The notes beneath the pieces were generated by a model, which made no database searches, was not told the origin of the DNA, and saw only the letters and a program-made list of their open reading frames with translations. This document shows, one piece after another, positions 1 through 64,000 of a stretch of 64,000 nt of DNA. How positions within the stretch are numbered: position 1 is the first letter of the stretch; every line of letters begins with the position of its first letter. The translations under genes and the position numbers were made by a program. The DNA comes from Pseudomonadota bacterium (GTDB lineage: Bacteria > Pseudomonadota > Gammaproteobacteria > Steroidobacterales > Woeseiaceae): the NCBI GenBank assembly GCA_022573655.1, contig JACZTO010000004.1:1-64000 (forward strand), given 5' to 3'.

Positions 1-166
1 GCCGGGCCCAAGGGCGTCGTGGTACCGGTTTCGCTATCGCCTCGGCCATGCCCGGCCAGAGGTCACGCCCCGGACTGATGTCTGTCGACAACTTCCTCGC
101 GGCCGCGATCAGCTTATCTTCGTTCTTCTCGGCCATATTTTCTTTGGTCGTGTTTTCTTCAGTCAT
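1..166 (-). CDS. Putative anti-sigma factor / membrane protein following ECF sigma gene (partial, runs off window start)
   Basis: Minus strand ATG at 164-166 overlaps the sigma-factor stop (ATGA); reads MTEENTTKENMAEKNEDKLIAAARKLSTDISPGRDLWPGMAEAIAKPVPRRPWAR..., typical of the short N-terminus of proteins encoded after ECF sigma genes. Confidence 0.55.
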   Translation of the reverse strand, partial: MTEENTTKENMAEKNEDKLIAAARKLSTDISPGRDLWPGMAEAIAKPVPRRPWAR

Positions 167-720
167 GCCTCAAATCCTTGTTGCTTCAGCTGCTGCGCCA
201 GGAGTCGCTTTGCGCGGTGCAACTGGGCCTTGCTTGTTCCTGCTGCAATTCCCAACATTTCGGCCGTCTCGTCGTGGCTGTACCCATAGACTGCATTCAG
301 GACAAATACGTGTCGTGCCCCTTCCGGTAGCCTGCCAACGGCCTCCGATAAATCCCTGAGGTCATCGTCATCTCCGGTCGCGACCGGTTCGAGCGTATTT
401 TCAGCGACGGCCAGAATGCGCTCCCGCTCACGTATCGCTTTGCGCATCCGTCCAAGCACGCAGTTCACGGCAATGCGGTGCAACCATGTTGAGAAAGCGC
501 TGTCTCCGCGAAACTTGCTCAGCTGATTCCAGGCCTGAATGAACGCCTCCTGCGTACAATCCTCCGCTTCGGCAACATTGCCCGTCATCCGCAGGCACAG
601 GCCATACACTTTGTCGATATGCAGCCGATACAGCGCCTCAAATGCACTCGAATCGGAGCACTGCGCCCGCTTTATCCAGGCGGCTTCATCGGTGAGAGAT
701 TCTGTGACCGCAGTAGCCAT
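163..720 (-). CDS. ECF-family RNA polymerase sigma factor
   Basis: ORF with sigma-70 region 2 (FEALYRLHIDKVYGLCLRMTGNVAEAEDCTQEAFIQAW) and region 4 (LPEGARHVFVLNAVYGYSHDETAEMLGIAAGTSKAQLHRAKRLL); start placed at internal Met (MATAVTESL). Confidence 0.93.
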   Translation of the reverse strand: MATAVTESLTDEAAWIKRAQCSDSSAFEALYRLHIDKVYGLCLRMTGNVAEAEDCTQEAFIQAWNQLSKFRGDSAFSTWLHRIAVNCVLGRMRKAIRERERILAVAENTLEPVATGDDDDLRDLSEAVGRLPEGARHVFVLNAVYGYSHDETAEMLGIAAGTSKAQLHRAKRLLAQQLKQQGFEA

Positions 721-923
721 GTGCCGACTATAGTCGCTGGATTCTGCTGTCAAAAGCGCTGCCAAGTGCCGTTTCTCCGTATCTAGTGACATTTGGATGC
801 CTGAATACCCGGAATGGTTTGAATCTGGGCCCTTTTGGCCCAATAAGGTGGCGTACGCGACTATCCTTCCTTATGATTCCGAATCATGGCAAATTTTCCA
901 CCGCACCTGATCACCAAACGCTG

Positions 924-3032
924 ATGTCCGGCCATTCGATTCTCTACATTGGACGCGGCGAATTCGCCACCGATTACCTCAATGAATTGCAGTCGCTGCC
1001 CTGCTGTACCTACCTGACTCGATCATCAACTCTGGAACTACCAGAAGATGCAGCGTATATCGTCGATGTGATCTTGCTTGAGGCCGGGCCGATGATCGCC
1101 CAGGCCGGCAAAACTCTCACCGCATTGATACGCTCGCTTGACCCCTATCCCGTCATCGCGCTGACACACAAGGAACGCGAGCATCGCGGCATTGCGGCAG
1201 TACGCGCGGGCGCACAAGGCTACATCTGCATCGATGACATTACCGTCGAAGGCCAGGAGGCGGCATTCCACCATGCAGTACGACGCAGTCGCTTGCAGCG
1301 GCGCCTGTCGAGCACCGACGTCACCGTGTTGTCGATACTGACGAGCATCAACGACGGCGTCATCATTGTTGACAACAGCGGGCATGTCCTCGAGATCAAC
1401 CCTGCTGCACGCACAATTCTCGGCCTTGGGCCGCGACGCCAGCCCGACCCATCCTGGGAACAAACCTTTTGCTGCGTTGACGAGTCAGGGGACAGTTACC
1501 GTAACTCGGCGGACCTGCCGCTCGTTCGTGCGCGCAATGGTGAAAAATTCGCCAACCAGATCGCCATCTACCGCGCGCCCGAGCAACCCGATGCTCTGCT
1601 GAGCATCAACGGCCAGGGCTTGTTCGATGGCAATAGAGAATTGATCGGTGGCGTTATTACATTCCGGGACATTACCGAAGCCAGGAAGCGAACAATAGCG
1701 CTTGAAAAACAGGCGCAGTTCGACGAACTGACGGGGCTTGCCAATCGCAGCTTGTTCACCGAACAGCTGACTCGTGCGATAGGGCGCAGCCAACGCAAGT
1801 CCGCACCGCTTGCCACATTATTCATTGACCTTGATCGCTTCAAGTCGGTGAACGATACACTCGGCCATGATATCGGTGACGCCTTGCTATGCGATGTGGC
1901 CAAGCGACTAACCGATAATTTGCGCGTCGGCGACTTCACCGGACGTTGGGGTGGAGATGAGTTTGTCGTCTGCCTCGAAGATTTTGGCGAGGCTGACAAT
2001 GCCGCCGCTGCCGCTCAAAAACTGTTACTTGTGCTATCCGAGAAATACGAAATCGGCAACAGTGAAATCTATGCGACACCGAGCATCGGCATTGCCATGT
2101 ACCCGGATTCTGGCGAAAACGCAGCAGAGCTGATCAAGGCCGCGGACGTCGCGATGTACGAAGCGAAGAAACGCGGTGGTGGTCGATTCCAGTACTTCTC
2201 TCAATCATTGAACACCAAGCTCGCGCAGCGCGAAGAACTTGAGGTCGGTCTCCGACACGCATTGGTGCGCGACGAATTTGTTCTGCACTACCAGCCACGT
2301 ATCGATATCTCAACCGGCCGTCTGATTGGACTCGAAGCGCTCTTGCGCTGGCAGCATCCGCGGTTTGGCTTATTGCCGCCCGCCCGATTCCTGCCGATTC
2401 TTGAAAGCAGTGGTCTCATTCATTCCGCGGGTGAGTGGGTGATCGCGACAGCCTGTCGTCAACTGGCCGCGTGGCAGCGACGTTTTGAGCTACCCGATTT
2501 GTCGATTGCAATCAATTTGTCACCTCAGCAATTGATTCACAACCGACTCGTCGACGTGGTTAGAAAGATTCTGGCTGATACAGCTCTCGATCCAGGCTGC
2601 ATCGAGCTGGAGATCGGTGATGGGGACATCGTGCGCAAGCGCATTGCTGAGCAAGACATACTGCGAAGACTTCGCAAACTTGGCGTCAGATTGTCACTGG
2701 ATCACTTTGGGACTCGCGACGTTTCCTTTGAGTCCATCGACAACGGCTTCATCGACAGCTTCATTATCGATCGTTCGTTAATTGCTGACGTCGAGGAAAA
2801 CGAAAGTCACAAGCGAATTGTTCGCGCCGCCATCGCGATGGCACAAGGCCTGGACATTGAGGTTGCGGCCGAAGGCGTCGAGACGATGACGCAACTGGAG
2901 TTCCTGAGAAGCTGTAATTGCGACCTTGCGCAAGGCTTTCTTATCAGCCGGCCAATGCAATCGGACAAGGTCTCCGCCATTCTGCGTAGCGAAATTGCCG
3001 GCACCTCCCTGCTTTCCCGCGGTATGCCTTAG
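924..3032 (+). CDS. Receiver-like / PAS / GGDEF / EAL-domain protein
   Basis: Motifs RVGD-x4-GGDEF, GLEALLRW, INLSPQQ, AEGVET; start placed at MSGHSILYIG within the longer ORF. Confidence 0.93.
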   Translation: MSGHSILYIGRGEFATDYLNELQSLPCCTYLTRSSTLELPEDAAYIVDVILLEAGPMIAQAGKTLTALIRSLDPYPVIALTHKEREHRGIAAVRAGAQGYICIDDITVEGQEAAFHHAVRRSRLQRRLSSTDVTVLSILTSINDGVIIVDNSGHVLEINPAARTILGLGPRRQPDPSWEQTFCCVDESGDSYRNSADLPLVRARNGEKFANQIAIYRAPEQPDALLSINGQGLFDGNRELIGGVITFRDITEARKRTIALEKQAQFDELTGLANRSLFTEQLTRAIGRSQRKSAPLATLFIDLDRFKSVNDTLGHDIGDALLCDVAKRLTDNLRVGDFTGRWGGDEFVVCLEDFGEADNAAAAAQKLLLVLSEKYEIGNSEIYATPSIGIAMYPDSGENAAELIKAADVAMYEAKKRGGGRFQYFSQSLNTKLAQREELEVGLRHALVRDEFVLHYQPRIDISTGRLIGLEALLRWQHPRFGLLPPARFLPILESSGLIHSAGEWVIATACRQLAAWQRRFELPDLSIAINLSPQQLIHNRLVDVVRKILADTALDPGCIELEIGDGDIVRKRIAEQDILRRLRKLGVRLSLDHFGTRDVSFESIDNGFIDSFIIDRSLIADVEENESHKRIVRAAIAMAQGLDIEVAAEGVETMTQLEFLRSCNCDLAQGFLISRPMQSDKVSAILRSEIAGTSLLSRGMP

Positions 3033-3090
3033 AGATAGGGGGACAGTGACCCTAACTCTAAAGAGTTAGGGTCACTGTCCCCCTATCTCT
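3031..3090. repeat. 60-bp near-perfect palindrome (29-bp arms, 2-nt spacer), copy 1 of a dispersed repeat family
   Basis: AGAGATAGGGGGACAGTGACCCTAACTCT-AA-AGAGTTAGGGTCACTGTCCCCCTATCTCT; core recurs at 23405-23540 and 36681-36713. Confidence 0.95.
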
Positions 3091-3395
3091 ATATCGTGCG
3101 GGGTATTGCATTTCCAGCACACCGCAAACTGCCCCTCATTCTGCTCACCACAGTTAAGACATTTCCAGGGCTCTGACGGACTTGCGGTCTCAATTTCCTC
3201 GATGATCTGTTCGGCCCGATCAAATTCCAGTGTATTGACCACCCAAAGCTCAGGCCAGGTTTCGGCGAAGGGCATCTCGCCCATGATCGAACCCAGGTAC
3301 TCGTTGCGAATCTCCGTGCGAATTCCCTCTGCTGCCAGCAGGTTCTTGTAATGATTGATCGTGATCAGCGATTCTGACGACGTTAGCTTTTTCAT
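3072..3395 (-). CDS. DUF2007-like protein with C-terminal zinc-finger-like motif
   Basis: 107 aa; N-terminus resembles DUF2007 (LLAAEGIRTEIRNEYLGS), C-terminus WKCLNCGEQNEGQFAVCWKC is a CxxC...CxxC ribbon; start overlaps trpA stop. Confidence 0.75.
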   Translation of the reverse strand: MKKLTSSESLITINHYKNLLAAEGIRTEIRNEYLGSIMGEMPFAETWPELWVVNTLEFDRAEQIIEEIETASPSEPWKCLNCGEQNEGQFAVCWKCNTPHDIEIGGQ

Positions 3396-4165
3396 TGGCC
3401 TGTCAGGGACCGCAGGAAAGCTTTTGGGTCCTCATTGCGTTCCAGCACCTCCACCAATGCTGAACCAACGATGGCTCCCGCCGCATGCTGGCCAACCGCC
3501 GCAACCTCCTGCTGTGTTCGTATACCGAAACCAGCACATACCGGCAGTTTTGAGATGGTCGCCACTCTGTCCAGGTACCCGGCTAAGTCCGTCGGCAGGC
3601 CAGTTCCACCACCCGTGATGCCGGTAATGGTGACTGCGTAAACAAACCCCAGTGACGCAGCGCAAAGCGTTTTTAGTCGAGCCTCCGGTGTTGCCGGCGT
3701 GACCAGCTGAATCAAGCCGAGTCCTTTGCTCTCCAGCACTGCACGAAAATCATCACTTTCCTCGAACGGTAAATCGGGAACGATAAACCCGCAGACGCCC
3801 ACCGCCAGTGCACGATCAGCCAGTTCCTCATAACCGAATGCCAGCAGCGGGTTCAGGTACGACATCATCACCAGTGGGGCGTCAATTTCTCCGTCTACCA
3901 TATCAAGCTGATCGAATATCCATTTCAGGCTGACGCCTTTCTGCAGCGCCGTAAAGCTTGAGCGTTGAATCGTCATGCCATCTGCCATCGGGTCCGAGAA
4001 TGGAATGCCAAGCTCGACGACATCACCGACCGTTGCAACAGCCTTTAGCGTTTCCAGGAACTCACCCGGCTCGGGATACCCGGCCGTTATGAACGGCACC
4101 AGTGCCGTACGACCTGCCTTCGATGCAGCAGCAATGGCTGCAGTAATTCGCTCATGCGCCATCAT
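3392..4165 (-). CDS. trpA: Tryptophan synthase alpha chain
   Basis: Translation with VPFITAGYPEPGEFLETL, VELGIPFSDPMADG, GFGIRTQQEVAAV; located after trpB. Confidence 0.97.
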   Translation of the reverse strand: MMAHERITAAIAAASKAGRTALVPFITAGYPEPGEFLETLKAVATVGDVVELGIPFSDPMADGMTIQRSSFTALQKGVSLKWIFDQLDMVDGEIDAPLVMMSYLNPLLAFGYEELADRALAVGVCGFIVPDLPFEESDDFRAVLESKGLGLIQLVTPATPEARLKTLCAASLGFVYAVTITGITGGGTGLPTDLAGYLDRVATISKLPVCAGFGIRTQQEVAAVGQHAAGAIVGSALVEVLERNEDPKAFLRSLTGQ

Positions 4166-5405
4166 GACTGCCCATCTGTGCCGGATATTGGGTCAGCGTC
4201 GGCAAGTCCTTGTCCCCCCTGCCTGAGTTGCCGATAAGAATCCGCTTGCCCGGATTCAGCGCAGCGTACTTACGTGCATGGGCATACGCATGGGCTGTCT
4301 CGAGTGCCGTCAAAATTCCCTCGGCGGCGCACAATTCGTGCAATGCCTCAAGTGCCTCGTCATCCTGCACGGAAACATATTTCACACGCCCGGTCGCCTG
4401 CAACAACGCATGCTCCGGTCCGACGCCGGAGTAATCCAGACCCGCTGATATCGAATGCGTCTCGCGGACCTGGCCATCTTCATTCTGCAGGATGATCGTA
4501 TAGGCGCCGTGCAGCACACCCGGTGTTCCGGTCGCCAGCGTCGCGGCGTTTTGACCAAGCCCGTCGCCCGTGCCACCGGCTTCAACGCCGATCAGTTCGA
4601 TGTCATCCGCCAGCAATGGGTAGAACAAACCAATCGCGTTCGACCCACCGCCCACGCAGGCGAACGCGGCGTCCGGTAGCCCGCCCGCCTGGTCAATCAT
4701 CTGCTGGCGGGCTTCTTGTCCAATCACACTTTGCAACTCGCGCACGAGGTAGGGATAGGGGTGTGCGCCAACAGCAGAACCGAGCAGGTAGTAGATACCG
4801 GCGGGGTCCGTTACCCACGCCCGGAGTGCCTCATCAATTGCCGCACGCAGCGTCTTGTCCCCGGATTCAACAGCGACAACCTCCGCCCCCAGCCTGAGCA
4901 TGCGATCGACGTTCGGTGCCTGGCGCTCCATGTCGACCGTGCCCATGTACACGCTGCAGGGCAAACCGACGCGCGCGCACGCCGCGGCTGCCGCCACTCC
5001 ATGCTGACCAGCGCCAGTTTCAGCAATGATGCGCTTCGCGCCAAGGCGTTTGGCAAGTAATGCCTGCCCGATCGCGTTGTTGATTTTGTGGGCACCCGTA
5101 TGTGCCAGGTCCTCGCGCTTGATCCACACCTCTGCGCCCCACTTTTCGCTCAGCCGGGGAGCAAATGTCAACGCAGTTGGCCGGCCAACCCATTCCCGCA
5201 ACTCCCTTTGAAACGCATCTTGAAATGCCGGGTCGTGGAGGTGCTCGCGTACACCTTTTTCCAGGCGCTCGAACGCCGGCACCAGGGTCTCGGGTACATA
5301 GCGTCCGCCAAACGGTCCAAAGCGGCCACGCTCGTCAGGCAATTCTCCCCGAATGGCCGCGTCGAGAAGCGTCTTTGCTTCACCGGCGGCGATCAGTGCG
5401 CTCAT
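4152..5405 (-). CDS. trpB: Tryptophan synthase beta chain
   Basis: GRFGPFGGRYVPETL, KREDLAHTGAHKINN, ETGAGQHGVA, CVGGGSNAIG, GNSGRGDKD. Confidence 0.98.
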   Translation of the reverse strand: MSALIAAGEAKTLLDAAIRGELPDERGRFGPFGGRYVPETLVPAFERLEKGVREHLHDPAFQDAFQRELREWVGRPTALTFAPRLSEKWGAEVWIKREDLAHTGAHKINNAIGQALLAKRLGAKRIIAETGAGQHGVAAAAACARVGLPCSVYMGTVDMERQAPNVDRMLRLGAEVVAVESGDKTLRAAIDEALRAWVTDPAGIYYLLGSAVGAHPYPYLVRELQSVIGQEARQQMIDQAGGLPDAAFACVGGGSNAIGLFYPLLADDIELIGVEAGGTGDGLGQNAATLATGTPGVLHGAYTIILQNEDGQVRETHSISAGLDYSGVGPEHALLQATGRVKYVSVQDDEALEALHELCAAEGILTALETAHAYAHARKYAALNPGKRILIGNSGRGDKDLPTLTQYPAQMGSHDGA

Positions 5406-5995
5406 AAGTTCCTCTCCGCAACCAGTGCTGCACTAACGAATTTATCAATAAGGATTAGGTCTTTCTGTCCCGGCGCAGTTTCCACCGCAGTTGAAACATC
5501 AACGCCAAACGGTCTGACTGTCGTCACAGCGGCGGCAACGTTTTGAGCATCCAGTCCACCGGCGAGTATCATGCGCCCATTCCCGGCATGCCGGGCCGCC
5601 GCAGTCCAGTCGACTGTTTCGCCCTGTCCGCTCTGCCGTCCTTCGTAAACATATGCGCCGGCAGTAGCAGGGCTCGCCTGGCCTTCGCGGTATACGGGCC
5701 AGCGCTCGACGGACTCCGGCACCTCAAGCGCGGCAAAGTCATCGGCGTCAGTCTGCAAGACATCGGGAGCAAATGACTCGAGCACCTCCTGCCAGTCGTC
5801 ATTCGAAGGATGCAACATCACGGCGACACGTTTGATGTGCTGTGGAACATTCACGCAAATCAGGTTCGCCCTGTCCGGCGCTATCTTGCGTACGGACTCC
5901 GCGAATACGAACCCGACGGCACCGGCACCGGCATTAATTGCCGCCTCCACGTGCAGCTTGTCACTGAGGCCACAGATCTTAACCAGCAAACTCAT
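5402..5995 (-). CDS. trpF: Phosphoribosylanthranilate isomerase
   Basis: VKICGLSDKLHVEAAINAGAGAVGFVFAESVRKI, AGGLDAQNVAAAV, GVDVSTAVETAPGQKD. Confidence 0.95.
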   Translation of the reverse strand: MSLLVKICGLSDKLHVEAAINAGAGAVGFVFAESVRKIAPDRANLICVNVPQHIKRVAVMLHPSNDDWQEVLESFAPDVLQTDADDFAALEVPESVERWPVYREGQASPATAGAYVYEGRQSGQGETVDWTAAARHAGNGRMILAGGLDAQNVAAAVTTVRPFGVDVSTAVETAPGQKDLILIDKFVSAALVAERNL

Positions 5996-6804
5996 GACGC
6001 CATCTTCGCAGCACCCGCTTCGCGCATCGCGCTAACGAGTGCTGCAGGATCATCACTGCGCATGAGCGCGCTGCCTACCAGTGCCAACCGATACCCCCAG
6101 CCCGCGACTGCCGCCGCGTCGGCAGGCACCAACAGCCCACTCTCGGCAACACAGCGCGCCGCAGGCAGCGCCGGTGCCAGTTTTCGCAATCGATCGGAGT
6201 CGACTTCGAGCGTCCGTAAATTTCGCGTGTTCACGCCAATTAACAGCTTGCCACTCCGCGCACGATCCTGGTCGTCCGAATTGTCCAGTAACCCGGACAC
6301 GCGCTTGAGATCGTCTTCGTCAAACGACTCCAGCAACACGAACAGGTCGTGTTCCCAGGCACAACGAAGCATTGCGCGCAGCTTATCGTCAGCCAGCATC
6401 GCAATAATCAACAGAACGCCACTGGCGCCGGCCTTGCGTGCCTCCAGCACCTGCACTGGTTCGACAAGAAAATCCTTACGCATGACTGGCGTACCGGGCA
6501 CTGCCGCAGCCACTTCTTCAAGATGTGCGAGTTCGCCGGCGAACCGCGTGGGCTCTGTAAGCACGGATATCGCTGCTGCTCCACCGCGTACATAGTGCTG
6601 CGCCAGCTCGTTACGATCGAAGCCCCCCTTCGCAAGATCACCTTCGGCCGGCGACTTGTCCTTAATTTCTGCGATAACGTCGAACGATCCCAGCGTCAGC
6701 GGGATGACGGGCTTGTCGAAGTCAGACGACTCGAAGCGGGTATTCGCCGCGGCCGCCCTCTCGATACTGCGGCTTGCCATTGTCTGCAGAAAATCACTCA
6801 TCAA
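5992..6804 (-). CDS. trpC: Indole-3-glycerol phosphate synthase
   Basis: DVIAEIKDKSPAEGDL, ISVLTEPTRFAGELAHLEEV, MRKDFLVEPVQV, GVNTRNLRTLEVD. Confidence 0.96.
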   Translation of the reverse strand: MMSDFLQTMASRSIERAAAANTRFESSDFDKPVIPLTLGSFDVIAEIKDKSPAEGDLAKGGFDRNELAQHYVRGGAAAISVLTEPTRFAGELAHLEEVAAAVPGTPVMRKDFLVEPVQVLEARKAGASGVLLIIAMLADDKLRAMLRCAWEHDLFVLLESFDEDDLKRVSGLLDNSDDQDRARSGKLLIGVNTRNLRTLEVDSDRLRKLAPALPAARCVAESGLLVPADAAAVAGWGYRLALVGSALMRSDDPAALVSAMREAGAAKMAS

Positions 6805-7829
6805 CTTTCGAAATGTTCGCGTAATTTGGCCAGGAATGTATTCGCTCTACCATCATCGATCGCGGCGGCGGCCTGCTCTACACCATCAAGCGCATCTCTT
6901 GCATCACCTTTTACTTCGAGAACCAGCGACGTTCCCATAAGCAATGCGTCGCGGTGCGCACCTGTGTCCTGCCCGGAAAAAACACGCTCCAGTTCGCGCG
7001 CGTTGTGCCCGGCATCACCACCCTTGAGATCTTTGGCCTGGCAGCGCTGCAGGCCGTAGTCCTCAGGTGAGCGGGTGGATTCGGTAACGCTGCCAGGCCG
7101 AACATCGTAGAGCCAGAAATCCCCGACGGGCGTCGCCTCATCCCAGCCGGGCTCCCCATGCACAACGAACGCTCGTTCCAGTGGCATGCCCGCCAGCGTA
7201 TCCGCCATGAGTCTGGCGGCGTCTTTACTATAGGCGCCGATAAGCTGAAAGGGTGGTGCTGCCGGATTGGTGAGCGGGCCGAGAACGTTAAAGACGGTGC
7301 GCACCGACAACGCTCCGCGTATGGGCACCACAGCCTTCATCGCCGGGTGGTATGCAGGTGCGAACAGGAACGTAAAACTCGTCGCTTGCAAACAAGCCAC
7401 CGCCTGCTGTGCATCCAACGGCAGTGGCACACCAAGACACTCCAGCATGTCAGCGCTGCCGGAACGACTGGAAACCGACCGATTGCCGTGCTTTACGACC
7501 CTGGAACCACAGGCTGCCGCCAGCAGCCCGGTACCTGTCGATAGATTCAGGCTTCCCGAACCGTCGCCGCCAGTCCCGACTGTATCCACCGTCGGCGTAC
7601 CATCGGGAATATCGAGGTGCAACGCCAATTCCCGCATTGCTGTTGCGAAGCCGCGAATTTCATCGGCCGTCTCGCCCTTCGCCCGCAGGCCGGCAAGCAG
7701 TGCACCGGCCAACGCTGCCGGCAATTCACCCTCGGCCAGCTTGTACATCAGTTCGTAAGCCTGCTTTTCGGCCAGCGAATGACCGTTGAGCAAACTATCG
7801 AGTAACTGGCTGTACTCATTGCTCATCAT
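6801..7829 (-). CDS. trpD: Anthranilate phosphoribosyltransferase
   Basis: VDTVGTGGDGSGSLNLSTGTGLLAAACGSRVVKHGNRSVSSRSGSADMLECLG. Confidence 0.97.
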   Translation of the reverse strand: MMSNEYSQLLDSLLNGHSLAEKQAYELMYKLAEGELPAALAGALLAGLRAKGETADEIRGFATAMRELALHLDIPDGTPTVDTVGTGGDGSGSLNLSTGTGLLAAACGSRVVKHGNRSVSSRSGSADMLECLGVPLPLDAQQAVACLQATSFTFLFAPAYHPAMKAVVPIRGALSVRTVFNVLGPLTNPAAPPFQLIGAYSKDAARLMADTLAGMPLERAFVVHGEPGWDEATPVGDFWLYDVRPGSVTESTRSPEDYGLQRCQAKDLKGGDAGHNARELERVFSGQDTGAHRDALLMGTSLVLEVKGDARDALDGVEQAAAAIDDGRANTFLAKLREHFES

Positions 7830-8440
7830 CGCTCCTTGCTCACGACGTCCATGCGCATGAAATTAGTCATCAGCCTGTCACCCTCGGGTGTCAAAACACT
7901 CTCAGGATGAAATTGCACGCCCTCCAACTGCATCGTCTTGTGACGCACGCCCATGATCTCGCCACGCTTCGTTTGGGCGGTGACTTCCAGCGTGTCCGGT
8001 AATGTTTCCTTGCTGGCGCAAAGCGAATGATAGCGACCGACCTCGAAAGCTGCGGAGATGCCAGCAAAAATCGTATTGCCATCATGGCTGACGATTGACG
8101 TCTTGCCGTGCATCAGGCGCTCTGCCCTCACGATGTCACCGCCAAGATGTTGCACGATACATTGATGACCAAGACAAACGCCGAGTACGGGCACGCGTCC
8201 CGCGAAGGCCCCGATCATCTCAAGTGAAACTCCCGCATTTTCCGGCCTGCCCGGCCCCGGAGAGATTACGAGGTGCGTTGGCTCCAGCGTCAGGCCCTCC
8301 TTTACACTGATCGCGTCGTTGCGATAAACCATGACATCGGCCCCACGCGCTGCAAATGCCTGCACCAGGTTGTAGGTAAAAGAGTCGTAGTTGTCGATCA
8401 GCAGCATGCGCACGTGATCGAAATTTTCTGAGTCCGGCAT
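7826..8440 (-). CDS. trpG: Anthranilate synthase component II (glutamine amidotransferase)
   Basis: LLIDNYDSFTYNLVQ, SPGPGRPENAG, VLGVCLGHQCI, GVQFHPESVLTPEG. Confidence 0.96.
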   Translation of the reverse strand: MPDSENFDHVRMLLIDNYDSFTYNLVQAFAARGADVMVYRNDAISVKEGLTLEPTHLVISPGPGRPENAGVSLEMIGAFAGRVPVLGVCLGHQCIVQHLGGDIVRAERLMHGKTSIVSHDGNTIFAGISAAFEVGRYHSLCASKETLPDTLEVTAQTKRGEIMGVRHKTMQLEGVQFHPESVLTPEGDRLMTNFMRMDVVSKER

Positions 8441-9822
8441 TACAAGCCCTCCGCGGCTATTTCGAGGGCGCGTTTCAATATGGCGCTTTTGGCCAGCACT
8501 TCCTGATACTCCTTCGCCGCTATGGAGTCAGCAACAATACCGGCACCTGCCTGATAACTGTACTGACCCCCTGAGAAAACCAGGGTGCGTATGGTTATCG
8601 CCTGGTCCATGTCGCCACTGAGGCCAAAGTACCCGGCCGTACCCGCATACAGGCCACGACCAACCCGCTCCATCTCTTCAATGATCTGCATTGCGCGCAC
8701 CTTGGGCGCACCAACAAGCGTCCCCGCCGGGAAACTTGCGGCGAACAAATCGAATTGATCAAACTTCTTTGCCAGTTGACCCTGCACACCGCTCACGATA
8801 TGCATGACATGGCTGTAACGTTCGATAGAGCGATATGGCTCAACGTACACCGTGCCAGGACTTGCCACACGACCCAAATCGTTGCGTGCCAGATCAACCA
8901 GCATTACGTGCTCGGCCGCCTCCTTTGGGTCTGCGAGTAATGCGTGCTCGTTCGCGATGTCTTCTTCCTGTGTCGCACCGCGCGGCAATGTGCCCGCAAT
9001 CGGCCGCAACGAGGCTGCATCGCCATTCAGTTTCACGAGCGCCTCCGGCGAGGATCCAACCACCTGCAGATCGCCAAAATCGAAAAAGAACATGTAGGGC
9101 GATGGATTTAACAGGCGCAGCGCTCTGTAGACCTCAAAAGGCGCCACGTTGGTCTTGCCGTGAAATAACACTGACAAGACGATCTGGTAGATATCCCCGG
9201 CCGAGATGTGCTCTTTGCAGGCGTTGACACGCTCCGAGAACTCCTGCTCGGTGAGGCTCGCCGTCGCAGGAGATATCGATACCTCCTGATCAATTGGCGG
9301 TACCGGCCCGCGCAGGCACGCGACAACTTCCTCGCGCAGTGTCTGCCGCTCCGCTTCCGGCCCATCATGCAATATCGCAACGCTGCGCGTCAGATGATCG
9401 AATACCAGAAGCGAAGCAGGTGCAACAAACGCCGCATCTGGAATATGAGTCTGTTTCTCCGTCTTTGCAGGCAATTCTTCGAACAAGCGTACGACATCGT
9501 ATCCCGTTACGCCGACAAGCCCCCCGGCAAATGGCAGGTCGGCGTCCGGCTGCGGCCTGGGAGCGATCTCAAGTGCTCGCCGCAGCGCGTTGAGATATTG
9601 CTGCTGGTTGGTTGGACGAGGCTCGCTTTTGCCGTTGATATGAAATGCGCTCGCGTCCATGCGTACCTCAACGGCGTCGCCGAAACCCAGAAATGAGTAA
9701 CGGGCAAGACGTTCGCCGCCCTCGACGCTCTCCAGCAGGAAACGGGGCCGCATCGACCGCAGCTTCAGATACGCCGATACTGGCGTATCAAGGTCGGCGG
9801 CTATATCAAATGGTGCTTGCAT
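8440..9822 (-). CDS. trpE: Anthranilate synthase component I
   Basis: Chorismate-binding core (SSPEALVKL, RPIAGTLPRGATQEED, LVDLARNDLGRV, GTLVGAPKVRAMQIIEEME); start placed at MQAPFDIAADLDTPVSAYLK. Confidence 0.96.
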   Translation of the reverse strand: MQAPFDIAADLDTPVSAYLKLRSMRPRFLLESVEGGERLARYSFLGFGDAVEVRMDASAFHINGKSEPRPTNQQQYLNALRRALEIAPRPQPDADLPFAGGLVGVTGYDVVRLFEELPAKTEKQTHIPDAAFVAPASLLVFDHLTRSVAILHDGPEAERQTLREEVVACLRGPVPPIDQEVSISPATASLTEQEFSERVNACKEHISAGDIYQIVLSVLFHGKTNVAPFEVYRALRLLNPSPYMFFFDFGDLQVVGSSPEALVKLNGDAASLRPIAGTLPRGATQEEDIANEHALLADPKEAAEHVMLVDLARNDLGRVASPGTVYVEPYRSIERYSHVMHIVSGVQGQLAKKFDQFDLFAASFPAGTLVGAPKVRAMQIIEEMERVGRGLYAGTAGYFGLSGDMDQAITIRTLVFSGGQYSYQAGAGIVADSIAAKEYQEVLAKSAILKRALEIAAEGL

Positions 9823-9847
9823 GTGGTGCTTCCCAACGCTCCAACAG

Positions 9848-9885
9848 AAAAAGCCCATCCCCGATTTCGGCAGAGATGGGCTTTG
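9848..9885 (-). terminator. trp attenuator terminator hairpin
   Basis: Minus strand AAAGCCCATC-(loop)-GATGGGCTTTTT followed by trpE start ~26 bp downstream. Confidence 0.85.
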
Positions 9886-9922
9886 CGTGTCCTTAGCTCA
9901 GCGTTCTTTGTTCAAACAACTG

Positions 9923-9985
9923 TCAGCCAGCAGCGCCCTCCCTTGCAGGGAGCCACCACCAGTTCTTGACGATCTGAGCGTTCAT
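9923..9985 (-). CDS. trpL: trp operon leader peptide, MNAQIVKNWWWLPAREGAAG
   Basis: Short ORF on minus strand directly upstream of trpE with three consecutive TGG codons (complement of CCACCACCA at 9953-9961), followed by terminator hairpin. Confidence 0.88.
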   Translation of the reverse strand: MNAQIVKNWWWLPAREGAAG

Positions 9986-9992
9986 GCGACCG

Positions 9993-10021
9993 AGTATTAC
10001 CGCCGCTACAGCGGCCGTCAA
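9993..10021 (-). promoter_or_regulatory. Candidate sigma70-like promoter of trp operon with dyad in spacer
   Basis: Minus strand TTGACG-16/17 bp-TAATACT; spacer contains GCCGCT-GT-AGCGGC dyad. Confidence 0.5.
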
Positions 10022-11877
10022 GGTCCAACTGCCGGCTGCAGGTCATAGAGCAAGGGCAGGATCAGCGAGAAACCCAGCCACATTATGATCGTCAGCGGAA
10101 TGCCGACGCGCAGGAAGTCACCAAACTTGTAGCCACCAGCGCTCATCACCAGCAGGTTGGTCTGATAGCCATACGGTGTCGCAAAACTCATGTTGGCACC
10201 GAACAACACGGCGAGAATGAACGGTTCGGGACTGACTCCCAGCTGCGCGGCGATACTGATCGCGATTGGCGTACCGATCGCGGCAGCGGCGTTATTGGAC
10301 ACGACGTTCGTAATAATCGTCATCAGCAACAGGAACGCACTAAGAATCATTGCCGGTGGAAGACCGGACGCAGCGTTGACGAAACTGACCGCAAGGAAAT
10401 CCGCCATGCCAGTACCCATCAGTGCCTTGCCTAGCGCGAGCGCTGTCACAATAATCATCACAACTGGAATCGACAGCGCATTGGCCGCATCACGCCAGTT
10501 CAGGCACCCGGTGACGATCATCAGGCCAAGGCCAACAAGCGCGCTCACTGATATCGGCATGATGCCGAATGCCGCCGCCAGGACAACCAGCCCCATGACC
10601 GCCAATGCGCGCTTCGCCCGGTGCGTATGCGGCAGGTCGGTCGTACCGTCCAGGACAAGCATCGTACCGCTGTCCTTAAGGTTGGCAACAGCCTCACTGG
10701 ACCCCTGCACCAGCAAAACATCGCCCGCACGCAAACGAACCAGGTTCAAGTCCCCTGTTACCTGAGCACTGCCTGCCCGGGCGCTATGCAGCGCCAGCGG
10801 CAGCAAACCGTAGCTACTACTGAAGCGCACTGCAGCGAGGCTGCGCAAATGCAATGGCGAACCGCGAGTGACGACAACCTCGGCCAACTGCTGGCCCTCT
10901 GCCTTAAGAGGTGTTTCGTCGTCGACTGGATGCTCGGTATCCGAAATATTGAACAACGTCGCACCGAGCACCTGTTCGTAGTGCTTCAGGTTCTCGGGGG
11001 AGTCCTTGACGAACAACCTGTCGCCGGGCTGTAAGACAACGGACGGCAGTTTGGCAAGAAACAACGATTCCGTCCGCTGGATCTTGTCGATACGCAATGT
11101 GCCGCCTGCTTTTGCGAGCACCTCGGACAGCGATTTGCCATCGGCGAAACCACCTTCTTTGACGTGTAGCCTGGCGCTGAATATGCGCGGCGATGTATCG
11201 GCCATCGGTGGCGTACGGTCCGGCAAGAGACGCGGCGCAACGAGCCAGAGAAATAGTATGCCGATCCCACCGACGATAGCGACCGGCAACACCCAGTCGA
11301 ACATGCCGAACTGTTGAACACCCATGTCACGCGATATGCCAACGACCAGCAGGTTGGTCGATGTGCCGATAGCGGTGGCCATGCCGCCAATAATTGTCGC
11401 CAGGCCCATGGGCAACATCACCCCAGATACAGGGAACTTAACCCGCATCGAAGCGCCGACAAGAATCGGCATGAGCAACACGACAATAGGTGTGTTGTTC
11501 ATGAATGCGCTGAGAATCGCACTCGCAACCAATGTAGTAATCAGCGCAAGCACTGGCCGGGTTGCCCACGCCCTGCCAACGATCGTCGCCAGGGGCTGTA
11601 ACGCGCCTGTTGTCTCCAGCGCTTTGCCCACCATCATCAATGCACAAATGGCGATCAGCGCTTCGTTGCCAAAGCCCGCAAAAAAGTCGACCGGGCCCAA
11701 GATTACTTCCCCGGCCATGGTCTCGTACGGCCACAACTGAAACCCGGCAACCAGGAGAATCAATATGGCGAGCGAAGATGACTCAAGCGGAATGTTGTCG
11801 CGCGTGAATAAAAACAGCGCGACGACCGTCAGAAGCAGAACAGCGATTCCGTGAGCGTCAGGTGTTATCGGTTGCAA
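10018..11877 (-). CDS. SLC13/DASS-type permease with internal TrkA-C (RCK_C) domains
   Basis: Membrane-rich; AFMNNTPIVVLLMPI and SNNAAAAIGTPIAISIA motifs, two TrkA_C-like segments in the middle. Confidence 0.88.
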   Translation of the reverse strand: MQPITPDAHGIAVLLLTVVALFLFTRDNIPLESSSLAILILLVAGFQLWPYETMAGEVILGPVDFFAGFGNEALIAICALMMVGKALETTGALQPLATIVGRAWATRPVLALITTLVASAILSAFMNNTPIVVLLMPILVGASMRVKFPVSGVMLPMGLATIIGGMATAIGTSTNLLVVGISRDMGVQQFGMFDWVLPVAIVGGIGILFLWLVAPRLLPDRTPPMADTSPRIFSARLHVKEGGFADGKSLSEVLAKAGGTLRIDKIQRTESLFLAKLPSVVLQPGDRLFVKDSPENLKHYEQVLGATLFNISDTEHPVDDETPLKAEGQQLAEVVVTRGSPLHLRSLAAVRFSSSYGLLPLALHSARAGSAQVTGDLNLVRLRAGDVLLVQGSSEAVANLKDSGTMLVLDGTTDLPHTHRAKRALAVMGLVVLAAAFGIMPISVSALVGLGLMIVTGCLNWRDAANALSIPVVMIIVTALALGKALMGTGMADFLAVSFVNAASGLPPAMILSAFLLLMTIITNVVSNNAAAAIGTPIAISIAAQLGVSPEPFILAVLFGANMSFATPYGYQTNLLVMSAGGYKFGDFLRVGIPLTIIMWLGFSLILPLLYDLQPAVGP

Positions 11878-11937
11878 TGCGCCCCCTCATCTTTCTCGTT
11901 GCCCGTGCAAACAGCACAATGCAAACCGTATCCTAGT

Positions 11938-12720
11938 TCATACCTGTTTCGCAATCAGTCCTGCACCTCCATTACAGCGCACTATGGCGCCAACGTGCTT
12001 ATAGAAGCTCTTGAAGTCACTGGCTTGCCAATGCGTAATCGTTACATCGCGCTGAAATGACAGCGAATCCGCAAAACGCGTCAACGGCAGCAAATCAACA
12101 TAGCGCAGGTCAGCCGGCTGATGTGACGGGAAAATGTCCCATGGCGACATCGATGTCAGGTTTCGGTGGCGCACCGCGACACTTGCCACCGCCTGCTTCC
12201 AGCGTCTACGCCAATCGGAAGAAGAGCCGTGTTGCAACATGCGCTCGCCGGCTTCATCAAGCGCCGGACACCAGGTATTTTTCGCGGCAAGCTCCCGGGA
12301 ACGCGCATGCAGCGTCGTGCAAACCCACTCGGCGAGGGCTTCCATATCTCGAAGTGTTTGCAGTGATTTCGGATCGTCACCCCGCAGCGCGACAAGATCT
12401 CCCCAACCACGCACTGCAATCGCGAGACGCCGATTCAGCCAGCTGTCGCGCTTTAACAGAGGTTCCTTCCAGTCAGTCTGGTCGTGGAGACTATCGCCGT
12501 TATCCACGCAGACGTGCAGCGCTTTGCGCAACGAATCCTGGAGGATGTCACCATTCTCCTTGGCGTATTCGGACAAGTTCAGCTGCATGGCTATCCACGC
12601 TGACCCCTTCGGTACGGTCATGCACGCGGCCGGCAGGAATTCGTCAGCCTTTTCCGCCGCCAATAGCGGGCAAGGTGAGGTAACTACCGATGGCTCGACA
12701 ACGAGGAACATGACGAGCAT
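11938..12720 (-). CDS. Hypothetical protein
   Basis: 260-aa ORF filling the gap with no competing plausible ORF; no family recognised. Confidence 0.55.
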   Translation of the reverse strand: MLVMFLVVEPSVVTSPCPLLAAEKADEFLPAACMTVPKGSAWIAMQLNLSEYAKENGDILQDSLRKALHVCVDNGDSLHDQTDWKEPLLKRDSWLNRRLAIAVRGWGDLVALRGDDPKSLQTLRDMEALAEWVCTTLHARSRELAAKNTWCPALDEAGERMLQHGSSSDWRRRWKQAVASVAVRHRNLTSMSPWDIFPSHQPADLRYVDLLPLTRFADSLSFQRDVTITHWQASDFKSFYKHVGAIVRCNGGAGLIAKQV

Positions 12721-12880
12721 TGTGCGGTCATACCGGTAACAAGACCGCCGTCCTTACTGGGCATGTTGTTGAGTTTTTGCGCCCGCCACTGCCCTCAGGT
12801 CTGGTGTCAATCCCTGCGTAGGTGTACCTTTCGCTGCAGGCGTTGACGTATAACAAACAAATCATCATCAGGACCAGCAA

Positions 12881-13363
12881 ATGCCTTCTTTTGACGTAGT
12901 CAGTGACTTCGATGCCCACGAGGCAAGAAATGGTGTTGACCAGGCAAATCGAGAAGTCAATACACGTTTCGATTTCAAAGGTAGCGGATCAAAGTATGTT
13001 CTCGAAGAACAGGTTATTACATTAACAACTCAGTCCGATTTTCAACTCAAACAAATGCTCGACATTCTGCGACAGAAATTATCGAAGCGCGGCGTTGACG
13101 TTGCATGCCTTGATGAACAAGAGCCCGAGATAACACATGGTACGGCACGCCAACAGGTCATTCTCCGCCGCGGCATCGATGCCGATCGCGCTCGCAAGCT
13201 GGTCAAACAAATAAAGGCGGCGAAGCTCAAAGTACAGGCCGCGATTCAGGGAGACAAGCTGCGTATCAGCGGCAAGAAACGCGATGACCTGCAGAGTGTC
13301 ATCAGCATGCTCAAGGAAACGGACGTTGGCCTGCCATTGCAGTATGAGAACTTTCGCGACTGA
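12881..13363 (+). CDS. yajQ: YajQ family nucleotide-binding protein
   Basis: MPSFDVVSDFDAHEARNGVDQANREVNTRFDFKGS... and C-terminal RISGKKRDDLQSVISMLKETDVGLPLQYENFRD. Confidence 0.97.
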   Translation: MPSFDVVSDFDAHEARNGVDQANREVNTRFDFKGSGSKYVLEEQVITLTTQSDFQLKQMLDILRQKLSKRGVDVACLDEQEPEITHGTARQQVILRRGIDADRARKLVKQIKAAKLKVQAAIQGDKLRISGKKRDDLQSVISMLKETDVGLPLQYENFRD

Positions 13364-13365
13364 TC

Positions 13366-16107
13366 GTGAGCACCAGGATCCATAAGCCATTGCGTCGCCA
13401 GGACATCACGTTCGAGGACAAAGACCAGGCGTTGCGCAGCGATGTCAGCATATTGGGCGCCATGGTTGGCGACCTGATACGCGAACAATGCGGTGACGCA
13501 TTATACGAGTTCGTGGAGAAATCCAGACTCTGCGCGATCCGGCGACGCGAACACAACGAAAAGCCCGGCGAGGAACTCACTGACCTGATGCGCGGCCTGG
13601 ACCCCAGGAAAGCCCACCAGGTCATACGCAGTTTTTCGACCTATTTTCAGATGGTGAATACGGCTGAAAAGGTACATCGCATCAGGCGCCGGCGTGAGTA
13701 TTTGCGCGACGTTGTCCATTATCAGCCGGGCGGCCTGGAGGACACTTTCATCAAACTCAGGGCAGCGGGAATTGACGCCGATGGCCTGCAGGAGTTGCTC
13801 AATTCGCTGGTGATAGAACCTATTTTCACGGCGCACCCGACAGAGCCGACAAGACGCACGATGCTGCGCAAAGAACAAAACATCGTCAGACATCTGGTCG
13901 ACTTGTTGAACCCGACCATGACGCCACAGGAAACCGATGCTGCCATGCAGAACATCCGCTTGCTGGCGACGACTGGTTGGCAAACTGACGAGCATCCATC
14001 CGAGCAAATGACAGTGGCTGACGAGCTTGAGCACGTATTGTTCTTTGTCACTGACGTTTTGTACCGCGCTATTCCGCCGTTTTATGAAGATATCGAAAAT
14101 GCCGTCACAAGAATCTACGGCGATGACGGCAAGCACATCGAAATACCCACTATCCTGCATTTTGGTTCCTGGGTCGGCGGCGACATGGACGGCAATCCCA
14201 ATGTCGGCGCGAAAACCATTCGCGAGACGCTGGCGCGCCAGCGATCGCTCATTCTGGATCTCTACTACAGCGAGTGCGCGTCCCTAAGCGCCAAACTGAG
14301 CCAGTCAACAGGGCGCTCATCCTTCAGTCAGGACGTGCTCGACAAGATTACCGAATACCGCGTCGTTTTTGCGAATGCGTACCACGCGGTTCCCGCTCGC
14401 CATCGCGACATGCCCTACCGCGTATTTTTGCAGCTCGTCCAACAGCGCCTGCAGTCAACGTACGACGACGACATAATGCCCTACGAAAAAGTCGACGAGT
14501 TTATGAATGACATACAGCTGATCGCGGATAGCCTGAAAGCCAACAAGGGTGAGTTTGCCGGCCTGTTTGCTGTGCGCCGATTACTACGCCGTATTAGCAC
14601 CTTCGGCTTTCACATGGTGACGCTTGACGTTCGTCAGGATGCGGAAGTCCACCGGAACGTAGTAGGCGAGTGTCTCGGCGAGGAAGACTGGCTTGAAATG
14701 TCGGCAGACGCGCGTGCAGATCGCATCGTGGAAGCAATCAGTACGCGCGAGAGCGCGCCGATGAATCTGAGCACGACGGCGCGCAAGACCATTGCTGTAT
14801 TTCAGGCAATTGCGTCCTGCAACAGAAAGTATGGGCCGAAGGCCATTGGCCCATTCGTCATCAGCATGACCCAGGGCCGTGACGACATTCTGTCAGTCAT
14901 TCTCTTGGCGCAATGGGGCGAATTGCACGACAAACGCGGTAACGTGCCACTCGACATAGCGCCGCTTCTCGAAACCGTTGACGATTTGCAGAAAGGCCCG
15001 GCGATAATCGAGTCACTGTTGTCTACCGAGCTGTATCGCAAGCATCTTTCCCGGCGCGACGACCGCCAGACCGTAATGATTGGTTACTCGGACAGCAACA
15101 AGGACAGCGGCCTCGCCTCGGCACGCTGGGCATTGCAGGCCGCGCAAGAAATCATTGCCAGCACGACACAATCGCACGGCATAGAACTGACGTTATTTCA
15201 CGGTCGTGGCGGCACTATCAGTCGCGGTGGCAGCAAGACGCATGTCGCAGTGCTGGGCGCGCCGCCAGGTACCGTCAACGGACGGCTGCGCGTTACCGAG
15301 CAGGGCGAAATCATCAATGAGAAATACGGATTGCGCGGCATAGCGCTGCGCACCCTTGAGCAGATGACCGGCTCAGTCGCTTTGGCGACAGCCTTGCCCA
15401 GACATCGCGGCAATGACCAGCCGGAATGGCATGCGATGATGGATATCCTCGCGAACGAGAGCCGTCGCGTCTATCGCAAACTGGTCTATGAATCGCCCAA
15501 TTTTTACGAATACTTCAGGAAAGCAACACCGATCGACCTGATTGAACGCATGCGGATCGGCTCACGGCCCTCATCGAGACGGCGCCTTTGCGGCATCACG
15601 GATTTGCGTGCCATTCCCTGGGTGTTCGCCTGGACTCAGGCGCGGTTCGTGTTGCCGGGTTGGTACGGTGTCGGTAGCGGAATCAGAAAGACAGTTGAGC
15701 AATTTGGCGAAAGTGCCGTTCGCGAAATGTTTACTGAATGGTACTTCCAACGCTCGCTTACGGCGGACACCGAGATGGTTCTGGCAAAATCAGACCTCGA
15801 AATCGCAAAACTCTACTCGCAGCTCGCTGGTGATCTGCATGAAGAATTCTTTCCGCTCATTGAGGACGAGTACCAGCTTACCCGAGACCTGATACTTGAG
15901 TACTCCGACCATGAAACCCTGCTTGAAGGCGACCTCACATTGCAACGCGCCATCATGCTGCGTAACCCATACGTCGATCCGATGAGCCTGTTGCAGGTCG
16001 ACCTGTTGTCGCGGTGGCGGGCAACGCAATACGAAGACGAAGAAATCTTTGGCGCTTTACTGGCTAGCGTTAATGGTATCGCGCAGGCACTGCAAAACAC
16101 CGGCTGA
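13366..16107 (+). CDS. ppc: Phosphoenolpyruvate carboxylase
   Basis: 913 aa; FTAHPTEPTRRT, GSWVGGDMDGNPNV, GYSDSNKDSG, FHGRGGTISRGG. Confidence 0.98.
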   Translation: MSTRIHKPLRRQDITFEDKDQALRSDVSILGAMVGDLIREQCGDALYEFVEKSRLCAIRRREHNEKPGEELTDLMRGLDPRKAHQVIRSFSTYFQMVNTAEKVHRIRRRREYLRDVVHYQPGGLEDTFIKLRAAGIDADGLQELLNSLVIEPIFTAHPTEPTRRTMLRKEQNIVRHLVDLLNPTMTPQETDAAMQNIRLLATTGWQTDEHPSEQMTVADELEHVLFFVTDVLYRAIPPFYEDIENAVTRIYGDDGKHIEIPTILHFGSWVGGDMDGNPNVGAKTIRETLARQRSLILDLYYSECASLSAKLSQSTGRSSFSQDVLDKITEYRVVFANAYHAVPARHRDMPYRVFLQLVQQRLQSTYDDDIMPYEKVDEFMNDIQLIADSLKANKGEFAGLFAVRRLLRRISTFGFHMVTLDVRQDAEVHRNVVGECLGEEDWLEMSADARADRIVEAISTRESAPMNLSTTARKTIAVFQAIASCNRKYGPKAIGPFVISMTQGRDDILSVILLAQWGELHDKRGNVPLDIAPLLETVDDLQKGPAIIESLLSTELYRKHLSRRDDRQTVMIGYSDSNKDSGLASARWALQAAQEIIASTTQSHGIELTLFHGRGGTISRGGSKTHVAVLGAPPGTVNGRLRVTEQGEIINEKYGLRGIALRTLEQMTGSVALATALPRHRGNDQPEWHAMMDILANESRRVYRKLVYESPNFYEYFRKATPIDLIERMRIGSRPSSRRRLCGITDLRAIPWVFAWTQARFVLPGWYGVGSGIRKTVEQFGESAVREMFTEWYFQRSLTADTEMVLAKSDLEIAKLYSQLAGDLHEEFFPLIEDEYQLTRDLILEYSDHETLLEGDLTLQRAIMLRNPYVDPMSLLQVDLLSRWRATQYEDEEIFGALLASVNGIAQALQNTG

Positions 16108-16112
16108 CCCGA

Positions 16113-16340
16113 CCATCCACCATCCACCGTTATATGACCTGGCCGACGGTCGACATCATTCCCTAGCGGACTGCTCGCTTTTGCGAGCTTTAGGTCTCGC
16201 TACGGAATATCTCGCCCGCCGACCGTCCACCCATGGCGCGGGTAGTGAGAGCGAGGTTAAGCGATACGAGCATCCGAGTGCCAGCTAGCAACTCAATGCG
16301 AGCAACCGGCCAGGTCTGATAAATGTGGGTGGTGGTGGGT
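16113..16340. repeat. Structured intergenic element with nested inverted repeats
   Basis: Outer GACCTGGCC/GGCCAGGTC (16136-16144 / 16308-16316) with flanking CCACC-rich imperfect arms; inner GACGGTCG/CGACCGTC, ATTCCCTAGCG/CGCTACGGAAT, GCTCGC-TTTT-GCGAGC. Confidence 0.7.
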
Positions 16341-16347
16341 GATGAAT

Positions 16348-17022
16348 TCAGGTGTCGATGAAAGAGGCGAACTCTTCGAGCGGCTTGCGTTGAATATCCG
16401 GCACGCGGGCGTCGTCAGCCGGATACCCGACAACCAGCAACAGAAACGGTCGTTCACTCTTTGGTCTTCCCAAAATCTCGTTAAGAAACTTCATCGGACT
16501 CGGCGTGTGCGTCAGCGTGGCCAGGCCGGCCTGATGCAATGCCGTGATGAGTATCCCGGTGGCGAGGCCTGTCGATTCGGTCGGGTAGTAGTGCTTCACC
16601 TTACGGCCATCTGGTAGTACGCCGAATTTTTGCACGAAGACGGCGATCAGGTAGGGCGCCGTTTCCAGAAACGGCTTGTGCTTATTGGTACCAAGAGGCT
16701 CAAGCGCGGCGAGCCATTCTTCAGTCGCCCGATGCTCATAGAACTCACGTTCCTCCGCCTCGGCCGCTGCGCGTATTTTTGACTTCGTTTCGGGGCCGCT
16801 AATCACCGCAAAATGCCACGGCTGCAAATTCGCACCACTCGGCGCAGTGTTTGCGGCTCGCAACGCGATTTCGATGATGTCCTTCGGGATCGGTCTGGCG
16901 GAAAAATCACGTACAGTCCTGCGCCGGCTCATGTCCCCGTAGAAATCACTGAGCCGCTGGCGCATTTCCTCAATCGGAACCTCGCGGATTTTCTCCAGCG
17001 CGATCGTTGGATGACTGGTCAC
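16348..17022 (-). CDS. Nitroreductase family protein
   Basis: [42 protein letters not shown]-terminal [17 protein letters not shown]. Confidence 0.93.
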
Positions 17023-17023
17023 A

Positions 17024-17449
17024 CTAACTCCTTTTCTGCAACACGCTCCACTCCTTGGTCTCGTTTTCCGAGACCGCGTGACCGCGAACAGATATGCCAG
17101 CTTCGTGCACGCTGTCCTTGCGCCCTGTTAACAGCGGGTGCCAATCCGGCAGCTCCTGATTGTTCGCCAGGCGACGGTATGCACAGGTTGCCGGCAACCA
17201 ATGGAATGCCTCCGGCTGGTCGACCGAAAGCGCCAGGCATTCAGCCACTCGCTGCGTTCGATTGGCATAGTCCGAACATCGACAGGTATCGAGATTCAAC
17301 AAACGACAGGCGACGTCGGTGTAGAAAACCTCCCCTGTCTCCGCGTCTTCGACCTTGTGCATGCAACACAATGCACAACCGTCACACAAGGACTCCCACT
17401 CCGTCTCAGACATCTCTGCGAGCGATTTTCGTTTCCAGAAATGATCCAT
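17024..17449 (-). CDS. YcgN/UPF0260 family cysteine-cluster protein
   Basis: [58 protein letters not shown]. Confidence 0.92.
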
Positions 17450-17499
17450 CATCGTGTTGTACTGTGCGACACAAAGTCTCGAATTGCCAATCGAGTGCC

Positions 17500-17916
17500 T
17501 CAAGCGCCAATAATCTGCCTTGCCCACTGGACGACGCTGCGCACCCTGGGCGAAGACAAATCGTACGCCTCGTCAAAACTGACCCAACGCCATTCGTGAT
17601 GTTCGGGCTCGCCTGTTTCGGGCGATATTCCCATCTCGACATCCGCCTGGGCAGTGCTCGCCAGGTAGTACCGTGCTACTTTTCCCTTGCTGTATGGGCC
17701 CGTCTCCAAATGACGCTCACCCCACTCGAATGACAAGTCGGCGATGCTGGTCTCCTCCCTGACTTCGCGCAGCGCAGCTTGCAACGAATCTTCACCGTCT
17801 TCACGAATGCCTTTGGCAAAATCCCAGTGATGAAATGCTCGCAGCATAAGCGTCACCCATCCGTCATTCACTTTGCGGACAATGACCACGCCACACGAGA
17901 GACACTGCTCGGTCAT
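17500..17916 (-). CDS. NUDIX hydrolase
   Basis: Nudix box-like [26 protein letters not shown]. Confidence 0.9.
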
Positions 17917-20408
17917 GGCGCGGCGGTTCGCAATACGTCTCCCGGCGGCGCATTGATCGCGCTTCGCGCTGCAAAAAAACCGCTAACGCAGACGATCAAC
18001 ACACCGGCGGACAGGCCAACAATCCAGAGCAACGGACTGAACTCATAAGGTAACTCAAACAGTTGCACTGCAATGATCGCGGCAAGTACGGACGCGCCTG
18101 CCGAAGCCAGAATTCCGGCCGCAAGACCGAGAGCAGCAAATTCGGCCATTACTCCCACGAACACAGTTCGGCGGGGCGCGCCGAGTGCTCGCAACATTGC
18201 GCTCTCGAAGCGGCGCTCATCAATCGTCGACTGCACTGACGCGAACAGCACGGCGATACCAGCTGCCAGTGTAAATACGAAAACCGCCTGCACCGCGAAG
18301 CTTGCCTTCTCTATGATGCCGCGTACCTGCTCCAGAATGGCACCAATATCGATGACCGAAATACTGGGATGCGCACGCACCAGGTTGATAAGCATTGACT
18401 GCTCGTGCGCTTCGATTTTCATGCTGGAAATGTAAGTTGTTGGCATACCATCAAGTGCGCCGGGTGACAGTACGATAAAGAAATTCGGCTGAAACGAGTC
18501 CCAATTGATTTTGCGAATGCTCGCTATCTCGGCTGTTAACTCAAGGCCGGCAACGACAAATAGCAGTTTGTCTCCGATCGCCAACCCCGCATTTCGCGCT
18601 GAATCCTGCTCGATCGACACAAGCGGCGGACCGTCGTAGTCAGCGGGCCACCATTCACCTTCGAGAATTTCGTTGCTGGAACTCAATTCGGCCGCCCATG
18701 ACAAGTTTGCCTCACGGTTCGCAAGCCATCGGCCATCTTCGTTCGGATAATCTCTGTCCTTGACGGACTGCTCATTGATCTTTGTCATTCGCGCCCGAAC
18801 CAACGGTGTAAACACCGGTGCTGCAACTCCGTTGTGCTCGAACAATGCAGCCACCGAATCAACCTCATGCGGTTGGATGTTGATTAGAAAGTGGTTCGGC
18901 GCATCTTCGTCCAGAGTTGCTTGCCAGCCTTCCAGCAGGTCCGTGCGCACCAGTGTCAGCAATAGCAGCACCGTCAAACCAAGGCCGAACGCCACCACCT
19001 GAATCGCACTGTCGCGCCCGCGCCGCGCGACGTTGGCCAGCCCGTATCGCCAGGCCACACCGACGCCGGAGCGGGAACGGCCGATCAATGCGACCAGCCC
19101 TCGACCGGCCAGGTAAAGCGCCGCCGCAATGACGATTATTCCACCCATGAGAATAACCAACATTCGTATATCACCAACCGAACGATAAAGCAGCGCCGCG
19201 ACGGCAGCGAGCGACATTCCGACGACCAGAATACGCGACGGGGCCGGGGCCATCGCGTCGTGCCTGAGTACGCGCAGCGGTGGCGTGTTGCGCAACTGCA
19301 GCAGGGATGGCAGTGCGAATCCCAATAGCAATACCAGCGCGCTACCGCTCGCGAGAATTACCGGGCGCAGGCCGGGACTCGGCAAATCAGTCTGCATCAA
19401 ATCATCAAGAATGCGTGACAACAGGTCTTCCGCCACGAACCCGACCAGGCTGCCCGCAACCACTCCCAGCAGACCGAGCAGCACAAGCTGTACAAGCGCC
19501 ACCGAAATAACGAAGCCCTGTGTTGCACCCAAACTCTTCATCAACGCGACAGTGTCCATACGCCGATGTGCAAAGCGTCGCGCCGACATCGCCACTGCCA
19601 CGGCACTCAGCAGCAGACTAATGATCGACGTTAATGATAAAAACCGCTGTGCGCGATCGGCGGCTTTGTAAGCGCGCGCGCTACTCTCCTCCTGACTGCG
19701 CACACGGATGGATTCGGGTAGCAGATCCTGAATAGCGTCATTGAATTCGGCGACTGCCGCTTCATCGCCGGCGACGAGCAAGGCGTAACTGACTCGGCTG
19801 CCTTCTCCGATCAACCCGCTGCGTGAGATGTCGTCAATGTTCATGAGCAAGGACGGCGCAAGCGACGCGAAGCCAATCGACTGATCCGGACGGTAGGTCA
19901 GTACGGCGGAGACGCGCAGGTCCAGCTCACCGACCGCCAGAAAATCGCCGACGTCAGCCCCGACACGAGCCAGTAATGCGCCATCCGCCCAAACATCGCC
20001 CGGCGCCGGAATTCCATCGACCACACGTTGCTCACCAAACAAGGTATCGGCCACCCGCACCGCACCGCGCAATGGATAACTGCTGCTTACGACCTTGATC
20101 GTCGCCAGCGCACTAGTGTCGCCGGCAAACACCACCGACGGAAACGCCATCGTCTCAGCTGTAGCGAGGTCATATTCCCGCGCGAGCTCGCTCCACTCCT
20201 CGGGCACCTGCTCCTGTGACCTCAGCCGCAGATCGGCGGCCAGTACCTCATTGGCCTGCCGCGCAACTGCCTTGCCGATGCGGTCCGTAAGGAAACCGAC
20301 GGCTGTCAGAGCCGCAACCGCTAGTCCAACCGCGGCAAGAAGGACCAACACTTCGCCCGAGCGCAACTCGCGACGAAAACCCCTGAGAGCAAATACGATT
20401 GCTTTCAC
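17913..20408 (-). CDS. ABC transporter permease, FtsX/YbbP-like
   Basis: 831 aa, multi-TM with two FtsX-like domains; follows ABC ATPase; ybbA-ybbP/tesA type synteny. Confidence 0.92.
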   Translation of the reverse strand: MKAIVFALRGFRRELRSGEVLVLLAAVGLAVAALTAVGFLTDRIGKAVARQANEVLAADLRLRSQEQVPEEWSELAREYDLATAETMAFPSVVFAGDTSALATIKVVSSSYPLRGAVRVADTLFGEQRVVDGIPAPGDVWADGALLARVGADVGDFLAVGELDLRVSAVLTYRPDQSIGFASLAPSLLMNIDDISRSGLIGEGSRVSYALLVAGDEAAVAEFNDAIQDLLPESIRVRSQEESSARAYKAADRAQRFLSLTSIISLLLSAVAVAMSARRFAHRRMDTVALMKSLGATQGFVISVALVQLVLLGLLGVVAGSLVGFVAEDLLSRILDDLMQTDLPSPGLRPVILASGSALVLLLGFALPSLLQLRNTPPLRVLRHDAMAPAPSRILVVGMSLAAVAALLYRSVGDIRMLVILMGGIIVIAAALYLAGRGLVALIGRSRSGVGVAWRYGLANVARRGRDSAIQVVAFGLGLTVLLLLTLVRTDLLEGWQATLDEDAPNHFLINIQPHEVDSVAALFEHNGVAAPVFTPLVRARMTKINEQSVKDRDYPNEDGRWLANREANLSWAAELSSSNEILEGEWWPADYDGPPLVSIEQDSARNAGLAIGDKLLFVVAGLELTAEIASIRKINWDSFQPNFFIVLSPGALDGMPTTYISSMKIEAHEQSMLINLVRAHPSISVIDIGAILEQVRGIIEKASFAVQAVFVFTLAAGIAVLFASVQSTIDERRFESAMLRALGAPRRTVFVGVMAEFAALGLAAGILASAGASVLAAIIAVQLFELPYEFSPLLWIVGLSAGVLIVCVSGFFAARSAINAPPGDVLRTAAP

Positions 20409-21112
20409 CGCGCTGCCCAGCTGTCACTTTCAAGAAGCCCGGCATCCAGCGCGAGAATGCGATCGCATCGTTCGGCAAGACTACTGTCATGCGTTACAAG
20501 TATCAGAGTTGTCGATGAGCTGCGGTTGAGCTCGAACATGAGGTTCATGACATTCGACCCCGTGCGGCTGTCCAGATTTCCGGTCGGCTCATCGGCGAAC
20601 AGGACGGCTGGCTCCGTCGCAAATGCGCGTGCGATGGCAACGCGCTGCTTTTCACCACCCGATAGCTGCGCCGGGTAGTGGCTCCAGCGATCCTGCAACC
20701 CCACCGTCTCAATGATGCCGCGTGCGGCTGCGCGAGCATCTCGATGGCCGGCCAGTTCAAGCGGCAGCATAACGTTTTCCAGCGCGTTCAATGAGGGCAC
20801 GAGATGGAAAGACTGAAACACGAAGCCAACACTTTCTGCTCGCAAGCGGGCTCGGCCATCCTCGTCGAGCGCCGAGAGATTGGCTCCGTTGAGCACAACA
20901 TGACCACTGGATGGTAGATCGAGCCCTGCCAGCAATGCGAGCAATGTCGATTTGCCCGCACCGGATGGGCCCACGACCGCAACAGAATCACCCGCCAATA
21001 TGCGAAAGCTGACGTCCGAAAGAATAGTCAGACTCCCTTCCGGGCTGCTAACCTGCTTACTTACCTGATGTGCTTCGAGCACAACGCTTAAATCTACTGA
21101 CTGATCCGGCAT
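20405..21112 (-). CDS. ABC transporter ATP-binding protein, YbbA/LolD-like
   Basis: Walker A GPSGAGKST, LSGGEKQRVAIARA, VLFADEPTGNLD; start placed at MPDQSVDLSVVLEAHQ. Confidence 0.95.
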   Translation of the reverse strand: MPDQSVDLSVVLEAHQVSKQVSSPEGSLTILSDVSFRILAGDSVAVVGPSGAGKSTLLALLAGLDLPSSGHVVLNGANLSALDEDGRARLRAESVGFVFQSFHLVPSLNALENVMLPLELAGHRDARAAARGIIETVGLQDRWSHYPAQLSGGEKQRVAIARAFATEPAVLFADEPTGNLDSRTGSNVMNLMFELNRSSSTTLILVTHDSSLAERCDRILALDAGLLESDSWAAR

Positions 21113-21731
21113 GCTAAAAATACTTGCTCTACTGGTTATCGTGCTGGCCGCTGACGCGGAAAGTGCCGAGCCGCCGACCGCACTCATTTTCGGCGATAGC
21201 CTGAGTGCGGGCTTCGGTATCGAGATTGACCAATCCTGGACAACTTTGTTGCAGGCACGGCTGGAAAATCAAGGGTACGAACATCGCGTCGTTAACGCCA
21301 GTATCAGTGGTGAAACAACGGCGGGCGGCGTTACCAGGATCAACAGCACGCTAGCCACATTCTCGCCGGAGCTGATCATCCTCGAACTTGGCGCAAATGA
21401 TGGTCTGCGGGGCCTTCCACCCGCACAGATGAAGGACAATCTCGCAGAAATAGTGACTCGTGCACAAGCCTTCGGAACGGCTGTCGTGTTGCTGGGCATT
21501 CGCATCCCGACCAACTACGGAATGCGCTACACGACCGCTTTCGAGAACGTGTTTCGGCAGGTTGCTGAAGAGCGCGATATACCGTGGGTCGAGTTCTTTA
21601 TGGAAGGTGTCGCTCTGAATGACGAGTTACTGCAGAGTGACAGAATTCACCCGAATAGCGCGGCGCAGATAATACTTCTGGATAACGCCTGGCCCATCAT
21701 CAGCGCTACACTCAGCGCAACAAGAAAATAG
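21111..21731 (+). CDS. tesA: SGNH-family arylesterase / acyl-CoA thioesterase I
   Basis: Signal-peptide-like N-terminus, IFGDSLSAGFGI, ELGANDGLRG, DRIHPNSAAQ. Confidence 0.93.
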   Translation: MLKILALLVIVLAADAESAEPPTALIFGDSLSAGFGIEIDQSWTTLLQARLENQGYEHRVVNASISGETTAGGVTRINSTLATFSPELIILELGANDGLRGLPPAQMKDNLAEIVTRAQAFGTAVVLLGIRIPTNYGMRYTTAFENVFRQVAEERDIPWVEFFMEGVALNDELLQSDRIHPNSAAQIILLDNAWPIISATLSATRK

Positions 21732-21742
21732 GGGAAATCATA

Positions 21743-23401
21743 TTGGATAGGATCTGGCTCAAGTCGTATCCCCCCGGGGTTCCCGAAGACTGCCCAAAAC
21801 CACCGTTTCTGTCCGTGCGAGACCTCTTCGAGCAGGCGTTCGCCCGATACCCGGACAACGCAGCCTTTACCAATATGGGCACAACGCTCAGCTACGCCGA
21901 GCTCGACCGTTTATCCATGGAATTCGCATGCTATCTGCAGAAATCGCTCGGGCTGACTCGTGGTGAACGCGTTGCCATCATGTTGCCCAATATTCTGCAG
22001 TACCCCGTCGTCATGTGCGGCATTTTCCGGGCCGGCCTGGTCGTCGTCAATGTCAACCCGATGTACACCCCGCGCGAACTCGTGCATCAGCTTAAGGATT
22101 CGGGTGCCAAGTGCATTGTTATCCTGGAGAATTTTGCACATACGCTGGAAAAGGTCATTGCGGATACCAACATTGAAAACGTCGTTGTCACGGGCCTGGG
22201 TGACCTGCTCGACTGGCCGAAGAGTACGCTCACCAATTTCGTCATGCGCTACGTTAAGCGAGCGGTGCCGACTTTTCGCCTGCCGAACAGCAAGCACTTC
22301 AAACACGCATTGAAATCGGGTTCGGGAGAGCCGCTGGATGCAGTCGACATTGGTTACGCCGATATCGCCTATCTGCAATATACAGGCGGCACTACCGGTG
22401 TTTCGAAAGGCGCCATGTTGAGCCATCGCAACATGGTTTATAACGTTCAGCAAACCATCACCTGGCAAGCTGACGCATATGCGGGTGTGGAGCCCATTAT
22501 CGCAATCACAGCACTACCGCTGTACCACATTTTTTCGCTGCAGGGGAATTGCCTGACTGTCATGGCGCAGGGCGGCGAGAATGTTCTCATTACCAACCCA
22601 CGCGATTTCGAGGGTTTCGCCAAAGAGATCGCCAAGTTTAAGTTCAACATGTTCACCGGCGTGAACACGATGTTCGCTGCGCTGCTGGATACGCCCAGTT
22701 TTTCCGGCATCGATTTCAGCTACTTGCGCGTGTGCATAGGCGGAGGAATGGCTGTTCAACCGGCCATCGCGAAAGAGTGGCGGGAGAGAACGGGGAACTC
22801 GATTCTGCAAGGATACGGGCTCACCGAGACATCGCCAGCGGCGATTGTCTGTCGTATTGACTCCGAGTTCACTGGCGCCATCGGGCTGCCACTGCCATCC
22901 ACAGAAGTTATTATCGCGAACGACGATGGCGAGTCGCTGCCGGTCGGCGAGATTGGTGAGATCTGCATCAAGGGCCCGCAGGTAATGGAAGGATATTGGC
23001 AACGTCCTGCGGAAACCGCCGAAGTGATGTTGCCTGGCGGGTGGTTGCGTAGCGGCGACGTGGGTCGCATGGACGAGGATGGCTATATATTCATCGAGGA
23101 CCGCAAGAAGGACATGATCCTCGTCTCCGGCTTCAATGTGTATCCGAACGAAATCGAAAACGTCGTTGTTGAACTCAATGGTGTGCTTGAAGCTGCGGCG
23201 ATCGGCCTGGCGGATGAGCGTTGCGGAGAAATCGTCAAAATTTTCGTTGTGCGAACGGACGACAGCGTTACCGAACAGGACATCCTCGATCATTGCCGCG
23301 CAAACCTGACGAACTACAAACGCCCGCGCATTGTTGAGTTTCGCGACGATTTGCCGAAGACCAATGTCGGCAAGATTCTCAGGCGGGCTTTGCGCGACTA
23401 A
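21743..23401 (+). CDS. fadD: Long-chain fatty acid-CoA ligase
   Basis: AMP-binding motif YTGGTTGVSKGA, GYGLTETSPA, GWLRSGDVGRMDEDGYIFIEDRKKDMI, KTNVGKILRR; TTG start. Confidence 0.94.
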   Translation: MDRIWLKSYPPGVPEDCPKPPFLSVRDLFEQAFARYPDNAAFTNMGTTLSYAELDRLSMEFACYLQKSLGLTRGERVAIMLPNILQYPVVMCGIFRAGLVVVNVNPMYTPRELVHQLKDSGAKCIVILENFAHTLEKVIADTNIENVVVTGLGDLLDWPKSTLTNFVMRYVKRAVPTFRLPNSKHFKHALKSGSGEPLDAVDIGYADIAYLQYTGGTTGVSKGAMLSHRNMVYNVQQTITWQADAYAGVEPIIAITALPLYHIFSLQGNCLTVMAQGGENVLITNPRDFEGFAKEIAKFKFNMFTGVNTMFAALLDTPSFSGIDFSYLRVCIGGGMAVQPAIAKEWRERTGNSILQGYGLTETSPAAIVCRIDSEFTGAIGLPLPSTEVIIANDDGESLPVGEIGEICIKGPQVMEGYWQRPAETAEVMLPGGWLRSGDVGRMDEDGYIFIEDRKKDMILVSGFNVYPNEIENVVVELNGVLEAAAIGLADERCGEIVKIFVVRTDDSVTEQDILDHCRANLTNYKRPRIVEFRDDLPKTNVGKILRRALRD

Positions 23402-23404
23402 TTG

Positions 23405-23540
23405 GGGTGACAGGGACAAGGGGGGACAGAAGGACAAGGGGGGACAGTGACCCTAACTCAACAGTTGGGGTTGCTTTTCCCTTAGATCACTCAAGAGTTA
23501 GGGTCACTGTCCCCCTGGTTAGGGTCACTGTCCCCCCTGC
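23405..23540. repeat. Complex copy of dispersed palindromic repeat (tandem plus inverted units), copy 2
   Basis: GGGGGGACAGTGACCCTAACTC at 23438-23459; GAGTTAGGGTCACTGTCCCCC at 23495-23515; TTAGGGTCACTGTCCCCCC at 23519-23537; upstream partial units GACAAGGGGGGACAG. Confidence 0.93.
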
Positions 23541-23551
23541 CCACCCTTGCT

Positions 23552-24619
23552 CTACGTGTGATAGGCGGGGCTTAGTTCTTTGACGGCATCGATGAGTACG
23601 CCCAGGTGATCGGGATCAATATCAGGCGTAATGCCATGCCCGAGGTTGAAAATGTGACCTGGACCTGTCCCGAAACTCGCCAGCGTCGCCGCAACTCCCT
23701 GCCTGATGGTGTCAGGACTTTCGCGGAGTACTGCGGGGTCCAGATTTCCCTGTAACGCAACCTTGTCGCCGACGAACTCCCTTGCAGTTGCAAGATCCGT
23801 CGTCCAGTCAACGCCCAGTGCATCACATCCGGTGTCCGCAAGATCGGCAAGCAACGCGCCTGCTCCCTTGGTAAAGAGAATCACTGGTACCTTCCGACCG
23901 TCCCTCTCGCGCGTAAGGCCGTCGATAATTTTTTGCATGCTCGCGAGCGAGAAGCGCCGAAAATCATCCGGCTCCAGTGTGGCGCCCCAGGTGTCGAAGA
24001 TCTGCACAGCCTGTGCACCGGCATCGATTTGCGCATTGAGATATTCGATTGTTGTGTTCGCAATCGTGTTCATAAGTTCGTCGAGCACATCTGGCGCTTC
24101 TGCCGCGAGTCCCTTGATAGTGGAAAAACTTCGACTCGAACCACCTTCGACCATGTAGGTGCCGACGGTGAACGGGCTGCCCGCGAAACCGATCAACGGT
24201 ACATCGCCATTGAGTTCACGGCGAACCGTGCGCATTGCCTCGAAAACGTAGCTCAGCTCTTTTTCAACATCCGGGATACGCAGGTTGCGAATCGCGTTCG
24301 CGGTGCGTACCGGATTGCGAAATTTCGGCCCCTCGCCGGCTACGAAGTAGAGGCCAAGTCCCATGGCGTCCGGAACCGTCAGAATATCGGAAAACAATAT
24401 TGCGGCATCCAGATCGTAACGGCGCAGCGGCTGTAACGTTACCTCGCATGCGAGATCCGGATTCCGGCACAAGCTCATGAAGTCGCCGGCTTCCGCACGA
24501 ACCTCGCGATACTCCGGCAGGTAACGGCCGGCCTGACGCATTATCCAGGTAGGCGTACGCGGCACAGGCTGACGCATGAGCGCGCGCAGCAGCAGGTCAT
24601 TTTTTAGCGCCGCTGTCAC
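23552..24619 (-). CDS. hemE: Uroporphyrinogen decarboxylase
   Basis: [57 protein letters not shown]. Confidence 0.98.
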
Positions 24620-25332
24620 CCGCCAACCGCCGCAGCGATGGCCGTCTGCATTGCTTCGGCCGCCGCCTGCGGATCACCCGCATCGCGAATCGGCCTGCCG
24701 ACGACAATATAATCCGCGCCGTTGGAAAATGCCGTCTCGACAGTTACGACCCGTTTTTGATCACCCACCGGCTTGTTATCCACAGGACGAATGCCGGGCG
24801 AAACCACAATTAACTTGTCATCGACATACTGACGCAGTAAAGGCACCTCAAGGCCCGACGAAATTACGCCGTCGCAACCCGCATCCAGCGCCTGCTTCGC
24901 ACGCGACAATACCAGCGCCTGTAAATCACATTCGAAGCCAAGATCGTCAAGGTCACCACGGTCAAGGCTGGTCAGAACGGTAACGCCCAAAACCTTCAGG
25001 CTATCGCCCTTGTTGTCGGCTGCGGCTTCCATGATCGAGCGATTGCCGTGCACGGTGACGAAGGTCGCACCACGATCCTTTAGCTGCCGAACAGCCGCGC
25101 CGACAGTGGCTGGAATATCAAAAAACTTGAGATCGCAGAAAACCTTCTTGTCACCCGCAAGCATCCAGTCCAACAGCTCAAAGTATTTGCCGCTCATCAT
25201 CAGCTCAAGACCAATTTTGTAAAAGGTCACCGAGTCGCCCAGTTGTACGACGAGTTCCTTCGCGCGCTCGCAATCAGGAACATCCATCGCGAATATCAGG
25301 CGATCTTTATTGGGGATGGATTTGTGAATCAT
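24616..25332 (-). CDS. pyrF: Orotidine 5'-phosphate decarboxylase
   Basis: [50 protein letters not shown]. Confidence 0.97.
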
Positions 25333-25376
25333 TGCTGTCCTCTGGCACTTCGTGCGGCCTACGGCGGCGCATTCTA

Positions 25377-26507
25377 TCAGCCCACGAGGTTCCGGTGTGC
25401 AGCTATCGCAAAGCGATCCGTCATGCCAGCAATGTAGTCGGCAACAACGCGGGCCTGCGGCGCGCCATTCAGACCGTTTGCCGCAGCAGCAAACTGCGGC
25501 GACATTTGGTCAACGTCATTCATGTAGGCTGCAAACAAATCCTGAACTATGGCTTGCACTTCGCGTGTCATCGCAAGTTTTTTCTCATGCCTGTAAAGAT
25601 GCTGGTGCAGAAACTGCTTCAGCGACACGTGCTGCTCGTGCATTTCGTCCGACATCGACACCAGTGGCTCGCTCCCTGCGCGCACCTCGTCAATGGAACC
25701 CGGCGCAGCGGCCACGAGGCGGCGACGTGTTTCTCCGATCAGATCTGCGATAACAACACCTAACATTCTGCGGATAATTTCGTACAACAAACGCCGGTCT
25801 TCGAGTTTTGGATAGCGCCTGTGAACTTCATCGTAGTGCTTGCCGAAAAACGGTTGCTCGCGAAGCTGCTCAATACTCAGTAGCCCGGCGCGACAGCCAT
25901 CGTCGATATCGTGATTATTGTAGGCAATCGCGTCAGCAACATTTACAAGTTGTGCCTCGAGGCCCGCTTGAGTGCGTCGCAGAAATCGCTCCCCGACATC
26001 ACCCAGTTTTCGGGCATTGCGTGCCGAGCAGTGCTTGAGTATGCCCTCACGTGTCTCAAACATGAGATTCAAGCCGGGAAAGTCGGCGTACTTGTCCTCA
26101 ATCTCATCGAGCACACGCAGCGACTGCAGGTTATGTTCGAAGCCGCCGAAGTCCCGCATGCAAGCGTTCAGCGCATCCTGACCGGCATGGCCGAAGGGCG
26201 TGTGGCCAAGATCGTGCGCCAGGGAAATAGCCTCGGTTAGCGGTTCATTAAGATTCAGCGCCACGGCGACCGTGCGGCCAACCTGCGACACCTCCAGCGA
26301 ATGTGTCAGCCGGGTACGATACAGATCACCTTCGTGATTGACGAAAACCTGCGTTTTATACGCGAGACGCCGGAATGAGGTCGAATGAATAATTCGGTCG
26401 CGATCACGCTGATATTCGCCGCGATAAGCAGAGGCTGGTTCATCATACTTCCTGCCGCGGCTCAACGCTTCGTCGGCAGCATAGGGTGCGAGGCCCGCCG
26501 TTGACAT
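25377..26507 (-). CDS. dgt: Deoxyguanosinetriphosphate triphosphohydrolase-like protein
   Basis: RDRIIHSTSFRRLAYKTQVF, RTRLTHSLEVSQ, HDLGHTPFGHAGQDAL; start placed at MSTAGLAPYA. Confidence 0.95.
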   Translation of the reverse strand: MSTAGLAPYAADEALSRGRKYDEPASAYRGEYQRDRDRIIHSTSFRRLAYKTQVFVNHEGDLYRTRLTHSLEVSQVGRTVAVALNLNEPLTEAISLAHDLGHTPFGHAGQDALNACMRDFGGFEHNLQSLRVLDEIEDKYADFPGLNLMFETREGILKHCSARNARKLGDVGERFLRRTQAGLEAQLVNVADAIAYNNHDIDDGCRAGLLSIEQLREQPFFGKHYDEVHRRYPKLEDRRLLYEIIRRMLGVVIADLIGETRRRLVAAAPGSIDEVRAGSEPLVSMSDEMHEQHVSLKQFLHQHLYRHEKKLAMTREVQAIVQDLFAAYMNDVDQMSPQFAAAANGLNGAPQARVVADYIAGMTDRFAIAAHRNLVG

Positions 26508-27577
26508 TAGCTGGATGCCGCACAAATATCGTGCAGGCGCGCCTCATCGTATTCGGACGTCAGATACGCATCGCCGAGTTGATTCAGCAACACGAAGTGC
26601 ATTTCGTTCCGCTTCACCTTCTTGTCTCTGGTCATCGCGGCAAGCAGATCTTCCGCACTTATTTGTGGTGGCGCGGTCGGCAACCCTGCGCGCGCAATTA
26701 AATTGCGCAATCGTGATACCTCGTTAATGTCGATACCGCTAAGCTCTGCAGCCATGACCATTCCTGCAGCAACAGCCTCACCATGGAGCCACTCACCATA
26801 GCCCAGGCAATGCTCGATCGCGTGTCCGAAGGTGTGGCCAAAATTCAATAACGCCCGACGACCTGCCTCGCGCTCGTCCGCAGCGACGATTTCGGCCTTG
26901 AGCTCGCACGAACGCTGAATCGCGTAGGCCAGCGCTTCCGGCTCTTTATCCAGTAGCGCCTGCACGTTGTCTTCGAGCCAGGCCATAAATTGCAGATCGC
27001 AAATGGCACCGTACTTTATGACTTCGGCGAGTCCGGCCTTTATCTCGCGATCCGGCAGGGTGCCGAGCGTCTGTGTGTCGATCATGACGACCTGTGGCTG
27101 GTGAAATGCTCCAATCAGATTCTTGCCCTTCTCGTGGTTCACTCCCGTCTTGCCGCCGACAGAAGAATCGACCTGCGCGAGCAACGACGTCGGCACTTGT
27201 ATGAATGACACACCGCGCATGTAGCAAGCCGCCGCAAACCCGGCGATATCGCCGATGACGCCACCGCCGAGCGCAACAATGGTTGTATCGCGACCCGCCC
27301 CCGTCCGCGCAAGTTCGTCAAGTATTGTCTGCATGGTAGCCATGGTCTTGTGTGCTTCGCCATCGGGAAGGCTGATGCTCGACGCATCGCGGCCAGCGAG
27401 GTTTGGTAGCAGGCGATCAAGATACAGATTCGCAACGGTATCGTTGCTGACAATGAGGCAATCCGAGCCTTTGACGTATTCGCTCAGATCGAAACCGCCA
27501 TCCAGCAATCCAGTCCCAATGACGATGGGATAGCTCCGCTCGCCAAAGTCTACCGTTACTGTCGTGTTCGCGCCCAT
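26507..27577 (-). CDS. aroB: 3-dehydroquinate synthase
   Basis: ALGGGVIGDIAGFAAACYMRGVSFIQVPTSLLAQVDSSVGGKTGVN, LNFGHTFGHAIE. Confidence 0.98.
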   Translation of the reverse strand: MGANTTVTVDFGERSYPIVIGTGLLDGGFDLSEYVKGSDCLIVSNDTVANLYLDRLLPNLAGRDASSISLPDGEAHKTMATMQTILDELARTGAGRDTTIVALGGGVIGDIAGFAAACYMRGVSFIQVPTSLLAQVDSSVGGKTGVNHEKGKNLIGAFHQPQVVMIDTQTLGTLPDREIKAGLAEVIKYGAICDLQFMAWLEDNVQALLDKEPEALAYAIQRSCELKAEIVAADEREAGRRALLNFGHTFGHAIEHCLGYGEWLHGEAVAAGMVMAAELSGIDINEVSRLRNLIARAGLPTAPPQISAEDLLAAMTRDKKVKRNEMHFVLLNQLGDAYLTSEYDEARLHDICAASS

Positions 27578-27586
27578 GCGCGTAGG

Positions 27587-28099
27587 TTAGCTGATCTGCT
27601 CGATTATCTCATTCGCGACTGATTTGACTTTGCGGCCATCGGTCTCAACAACGAGGTCTGCGATCTCTCGATACAATGGATCGCGCTTTGCCAGCAACTC
27701 CTCCAGCGTTCCGCGCGGATTGTCATTCTCGAGCATTGGCCGTTTTCGGCCTCTCTGGGTGCGGCTGACCTGCTCGTCGACGCTCGTGTACAGATAAACA
27801 ACATAGCCTCTTCCGCCCAGGCGACTGCGGTTTTCGGGATCGACGACGGCACCACCCCCTGTGGCCAATACCACGCCATCTATCTTACTCAAGTCGTCTA
27901 TGACCGCCGCCTCACGCTTGCGGAAGCCTTGTTCGCCTTCTTTCTCGAAAATGAAAGGAATATCAACGCCTGTTCGAGACTCGATTTCGTCGTCGCTGTC
28001 AACAAAAGACAGATGCAAAGCGCGCGCCAGATACCGCCCTACAGCCGACTTTCCTGCACCCATTGGCCCTATGAGAAAGATGTTCCTGGGATGTTTCAT
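27587..28099 (-). CDS. aroK: Shikimate kinase
   Basis: [44 protein letters not shown]. Confidence 0.97.
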
Positions 28100-28124
28100 T
28101 TGCTGCTTCTAAGGCCTCTAAAGA

Positions 28125-28150
28125 GAAAGCCAACCCGAAGGTTGGCTTTC
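28125..28150 (-). terminator. Hairpin between pilQ and aroK
   Basis: Minus strand GAAAGCCAACC-TTCG-GGTTGGCTTTC, perfect 11-bp stem with TTCG loop; only a short interrupted T tract follows (TCTTT). Confidence 0.6.
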
Positions 28151-28173
28151 TGGCTCGTTCGAGATGCGGTCGC

Positions 28174-30363
28174 CTAGTAGATGTTACTACCTTCCTCAAG
28201 GATACGCGGCGTTACGAAAATCAGCAGCTCGGCTTTGTTGTCAACACGCTGCGTGCTGCGAAACAATGCGCCAACGAATGGAAGGTCGCCGAGGAAAGGA
28301 ACTTTCCTGATTACCTCACGACGTTCCGTTTCGTAGATACCACCGAGGACAACCGTCTGGCCGTCAGCCACAAGCACCTGGGTTTCTATAGAGCGAGTAT
28401 CGATGCTCGGTACTGTACCACCCAGACCACCTGTTGAGACGATTTCGCCAACACTGTCCTTATGCACCTTGAGATCCATAATGATATTGTTGTCCGGCGT
28501 AATCTGCGGTGTCACCGTCAGGCTTAGCACGGCTTTCTTGAACTGAATCGTTGTGGCCCCGGAGGAAGCAGATTGCTGGTATGGAATTTCCACGCCTTGC
28601 TCGATCTTGGCTTCCTTCTGATTGGCCGTGATGACCCGCGGTGTCGACACGATCTCACCGCGACCTTCGGCTTCCAGGGCCGACAATTCGAGGTCTACCA
28701 GGTAGTCGGTCTCGAGTATCGCGATAGAGAAACGCCCGGCTGCATCGGCAATGGGCACATTCACATTGTAACGATTCGAGAGCAGCGGCAGCTCCACGGG
28801 GAAGATCGTGCCATTGGCCGGATCCGCCAGATTGCCTATCGCAGAGTTAATCATCGTGTCGGTACCGATTCCCGATCCGGAAATTACCGTTAACCCGTCA
28901 GTGCTGTTCTCCTTGAATCCGGTAACGCCGAAGCGCACACCGAGATCGCGACTGAAATCATCATTAACCACAACGATTCGCGACTCGATCAGAACCTGTT
29001 TGATCGGGATATCCAGAGTGCGAACCATGCGCCGAATGTCCTGCAGACGCTCAGCCGTGTCCTGTACCAGCAACGTGTTGGTGCGTTCATCGACGCCAAT
29101 GCTGCCGCGCTCCGACATCATTGCGTTGCCACCACCCTCGCCGGTGATCAGTGATGCCAGGTCTGCGGCCTTTGCGTAATTCACTTGCAGGAACTCAGAG
29201 TACATCGGCTCGAGCTCGCTAATTGCGAGTTGCGCTTCGAGATCAGCGGTTTCGCGAGCGGCAATCTCCTCGGCTGGCGCGACCATAATGACGTTGCCAT
29301 TTTGACGCATGTCCAGACCCTTGGTGGTCATGACAATGTCGAGTGCCTGATCCCACGGAACATTGCGCAAGCGCAGCGTAACGCTTCCCTGAACGGTGTC
29401 GGAGACCACAATATTCTTGCCTGACGTTTCAGCCAGTAGCTGCAGTACAGCGCGTGTCTCGATGTCCTGGAAATTCAACGTCAATCGTTGACCGTCGTAT
29501 TCCTTGGTTTCGGAGAACAGGCTGGACTCAGCCCTTGTCATATCGGCGGCAGGATTAATTTCAATAGTAAATTCATTGTCCGACTGATATGCAAGTTGCT
29601 CATACTTGCCATCTGCGGAAATTACGATTCGCGTGTCGAGATTCGTGCGCAACGCATCAACCGTTGTAACCGGCGTCGCGAAGTCCCTCACGTCGAGTCG
29701 ACGCATGAGTTCGGCCGGCAAGCGCGTATCCTTGAAGATTGCAACAACGCGACCGCCTTCCTGTCGAATATCAACTGGCGTAGATGGGTCGGTCAGACGA
29801 ATAACGACCCGGCCACCGCCGTCACGTGTACGACGAAAATCAATGCTTGAAATCGCACGACTTCCTGGGGCAGCGTAAGAACGAGATTCTGTTGCAGATG
29901 TATCCGCGAACCTGGTGGTCCTTGGGCTGTAGTCATCTCCGCCACCTAACATGATGGTGACAACATTGCCGCTTCTGCTTGTTTCGTACTTGACCATGGT
30001 TCCCAGGTTCAGCACAACGCGAGTGCGTCCGTTGGCTTCAGCGGTGAGCACAGTGATCAGCGGTCCGAGATTCACGTCGCGCCGGCGCGAGGTCATTCCT
30101 AATGATGTGTTGGGCAGGTCCAGTGCAATCCGCGCAGGATTCTCGATCGTGAATGTCAGCGGCTCGGGAGCCGTGTCACTCATAATTAATTTCAGCTCTA
30201 CGCGCTGTCCGGGCAGACTCTGAACCTGAATATCTTGCAGCCGGTTACCATCCTGTGCGTTTGCCACTGCGCCGCAGAAAAGCAGTAAAATCGCCTGTGT
30301 CAATACGGCCAGTCTTGACCCTGTATTGCACTGACCGACCGTCGGTATTAATTTGAACATCAT
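28174..30363 (-). CDS. pilQ: Type IV pilus secretin
   Basis: AMIN-like N-terminus, STN/secretin domain with ALEAEGRGEIVSTPRVITANQKEAKIEQGVEIPYQQ, C-terminal ELLIFVTPRI. Confidence 0.97.
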   Translation of the reverse strand: MMFKLIPTVGQCNTGSRLAVLTQAILLLFCGAVANAQDGNRLQDIQVQSLPGQRVELKLIMSDTAPEPLTFTIENPARIALDLPNTSLGMTSRRRDVNLGPLITVLTAEANGRTRVVLNLGTMVKYETSRSGNVVTIMLGGGDDYSPRTTRFADTSATESRSYAAPGSRAISSIDFRRTRDGGGRVVIRLTDPSTPVDIRQEGGRVVAIFKDTRLPAELMRRLDVRDFATPVTTVDALRTNLDTRIVISADGKYEQLAYQSDNEFTIEINPAADMTRAESSLFSETKEYDGQRLTLNFQDIETRAVLQLLAETSGKNIVVSDTVQGSVTLRLRNVPWDQALDIVMTTKGLDMRQNGNVIMVAPAEEIAARETADLEAQLAISELEPMYSEFLQVNYAKAADLASLITGEGGGNAMMSERGSIGVDERTNTLLVQDTAERLQDIRRMVRTLDIPIKQVLIESRIVVVNDDFSRDLGVRFGVTGFKENSTDGLTVISGSGIGTDTMINSAIGNLADPANGTIFPVELPLLSNRYNVNVPIADAAGRFSIAILETDYLVDLELSALEAEGRGEIVSTPRVITANQKEAKIEQGVEIPYQQSASSGATTIQFKKAVLSLTVTPQITPDNNIIMDLKVHKDSVGEIVSTGGLGGTVPSIDTRSIETQVLVADGQTVVLGGIYETERREVIRKVPFLGDLPFVGALFRSTQRVDNKAELLIFVTPRILEEGSNIY

Positions 30364-30392
30364 TCTAAATTACTCCCAGTTCCAATCAGGCG

Positions 30393-30923
30393 TTAGTCTC
30401 TAAGACCAACAGCAGCGTCTCTCTCAATGTAGCCGCCAATTCCATCAGAAATAATTTCCACCAGTGTGATTTCTGATTCGGAAATTTGCGTGATTCGTCC
30501 ATCGTTTTGCCCCAGGTAATTCCCAGGAACGACACGGTGAATCAAGCCGTCTGAAGTCCGTAGGAGCCCGTACATCGTTTCACCGATATGCAAAGTTCCC
30601 ACCATGCCAAGCGTATCCAGCGGAAAACTCTCCAGGAATTCGCGGCTGCGATCCAGAACCGGGCGTATACGATTGCTTCCGCCAGCAACCTGTGGCGTGT
30701 CCGGTCTGAACGGCGAGCGAATGCCGTCCTTATCCGCAACGTACTGGAAAGCCTCGTATAAATTCGGGTCTGGCAAGTCATCGATGCCACTGCCGGGTTT
30801 TGCCTTGATTTCGACTATGTACGCGTCCAGTTCATCCATGTCGGCGCCACAAGCGACGAGACCTGACAGCGTCACCGCCAGTATCAATATCTGCTTTATC
30901 GTGAGAGAAGCGCGCATCGTCAC
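30393..30923 (-). CDS. pilP: Type IV pilus assembly lipoprotein PilP
   Basis: Lipoprotein-like N-terminus (LSGLVACG), SPFRPD, GNYLGQNDGRITQI; in pilMNOPQ order. Confidence 0.94.
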   Translation of the reverse strand: MTMRASLTIKQILILAVTLSGLVACGADMDELDAYIVEIKAKPGSGIDDLPDPNLYEAFQYVADKDGIRSPFRPDTPQVAGGSNRIRPVLDRSREFLESFPLDTLGMVGTLHIGETMYGLLRTSDGLIHRVVPGNYLGQNDGRITQISESEITLVEIISDGIGGYIERDAAVGLRD

Positions 30924-31519
30924 TCTGCCTCCTCGTCAAGATAACGGTAGGTCTGAGCGGTTACTTCCATGCTCAGATTGTCAAATGAATCCCCGCTTTC
31001 CGGAGTAATCGAAATGTTGTGCAGTGTCACGATTCGTGGCAACGACGCAATTCCGCTCACAAAGTTACCGATCTCGTGATAACCACCCGTCAGCCTGATT
31101 TTGATTGGCTTTTCAGCGTAAAAGTCTTTTGGTATTTCCGCCAGTGGAACAAACAACTTTTCCTGCAAACCTGCCGCAAGACCTGTCTGCGAGATGTCAA
31201 CTATCAGGCTCGGAATTTCCGTCTTGCCCGGCAATTGCCTGAGCATCGTACCAAACTGTTGTTTGATGGCGGCAAGCTGGTCTATGTAAGCGTTGTAGTT
31301 TGCCGCTTTACGTTGTTTGTTTTCAAACGTGAGCTTCAACTGCACCTCATCATCCTGCACGCGCTGCAATTGCGGTGCAGCATCCTCAATGATGAGCCAG
31401 TAGATTCCCAAGCCCGTTACCAGAGCGAAAACAATCGCGATTACAGCCGCGCGAAAAGCCAGCGGCCAACGACCAACGTCATTGATGTCAAGACTCTGGA
31501 GTTCTTCGACGATGTTCAT
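30920..31519 (-). CDS. pilO: Type IV pilus assembly protein PilO
   Basis: Single TM then coiled coil; GGYHEIGNFVSGIASLPRIVTLHNI. Confidence 0.95.
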   Translation of the reverse strand: MNIVEELQSLDINDVGRWPLAFRAAVIAIVFALVTGLGIYWLIIEDAAPQLQRVQDDEVQLKLTFENKQRKAANYNAYIDQLAAIKQQFGTMLRQLPGKTEIPSLIVDISQTGLAAGLQEKLFVPLAEIPKDFYAEKPIKIRLTGGYHEIGNFVSGIASLPRIVTLHNISITPESGDSFDNLSMEVTAQTYRYLDEEAE

Positions 31520-32082
31520 CCTTCGTCCTCCATATCATCTCCGAAACGTACCTGCTTCAGGTAAACAACGAACTCGGACTGACGTGATGCTCCTGCCTGC
31601 GTGGTTTCGACCCGTTCAACCTCAGGGTCGGTCAACCACTTCGATGCATCGATTTGCCGCATCAGCGCCGATACGCGCGTACTTGACTGCGCAACGCCAC
31701 GAATTTCGACGCGTGAGCCTGTTTGCTTCATTCCAGTCAGGTACACGCCTTCCGGAAGCTGTCTGACGATTTCATCGAATAAATGCACGATTTCCGGACG
31801 GCTCTTCTGCAACTCGTCAATAATTTCCATGCGCGCCAGCAGTCGTTCTTTCTGTCGCTCCAGGCCATCAATCTTGGTGATCTTCTTCTCAAGCTCTTCG
31901 ATTTCTGCTTTGAGTTTGGAGTTGCGCTGATCTTGAGCAGAAATCATTTGCGAGAAAGAGAACACTGTAAGCATGATCACGACGATGGCCGCCACAACGG
32001 CTCCGCCTGAAGCAACGCCAAAATCGCGCTGGCGTTGTTTGCGTTCCGCCTCGCGCCAGGGGAGTAGATTAATATTTGGCAT
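31516..32082 (-). CDS. pilN: Type IV pilus assembly protein PilN
   Basis: INLLPWREAERKQRQRDF, LPEGVYLTGMKQTG. Confidence 0.95.
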   Translation of the reverse strand: MPNINLLPWREAERKQRQRDFGVASGGAVVAAIVVIMLTVFSFSQMISAQDQRNSKLKAEIEELEKKITKIDGLERQKERLLARMEIIDELQKSRPEIVHLFDEIVRQLPEGVYLTGMKQTGSRVEIRGVAQSSTRVSALMRQIDASKWLTDPEVERVETTQAGASRQSEFVVYLKQVRFGDDMEDEG

Positions 32083-33143
32083 TAGTCGAAGCTCCTCAAT
32101 GCAAGCCCACAGGCTGTAAGCAATGCTGTCGCATCTTTGTTCACGCCTTGTGCTTTGGCTTTCGATGAGATTTTCATTTGCCCGAGCGGGTCGCCAACTT
32201 CGGTTGGTATACCCACGCGACTTGAGATGACATCCGAAATACCCGGGATGTTGGCGCAGCCACCACAGACCAGAATCATATCCGGCTGCTCGCGGCCACC
32301 GCCTGATGCAAGGTAAAACTGTAACGATCGGCTGACCTGCTGTGTCATGTCATCAATAAACGGTTCCAGGACTTCAGGTTGATAGTTGCTTGGCAGGCCA
32401 CCTTGTTTCTTGGCGCGGCCGGCATCTTCCATCGAAAGTCCGTAGGTACGCATGATTTCCTCGGTCAGCTGCTGGCCACCGAAGTTAAAATCACGCGTGT
32501 ATATGACCTTGAGATCCTGTAGCACACTAAATGTCGTGCTGCTGGCGCCGATGTCGACAACTGCGACCGACTGCCCCATGCCGCCGTCCGGAATCTGGTG
32601 ACTCAGCAGTCGACAGGCGTTCTCGAGCGCGAAGGCCTCAACATCTACGATCTGCGTAACCAGTCCGGCCGCGGCCACAGCCGCCTGGCGCTGTTCGACG
32701 TTTTCGGTACGCGTCGCCACGAGCAACACATCCAGTAATTCGGGGTCGCCTTCATTCGCACCGATCACTTCATAATCGAAGCTCACCTCTTCCATTGGAA
32801 ATGGAATGTACTGGTCAGCCTGAATTTCAACCTGGCCCTCAAGGTCTCTTTCCGATAAAGACGCGGGCATCTGAATGATCTTGGTAATAGCTGCGTCGCC
32901 ACTGATTGCAACAGCGACATCGGTTGCCTTGGCCCCGGCGCGCTTCACGGCGCGGCGAATAGCTTCACCGACAGCCTTCGCGTCGACAATTGCCTTTTCG
33001 TTTACCGAACTTGGCGGGGTAGGCTCTGCTGAGTAGGACTCGACACGATAGCGCTTTCCGCTCTGCGAAAGCTCTATCAGTTTGACCGACGACGTCGTGA
33101 TATCGAGGCCCAGCAGCGGCTGCATTTTTTTGCCAAAAAGCAC
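32082..33143 (-). CDS. pilM: Type IV pilus assembly protein PilM
   Basis: LLGLDITTSSVKLIELS, EIQADQYIPFPMEEVSFDYEVIG, ATP-binding actin-like fold motifs. Confidence 0.96.
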   Translation of the reverse strand: MLFGKKMQPLLGLDITTSSVKLIELSQSGKRYRVESYSAEPTPPSSVNEKAIVDAKAVGEAIRRAVKRAGAKATDVAVAISGDAAITKIIQMPASLSERDLEGQVEIQADQYIPFPMEEVSFDYEVIGANEGDPELLDVLLVATRTENVEQRQAAVAAAGLVTQIVDVEAFALENACRLLSHQIPDGGMGQSVAVVDIGASSTTFSVLQDLKVIYTRDFNFGGQQLTEEIMRTYGLSMEDAGRAKKQGGLPSNYQPEVLEPFIDDMTQQVSRSLQFYLASGGGREQPDMILVCGGCANIPGISDVISSRVGIPTEVGDPLGQMKISSKAKAQGVNKDATALLTACGLALRSFD

Positions 33144-33500
33144 GTGTTTTTCCTTCTAAGTCGGTAAGTTGCGAGTCAAAGATAACTAAGACCTTAGCAA
33201 GCGATTTAACTATATATCAATAAAATGTTAAATAAAACGTGACTTTGTTCACGATCCGGGAAACCAATGATAATGCGCCTGTATGTACACATTCCGTGAT
33301 CCAGTCCCCGGCCTTGAATGAGACTTGCTTATTGCAGCGCTCCGGCATCGCCGTTTATCATCAACGGCCTCAGAACTGCAGAACCGCCATTTGCCCCAAG
33401 ACGGCCATATTTCTTGCACCAACCGGACACTACCGTAGCTTTTAATAAGGTGAATAAATGCTCGTAAAACACGGGTATTCGCCGGAAACCGCCAGTAACC

Positions 33501-36077
33501 ATGCATAAACCATCAAAATTGAACAAGAAGCCACATCACACAACGCGTCGACGACTTATCAGGTGTCTGATCGTGCTCCTGGGACTCGGCGCCGTGGGGG
33601 CCGTTGGCGTCAGCGGCGGCATCATAGGCGCCTATTATTTTGTACAGCCCGGACTACCGGCCGCGGAGACAATTCGCCACATTCCGCTCCAGGTTCCGCT
33701 AAGAATCTTCAGCCGCGACGGCCACCTAATCAGCGAAATCGGCAAGCGTCGACGCATTCCGATCACGTTCGATGAGGTCCCGGAGCACGTGGTCAATGCC
33801 TTTGTTGCCGCCGAAGATCGTCGATTTTTTGTCCACCCCGGCGTCGATTACCGCGGCATATTGCGTGGCATCGTGCAATACCTTATCCGCGGGGAAGCGG
33901 CGAGCGGCGGCAGCACGCTGACTCAGCAGCTGGCCCGCGACTATTTTCTGAGCCGCGAGCGCAAACTGGCCCGCAAGCTCCGTGAGGCGTTTCTGGCTTA
34001 TAAGATCGAACAGGAATTTTCGAAACAGCAGATCATGGCGCTGTTTCTGAACAAGATGTTTTTTGGTCAGCGCGCCTACGGTGTGGCAGCCGCATCCCAG
34101 GTGTTCTTCAACAAGACTCTCAGCGACCTCAACGTCGCCGAGGCCGCAACATTGGCTGGAATACTGCCCGCGCCATCGCGCTATAACCCGGTGTTCAGTG
34201 CCGCAAACGCCGAGATCCGCCGCAGCTACGTTTTAGGCCGCATGCACGATCTGGATTATATCGACGATTCGGCATACGCCGAGGCAATGATGTTTCCGAT
34301 GGAATCCAAGATGCACGGTGCCGCCATCGAACTCAACGCACCGTACGTTGCCGAAATGGTGCGCAGCGACATGTTGAAGCGCTACGGCGAGGACGCCTAC
34401 AGTGCCGGATACAGCGTCGTGACATCTCTCGACTCTCGATTACAACGGGCTGCCAACTACGCATTGCGGAACGGGCTACTGGAATTTACGCGTCGACGTG
34501 GCTTTCGAGGTCCCCTCACAACGGTAGAACTGACGGCAAATACTCTCGCACTACCGTTCGACGAGTGGCCGCTCGATGTTCGCGAACCACTGCAACAATA
34601 CGCGCCAGGCGGGTTATCGGTTGTGCTCGTTACCGCAACCGCAGAGGACAACAGCGCGACCATCAGGTTTCGGGGTGGCGGCGAGGCGACGTTGCCATGG
34701 GCCGGGATCAGCTGGGCCAAACCGTTCATCGACCGCGAAAACACCGGGCCCGATCCTGAAACCGTTACTGAGGTACTGGGCGTTGGCGATATCATCTACG
34801 TCATGCCGACCGCAAACGACAGCTGGGCACTTGCAAATCTTCCGGAGGCACAGGGTGCTGTTGTCTCCATCGATCCTGGCGATGGTGCCATCGTTGCGCT
34901 GACCGGCGGATTCGACTTCACCATCAGCAAGTTCAACCGCGCGCGGCAAGCCTATCGACAGCCGGGTTCGTCCTTCAAGCCTTTTATATACTCGGCGGCG
35001 CTGGAGCACGGCAATACACTCGCGACTGTCATTCTCGACGCTCCTGTTGTCATTAGCTCGGCAGAACTTGAAGCGGTGTGGCGACCACTGAACTACAGCG
35101 GCCGCTTTTACGGCCCAACGCGCATGCGCGAGGCACTGGTGCGCTCGAGGAATCTCGTATCCGTACGCCTGCTGCTCTTCGAGACGGGCATCGGAAACGC
35201 CGTCCGTCACATCGCAAAATTCGGTTTCGGCGATGCGGCTTTGCCACGCAACGGCTCGCTCGCGCTGGGTGGCGGCCAGACCTCGCCGCTGGATATGGCG
35301 CAAGGGTATGCAACGCTTGCCAACGGCGGACACCAGGTTCAGCCGTATGTTATAGATGCAATTTTTGGGCCCGACGGCAACACGTTGTACCGCGCGGAGC
35401 CGGCAATAGTGTGCGATCGCTGTGTCGCGAACGCACCTGTCGCAGGATTCGATGACGACTTGATTGAAGAAATGAGCCTGGAGGAAATGGCCGTCGTAAT
35501 TGAGACGTACATGCCCGACGCCACGATCTCACCGGAGCTCTATGAGGGCATCAATATCGCGCCCCAGGCAATCACTCTGCAAAACGCTTTTCTGGTACAA
35601 GACATGATGCGTGACGTTGTACGTCGCGGCACCGGTCGACGAGCACTGGTTCTCGGCCGCAAAGATCTTTCCGGCAAGACCGGAACATCCAACGATCGCC
35701 GTGATGCCTGGTTTGGCGGTTTCAATGCGGACCTCGCAACTATCGTCTGGGTCGGCTACGACGATGACTTGCCGTTGGGCCCGGGCGAAGAAGGCTCCAG
35801 GACGGCGCTGCCTATCTGGATCGAGTTCATGCGCATTGCCCTCGCCGGAGTACCCGAAAATCAGATGCCGATGCCCGAAGGCATCGTGTCGGTTTTGATC
35901 GACCGCGATACCGGCTGCCCGGCACGGGCCGGTCAGGACAATACGACGTTTGAAGTATTTCGCGAAAAGCACGTTCCGGAATGCGAGCAACTGGAGCAGT
36001 TGTCAGATCCATTTAACGACGCTGACGGCCTGGACCCGGAGCCAGCGCAAGACGAAGAAGTGGAATCGATATTCTGA
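33501..36077 (+). CDS. mrcA: Penicillin-binding protein 1A
   Basis: Transglycosylase EDRRFFVHPGVDYRGILR...GGSTLTQQLARDYFLS; transpeptidase PGSSFKPFIYSAAL, KTGTSNDRRDAWFGGF. Confidence 0.96.
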   Translation: MHKPSKLNKKPHHTTRRRLIRCLIVLLGLGAVGAVGVSGGIIGAYYFVQPGLPAAETIRHIPLQVPLRIFSRDGHLISEIGKRRRIPITFDEVPEHVVNAFVAAEDRRFFVHPGVDYRGILRGIVQYLIRGEAASGGSTLTQQLARDYFLSRERKLARKLREAFLAYKIEQEFSKQQIMALFLNKMFFGQRAYGVAAASQVFFNKTLSDLNVAEAATLAGILPAPSRYNPVFSAANAEIRRSYVLGRMHDLDYIDDSAYAEAMMFPMESKMHGAAIELNAPYVAEMVRSDMLKRYGEDAYSAGYSVVTSLDSRLQRAANYALRNGLLEFTRRRGFRGPLTTVELTANTLALPFDEWPLDVREPLQQYAPGGLSVVLVTATAEDNSATIRFRGGGEATLPWAGISWAKPFIDRENTGPDPETVTEVLGVGDIIYVMPTANDSWALANLPEAQGAVVSIDPGDGAIVALTGGFDFTISKFNRARQAYRQPGSSFKPFIYSAALEHGNTLATVILDAPVVISSAELEAVWRPLNYSGRFYGPTRMREALVRSRNLVSVRLLLFETGIGNAVRHIAKFGFGDAALPRNGSLALGGGQTSPLDMAQGYATLANGGHQVQPYVIDAIFGPDGNTLYRAEPAIVCDRCVANAPVAGFDDDLIEEMSLEEMAVVIETYMPDATISPELYEGINIAPQAITLQNAFLVQDMMRDVVRRGTGRRALVLGRKDLSGKTGTSNDRRDAWFGGFNADLATIVWVGYDDDLPLGPGEEGSRTALPIWIEFMRIALAGVPENQMPMPEGIVSVLIDRDTGCPARAGQDNTTFEVFREKHVPECEQLEQLSDPFNDADGLDPEPAQDEEVESIF

Positions 36078-36081
36078 CGCC

Positions 36082-36693
36082 ATGAGCAGAAGACAGACAA
36101 GCGAAACCGGGCGCGCGCGTCAGTTGGTCGCCCAGGAAGCAGCCCGCATCATCGTCAATCATGGTATGCGCGACTATCGCCTGGCAAAACGAAAGGCCGC
36201 CGAACGCCTGGGGTTCAATGCACGTGGATCACTGCCGGGTAACACGGAAATCGAAGCGGCGGTTGCCGAACACTTGCAGATTTTCGGTGGCGACTCACAC
36301 GAAGATCGCTTGCGCCTGATGCGCGTCGCGGCGCTTGCGACGATGGAACTACTCGCCAGTTTTGCACCGCGACTTGTCGGGCCCGTGCTGGCCGGCACGG
36401 CCGACGAAAATTCCGTTATCAATCTGCATGTATTCGCGGACAGTCCGGAAGCGGTTGCACTGGAGCTTGCCGATATCGGCCTGCAGTTTCGACCCTATGA
36501 GCGCCGACTCAAGAGTCGCCGCAACCAGGTTGAAACCTATGCGGGCTTCCAGTTTCACCACAACAATAGTTCGATCGAAGCAACCGTGTTTCCGGTGGAT
36601 GGTATTCGGCAAGCGCCGATGAGCCCGATCGACGGCAAGCCAATGCGGCGCGTCGACTCCAATGGCGTACACGAACTGTTGGGGGGACAGTAG
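36082..36693 (+). CDS. Uncharacterised protein (possible nucleotidyltransferase-like)
   Basis: 204-aa ORF starting 5 bp after mrcA stop; MSRRQTSETGRARQLVAQEAARIIVNHGMRDYRLAKRKAAERLG...; C-terminus ends in repeat (ELLGGQ). Confidence 0.8.
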   Translation: MSRRQTSETGRARQLVAQEAARIIVNHGMRDYRLAKRKAAERLGFNARGSLPGNTEIEAAVAEHLQIFGGDSHEDRLRLMRVAALATMELLASFAPRLVGPVLAGTADENSVINLHVFADSPEAVALELADIGLQFRPYERRLKSRRNQVETYAGFQFHHNNSSIEATVFPVDGIRQAPMSPIDGKPMRRVDSNGVHELLGGQ

Positions 36694-36713
36694 GGGGGAC
36701 AGTGACCCTAACT
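36681..36713. repeat. Copy 3 of dispersed repeat (tandem partial plus full unit)
   Basis: GGGGGGACAG-TA-GGGGGGACAGTGACCCTAACT. Confidence 0.92.
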
Positions 36714-38004
36714 AGCGTTTTTTGATAGGAACATAGTCCCGCACTGTCGGTCCGGTATAGATCTGGCGTGGTCGCGATATCTTGCCTTTCGGGTTCGCAA
36801 TCATTTCGCGCCAATGTGCAGCCCAACCGACGGAACGGCCAAGCGCAAACATGACCGTGAACATCGAGGTCGGAATTCCCAACGCCTTGTAAATAATACC
36901 CGAGTAAAAGTCGACGTTCGGATACAGATTTTTCTCGATGAAGTATTCATCCTTGAGCGCCACACTCTCCAGTTCAAGGGCCAGATCGAACAACGGCGTG
37001 TTTCTTTGATCAAGTCTCGCCAGAACCTTGTGGCACATACCGCGAATAATCGTCGCGCGCGGATCAAAGTTCTTGTAAACACGATGTCCAAAACCCATCA
37101 GGCGAAACGGATCATTCTTGTCCTTCGCTTTGGCTACGAACTTGCCAATCTGACTCGCATCACCGATTTCTTCCAGCATCGTCAGCACAGACTCATTCGC
37201 CCCTCCGTGTGCCGGTCCCCAAAGAGCGGATATGCCTGCCGCGATTGCCGAATAAGGATTTGCGCCAGAACTGCCTGCCATACGGACGGTCGACGTTGAG
37301 CAATTTTGTTCATGATCGGCATGCAAAATGAACAGGAGATCGAGCGCCTCCGCGGCAACAGGATCAATCTCGTAGGGTTCCGCCGGGACCGCAAACAACA
37401 TGTGCAGGAGGTTTTCGCAATAATTGAGATCGTTGCGCGGATAGATGAAGGGCTGCCCGACATTAAGCTTGTACGCGGCGGCTGCGATTGTCGGCAACTT
37501 GGCAAGAATCCGGTGCGCAAATTTGTCACGATGCCTGGGATTCGAGGCGTCCAGCTCGTCGTGGTAATACGCCGACATTGAACCAACGACCGCAGACAAC
37601 ATCGCCATCGGATGGGCGTCATAGCGAAAGCCCTTGAAGAAACTGAGCATGCCTTCGTTGAGCATTGTGTGTCGTCGAATCGTCTGATCGAATCCGGCCA
37701 GCTCATCGGTTGTCGGCAGGTTGCCATGCAACAAAAGATAGGCAACTTCGATAAAACTGGAATGCGCCGCGAGTTGTTCCACCGGATAGCCCCGGTACAT
37801 AAGGATGCCTTCTTCACCGTCGATAAAGGTGATATCGGACTCGCAACTTCCCGTTGCGACAAAGCCGGGATCATAGGTGAATACGCCCTGTTCTTTGTAG
37901 AGGCGCGCAATATCGATTGCATCCGGACCGGCTGTGCCTTTCCTGACCGGTAATTCCATTTCAGAGCCGCTTGGACTCGTTAGTCGGTAGGCATCCTCGC
38001 TCAT
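36712..38004 (-). CDS. gltA: Citrate synthase
   Basis: [66 protein letters not shown]. Confidence 0.98.
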
Positions 38005-38131
38005 TTTTTCCTCAAATTCCCTCGAACGAACTACATGAGCATAGCAGAGCCCTGCGGGTTCCGGTGTCGTGAAAGACCGTTGCGCCCGGTCATAACTGCC
38101 AGCGAAGCAATCTCCGCGGCGAACGTTGCTA

Positions 38132-38335
38132 CTAGCTTAAGCCGTACTTGCGGCGGAATTTGTCAACACGTCCACCTGTGTCGACGATCTTTTGCTTGCC
38201 GGTGTAGAACGGATGGCACGAGGAGCACACTTCAACCTGGAGATCCTCGCCGAGCGTTGAACGCGTCGTGAATTCGTTGCCACAACCACAGGTGACCTTG
38301 ATGTCGTCGTAATTGGGATGAATATCGGCTTTCAT
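38132..38335 (-). CDS. rpmE: 50S ribosomal protein L31
   Basis: [67 protein letters not shown]. Confidence 0.99.
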
Positions 38336-38416
38336 GATGGCTCTCCCGAGCGCGCTAACATATGAAAAAGGTCGCGTAGGATATAGCGAAGCGGGGATTG
38401 CTGCAAGCCTTGATTC

Positions 38417-38451
38417 TTATCCACAGAACCTGTGGATAAGACTGTGGACAA
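38417..38451. promoter_or_regulatory. Cluster of three DnaA-box-like 9-mers
   Basis: TTATCCACA (38417-38425), TGTGGATAA (38431-38439), TGTGGACAA (38443-38451). Confidence 0.65.
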
Positions 38452-38719
38452 AATTTGAGTGAATGCCCTAAGTTGCGGTTTTTCAAGCATCGTTTTCAAA
38501 ATGACTATTTTATGTCCATTTTCGTTAGCGTAGGAAAAACAATGGCTTACACGCGACATGCAACGCGGCGAGTGAGATCGGGTGCCTCTAACGCTGAAAA
38601 TAAAGGCGTCGCCGTAGTGTTGTGCATAAATGAAAATCTTGAACCAGGGTTCCACGACTGGTGAATTTGGATTTCCACCCACCGAAAGCGCGCAATTTGA
38701 CGCCTCAATATCGATCCCA

Positions 38720-39874
38720 TTAAGCGCTGTCGAGAAGAAATTCGGACTGCAAGTCATTCAAAAAACGACCGCCCAGGTCCGTTGGTCGCCAGACGGCGTC
38801 GTCGGCGCGCGCGATCAAGCCTCGTTCGCGGGCGCCGCTCGTGGCAGCGAATAGAGCCGCTGCGGTCAGACCAGTGGTGTCACAGAAGGTGCTCTCGGCA
38901 AATCCGTCATTCAGGCGCAAGGCATTCAACATGAATTCGAACACGAGATCAGAGGCGCTTAGCGCCACCGCCCGCCCCAGATCGGCACCTGTCTCGACAT
39001 CTATCATGTACTGCAACGGATTCGCCGGCTTCTGGTAGCGCAGTATCCCCTCTGCAACAGTCAGCTTGCCGTGCGCCCCCGCGCCAACCGCCACGTAGTC
39101 GCCGAACAGCCAGTAGTTGAGATTGTGCCGGCAGCGACTACCGCTACGCGCAAACGCTGATACTTCGTATTGTGCATAGCCGCGTGAACCCAGCAAAGAT
39201 CGACCACGAACCTGAATTTCGAAAGCCAGTTCATCATCCGGCATGTTCGCCGGCGGACGGGCGTAGAAAACCGTGTTCGGCTCGAGTGTCAATTCGTACC
39301 AGGAAATGTGCGCAGGTGCGAGGCGCATCGCCGATTCCAGGTCTGCCAGCGCGTCGGCAACGCTTTGGCCGGGCAGTCCGTGCATCAGGTCAATGTTGAT
39401 ATTTTCGAAGCCACCCTTATGTGCGTCGCTCACCGCCCTTACGATGTCAGCGCTATCGTGAATGCGACCCAGGACTTGCAGTTGCCTGTCGTCAAAACTC
39501 TGCGCACCTATCGAGAGTCGGTTAACGCCGGCTTTCCGGTATCCTGCCGCGTCACCACACTCCACGCTGCCGGGATTTGCCTCCATTGTGATCTCTGCGT
39601 CGTCAGCAACCTGAAAAATCGTTGTTATGCCGCCGAGCAAACGGCCGATTTCGGCAGGTGAAAAAAGACTCGGCGTACCACCGCCTAGAAAGATGGTTTC
39701 AATGACGCGCCCGTCTGCCCGAGCCGACTCCAGGTCGAGGTCCACGAGCAAGGCATCCAGATAGCGTTTCTTTGCCGGCGCATCACCAGCCTGGTGGGAA
39801 TTAAAGTCGCAATATGGACACTTGCGAACACACCACGGCAGATGCACATACAGGGAAAGAGGTGGTTGCTTCAC
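38720..39874 (-). CDS. hemW: Radical SAM family heme chaperone HemW
   Basis: LSLYVHLPWCVRKCPYCDFNSH, FLGGGTPSLFSP, EANPGSVE, GAQSFDDRQLQVLGRIH. Confidence 0.96.
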   Translation of the reverse strand: MKQPPLSLYVHLPWCVRKCPYCDFNSHQAGDAPAKKRYLDALLVDLDLESARADGRVIETIFLGGGTPSLFSPAEIGRLLGGITTIFQVADDAEITMEANPGSVECGDAAGYRKAGVNRLSIGAQSFDDRQLQVLGRIHDSADIVRAVSDAHKGGFENINIDLMHGLPGQSVADALADLESAMRLAPAHISWYELTLEPNTVFYARPPANMPDDELAFEIQVRGRSLLGSRGYAQYEVSAFARSGSRCRHNLNYWLFGDYVAVGAGAHGKLTVAEGILRYQKPANPLQYMIDVETGADLGRAVALSASDLVFEFMLNALRLNDGFAESTFCDTTGLTAAALFAATSGARERGLIARADDAVWRPTDLGGRFLNDLQSEFLLDSA

Positions 39875-40479
39875 GAATATCGCTGCTCGATCAAAGCAAC
39901 AAGTTTACGCAGCGCCTGGCCACGGTGGCTGCAAACATTTTTCTGTGCGGGCGAGAGTTCCGCGGCACTGCGACCACTTTCAACATCCTGGAATATCGGG
40001 TCGTAACCGAAACCGCCTGCGCCTCGTCGTTTGTTCAGTATAGAGCCGTGCCAGATGCCTTCGGCCAGTAGCGGCTTGGTGTCCTGTGGTGCAACGAATG
40101 TTGCGACGCAATGAAATGCGGCTGTTCGAGACTCGCCGGAAACACCTTTTAACTCGTCGAGCAGTTTGGCGATATTGCTGTCATCATCGGCATCGGAGCC
40201 GGAATAGCGCGCCGAGTATATGCCAGGCGCGCCATCCAGTGCATCAACGACCAGTCCCGAGTCATCAGCAATAGCCGGCAAATCTGTCGCCGCGCTTGCG
40301 TGCAGCGCCTTGAGCAGAGAATTTTCTGCAAAGCTGGCGCCCGTCTCTTCAATAGCTGCGACGCCCAGCTCAGCCTGGGCGACCACCGTAACGCCCAATC
40401 CATCGAGCAAGTACGCGATCTCACGCAGCTTGCCCACGTTGCTGCTGGCCATGACGAACTTCTTCGGCACATTCATCAC
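39871..40479 (-). CDS. rdgB: XTP/dITP diphosphatase (RdgB/HAM1)
   Basis: [45 protein letters not shown]. Confidence 0.97.
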
Positions 40480-41201
40480 AACGCCGCCGTGGCAATTGCC
40501 TCGTTCTGTGCACCGATGATTTCTGTTATCCCGCTGCGTGCGAGTTTCAGCATTGCCGCAAACTCGTCGTCGCTGAATGCATGTCCTTCTGCCGTACCCT
40601 GGACTTCGATAAAACGTGACGCGTCGTTCATTACGACGTTCATGTCCGTTTCAGCCTCGGAGTCCTCGGCGTAATCGAGATCAAGCACCACCGTACCGCG
40701 ATAAATGCCAACAGAAATCGCAGCAACCTGGCCGTGCAACGGGTTCTTTTTCAAGCGGCCCTTGGCGACATGCCGCTGCATCGCTATCGCCAGTGCAACG
40801 TAGGCGCCACTGATGGCGGCAGTCCTCGTTCCGCCGTCTGCCTGAATAACGTCACAGTCCAAAATCACTGACCGTTCGCCCAAAGCGTCAAGGTCAGTTA
40901 TCGCACGCAAAGAACGCCCTATCAGCCGCTGAATTTCCAGCGTCCTGCCACCTTGCTTGCCGCGCGCCGCTTCGCGGCCAGATCGAGTATGCGTTGCGCG
41001 CGGCAACATGCCGTACTCTGCGGTTACCCAACCTCTGCCCTTGCCGCGCATCCAGCCGGGCACACGATCTTCGATGCTTGCTGTGCACAGAACCTGCGTA
41101 TCGCCAAACACGGCAAGCACGCTGCCCTCTGCGTGTTTCGTATAGTCAACCACAAAACGCAGTTCGCGCAATGCTGCGGGTTCGCGACCACTCGGGCGCA
41201 T
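40476..41201 (-). CDS. rph: Ribonuclease PH
   Basis: [73 protein letters not shown]. Confidence 0.98.
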
Positions 41202-41225
41202 AATTTCTCTCCTTCGGCAGCCAGA

Positions 41226-41972
41226 TCAGCGGCCGAGCCACCTTAACGCGGTACCCGTTGTATTGTCACTGTGAGGGGAGTTTACGCTCAGGGCCTGAAC
41301 GCTCAGCGCTTTCAGATTCTCGACCAGGTTGTTTTCTCCTGGCGCGCCAATATTGGCCATGTCTGCATCACTGAGTCCCGACCAGAGTCCATCAGTACAA
41401 GCCAGCAACACATCACCAGGATTCAGTTCTTTGCGGTTCGTGATGCTCATATCGGGGACTGGCGCATCGCCGCCGATGCAACATTCCACAAAATTGCGCA
41501 TCGGATGGTCTTGCGCTTCTTCCTCGGTGATCGCACCTTCTTGTATGAGCACTTCCACATGGCTGTGATCACGCGAGCGGGTTACTACTGCGCCGTCCCT
41601 CACCAGGTAAATGCGGCTGTCACCGATGTGCGCCCAGAAGGCCCCGCCCTCCTGGACCAGGCAGATAGCGCAGGTTGCGCGCGGACGAAAGTCGACCGCC
41701 ATGTCCTGACCTCCGCGCACGACCTCGTCATGTGCACGCGACAATGCCATGTACAGAAAACCCTGCGGATCGAAGATCGGCTGCACGGTGCTCATGAACG
41801 CATCCTGCACCACCTTCAGTCCCGTCTCCGCCGCTCGCGCGCCATCCGAGTGTCCCCCCATGCCGTCGAACACCAGCATGATGGCCGCATCGTCCGAAAT
41901 TACGACGGCGGCACGATCCTGATTGTCCTGGCGATCGCCGAGAGCAGAGACTTTGGCGTATTCGATTTGCAT
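41226..41972 (-). CDS. PP2C-family serine/threonine protein phosphatase
   Basis: RQDNQDRAAVV, MLVFDGMGGHSDGARAAE, IGDSRIYLVRDG, LLACTDGLWSGLSD; start placed at MQIEYAKVSALGD. Confidence 0.95.
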   Translation of the reverse strand: MQIEYAKVSALGDRQDNQDRAAVVISDDAAIMLVFDGMGGHSDGARAAETGLKVVQDAFMSTVQPIFDPQGFLYMALSRAHDEVVRGGQDMAVDFRPRATCAICLVQEGGAFWAHIGDSRIYLVRDGAVVTRSRDHSHVEVLIQEGAITEEEAQDHPMRNFVECCIGGDAPVPDMSITNRKELNPGDVLLACTDGLWSGLSDADMANIGAPGENNLVENLKALSVQALSVNSPHSDNTTGTALRWLGR

Positions 41973-42108
41973 AGTAGTCAGAAGCACATAGGTAGCAATA
42001 AGCAGTGATTGTTGGCCTTTGGCCGCGGCCACAGACTAGAATGTTGAAATCCTGAAATCCGTGACCCAGGCATCACAATTGCTGCAATCCCCAAGGAGAA
42101 CAGAGCAG

Positions 42109-42975
42109 ATGGTACACAGTATGACAGGCTTCGCGCGCGAGTCAGTTGAAACGGACATTGGCACACTGAGTTGGGAAATTCGTGCGGTCAATCATCGTTA
42201 TCTCGACGTACAGTTCAAGATACCCGAAGAATTACGCCCGCAGGAACACGCTTTTCGCCAGCAGGTCAGCGCTGTTATAGGCCGCGGTAAAGTCGAATGC
42301 GCCTTGTCCTTTCGCCACGCCCTCAACCGCCAGTCTGAAATGCAGATCGACGCAGAGCTTGTTGCGCTGCTTGAAACGCGTATCACAGAGCTCGGCACGA
42401 GGCTGCCGAACATGGCCGCTGTGAACCCGCTTGAAATATTGCGCTGGCCCGGTGTTATTCAGCAAACAGACGTCGACACAGAACCGCTGTTTGATCTGGC
42501 GACGACGTTGCTTTCAACCACACTGGAATCCATCACCGCAATGCGCAGAAGCGAGGGCAAGCGCATTGAAGAGATGCTTGAGTCGCGCAGCAAAGATATT
42601 GACGCGATCGCGCGCGCCGTACGCGAACGCATGCCGGATGTGCTCGGCGCAGCGCGCACGAAGCAGAAAGAACGAATTGATAAACTTGACGTCCAGGCCG
42701 ACCCCGCCAGACTTGAAGTCGAACTGGCACTAATCGCGCAAAAACTTGATATCGACGAGGAGCTGGATCGACTTGCCAGTCACCTTGTTGAAATTCGCAC
42801 TGCATTGCAGGACAAGAAACCGGTCGGGCGGCGGCTGGATTTCCTGATGCAGGAACTCAATCGCGAAGCGAATACGCTCGGCTCAAAGTCCGCCGACACA
42901 ACGACGACGAAAGCAGCTGTCGACCTGAAGGTCCTGATCGAACAGATGCGCGAACAAATTCAGAACATTGAGTAA
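42109..42975 (+). CDS. yicC: YicC family protein
   Basis: MVHSMTGFARES..LSWEIRAVNHRYLDVQFKIPEELR, C-terminal RRLDFLMQELNREANTLGSKSADTTTTKAAVDLKVLIEQMREQIQNIE. Confidence 0.96.
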   Translation: MVHSMTGFARESVETDIGTLSWEIRAVNHRYLDVQFKIPEELRPQEHAFRQQVSAVIGRGKVECALSFRHALNRQSEMQIDAELVALLETRITELGTRLPNMAAVNPLEILRWPGVIQQTDVDTEPLFDLATTLLSTTLESITAMRRSEGKRIEEMLESRSKDIDAIARAVRERMPDVLGAARTKQKERIDKLDVQADPARLEVELALIAQKLDIDEELDRLASHLVEIRTALQDKKPVGRRLDFLMQELNREANTLGSKSADTTTTKAAVDLKVLIEQMREQIQNIE

Positions 42976-42978
42976 GGC

Positions 42979-43632
42979 TTGATGAGCGAAGACTCGATAA
43001 ACGAAACCTCGATGACTGAAAACAAGGCACGCCTGTTTGTCATTGCAGCACCCTCTGGCGCTGGCAAGACCACGATTGTCAGAAAATTGCTTGCCCGTAA
43101 CCCCGAGTTGCACTTTTCGATTTCGTACACGACACGCGAAAGACGACGTACCGAGGTTGATGGCGCGGACTACCTGTTCGTCGATTTGGCCGAATTCACA
43201 AGATTGCGCGAGAGCGGTGAGCTGCTGGAATACGCCAGGGTTTTCGACAACTGGTATGCGACAAGTCGCAAGCAGGTTGAGCAGCATCTTGCGGAAGGTC
43301 ACAGCGTCATCCTGGAAATCGACTGGCAGGGCGCGCGCCAGGTACGCGAATCGATGCCCGAGTGCGTCACGATATTCGTGCTGCCGCCCTCTCTGCAGGA
43401 ATTGGAACGGCGGCTGCGAGACCGACGCACTGACGATGCAGAAGTGATCGAGCGGCGGCTGGCTGATGCACGCGGTGATATGTCGCACTGGGACGAATTT
43501 CATTACATCATCATTAATGACGATCTTGAGAAGGCCGTTGCGGATCTAAACGACGTGATACTGGGCCAGGGGCATGCCAATGCGGCGACAGATAAGCACC
43601 TCAGAATGGCTGTCACCGAAATCACTGGTTGA
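42979..43632 (+). CDS. gmk: Guanylate kinase (start codon uncertain among several Met)
   Basis: [56 protein letters not shown]. Confidence 0.97.
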
Positions 43633-43760
43633 GCGGTTACGGACCTTGCACACTTATAACGTTTGGTTATATAGGTTGGCATTCGTGTGTGTCCCTCGCG
43701 TACACTCCTGCGCCGCGCATCAATAAAGCGCGCATTGCCACATTAACAAGGACACTGAAC

Positions 43761-44042
43761 ATGGCCAGAATTACGGTCGAAGACTGCGTCGAAAACATCG
43801 AAAACATTTTTGAAATGGTGCTCGTCGCCGCCAAACGCGCGCGGCGTGTAGCGCACGGTGCCGAGCCAATGGTCGATCTGGAAAATGACAAACCAACCGT
43901 CGTTGCATTGCGGGAAATTGCCGAAGGCCTCGTTACTCCGGCGATCCTCGACGAGATCGACCAGCCTGTGGTCGAAGACCTGCTGCAAGCCGAAGCCATA
44001 GAGGCCATTCTTCCGGTTCGCGGCATCTCCATAGGCAATTAG
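43761..44042 (+). CDS. rpoZ: DNA-directed RNA polymerase omega subunit
   Basis: [56 protein letters not shown]. Confidence 0.97.
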
Positions 44043-44090
44043 CCGCGCCCGGCGACGACATATCGCCCGATCCGCGGGTATGATCGGAGC

Positions 44091-46247
44091 ATGGATTACG
44101 CTGCAACATTAATGTCAAAACTGCCCGGCGCTTCCAAGCGCGACCACGGCGTAGGCCGGCTTATGGAGACGCTCAAGTCCTACCTTCCGGCAGAGCAACT
44201 CGTTCAGATAATTGCTGCTTATGAGTTTGGTGCGATCGCCCACAAGGGGCAGACGCGTAAGACCGGCGAAGCCTACATCACGCATCCTGTCGCTGTTGCC
44301 CAGGAACTCGCAAACATGCATCTCGATTCGCAGGCGATCACGGCAGCAATATTGCACGACGTTGTAGAAGACACGTCTGCCACACTTGAAGACATCACTG
44401 AGAATTTCGGCAACGAGGTCGCGCTGCTCGTGGACGGCGTTAGCAAACTCGATCAGATTCAGTTTCACAGCCGGGCGGAGGCGCAAGCAGAAAGTTTTCG
44501 CAAGATGATGCTGGCGATGATTGAGGATATTCGCGTAATCCTCGTGAAGCTTGCTGATCGCCTGCACAACATGCAGACGCTCGGTGCCATGCCGAGGGAC
44601 AAGGTAAAGCGTATCGCCCGCGAAACCCTCGATATTTATGCGCCCATTGCGAATCGCCTCGGCATCAACAGACTCAAGGTGCAATTGGAGGACCTGGGAT
44701 TCAAACATCTGCATCCGTTTCGCTATCGCGTACTGGAAAACACGCTTAAGAAAAGCAAGGGTAGCCAGCGCCAGATCGTCAAACGCATATCCGAGGAGTT
44801 CGTCAATGCGATGGCCAGAGAGGACATCACCGGCGAGGTCATCGGCCGCCAGAAACACCTCTACAGTATTTACAAGAAGATGGCGGAGAAAAAGCGCCTG
44901 TTATCCGACATTGTCGATGTTTACGGTTTTCGCATTGTTGTTGACGACGTAAATACCTGCTACCAGACACTCGGGCTGGTGCACGGGCTTTACAAACCCA
45001 TGCCGGGTCGCTTCAAGGATTACATTGCGATCCCCCGAATCAACGGCTACCAGTCTTTGCATACAACGTTGTTCGGCCCGAAAGGATTGCCTTTGGAGGT
45101 CCAGATTCGCACGCGCCAGATGGACCGTGTGGCTGAAGCTGGTGTGGCTTCGCACTGGTTATACAAAGCCGATAAGAAGACCGACGCGACGCCGCAACGT
45201 CGGGCACGCGAGTGGCTCGCAAATCTCGCCGAGCTGCAACAGACCGGTACTTCGGAGGAGTTTCTCGAGAGCGTCAAAGTCGATCTGTTCCCAGACAAGA
45301 TTTATGTCTTCACACCCAAGGGCGACATCATGCCCCTGCCCAAGGGCGCGACGACCGTTGATTTTGCTTACGCCGTCCACACCGACATTGGCAACCGCTG
45401 TATCGCTGCCAAGATCAACCGTGGGCTGGTACCGTTGCGCACCGAACTGCAGAACAGCCAGACCGTTCAGATCATCACCGCGCGCGGCGCAAAACCCAAC
45501 CCGAACTGGCTGACCTTTGTACGCACAGCGAAAGCAAGAACCGCCATTCGCCACCATATGAAGAATCTGCTTTCCACGGAATCGGCCGACCTTGGCAAAC
45601 GCCTGCTCGACCGTACGCTCAAAGACCTCGGCTCTTCGTTGCGAAAGGTCGGCAAGGTACGCATGAAGGCGGCGCTAGAAGAACTGGGACTCAAAGACAA
45701 CGCCGAACTATTCGAGCAAGTCGGCCTTGGTCAACGGCTGGCCCCGTTAACCGCGCGCTTCCTTGCCGGAATCAACGAGGACGGTGAGAGTGAAGCGAAC
45801 ACGGCAAGCCTGGTTATCGCCGGCACCGAAGGCATGGTCGTCAGTTACGCCAAGTGCTGCTACCCGATACCGGGTGATGACGTCATGGGCTACCTGACGG
45901 CTGGTCGCGGTGTGGTTATTCATAGAAATTGCTGTGGCAACCTGAGTAATTTTCGCAAACACCCGGAGAAGTGGATTTCGGTTACCTGGGAGAAAGACAT
46001 CGACCGGGAGTTCTCGTGTCAGATCCAGACAGACACGCTTAACAAGCCTGGAGTGCTTGCAGAGGTGGCCGCGACAATTGCCGATTGCAGCTCAAACATC
46101 GAGCAGGTAGAGGTGCTCGGCCGCCATGAAGACTGTTCGATGCTGTCGTTTCTCCTCCAGGTCACTGATCGCATTCACCTTGCGAAAATCATGCGCAACG
46201 TACGCAGTATGAGCAACGTCATTCGAGTATCGCGCGACTGCGCGTGA
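44091..46247 (+). CDS. spoT: Bifunctional (p)ppGpp synthetase/hydrolase
   Basis: HD domain ([20 protein letters not shown]), synthetase ([21 protein letters not shown]), TGS and ACT domains; follows rpoZ. Confidence 0.97.
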
Positions 46248-46263
46248 AATCAGGAACCGATAT

Positions 46264-46647
46264 ATGAGCAATAAGAAAGCCATCCATAGCGAGCACGCGC
46301 CCGCCGCGATAGGAACGTATTCCCAGGCGGTGCAGGCGGGCAATCTCGTGTTTCTGTCCGGACAGATTCCACTGCTTCCCGATACCATGGAAGTTGTCGA
46401 TGGCGATTTCGAAGCACGCGCACGACAAGTCTTTAAAAACTTACAGGCCGTTGCAGCAGCGGCGGGTGGCAGCCTGGACGATGTCGTCAAAGTCACCATT
46501 TTTCTTACGGACCTCAGTAATTTTGCGACGGTCAATAAAGTAATGGAAAGCTTTTTTGAGCAGCCATATCCTGCGCGGGCCGCCGTTGGCGTTGCCTCGT
46601 TGCCCAAGGGTGTCGATGTCGAGGCAGACGCGATCCTTGCAATCTGA
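46264..46647 (+). CDS. RidA family protein
   Basis: [51 protein letters not shown]. Confidence 0.97.
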
Positions 46648-48709
46648 TTCACCAGTTACGGCATTCAAGGGCGTTGGTCCGGCGCTTGCAAAAAAACTGG
46701 AAAAGCTGCGCCTTTATCGAGTGGAGGACGTGCTGTTCCTGCTGCCGCTGCGCTACGAGGACAGAACGCAGCTTGTAAAGATGGGCGCGCTGGCCGCTGG
46801 AACCCGATGCCTCGTCTCCGGCGAAGTGCTGCTCTGCGAAACCGTTTACCGTGGCAGGCGCAACCTGCTGGTCAGGCTTGCAGATGGTAGTGGTCAGCTG
46901 ACGCTGCGATTTTTTCATTTCTCGCGACAACAAAAGGCGCAATTTCAGGTTGGTCGTCATGTCACCTGTTTTGGCGAAGCGCGCCGAGGCGCCGGCGGAT
47001 TCGAAATGATCCACCCTGAGTACCGCATACTGCGCGAGAATCAGGACGCGGTGACAAGCGACTCGCTTACGGCTATTTACCCGGCGACAGAGGGCGTTCA
47101 ACAGGGCCGGCTGCGCAGTCTGACTGATCAGGCCTTGCGGCATATGGAGGAGGCGCCGCCAGCGGAGCTTCTGCCTGCTGAAATTACGAAGAAACTTGGC
47201 ATGCCGACGCTCGCCGAAGCCATAGTTTACTTGCACCGCCCACCACCCGATGCCGATATAGAGAAAATGTTGGCGGGGAAACACCCGTGCCAGCAACGTC
47301 TTGCATTTGAAGAGTTACTCGCGCATTACCTGAGTCTGCGCAACCTGCGGGCGCTTGCGGAATCCGAGGACGCGATTGCACTTACGGCAGGCAATGAAGA
47401 TGTCAGCGGCTTTATTGCAGACCTGCCATTCGAATTGACGAACGCGCAAAAACGAGTCGTTGCTGAAATTTGCTCGGACCTCGAACAGGCACATCCGATG
47501 ATGCGCCTGATTCAGGGCGATGTCGGATCCGGCAAAACTGTAGTGGCCGCCATCGCCTGCATCAAAGCGATCGCCTGTGGCGTGCAGACTGCGATAATGG
47601 CGCCAACGGAAATTCTGGCGGAACAGCACTGGAGAAACTTCGCTGTCTGGCTGCGGCCGCTGGGCATCGAGCCGGCGTGGCTCAGCGGTAGTCAGCGCGC
47701 CGCGGCACGCAAGGAGTCACTTGCCGCGATCGCAGATGGACGCGCCCAGGTTATCGTCGGCACGCACGCTCTTTTCCAGGAGGGCGTCGAATTCAAGCGC
47801 CTGGCGTTTGTCGTTATCGACGAGCAACATCGCTTCGGCGTACATCAGCGCATGGCCTTGCGTGACAAGGGTGTGTCGGCGGCCGGTCATCCGCATCAGC
47901 TCGTCATGACCGCAACCCCGATACCCAGAACACTGGCATTGGCCGCCTATGCCGATCTCGATACTTCCGTGATCGATGAGCTACCGCCGGGACGACAACC
48001 TGTTGCGACGATCGCGGTACCCGAGACACGAAGGGCCGAAATCATTGACCGCGTTCGGTCGGCGTGCGAGGCCGGGCACCAGGCCTATTGGGTGTGCCCG
48101 TTAATCGAAGAATCGGAAGTGCTGGACTACCAGGCGGCCGAGGCCAGTTTTGAGATGCTTGCCGAGGCACTGCCTGATATTCGCATTGGCCTGGTGCACG
48201 GTCGCATGCGACCTGTCGAGAAAGAGCGCGCGATGAGCGCGTTCAAGGAAGGGCTGATTCAGCTGCTTGTCGCAACAACAGTCATTGAGGTAGGCGTCGA
48301 CGTACCCAGGGCCAGCCTGATGATCATAGAAAATGCCGAGCGAATGGGTCTGTCGCAGATGCACCAACTGCGCGGCCGCGTCGGTCGCGGCCACTTACAA
48401 AGCCATTGCGTTTTGCTGTACAAGCCACCACTCGGTCACATCGCCAAAGAACGACTGACCGTCTTGCGCAATACGAATGACGGCTTCGTCGTTGCACAGC
48501 GTGATCTCGAACTCCGGGGACCGGGTGAGCTGCTGGGCACGCGGCAGACCGGCCTGCCCGATTACCGCATTGCAAATCTTGTCCGCAATGCAGATCTGAT
48601 GCCGCAGGTCCAGCTTACGGCAGAGTTGCTACGCAGCACATCAGACCATCGCTCGGCAGCGATCATTCGCCGCTGGCTTGGCGACGCCGGACGCTATGGG
48701 AAAGTCTAG
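46616..48709 (+). CDS. recG: ATP-dependent DNA helicase RecG (start ambiguous: ATG 46616 or a later TTG)
   Basis: [70 protein letters not shown]. Confidence 0.96.
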
Positions 48710-48754
48710 GGCATACATGCGCCTCAGCACGCGAATAAAGTACACTTCCCATCC

Positions 48755-49663
48755 ATGAGAAAACTGCTCGCCTTCCGTTTGGCGCCCGAGGTCGTCACGC
48801 AGCTCCGAAACTACGGCAAGCTGATGCGCATCGACAAGCCGATTGGTATCTGGCTGCTGCTGTGGCCAACGCTCTGGGGTTTGTGGCTGGCCGGTGAGGG
48901 CACCCCCGACCAGGGTCTGTTTGTCATCTTTATTCTCGGCGTCGTTGTGATGCGCTCGGCGGGTTGTGTGCTGAACGACTTTGTCGACCGCAAAATCGAC
49001 CCCTATGTTGAGCGCACGAGGACGCGGCCGATCGCGTCCGGCGCGGTCACGCCGCTTGAGGCGCTGACGCTGTTTGCTGCTTTGAGTTTCATCGCGATTG
49101 GTCTGGCCAGCATGCTAAATAGCATGGCGCAGCTTCTGGCTATTGTCGCGGCCGGCCTTACCGTGGCCTACCCGTTCATAAAACGGTTTTTCTCGATACC
49201 GCAGTTAGTGCTCGGCGCAGCATTCGGCTGGGCCGTGCCGATGGCGTTCGCCGCCCAAACCGGCGAAACGCCTGAACTGGCCTGGCTCGTCTTTGGCACC
49301 GCGATGATCTGGGCTGTTATCTATGACACGTTTTATGCGATGGTTGATCGCGAAGATGACCTGAAAGTCGGCATTAAGTCGACCGCCATACTTTTTGGCG
49401 AGGTCGATCTGTTCGTGATCGCCGGCCTGCAACTTCTGATGCTGTTGGCGCTGATGTTGATAGGAGTTCGCGCCGAACTTGGCTTCTGGTATTACCTCTC
49501 GGTGTCAATAGCAGGCGCTTTGATGGCGCGGCATTTGTGGTTGGCGCGAGATCGTCAGCCGGCCGGATGCTTCTCTGCATTCCAGCACAATCATCATATT
49601 GGTCTGGTCATTTTCGTCGGCATTGCTTTGCATTACACGTTCAACCCGGTCGCAGCGAGCTAG
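48755..49663 (+). CDS. ubiA: 4-hydroxybenzoate polyprenyltransferase
   Basis: LMRIDKPIGIWLLLWPTLWGLWLA, NDFVDRKIDPYVERTRTRPIASG, YDTFYAMVDREDDLKVGIKSTAILFG. Confidence 0.97.
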   Translation: MRKLLAFRLAPEVVTQLRNYGKLMRIDKPIGIWLLLWPTLWGLWLAGEGTPDQGLFVIFILGVVVMRSAGCVLNDFVDRKIDPYVERTRTRPIASGAVTPLEALTLFAALSFIAIGLASMLNSMAQLLAIVAAGLTVAYPFIKRFFSIPQLVLGAAFGWAVPMAFAAQTGETPELAWLVFGTAMIWAVIYDTFYAMVDREDDLKVGIKSTAILFGEVDLFVIAGLQLLMLLALMLIGVRAELGFWYYLSVSIAGALMARHLWLARDRQPAGCFSAFQHNHHIGLVIFVGIALHYTFNPVAAS

Positions 49664-49690
49664 GGAAGCTCTGATCAATTCAGTGCATCC

Positions 49691-50410
49691 CTAAACAGTC
49701 CTAAACGATGCACGAGCGACGGCTAGCGCGCTCACTTTTTCGGCCCCATTCGCCAGTAACACTATCGCCAGTTGTCGCGTTGTCGCGCCCGTCGTGACGA
49801 CATCATCGACGATCAGGACATGCTTGTGCGCAACAGGCCCGCTAGTGGTGAACGCCTGCCGCAGGTTTCTCAGGCGCTCGCTTGCGGCCAGGCCTGATTG
49901 AAATGGCGTTGCGTGTTGCCGGTATACACCCTTGAGAAGCGGCAGGCCAAGATGCCGCGCGAGCGGCTTGCCCAGTTCCGTTGCCTGGTTGAAGCCACGC
50001 CATGCCTTGCGACGCCAATGCAGTGGCACTGGCAGAATCGCATCGATATCATCCGGCAATGAATTGCTGCTTGTGCAGAGTATTTCGCTGAGCGCCGGCG
50101 CATAGAACAGCTTGCGTTTGAATTTAAGCGCCTTGATTGCAGCATCAATGGGGAATGAATACTCCAGCGGTGCGACAGCGCTGATAAGCGGTGGCGGCCG
50201 ACGCTGACACACGGCGCAGTTCACAGCATTCGGAGTTGCCGCCGGCAGTGGTTCGGCGCACGTTCTACAGCTGTGCTCAATCCACGGCAGGTCAGCCTGG
50301 CAACTCATACAAATAGCTTGCTCTTCCGCATGGCTGAGAACACCGCAGAATACGCAACGGCGCGGCATGATCAGGTCGTCAATGACCTGCAGTTTTGATA
50401 ATAAAGTCAC
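49691..50410 (-). CDS. ComF family protein (phosphoribosyltransferase)
   Basis: CVFCG zinc-ribbon-like N-terminus; RGFNQATELGKPLARHLG, VLIVDDVVTTGATTRQLA. Confidence 0.94.
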   Translation of the reverse strand: MTLLSKLQVIDDLIMPRRCVFCGVLSHAEEQAICMSCQADLPWIEHSCRTCAEPLPAATPNAVNCAVCQRRPPPLISAVAPLEYSFPIDAAIKALKFKRKLFYAPALSEILCTSSNSLPDDIDAILPVPLHWRRKAWRGFNQATELGKPLARHLGLPLLKGVYRQHATPFQSGLAASERLRNLRQAFTTSGPVAHKHVLIVDDVVTTGATTRQLAIVLLANGAEKVSALAVARASFRTV

Positions 50411-50492
50411 TCGAGAACTGTGTCGGAAAACGCCGGCTGGTGCTCGTTCCGAATCGCGGCTTTCTCTCTCAAAAGCGTGCTAACGTTTGTCA

Positions 50493-51341
50493 ATGTTGGA
50501 TAGCAGACACGTTCGGCGCCGCTTCGAGCGCGCGGCCGCAAGCTTCGACGATGCCGACTTCGTACATACGGTAACTCGCGAAGGACTGCTGGCAAGGCTG
50601 CAGCCGCTGGTCGTCGAAGCCGGCACCGTCCTCGATCTCGGCTCCGCGACCTGCAGCACAAGTCAGGCGCTGAGCAAGAGATTCGGTCGAGCGCATATCA
50701 TTTCCGTCGACCTGGCACACAACATGCTGCAGCGCGGTCGCAAGAAACGCGCCTGGTTCTCGAGGTCCTCATTTGTCCAGGCAACCGCCGCTGCCTTGCC
50801 CTTCAGCGCCCAGAGTATCGACGTTGTATTCGCAAACCTGCTGTTGCCCTGGGTTGATGACCCGAACCAGGTGTTTTCCGAAATCGCCCGCGTGTTGAGA
50901 AAAGGTGGTGTTTTCGCTTTCGCCACGCTTGGCCCTGACAGCCTGCTGGAGATTCGGCGCGCCTGGGCCCAGGTTGACGACCGCGCTCACGTCAATCATT
51001 TCCTCGACATGCACGACCTGGGAGACGGCCTCGTGAACGCCGGGCTTGCCGACCCGGTACTCGATGTCGACCGGCTTTCGGTCAGCTATGACAGTACCCA
51101 GAAACTGTTTGCCGACCTCACCGCCATGGGTGGACGTAATGCCCTGCGGCAACGCAATCACGCGCTGGTTGGCAAACAACACTTCCGGCATATGACTGAA
51201 GAATTGCAAAGATCGGGCGCCGACGGCAAGATCACCCTCGATCTGGAACTCGTCTTCGGCCATTGCTGGGGCGCGGGCCCCAGAATGGATGCAACGAATT
51301 ATCGCATTGACGCCAATACGATCCCTCGCAGAAAGACATGA
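50493..51341 (+). CDS. bioC: Malonyl-[ACP] O-methyltransferase-like SAM methyltransferase
   Basis: RFERAAASFDDADFV, VLDLGSATCSTSQAL, SIDVVFANLLLPWVDDP, GVFAFATLGPDSLLEIRRAW. Confidence 0.88.
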   Translation: MLDSRHVRRRFERAAASFDDADFVHTVTREGLLARLQPLVVEAGTVLDLGSATCSTSQALSKRFGRAHIISVDLAHNMLQRGRKKRAWFSRSSFVQATAAALPFSAQSIDVVFANLLLPWVDDPNQVFSEIARVLRKGGVFAFATLGPDSLLEIRRAWAQVDDRAHVNHFLDMHDLGDGLVNAGLADPVLDVDRLSVSYDSTQKLFADLTAMGGRNALRQRNHALVGKQHFRHMTEELQRSGADGKITLDLELVFGHCWGAGPRMDATNYRIDANTIPRRKT

Positions 51342-52021
51342 ACGACAAAACCAAAGAACCACTGCCTTCCTGGATATTCCTTATCGTCGGCGCATTCCTG
51401 GTTGCGCAGTTTGCAGGTCTTGGCGCCTGGCAAGTCAGCCGCGGACTTGAAAAACGCGCGACTCAGCACGCCTACGAGGACGAAGCCGGATTTAGCGCCT
51501 GGCAGGATGGCATGGAAATTCACCCACATCAGCGCCTGAATGTTACCGGCCGTTATGCTGCCGACCATCAGTTCATTCTCGGCAAAATTATTGTTAACGA
51601 CCGCTACGGTTACTACGTCATCACGCCTCTCTTTATTGACGACGATACGCCCGCACTCCTGGTCAATCGCGGCTGGATTCAAAAAACGGGTACTGACATC
51701 GAGGATCTGGAGCTCGATGCGCCTGGCGAAGTGCTGACGGTCCGCGGTTATGTCGGCTCACTGCCGCTCCCGGGATATGACAAGGGCAAACTCATCCATC
51801 CGTCGCTTGAAGAGATGGCCGCCACGCTGGGTCGCCCGGTGCAGCCTTTCGTATTGCTGATGGATCGACAGGAACAACACGGCTACCTGCGCCACTGGGC
51901 GGCCAACGATTTCGGGCCCGGCAAGCACTTCGGCTATGCCCTGCAATGGTTTGCAATGGGCGCGGCCTTATTCGCGATACTCATCTGGAATTACCGCAAA
52001 AAGCGGCCTCTTGCACCTTGA
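51338..52021 (+). CDS. SURF1 family protein
   Basis: [63 protein letters not shown]. Confidence 0.94.
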
Positions 52022-52049
52022 TACGACGCCCGATACAGTGCGACCTCTT

Positions 52050-52952
52050 ATGAACACGAGCGTAGAAACAATCAGCACCGACTGGCGTGACTATTACGAG
52101 CTCACCAAGCCTCGTGTGGTCATCCTGATCGTGTTTACGGCAGTCGTCGGCATGTTCCTGTCCGTACCTGGCTGGCCCGGCGTCATGCCGGTCGTCTTCG
52201 GCACACTGGGTATTGGGCTGGCGGCGTCTTCCGCCGCCGTTTTCAATCACGTGCTGGACGCCCGCATCGACATACTGATGATGCGAACGCGTGGCCGCCC
52301 GTTGCCACAAGGAAGGCTCACCGAGAAATCCGCTTTGGCGTTTGCCTCATCACTCGGTGCTGTCTCGATGATCACCCTGTGGTTCCTCGTCAATCCGCTG
52401 ACAGCGGTGTTGACATTTTTCTCCTTGATCGGCTACGCCGTCGTTTACACCGCCTGGCTGAAGCGTGCCACACCGCAAAACATCGTGATCGGCGGAGCTG
52501 CCGGCGCGGCCCCACCCATCCTGGGCTGGACAGCGGTAACCGACGAGTTCACCGGCGGTGCATTGATGTTGTTCCTGATTGTGTTTGTCTGGACGCCGCC
52601 GCATTTCTGGGCACTGGCAATCGCGCGAAAAGAAGAATACGCGAAAGTGAATATTCCAATGCTTCCGGTGACGCACGGGGAAGCCTATACGCGGCTCAAC
52701 ATTCTCCTCTACTCGATCCTGTTATTTTTCGTCACGATCATGCCGTACCTGATTGGCATGAGCGGCCTGATATATCTCGTCGCAGCCTCCATCCTCGGTG
52801 CTTACTTTCTGTACTACGCCATTCGCATGTACCGCGATCACGATGACGAGGAATTGCCGATGGCGATGTTCAAATATTCGATCAACTACTTAGGGCTATT
52901 GTTCGCCGCGTTGCTGGTCGACCACTACCTGTTATTCCCAATCAGCATTTGA
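52050..52952 (+). CDS. cyoE: Protoheme IX farnesyltransferase (heme o synthase)
   Basis: [71 protein letters not shown]. Confidence 0.97.
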
Positions 52953-53037
52953 GATCAAACGCGCTGAGCCGCGAGCCGGGCAAAATGCGTATCATGACCT
53001 TGTCACGAGCCCGTTCACCACTAGACTCGGGATCACG

Positions 53038-53589
53038 ATGTCGACGTCGAATCACCCCACATTCGAAAAGATCCTACGGCCACACATGGATCGGCTGTAT
53101 CGGCTCGCCTGGCGGCTGACAGGCCGCAAGGCCGAGGCCGAAGACCTGTTCCAGGAGCTGCTGATCAGGGCATACGGCAAGCTCGACGATCTGGTGAATA
53201 TCGACGCGCCGGGATCGTGGTTGTCGCGCGTGATGTACAACCTGTTCATCGACGAACAGCGGCGTTTCGCGCGCCGGCGCATGCACACGGTGGAAGAGGG
53301 CGAGCTGTCGGGTGACGGGCTGGCCGGCCTGCCGGGCGCGGACGACCCGGCCCGCGACCATGAGCAATGGCAGCGATTTGAGCGGCTAGCCGCCGCTTTA
53401 TCGCAGCTCAGCGACGACCATCGCGTCATCGTCCTTCTGCATGACACGGAAGGCTATAAACTCGATGAAATTCATGTGCTTATGGATATTCCGGTCGGCA
53501 CGGTCAAGTCCCGCCTGCACCGCGCCCGGGCCCGTCTGCGGGAAATTCTCGATAAGGACGGAACCTTTTTCGAACAGGGAGCGTGTTAG
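53038..53589 (+). CDS. ECF-family RNA polymerase sigma factor
   Basis: RPHMDRLYRLAWRLTGRKAEAEDLFQELLIRAY; LSDDHRVIVLLHDTEGYKLDEIHVLMDIPVGTVKSRLHRARARLREIL. Confidence 0.95.
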   Translation: MSTSNHPTFEKILRPHMDRLYRLAWRLTGRKAEAEDLFQELLIRAYGKLDDLVNIDAPGSWLSRVMYNLFIDEQRRFARRRMHTVEEGELSGDGLAGLPGADDPARDHEQWQRFERLAAALSQLSDDHRVIVLLHDTEGYKLDEIHVLMDIPVGTVKSRLHRARARLREILDKDGTFFEQGAC

Positions 53590-53594
53590 AGATT

Positions 53595-54116
53595 ATGCAG
53601 GACGATTCTGAAATCACGGCACTGTTAAAGGATTACCCGATGCCAGCAGCAAACGCAGCCTATTTCGACCAGGCGCTTGTACGTGCGACACACGAGGGCT
53701 CGCGTCGCCAACGCAATCGCTGGGTCATGACCGGCTTCGGTTCTGCCATCGCTGCGGGACTCGCGCTCTGGCTGATCGGTGGTTTTTTCCTTACAGCGCC
53801 GAACCTGCCGGAGACTGACACACCTGGCGTTCCCGGCATTACGATGACGCTGGCCGAACCGCAGACAGTGAATTTCGTTTTTGCCTCCAACACGCCGCTG
53901 GTCGGCGCAACCCTGACAATAATGCTGCCGGAAGGCGTCGAACTCGTCGGTTTTCCGGGTCAACGTGAGATCTCGTGGCAGACCAGTCTCACTGCCGGCA
54001 GAAATCTATTGCCGCTCAGACTTATTGCCCTGTCACCCATGGGTGGCGAGGTAATGGCAACCCTCGAACACATGGATCGTGCTCGCACTTTCAGGGTGCG
54101 GGTAGACGTCATCTAA
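53595..54116 (+). CDS. Putative anti-sigma / single-TM membrane protein
   Basis: Immediately downstream of ECF sigma gene; short cytoplasmic N-terminus, one TM (GFGSAIAAGLALWLIGGFF), periplasmic domain. Confidence 0.65.
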   Translation: MQDDSEITALLKDYPMPAANAAYFDQALVRATHEGSRRQRNRWVMTGFGSAIAAGLALWLIGGFFLTAPNLPETDTPGVPGITMTLAEPQTVNFVFASNTPLVGATLTIMLPEGVELVGFPGQREISWQTSLTAGRNLLPLRLIALSPMGGEVMATLEHMDRARTFRVRVDVI

Positions 54117-54128
54117 AGGAGTAGGACG

Positions 54129-54596
54129 ATGAAACAACTGACTGTATTTTTTGCAATCCTGGCTTTGACCTTTGTTGCATTCCTCCCGGCCGCCGCGCAT
54201 GCCGACGCCACAAATGCGAGTGACGCGCTGGACGACCTCGATGTCACGATGGTGGTCCTGGACAATGTCGGCGCGCTCAGTGCCGAGATCTCAAAAATGG
54301 ACGGACCCGATCACAATGCTGGCGACGATCACGACGCGGATGACGATGAGCGCGACGAGTCCGAGCAGGAGCGTGACGACCACGATGACATGCACCACGA
54401 GAATGAGTCTGACCGCGAGCATGACTTCGAGGACGCAGACCATCGTGACGACTTCGACCACGATGACATTCTTGAAGAAGACGAACTCGACGACGAGGAC
54501 GACTTCGAAGACGGCGAGGATGTCGACACGGACGAGTTCCACGAAGACGACGAACCTCACGACGGCGAGGGCGCACACGACGAAGTCGTCGACTAG
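54129..54596 (+). CDS. Highly acidic Asp/Glu/His-rich exported protein
   Basis: Signal peptide MKQLTVFFAILALTFVAFLPAAAHA; of the 98 residues from DGPDHN to the C-terminus, 66 are D, E or H (hand count). Confidence 0.8.
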   Translation: MKQLTVFFAILALTFVAFLPAAAHADATNASDALDDLDVTMVVLDNVGALSAEISKMDGPDHNAGDDHDADDDERDESEQERDDHDDMHHENESDREHDFEDADHRDDFDHDDILEEDELDDEDDFEDGEDVDTDEFHEDDEPHDGEGAHDEVVD

Positions 54597-54641
54597 TCAC
54601 CTCGGCAACCACTGATTGAGCAATCTCACGGCCAAATGCTG

Positions 54642-54677
54642 AAAAACCCCCCGTTTGTACGCATTCGGGGGGTTTTT
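54642..54677 (+). terminator. Rho-independent terminator after acidic protein gene
   Basis: AAAAACCCCCCG-TTTGTACGCATT-CGGGGGGTTTTT. Confidence 0.93.
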
Positions 54678-54757
54678 CCTGCACTACGTCATAGTTTTGA
54701 CGCCGCCTTTGCCGTTAACCTTTGCTATCTGACATAACGTGGAATTTCGCCAGTCCA

Positions 54758-56365
54758 ATGTTCAAGAGGATCTCCCTTACTGCTTCATTGCTGCTGTTGG
54801 TCTGTATTGGCCTCCTCGCACCGTTGCAAAGCGCCCACGCACTGTCAGCGCGGCAGTACTTCGCGGAGGGCAATCGCCTGTTCCGGGACGATCTCTACTG
54901 GGCGGCATTGCTGCGTTACCGGCAGGCAGCCGAAGCTGGCATGGATACCCCGTTGTTGCATTACAACTCCGGCATCGCGAATTTCCGCGCGAACCAACAC
55001 ATCCGCGCCCGTGAAGCGTTTCTGATCTCCCTGGAAGACCCGTCGCTACGCATTCCCGCGCACTACAATCTTGGACTCAATGCGTATGCGATGGGAGATT
55101 CCGACGCAGCGCTACGCTGGTTTCGTCTCGCGCGCGACCAGAACGTGCGGCAGAAGATTCACAACTATGCCGTCATTGCGATCTCACGGATTCAGGCCGA
55201 GCAGGACAGACCTTACCGTCTGAATGCTCGCGCACCGCACCGCGAAGCACAGCGGGAATTTACATCCCTGCAGTTACGCGCACGCGTTGGTTTCGGCAGC
55301 GACGACAATGTATTTCGCTCACCGGATCAGCCTTACATCGATTTTTCCGACCCAACCCTGCCGCTGGTGACGCCGGAGCCTAAGTCGGGCGTATTCATGC
55401 CACTGAGTCTGAGCGCCAAGTACCTGGTCAACAGCCTCAAGTTCGAAGGCTTTTACACCGCCTACCGACTCGCCGGACGTTACTACCAGGACAAAGACCT
55501 GGAGAACGGCAATGAATATCTACATGAGGTCAGCTTTGGCAACGAGTTTCGCCGCAGGGAGGGCGCGCGCGAACGTGAAGTCTACAGTGCGTTCAAAATC
55601 GCACAGCATGACGAGAATTACTACGATCCCGACAACGGCAATTCTCGAAGCATTGGTGGCATCAGTATAGACGAGCGTATGAATTACATTCGCTACGGCC
55701 CGGAGCTGATTCTCAGGCAGTCGCACGAACACCTGGCAATCGGCGCGATAGTCAAAGGTCAGTTGTGGAATTACGAAGATACGCTCGTAGTTCCCGAGTA
55801 TGACCACGAGTATTTTTTGGTGAGCCTCTTCGGGCAATATAAATTTGCGCCGTCGTCCCTGCTGCGTATCACTGTGGAGGGCTACAGCCGCCGCTTCGGC
55901 GACCGGCCCGCGTACGATCTCGACGGCCAACAGCGGATCGGCAACCCCACAATTCGCTACGATTACCTGTCGCTGACACTAAACGTCCGGCAGCGAATTA
56001 TCGACGGTTTGTGGTTCGGCGTTAGCGCCAAGCGAACCGAGCGCACTGATAAATACGTTGCGTACAACGATTACACGCGCGACAGCTATGGCGTAGAGTT
56101 GCACTGGTCTGCCGGAGCCCGCTTTGACCTGGTGGCAAACGGTGTCTATGAGCTATACAACTTCCCGAATGCGTTCGCATTCCACAATCCGGTCGCCGGC
56201 CGCAAGACGCAGGAAAGCGCAAGAATCAATATCATCGGCACTTTCAGGATGACGCAAAGTCTGAGCCTCGTCGCCGCAGCACATTATAAAGAAACGGTAT
56301 CGAACGACACCCGCATTCAGTACGAACGCAACCAGTTCTTGCTCGGAGTACGCTGGCAATGGTAG
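54758..56365 (+). CDS. TPR-containing protein with C-terminal outer-membrane beta-barrel-like region
   Basis: Signal peptide, TPR-like repeats (ALSARQYFAEGNRLFRDDLYWAALLRYRQAAEAG), then alternating amphipathic strands ending in aromatic residue (FLLGVRWQW). Confidence 0.8.
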   Translation: MFKRISLTASLLLLVCIGLLAPLQSAHALSARQYFAEGNRLFRDDLYWAALLRYRQAAEAGMDTPLLHYNSGIANFRANQHIRAREAFLISLEDPSLRIPAHYNLGLNAYAMGDSDAALRWFRLARDQNVRQKIHNYAVIAISRIQAEQDRPYRLNARAPHREAQREFTSLQLRARVGFGSDDNVFRSPDQPYIDFSDPTLPLVTPEPKSGVFMPLSLSAKYLVNSLKFEGFYTAYRLAGRYYQDKDLENGNEYLHEVSFGNEFRRREGAREREVYSAFKIAQHDENYYDPDNGNSRSIGGISIDERMNYIRYGPELILRQSHEHLAIGAIVKGQLWNYEDTLVVPEYDHEYFLVSLFGQYKFAPSSLLRITVEGYSRRFGDRPAYDLDGQQRIGNPTIRYDYLSLTLNVRQRIIDGLWFGVSAKRTERTDKYVAYNDYTRDSYGVELHWSAGARFDLVANGVYELYNFPNAFAFHNPVAGRKTQESARINIIGTFRMTQSLSLVAAAHYKETVSNDTRIQYERNQFLLGVRWQW

Positions 56366-56423
56366 AACTCTGCTACACTTTCGCGCTCTCGAATTCCGGC
56401 TCGCCGATGGGCATCAGCTCACA

Positions 56424-58595
56424 ATGGATGTCACCCCGATCCTCGACAAACTGAATGACGCACAGCGTCAGGCCGTTACTGCAGCGGCCGAACCCACGCT
56501 GGTCATCGCCGGCGCCGGCAGCGGCAAGACTCGCGTGCTCGTGCATCGCGCAGCCTGGCTTATAGACGTTGAAGGCATCTCGCCACAAAGTCTGCTCGCT
56601 GTAACTTTTACGAACAAAGCGGCGGCCGAAATGCGCGGTCGTATTGAATCGTTGCTCAACGTTCCCGTACAACACTTATGGATTGGCACATTCCATGGCC
56701 TCGCACACAGAATGTTGCGCCGGCACTGGCGTGAAGCCGGGCTGCCGCAGAATTTTCAGATTATCGATGCCGACGACCAACTGAGACTGATAAAGCGCTT
56801 GCTGAAAAACCTTGAAATTGATGACAGTCGCTGGGTGCCCAAGGAAATCCAGTGGTTCATTAACGCGCAGAAAGACGAGGGCTTGCGCCCGCAACATCTC
56901 GACGACGAAAATGATCCGAATCGGCGGCAGATGATTTCCTTTTATCAGTCCTACGAGGAAATTTGTCAGCGCGGTGGTCTCGTCGACTTCGCGGAGCTAT
57001 TGCTGCGAGCGCATGAGCTGCTGCGCGACAACGGCGAGTTGCTGCAGCACTACCGGCGCCGTTTTCAACATCTCCTGGTGGACGAGTTTCAGGACACCAA
57101 TGCCATCCAGTACGCCTGGTTGCGCTTGCTCGCAGGAGACACCGGTGTGCCGTTCGTCGTCGGCGACGACGATCAGTCCATCTACCGCTGGCGCGGCGCG
57201 CGCGTAGAGCATATTCAACGCTTTCAGAAAGACTTTCCCGGCACGCGCATAATCAAGCTGGAGCAAAACTACCGCTCCACGGCGACCATTCTCAATGCGG
57301 CCAATGCCCTCATCGCAAACAACCACTCACGCATGGGGAAGAATCTCTGGACTGAGGAATCCGTCGGCGAAACGATCAAAGTTTACTCCGCCTATAACGA
57401 GCGTGACGAAGCGGACTTCGTTATCGGCCGGCTACGTGACTGGATTGCTCAAGGCAATGCCCGCGCAGATGCGGCTGTCCTGTACCGCTCCAACGCCCAG
57501 TCGCGCGTGCTCGAAGAGGGTCTTATAAACGCCAGAATTCCTTATCGCGTTTATGGCGGTTTGCGCTTTTTCGAGCGCGCCGAAATCAAAGATGCGCTCG
57601 CATACCTGCGCCTCATATCCAACCGCGATGACGACAGTGCTTTCGAACGTGTCGTCAACAAGCCAACGCGCGGAATCGGGGCACGTACCGTTGAGATGAT
57701 GCGCTCATATACCAGGGCCAACGCCTGCTCGATGTGGCGTGCGGCCGGCACAATTGCCAGTGGCGACCTCAATGGTCGCGCCGCCAATGCAGTTAACGCA
57801 TTCATGTCCCTTATCGAGCGTATGGCACGGGAGACCAGGGGCCTGAGTTTGCATGATCAGGTTGACCACGTTATTCGCGTAAGCACCCTACTCGACTTCT
57901 TCAAAAAAGATAAAGGCGAGAAAGGCGAAACCCGCGTCGAGAACTTGCTCGAACTTGTAAGCGCGGCCAAGAGTTTCGAGCCTGACCCGGCAGAGGAGAT
58001 GGCGCCGCTGGACGAATTTCTGTCACACGCGGCTTTGGAGGCGGGTGAAGGGCAAGCCGATGCGTGGGAGGACTGTGTACAACTCATGACCATGCACTCT
58101 GCAAAAGGTCTCGAGTTTCCGCTCGTGTTCATGTGCGGCATGGAAGAAGGTCTGTTCCCACATCAACGATCGATAGCGGACCCGGATGGCCTTGAGGAGG
58201 AACGCCGCCTCTGTTACGTCGGTATTACGCGCGCCAAACAAACACTCTACATCTCTTACGCCGAGCAACGACGACTGCATGGAGTGGACAACTATGCTCA
58301 GCCGTCTCGCTTCATCGCCGAAATACCGGACGAATGCATAGAGGAAATCCGCCCGCGCGTACAGGTTTCCCGACCGCTGCGATCACCGTCGCCAATGCGC
58401 CGCAAGAATCGATCGGTTGCGCCCGGAAATGAGCTTGGTATACATTTGGGTCAGCGAGTCCGGCACAGCAAGTTTGGTGATGGTGTGATACTCAACTGCG
58501 AAGGTCAGGGCGCCCACGCCCGTGTCGAAGTCAACTTTGAGACGGCAGGCACAAAGTGGCTCGTTCTGAGTTATGCAAATCTCGATCTGATGTAG
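56424..58595 (+). CDS. uvrD: DNA helicase II, UvrD/Rep family
   Basis: LNDAQRQAVTA, LVIAGAGSGKTRVLVHRAAWLI, LLVDEFQDTNAIQY, VGDDDQSIYRWRGA, TMHSAKGLEFPLVF. Confidence 0.97.
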   Translation: MDVTPILDKLNDAQRQAVTAAAEPTLVIAGAGSGKTRVLVHRAAWLIDVEGISPQSLLAVTFTNKAAAEMRGRIESLLNVPVQHLWIGTFHGLAHRMLRRHWREAGLPQNFQIIDADDQLRLIKRLLKNLEIDDSRWVPKEIQWFINAQKDEGLRPQHLDDENDPNRRQMISFYQSYEEICQRGGLVDFAELLLRAHELLRDNGELLQHYRRRFQHLLVDEFQDTNAIQYAWLRLLAGDTGVPFVVGDDDQSIYRWRGARVEHIQRFQKDFPGTRIIKLEQNYRSTATILNAANALIANNHSRMGKNLWTEESVGETIKVYSAYNERDEADFVIGRLRDWIAQGNARADAAVLYRSNAQSRVLEEGLINARIPYRVYGGLRFFERAEIKDALAYLRLISNRDDDSAFERVVNKPTRGIGARTVEMMRSYTRANACSMWRAAGTIASGDLNGRAANAVNAFMSLIERMARETRGLSLHDQVDHVIRVSTLLDFFKKDKGEKGETRVENLLELVSAAKSFEPDPAEEMAPLDEFLSHAALEAGEGQADAWEDCVQLMTMHSAKGLEFPLVFMCGMEEGLFPHQRSIADPDGLEEERRLCYVGITRAKQTLYISYAEQRRLHGVDNYAQPSRFIAEIPDECIEEIRPRVQVSRPLRSPSPMRRKNRSVAPGNELGIHLGQRVRHSKFGDGVILNCEGQGAHARVEVNFETAGTKWLVLSYANLDLM

Positions 58596-58605
58596 ACTAC
58601 GATCG

Positions 58606-59982
58606 ATGAAAATTCTCATTCTCGGCGCAGGTCAGGTTGGTTCATCCGCGGCATATCATTTATCGCGTGAAGAGGCCAACGACGTCACGGTTGTCGACAC
58701 GCGGCCCGACGTCTTGCGTGAGTTGCAGGATCGTCTCGACATTCGTACCGTTGTCGGTCACGCCGCCTATCCTGAAGTGCTGGAACGTGCTGGGGCACGC
58801 GACGCTGAAATCATCGTTGCGTTAACAGACACCGACGAAACCAATATGGTCGCCTGCCAGGTTGCGCACACCCGTTTTCGCACGCCGACCAAAATCGCAC
58901 GCATTCGCAGCGCAGAATATATGAACGCGGACAAGTTATTCTCGCCGGCCGCGATTCCTATCGACTTCCGCATTAGCCCGGAACAGCTGGTCTGCAGCTA
59001 TATCGAGCAGCTTATTCTCTATCCAGGATCGTCGCAGGTACTCGACTTTGCTGACGGTCGTGTACGACTTGTCGGCGTCAAGGCAGACCGGGAAGGCTTG
59101 CTCGTCGGGCAACGAATTGCCACGTTGAAAGATCACATTCCCAACACCGAAGCTCGCATTGCTGCGATATACCGTCAGGGCAAAGCGATATTGCCGGACG
59201 GCGATACCGTGATACAGGAAGACGATGAAGTCTTTTTTATCGCTGACCGCAAGGACATTCGCGTTTTCATGAGCGAGATGCGGCGCCTGGAAGATCCGGT
59301 ACGGCGCGTGGTGATTGCAGGCGGTGGCAATATCGGTGTACGTCTGGCGCTCGCGCTGGAGCAGACAAATCAGGTCAAGATAATTGAGCGCGACCCGCGG
59401 CGTGCACGCCAGATATCCGAACAACTCAACAAGGCAATTGTGCTTGTCGGCGATGCGGCCGATGAAGAACTGCTACTCGAAGAGAATGTCGATAATGTCG
59501 ATGTGTTCGTCGCGCTCACCAACTCGGAGGAAGCCAATATCCTCAGCTCCATGCTCGCGAAACGACTGGGCGCACACAAGGTAATGGCGCTGATCAATCG
59601 TGAGTCGTATGTGGAACTTGTTGAGTCGAGCACCATCGACATCGCAATTTCACCGCAGCAGGTCACGATCGGCTCGTTGCTGGCACACGTGCGTCGCGGT
59701 GACGTGGTCAAAGTCCATTCACTGCGTCGTGGAGCCGCTGAGGCGATGGAGGCGATCGCGCACGGCGACGCGGATACCTCCAAGGTCGTCGGTCGCAGCA
59801 TCGAAGATCTTGAGTTGCCAAAAGGAACCACGATAGTTGCTATCGTGCGCAACGATCAAGTGATCATTGCGCATCACGATACAGTGATCGAGACTGATGA
59901 CCATGTGATTCTCTTCATGACGGACCGACGCAAGATTGAGCAGCTTGAGGCCCTGTTCCAGGTCAGTGTGTCCTTCGTGTAA
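58606..59982 (+). CDS. trkA: Trk system potassium uptake protein TrkA
   Basis: MKILILGAGQVGSSAAYHLSREEANDVTVVDT; two RCK_N/RCK_C units. Confidence 0.97.
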   Translation: MKILILGAGQVGSSAAYHLSREEANDVTVVDTRPDVLRELQDRLDIRTVVGHAAYPEVLERAGARDAEIIVALTDTDETNMVACQVAHTRFRTPTKIARIRSAEYMNADKLFSPAAIPIDFRISPEQLVCSYIEQLILYPGSSQVLDFADGRVRLVGVKADREGLLVGQRIATLKDHIPNTEARIAAIYRQGKAILPDGDTVIQEDDEVFFIADRKDIRVFMSEMRRLEDPVRRVVIAGGGNIGVRLALALEQTNQVKIIERDPRRARQISEQLNKAIVLVGDAADEELLLEENVDNVDVFVALTNSEEANILSSMLAKRLGAHKVMALINRESYVELVESSTIDIAISPQQVTIGSLLAHVRRGDVVKVHSLRRGAAEAMEAIAHGDADTSKVVGRSIEDLELPKGTTIVAIVRNDQVIIAHHDTVIETDDHVILFMTDRRKIEQLEALFQVSVSFV

Positions 59983-61433
59983 TGAACTGGACGGTCGTAC
60001 AACGAATCCTCGGGCTGCTCTTGATGATGTTCAGCCTGACAATGTTGCCGCCAATATTGTTCAGCCTGTACTACGACGATCATTCCTGGCAACCATTTAT
60101 TCGAGGCTTCGGCCTGACGCTGATTTCGGGCTTCTTATTGTGGTTCCCGGTGCGTCGGTCGCGCAAAGACCTGCGGCTTCGCGACGGCTTTCTTATCGTC
60201 GCGGCATTTTGGATCGTCCTCGGTTCCTTCGGTGCCGCACCACTCTACTTCGCCGACAGTCTGTCACTTTCGGTTACCGACGCCGTCTTCGAATCAATGT
60301 CGGGCCTGACAACGACCGGTGCGACTCTGATGACGGGTCTCGATGATCTTCCAGTTTCCATCTTGTATTACCGCCAGCAACTGCAATGGCTGGGCGGCAT
60401 GGGAATCATTGTGTTGGCTGTCGCCGTGTTACCAATGCTCGGCGTCGGTGGTATGCAGTTATATCGCGCTGAGGCGCCTGGTCCGGTCAAAGACACCAAG
60501 CTGACGCCGCGAATTACGGAGACAGCGAAGGCACTCTGGTATGTCTACCTGGCGTTCACAATCGCCTGCATGCTCAGCTACCGGCTGGCTGGTATGGGCT
60601 GGTTTGATGCTCTTTGCCATTCTTTTTCAACCGTCGCCATCGGCGGATTTTCAACCCATGATGCAAGCATTGGCTACTTCGACAGCGATGCGATCAATCT
60701 CGTGGCGGTCTTTTTCATGTTCGTCGCGGGTATCAATTTTTCTCTGCACTTTTTCGCCTGGCGTTACGTGTCGATCAAGCACTACTTCCAGGACCCGGAG
60801 TTCAAAGCGTATTCTTTCATTCTGATTGTCTTGTCCATCTTTGTTGTTGCAACTCTGTATCAGTACCGCGGCTTCACAGATCCCGGGCAAACGTTCATTG
60901 GTGGACTGTTTCACGCTGTGTCTATTGCAACAACCACGGGCTTTACGACGGAGGACTTCACCGTCTGGCCGGCAGCACTTCCCCTGCTGCTCATTCTCGC
61001 GAGCTTTATCGGCGGCTCTGCGGGATCAACTGCGGGCGGTATCAAAGTCATTCGCTGCTTGCTGATTTACAAACAGGGCGCACGCGAACTCGCCCGGCTC
61101 GTACACCCCAGCGCTGAGATACCCGTCAAGCTGGGCAATAAAGTGGTGCCGTACCGGATTGTCGATGCCGTATGGGGTTTCTTTTCGGTTTATATCGTCG
61201 TCTTCGGCGTGATGCTGGTCGCAATGATGTTGACGGGCCTTGACCAGGTAACAGCTTTTTCTGCAGTGGCCGCAACGCTCAACAATCTAGGTCCTGGGCT
61301 CGGCGACGTTTCCTCGGGATTCATGTCCCTGACCGACACGGCAAAGTGGATCTCGGTCGTTGGAATGCTACTGGGGCGCCTGGAAATTTTCACTCTGTTG
61401 GTCTTGTTCACGCCGATGTTCTGGCGCCACTGA
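59982..61433 (+). CDS. trkH: Trk potassium uptake membrane subunit TrkH
   Basis: FESMSGLTTTGATLMTGLDDLP, CHSFSTVAIGGFSTHDASIG, GGSAGSTAGGIKVIR. Confidence 0.97.
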   Translation: MNWTVVQRILGLLLMMFSLTMLPPILFSLYYDDHSWQPFIRGFGLTLISGFLLWFPVRRSRKDLRLRDGFLIVAAFWIVLGSFGAAPLYFADSLSLSVTDAVFESMSGLTTTGATLMTGLDDLPVSILYYRQQLQWLGGMGIIVLAVAVLPMLGVGGMQLYRAEAPGPVKDTKLTPRITETAKALWYVYLAFTIACMLSYRLAGMGWFDALCHSFSTVAIGGFSTHDASIGYFDSDAINLVAVFFMFVAGINFSLHFFAWRYVSIKHYFQDPEFKAYSFILIVLSIFVVATLYQYRGFTDPGQTFIGGLFHAVSIATTTGFTTEDFTVWPAALPLLLILASFIGGSAGSTAGGIKVIRCLLIYKQGARELARLVHPSAEIPVKLGNKVVPYRIVDAVWGFFSVYIVVFGVMLVAMMLTGLDQVTAFSAVAATLNNLGPGLGDVSSGFMSLTDTAKWISVVGMLLGRLEIFTLLVLFTPMFWRH

Positions 61434-61918
61434 TGCTCGACCGAATAAGCGCGACGCTCGGCAGGGCGTCTGCCTGGCTGACCCTGCTCATGGTGATTGT
61501 CACGTTCGTCGTTGTGGTCATGCGCTACGTGTTCGACGCCGGACTCATCTGGTTGCAGGAATCTGTGATCTGGATGCATGCGTTCGTATTTATGATCGGC
61601 GCGGCTTATACCTTGCAGCAAGAGGAACACGTCCGCGTTGATATTTTCTACCGCGCGATGACGCCTGCGCGACGCGCATGGGTCGACCTGATCGGCGTTC
61701 TTATATTCTTGTTGCCGCTCTGCGCGTTCCTGGCGTGGGCGTCCATCGACTATGTTGCCTTGTCCTGGCAACTGCGCGAGGCGTCGCGCGAGTCCGGCGG
61801 GATGCCGTACCCAATGGTTCCGCTACTGAAGTCGATACTGATCGTGATGCCAATCTTGCTGGGACTGCAGGGGGTTTCCATGTTGCTGCGCTGCATTCGC
61901 ACATTGAGGACCGGCTAA
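61433..61918 (+). CDS. TRAP transporter small permease (DctQ family)
   Basis: 4-TM protein, LITF-type N-terminus, RYVFDAGLIWLQESVIWMHAFVFMIGAAYTLQQEEHVRVDIFY; start overlaps trkH stop. Confidence 0.93.
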   Translation: MLDRISATLGRASAWLTLLMVIVTFVVVVMRYVFDAGLIWLQESVIWMHAFVFMIGAAYTLQQEEHVRVDIFYRAMTPARRAWVDLIGVLIFLLPLCAFLAWASIDYVALSWQLREASRESGGMPYPMVPLLKSILIVMPILLGLQGVSMLLRCIRTLRTG

Positions 61919-61919
61919 G

Positions 61920-63293
61920 GTGGAGTGGGTCGCCGCGCTGTTGTTCGGTGTGGTAATCCTCGTGCTGCTTGCCGGTTTTCCGGTCGCACTATCGCTCGGC
62001 GGTACGGCACTGATTTTCGCCGGCCTCGGCGTACTCGGTGGCAGCTTCAATGAAGCTCTGCTGTTTGGGCTGCCCAATCGCCTGTTCGGAATAATGACCA
62101 ACGAGATGCTGGTCGCGGTCCCGTTGTTCGTCTTCATGGGCGTCACGCTCGAGCGGGCGCGCATTGCTGAAGATTTGCTTGAAACAATGAGCGCTCTTTT
62201 TGGGAGGCTGCGCGGTGGACTCGGTATTTCGGTAACGCTCATAGGCATGTTGCTTGCCGCGAGTACCGGTATTGTCGGCGCTACCGTCGTGACGATGGGG
62301 CTGCTGTCGCTGCCAACGATGTTGAGGCGCGGCTACTCGCCCGAAATCTCCTCCGGCATCATCTGCGCATCCGGAACGCTCGGACAGATCATTCCACCGT
62401 CCATCGTTCTCGTGATGCTCGGCGATGTACTGACCACCGCTTACCAGCAGGCGCAGCTGGAAATGGGTATTTTGTCGCCCAGGACCGTCTCCGTTGGCGA
62501 TCTGTTCGCAGGCGCGCTCATTCCCGGGCTGTTGTTGGTATTTCTGTACATCACATACCTGCTTTTTGTCGCAGCATTCAAGCCCAATACGATGCCGGCG
62601 CATGAGCGTGAGCCCGACGAACGGGTTTCACCTGGAAGAATTCTGCGCGCGCTGCTGCCGCCGCTGGTTCTGATTTTCGCGGTGCTGGGTTCGATACTGG
62701 GCGGCTTCGCAACTCCCACAGAAGCTGCGGGTGTTGGTGGGATGGGCGCTTTGCTGCTAGCCATCGGTCGCCGCGAAATCAACCTTGAACGCCTCCGGGA
62801 AATCATGCGCAGCACATTGCGCATCAGCAGCATGGTATTTCTGATTCTTATTGGCGCGTCGATTTTCTCCCTGGTGTTCCGCGGTTATGGAGGCGACGAC
62901 GGCGTTCGTGCCCTGCTCGAAGCAATTCCAGGCGGAGTATTCGGCGCCATGATGGTCGTCATGCTCATAATGTTTCTGTTGGGCTTTGTGCTCGACTTTA
63001 TTGAAATCACCTTTGTGGTTGTGCCTATTGTCGGGCCTGTACTGCTTGCCATGGGGCTCGACCCGGTCTGGCTGGGCATCATGATTGCCATTAACCTGCA
63101 AACCTCGTTCTTGACGCCACCGTTTGGATTCGCGCTGTTCTACCTGCGTGGCGTCGCACCGCCGGAGGTGAGCACTGCGCAAATCTATCGGGGGGTAATC
63201 CCGTTCGTTGCCATTCAATTGTTCGCGCTGTTGTTAATTGCGGTGTTCCCTGAACTCGTTACCTGGCTGCCGGGCAAGATATACGGATACTAG
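61920..63293 (+). CDS. TRAP transporter large permease (DctM family)
   Basis: GFPVALSLGGTALIFAGLG, EMLVAVPLFVFMGVTLERA, LGQIIPPSIVLVMLGDV, GAFATPTEAAG-like motif, NLQTSFLTPPFGFALFYLRG. Confidence 0.96.
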   Translation: MEWVAALLFGVVILVLLAGFPVALSLGGTALIFAGLGVLGGSFNEALLFGLPNRLFGIMTNEMLVAVPLFVFMGVTLERARIAEDLLETMSALFGRLRGGLGISVTLIGMLLAASTGIVGATVVTMGLLSLPTMLRRGYSPEISSGIICASGTLGQIIPPSIVLVMLGDVLTTAYQQAQLEMGILSPRTVSVGDLFAGALIPGLLLVFLYITYLLFVAAFKPNTMPAHEREPDERVSPGRILRALLPPLVLIFAVLGSILGGFATPTEAAGVGGMGALLLAIGRREINLERLREIMRSTLRISSMVFLILIGASIFSLVFRGYGGDDGVRALLEAIPGGVFGAMMVVMLIMFLLGFVLDFIEITFVVVPIVGPVLLAMGLDPVWLGIMIAINLQTSFLTPPFGFALFYLRGVAPPEVSTAQIYRGVIPFVAIQLFALLLIAVFPELVTWLPGKIYGY

Positions 63294-64000
63294 ATGGGTA
63301 GTGCCTGTCGGACCGCGTCGACAAATTTTTCTATTAACTCCTGCTCTTCCACATCGTCGATATTGTACGGCGGTGCCAATAGAATGTGATCGCCGCGCTT
63401 GCCATCGACGGTACCGCCCATTCCATAGCAAAGCAGCCCAATTTCCATTGCCGTTTTTTGAATCTTCCTGTGTATTTTTGACGCCGGATCGAAAGACTCT
63501 TTGCTCCCTTTGTCTACGACAAATTCGACACCGATGAACATCCCGCGGCCGCGAATATCGCCTACATTCGGATGTTCGCCAAGGGCGTTGCGCAGCCCAT
63601 CGCCTATTGTCTTGCCACGCGCTACGACGTTCGGCAGAAGGCCCTCACTCCTGATTATCTTCTGCGTCGCGAGCGAAGCCGCGACTGCTGTGGCATGCCC
63701 CATAAACGTGTGGCCATGTTGAAAGTAGCCACTGTTATCTCTGATCACCTCAATGATTTTATTCGTACAAAGCAGGGCCCCGATGGGTTGATAACCGGCC
63801 GCCAGTCCTTTTGCCATCGTCACCATGTCGGGAGTGATGTGTTCCTGCTGATAAGCCATCATTGATCCCGTCCGTCCGGATCCACACATGACCTCATCAA
63901 GAATCAGGTGAATCCCGTAACGATCGCAGATTTCCCGGATACGACCGAAATAGCCTGGGACGGCGACGACCGCCCCCGCGGTTGCACCCACAACGGTCTC
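63290..64000 (-). CDS. Class III aminotransferase (partial, truncated by window end)
   Basis: LILDEVMCGSGRTGSMMAYQQEHITPDMVTMAKGLAAGYQPIGALL (PLP lysine), GHTFMGHATAVAASLA. Confidence 0.94.
   Translation of the reverse strand, partial: ETVVGATAGAVVAVPGYFGRIREICDRYGIHLILDEVMCGSGRTGSMMAYQQEHITPDMVTMAKGLAAGYQPIGALLCTNKIIEVIRDNSGYFQHGHTFMGHATAVAASLATQKIIRSEGLLPNVVARGKTIGDGLRNALGEHPNVGDIRGRGMFIGVEFVVDKGSKESFDPASKIHRKIQKTAMEIGLLCYGMGGTVDGKRGDHILLAPPYNIDDVEEQELIEKFVDAVRQALPI

Follow-up and report, generated by a model that had tools for sequence, protein, structure and literature searches.

Gene organization of the locus

The window, i.e. the whole 64-kb stretch of DNA that we analysed, carries at 53038-56365 four genes that all lie on the + strand. 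A sequence-only reading of this segment had listed an extracytoplasmic function (ECF) sigma factor, a protein with one transmembrane (TM) helix encoded 5 nt later, an acidic exported protein, a terminator and a TPR-barrel protein, and each of these was confirmed at the positions collected in Table 1. The sigma gene ends with its stop codon at 53589 and the anti-sigma gene starts with the ATG at 53595. For the TPR-barrel gene, the ATG at 54758 is a better start than the TTG at 54722 and is most likely the one used. Profile searches, proposed earlier as a check on all four products, assigned Pfam domains to the sigma factor and TPR matches to the barrel protein; the anti-sigma factor and the exported protein had no Pfam match.

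Table 1. Positions of the genes and predicted control elements in the window
Feature	Coordinates	Strand	Basis
Putative sigma70-like promoter of the sigma gene, CTTGTCA-N16-TAGACT	52999..53027	+	Match by eye, aligned with the pair conserved in orthologs
ECF sigma factor, 183 aa	53038..53589	+	PF04542 and PF08281 above cut-off
Predicted ECF-type promoter GGAACC-N16-CGTGTTA, 3' end of the sigma gene	53560..53588	+	Locus counts against control windows
Putative membrane anti-sigma factor, 173 aa, one TM, Ig/MG-like periplasmic domain	53595..54116	+	AF2, Foldseek, zf-HC2 in relatives
Small exported protein: signal peptide, core DLDVTMVVLD...ISKM, acidic low-complexity tail	54129..54596	+	Orthologs
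Intrinsic terminator between the exported-protein and TPR-barrel genes	54641..54678	+	Hairpin followed by T-run
Conserved leader/promoter region of the TPR-barrel gene, ACGTCATAGTTTT...TAACCT...CTGACATAACG	54680..54739	+	Alignment of 27 sequences
TPR and 16-strand outer-membrane beta-barrel protein, 535 aa, signal peptide	54758..56365	+	AF2, Foldseek, TPR matches

Conservation of the gene set

Using the anti-sigma factor as the probe, we found matches in 52 of 99 genomes of the genus and order, and in 43 of 370 genomes of the class Gammaproteobacteria, distributed over 35 genera. The Woeseiaceae genome from which the window derives has a single copy. In Woeseiaceae the full set sits between SURF1-like/cyoE and uvrD-trkA-trkH; other copies are found elsewhere in the same genomes and in other families. 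The order sigma, anti-sigma, TPR-barrel on one strand is kept in 91/98 related loci from about 35 gammaproteobacterial genera. The set is syntenic in relatives and in unrelated contexts, and the absence of synteny that the sequence-only reading had named as refuting its module is not seen. Outside the cyoE-uvrD context, 53 of 57 loci retain this same-strand order with different flanks, and a chance neighbourhood was rejected on this ground. Among the exceptions are L046 and L143, which end at or near contig ends, L155, with its barrel gene on the opposite strand, and L140, in which no barrel was detected. The sigma gene adjoins the anti-sigma gene in every locus bearing the latter, the loci having been found via the anti-sigma search. 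Clustering of the flanking proteins of 54 non-cyoE loci yielded no further gene common to most loci.

Evolutionary distances of the sigma and anti-sigma factors are correlated (rho 0.61), as are those of the barrel with each of the two (rho 0.38-0.40); all values exceed every permutation, and part of each reflects shared species history. Given this conservation, that the four genes form one genetic unit is strongly supported at the sequence level. In a 398-genome sample of the phylum, full-length anti-sigma matches were confined to the window's own genome and three genomes of one gammaproteobacterial genus, the remaining matches covering the zinc-finger part only; an occurrence of the module outside Gammaproteobacteria was hence rejected for this sample. 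Searching PLSDB with the anti-sigma factor of L047 gave no plasmid-borne match. No name or description of this gene set was found in the open-access literature.

The sigma factor and its putative anti-sigma factor

The sigma protein contains Sigma70_r2 and Sigma70_r4_2, and its 183 residues comprise only the sigma2 and sigma4 domains with a short linker, as in ECF sigma factors. Among NCBIfam models the ECF superfamily model alone reaches its cut-off, and no named sigma equivalog does. Upstream of the sigma gene, a sigma70-like pair CTTGTGA-N16/17-TACACT is conserved in many cyoE-locus orthologs.

The AF2 model of the adjoining protein (mean pLDDT 80) displays one long membrane-crossing helix and a seven-strand periplasmic sandwich, for which Foldseek returned weak immunoglobulin/macroglobulin-like matches. 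A periplasmic motif, LPxxVELxGxPGQRxxxW...G.N.L.LPL, is kept family-wide. At the N-terminus, zf-HC2 is above cut-off in the relatives L040, L041, L047 and L066, and Hx3Cx2C is present in 61 of 92 family members. Because relatives keep this zinc-finger domain, the assignment of the window protein as a putative anti-sigma factor by ancestry is supported. The window protein itself and most of its clade have neither the Hx3Cx2C motif nor the zf-HC2 domain by which class I (ASDI/ZAS) zinc anti-sigma factors are recognized; the motif is missing mainly in the Woeseiaceae cyoE-locus clade and in L055, and is retained in L080 at the cyoE locus. At its N-terminus (53595-53700), the protein of the window clade lacks the zinc-finger part of about 45 residues that relatives have. 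Class I anti-sigma factors without the zinc motif exist, and zinc and non-zinc members are mixed within anti-sigma groups (PMC7406223); we thus read the absence in the window clade as a secondary loss. The family would then offer a clean case of a zinc motif lost while the protein is kept in the same operon.

A predicted ECF-type promoter at the end of the sigma gene

Where the sigma gene ends and the anti-sigma gene is about to begin, the sequence GGAACC-TTTTTCGAACAGGGAG-CGTGTTA (53560-53588) straddles the sigma stop; it was absent from the sequence-only reading. It has the form of a typical ECF promoter, with AAC at -35 and CGT at -10 (PMC8103513). The pattern G[GC]AAC[CT]-N14-18-CGT lies within -75/+40 of the sigma stop in 65 of 94 loci; among control windows of comparable size the rate is 1.1%. 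Relative to the sigma gene, 46 loci have the match in frame 0, 16 in frame 2 and 3 in frame 1, and in L119, L128, L130 and L148 it lies past the sigma stop codon. Occurrence in three frames and beyond the stop indicates that DNA rather than protein is conserved, and the motif as a by-product of protein conservation was rejected on these grounds.

The near-full consensus has a single match in the 2.27-Mb genome of the window, at this very site, and 31 matches in 41 genus genomes, 26 of them at the sigma/anti-sigma site; a reversed-pattern control gave zero matches in both sets. In related Woeseiaceae paralogs (L051, L052, L054, L055, L060-L062), the promoter is located between the anti-sigma and third genes, with none at the sigma end. 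An ECF-type promoter is also found upstream of the sigma gene in 26/94 loci. We infer that the sigma factor reads the promoter in its own gene. The predicted transcription start would fall nearly on the anti-sigma ATG, so the transcript may mainly serve the exported protein.

The TPR-barrel and exported proteins

The barrel protein was modelled by AF2 from 17 sequences with a mean pLDDT of 83. In this model, seven helices, corresponding to about three TPRs, follow the signal peptide and precede the 16 strands; the model is that of the window protein, and distant copies are shorter, at about 430-460 residues. The best PDB fold matches in Foldseek are BcsC, at the top, porins, FadL, AlgE and PgaA, all at about 10% identity, and the TPR matches are accompanied by sub-threshold matches to BBP2_2 and EpsL. 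These features are what one would expect if the protein were an exopolysaccharide exporter of the BcsC/PgaA/AlgK-AlgE type, with the small protein as an accessory or charged matrix partner and the sigma factor switching matrix export. We consider that unlikely: no synthase or glycosyltransferase family recurs in the flanks of 54 non-cyoE loci or in the cyoE-uvrD context, and the TPR region is short. The likeness to BcsC and PgaA concerns the architecture only, the identity to them being about 9%.

The arrangement of a TPR domain in the periplasm ahead of an outer-membrane barrel, with a small exported protein encoded alongside, also recalls the Type XI secretion/Slam systems (T11SS). However, T11SS proteins are characterized by DUF560, 14 strands and a TbpBBD cargo (PMC8406197), whereas the window barrel is predicted to have 16 strands and the third protein consists of a short core and a low-complexity tail instead of a C-terminal 8-strand TbpBBD. 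DUF560 had no match in 17 members of the family, and one relative gave a sub-threshold TPR_Slam match. Membership in Slam/T11SS was rejected on the missing DUF560 and the strand number.

At two loci, L228 (G019:C5) and L229 (G008:C24), the sigma and anti-sigma genes are gone, and the acidic protein, the leader and the barrel remain between cyoE and uvrD. L229 keeps a fragment resembling the anti-sigma sandwich; at L228, unrelated XRE-cupin-like and glyoxalase-like genes take the place of the pair. Through these losses a regulatory pair can be told apart from an effector pair, and survival of the latter shows that the regulation is dispensable; the losses also argue that the exported protein and the barrel work together. 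The same loci weigh against a sensing arm in the style of cell-surface signalling, in which the barrel would detect an outer-membrane condition and the exported protein would relay it to the Ig-like domain of the anti-sigma factor. The constant linkage of an anti-sigma factor with a periplasmic sandwich to an exported peptide and an outer-membrane protein fits such a relay, as does the short conserved core, which resembles a docking motif, but the effector pair of L228 and L229 must have a role of its own, and neither Pfam nor AF2 revealed a TonB-type plug or signalling domain in the barrel protein. We therefore give this relay little probability.

In the exported protein of the window, a signal peptide is present and D+E make up 56% of the tail. 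Its cyoE-locus orthologs share the signal peptide, a core around DLDVTMxVLDD...IxEMRGP and an acidic tail of variable length. In distant loci the core takes the form [IV]T[MI]xV...IxLP, and the tails are DE-rich, RE-repeat, Gln/Pro-rich or basic. Tail composition across the family ranges from 74% D+E to 36% K+R, as approximate statistics, since the automatic pick took part of the anti-sigma factor in L043, L045, L048, L066 and others. This variation with a kept core indicates that acidity is not the conserved feature; what is conserved is a signal peptide, a core and a hydrophilic low-complexity tail. His content is likewise not conserved, and the earlier description is corrected here in that neither property is a family feature. 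The earlier idea, that the acidic protein binds cations or metals in the periplasm and the sigma factor responds to metal, is weakened to a very doubtful one: in most orthologs of the window clade D+E exceed half of the tail, which agrees with it, but the tails of L155 and L121 are Arg/Lys-rich, others are Gln/Pro-rich, and no transporter or metal gene recurs in the flanks of 54 non-cyoE loci. A raw correlation between the charges of the third protein and the barrel (rho -0.64, 43 non-cyoE loci) was not upheld by independent contrasts (r -0.25, p 0.14), with a larger value in the sigma control, and charge complementarity was dropped.

The two effector genes are separated by the terminator, a strong hairpin that almost every one of 27 cyoE-locus orthologs keeps, although the stem differs in sequence. 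In the alignment of the 27 sequences, a block ACGTCATAGTTTT...GTAATCTT...CTGACATAACG is conserved right after it and before the barrel gene, and the 13-mer core of this leader lies upstream of the barrel gene in most genomes where it was found. With a conserved terminator and its own leader, the barrel gene in the window clade is probably transcribed from a promoter of its own, and transcripts begun at the sigma promoter would reach it in part at best. That the four genes are merely adjacent between cyoE and uvrD in one family, without forming a functional unit, is hardly credible: synteny there could be inherited and the barrel gene has this separate control, but the set persists with other flanks in the 53 loci elsewhere.

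A putative circuit and its output

With the gene set, its synteny, the conservation of the promoter, the ancestry of the anti-sigma factor and a separable effector pair all evident from the sequences, the predicted sigma-controlled circuit is strongly supported. We favour, with a probability of roughly 55%, a self-regulated envelope module that has the exported protein and the TPR-barrel as its output. In this model, the membrane anti-sigma factor would hold the ECF sigma factor inactive until its periplasmic Ig-like domain senses a signal. The released sigma factor would then transcribe the anti-sigma gene, yielding a negative feedback, and the same promoter embedded in the sigma gene would also drive the exported charged protein. 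In the sister groups, a promoter just before the exported-protein gene would cover the TPR-barrel too. The exported protein may be recognized through its short N-terminal core and taken up by the barrel protein at its periplasmic TPR face, to be exported or displayed across the outer membrane.

Such export or display is the most economical function for the pair, and we advance it tentatively. A role of the barrel in export or assembly had been suggested before and is plausible; the exported protein as its cargo is a conjecture. The self-contained envelope module proposed at the same time gains from the synteny and from the sigma-type promoter ahead of the anti-sigma and acidic-protein genes, but in the window clade the barrel gene, behind the terminator and with its own leader, may be expressed independently of the sigma factor. 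Possible, though rather doubtful, is the boldest version of the favoured module: an undescribed export or display system for a disordered, highly charged cargo with an N-terminal core of about 25 residues, employing a TPR-barrel outside the T11SS and polysaccharide-export families, with the sigma/anti-sigma pair monitoring the export line as a checkpoint, switched via the promoter in the sigma gene.

The closest regulatory parallel is sigH-rshA of C. glutamicum, in which a sigma-dependent promoter of the anti-sigma gene was located experimentally within the sigma coding region and the sigma gene has housekeeping promoters (PMC3489674). Both traits recur here as predictions from sequence, with a sigma70-like promoter for the sigma gene. 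However, sigH-rshA, an actinobacterial system for heat and disulphide stress, includes neither an exported protein nor an outer-membrane barrel, and its internal promoter is reported to drive rshA only (PMC3489674). An ECF sigma factor with a one-TM anti-sigma factor, a GGAAC-type promoter and an envelope output are reminiscent of RpoE-RseA. Unlike that system, the present module has no RseB/RseC-type genes next door, its predicted periplasmic domain is an Ig/MG-like sandwich, it is linked to an exported charged protein and a TPR-barrel, and the whole promoter consensus occurs once in its own genome. The module is probably an unnamed self-regulated envelope system.

ECF sigma factors of obscure output are common, and this one comes with fixed partners and a predicted promoter. 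Natural variants, namely sigma-less loci, moved promoters and zinc-less anti-sigma factors, make the function directly testable. If the barrel moves the charged protein, it would represent one more TPR-barrel export route.

A gene for a DUF4382-type lipoprotein is included in the retrieved flanks of 15 loci, none of which belongs to the cyoE context (among them L155, L200, L201, L061, L062, L136, L148, L057, L144, L060, L051, L054, L151 and L055). It is often divergent from the sigma gene and has its own sigma-type promoter in at least three (L155, L200/L201); in G023 and G037, a distant DUF4382 gene carries the full promoter consensus. The lipoprotein is a candidate regulon member and not a constant part of the module. 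Separately, L163 and L185, in G028 and G014, have the full sigma-promoter consensus upstream of small genes that resemble each other and are MarR/winged-helix-like.
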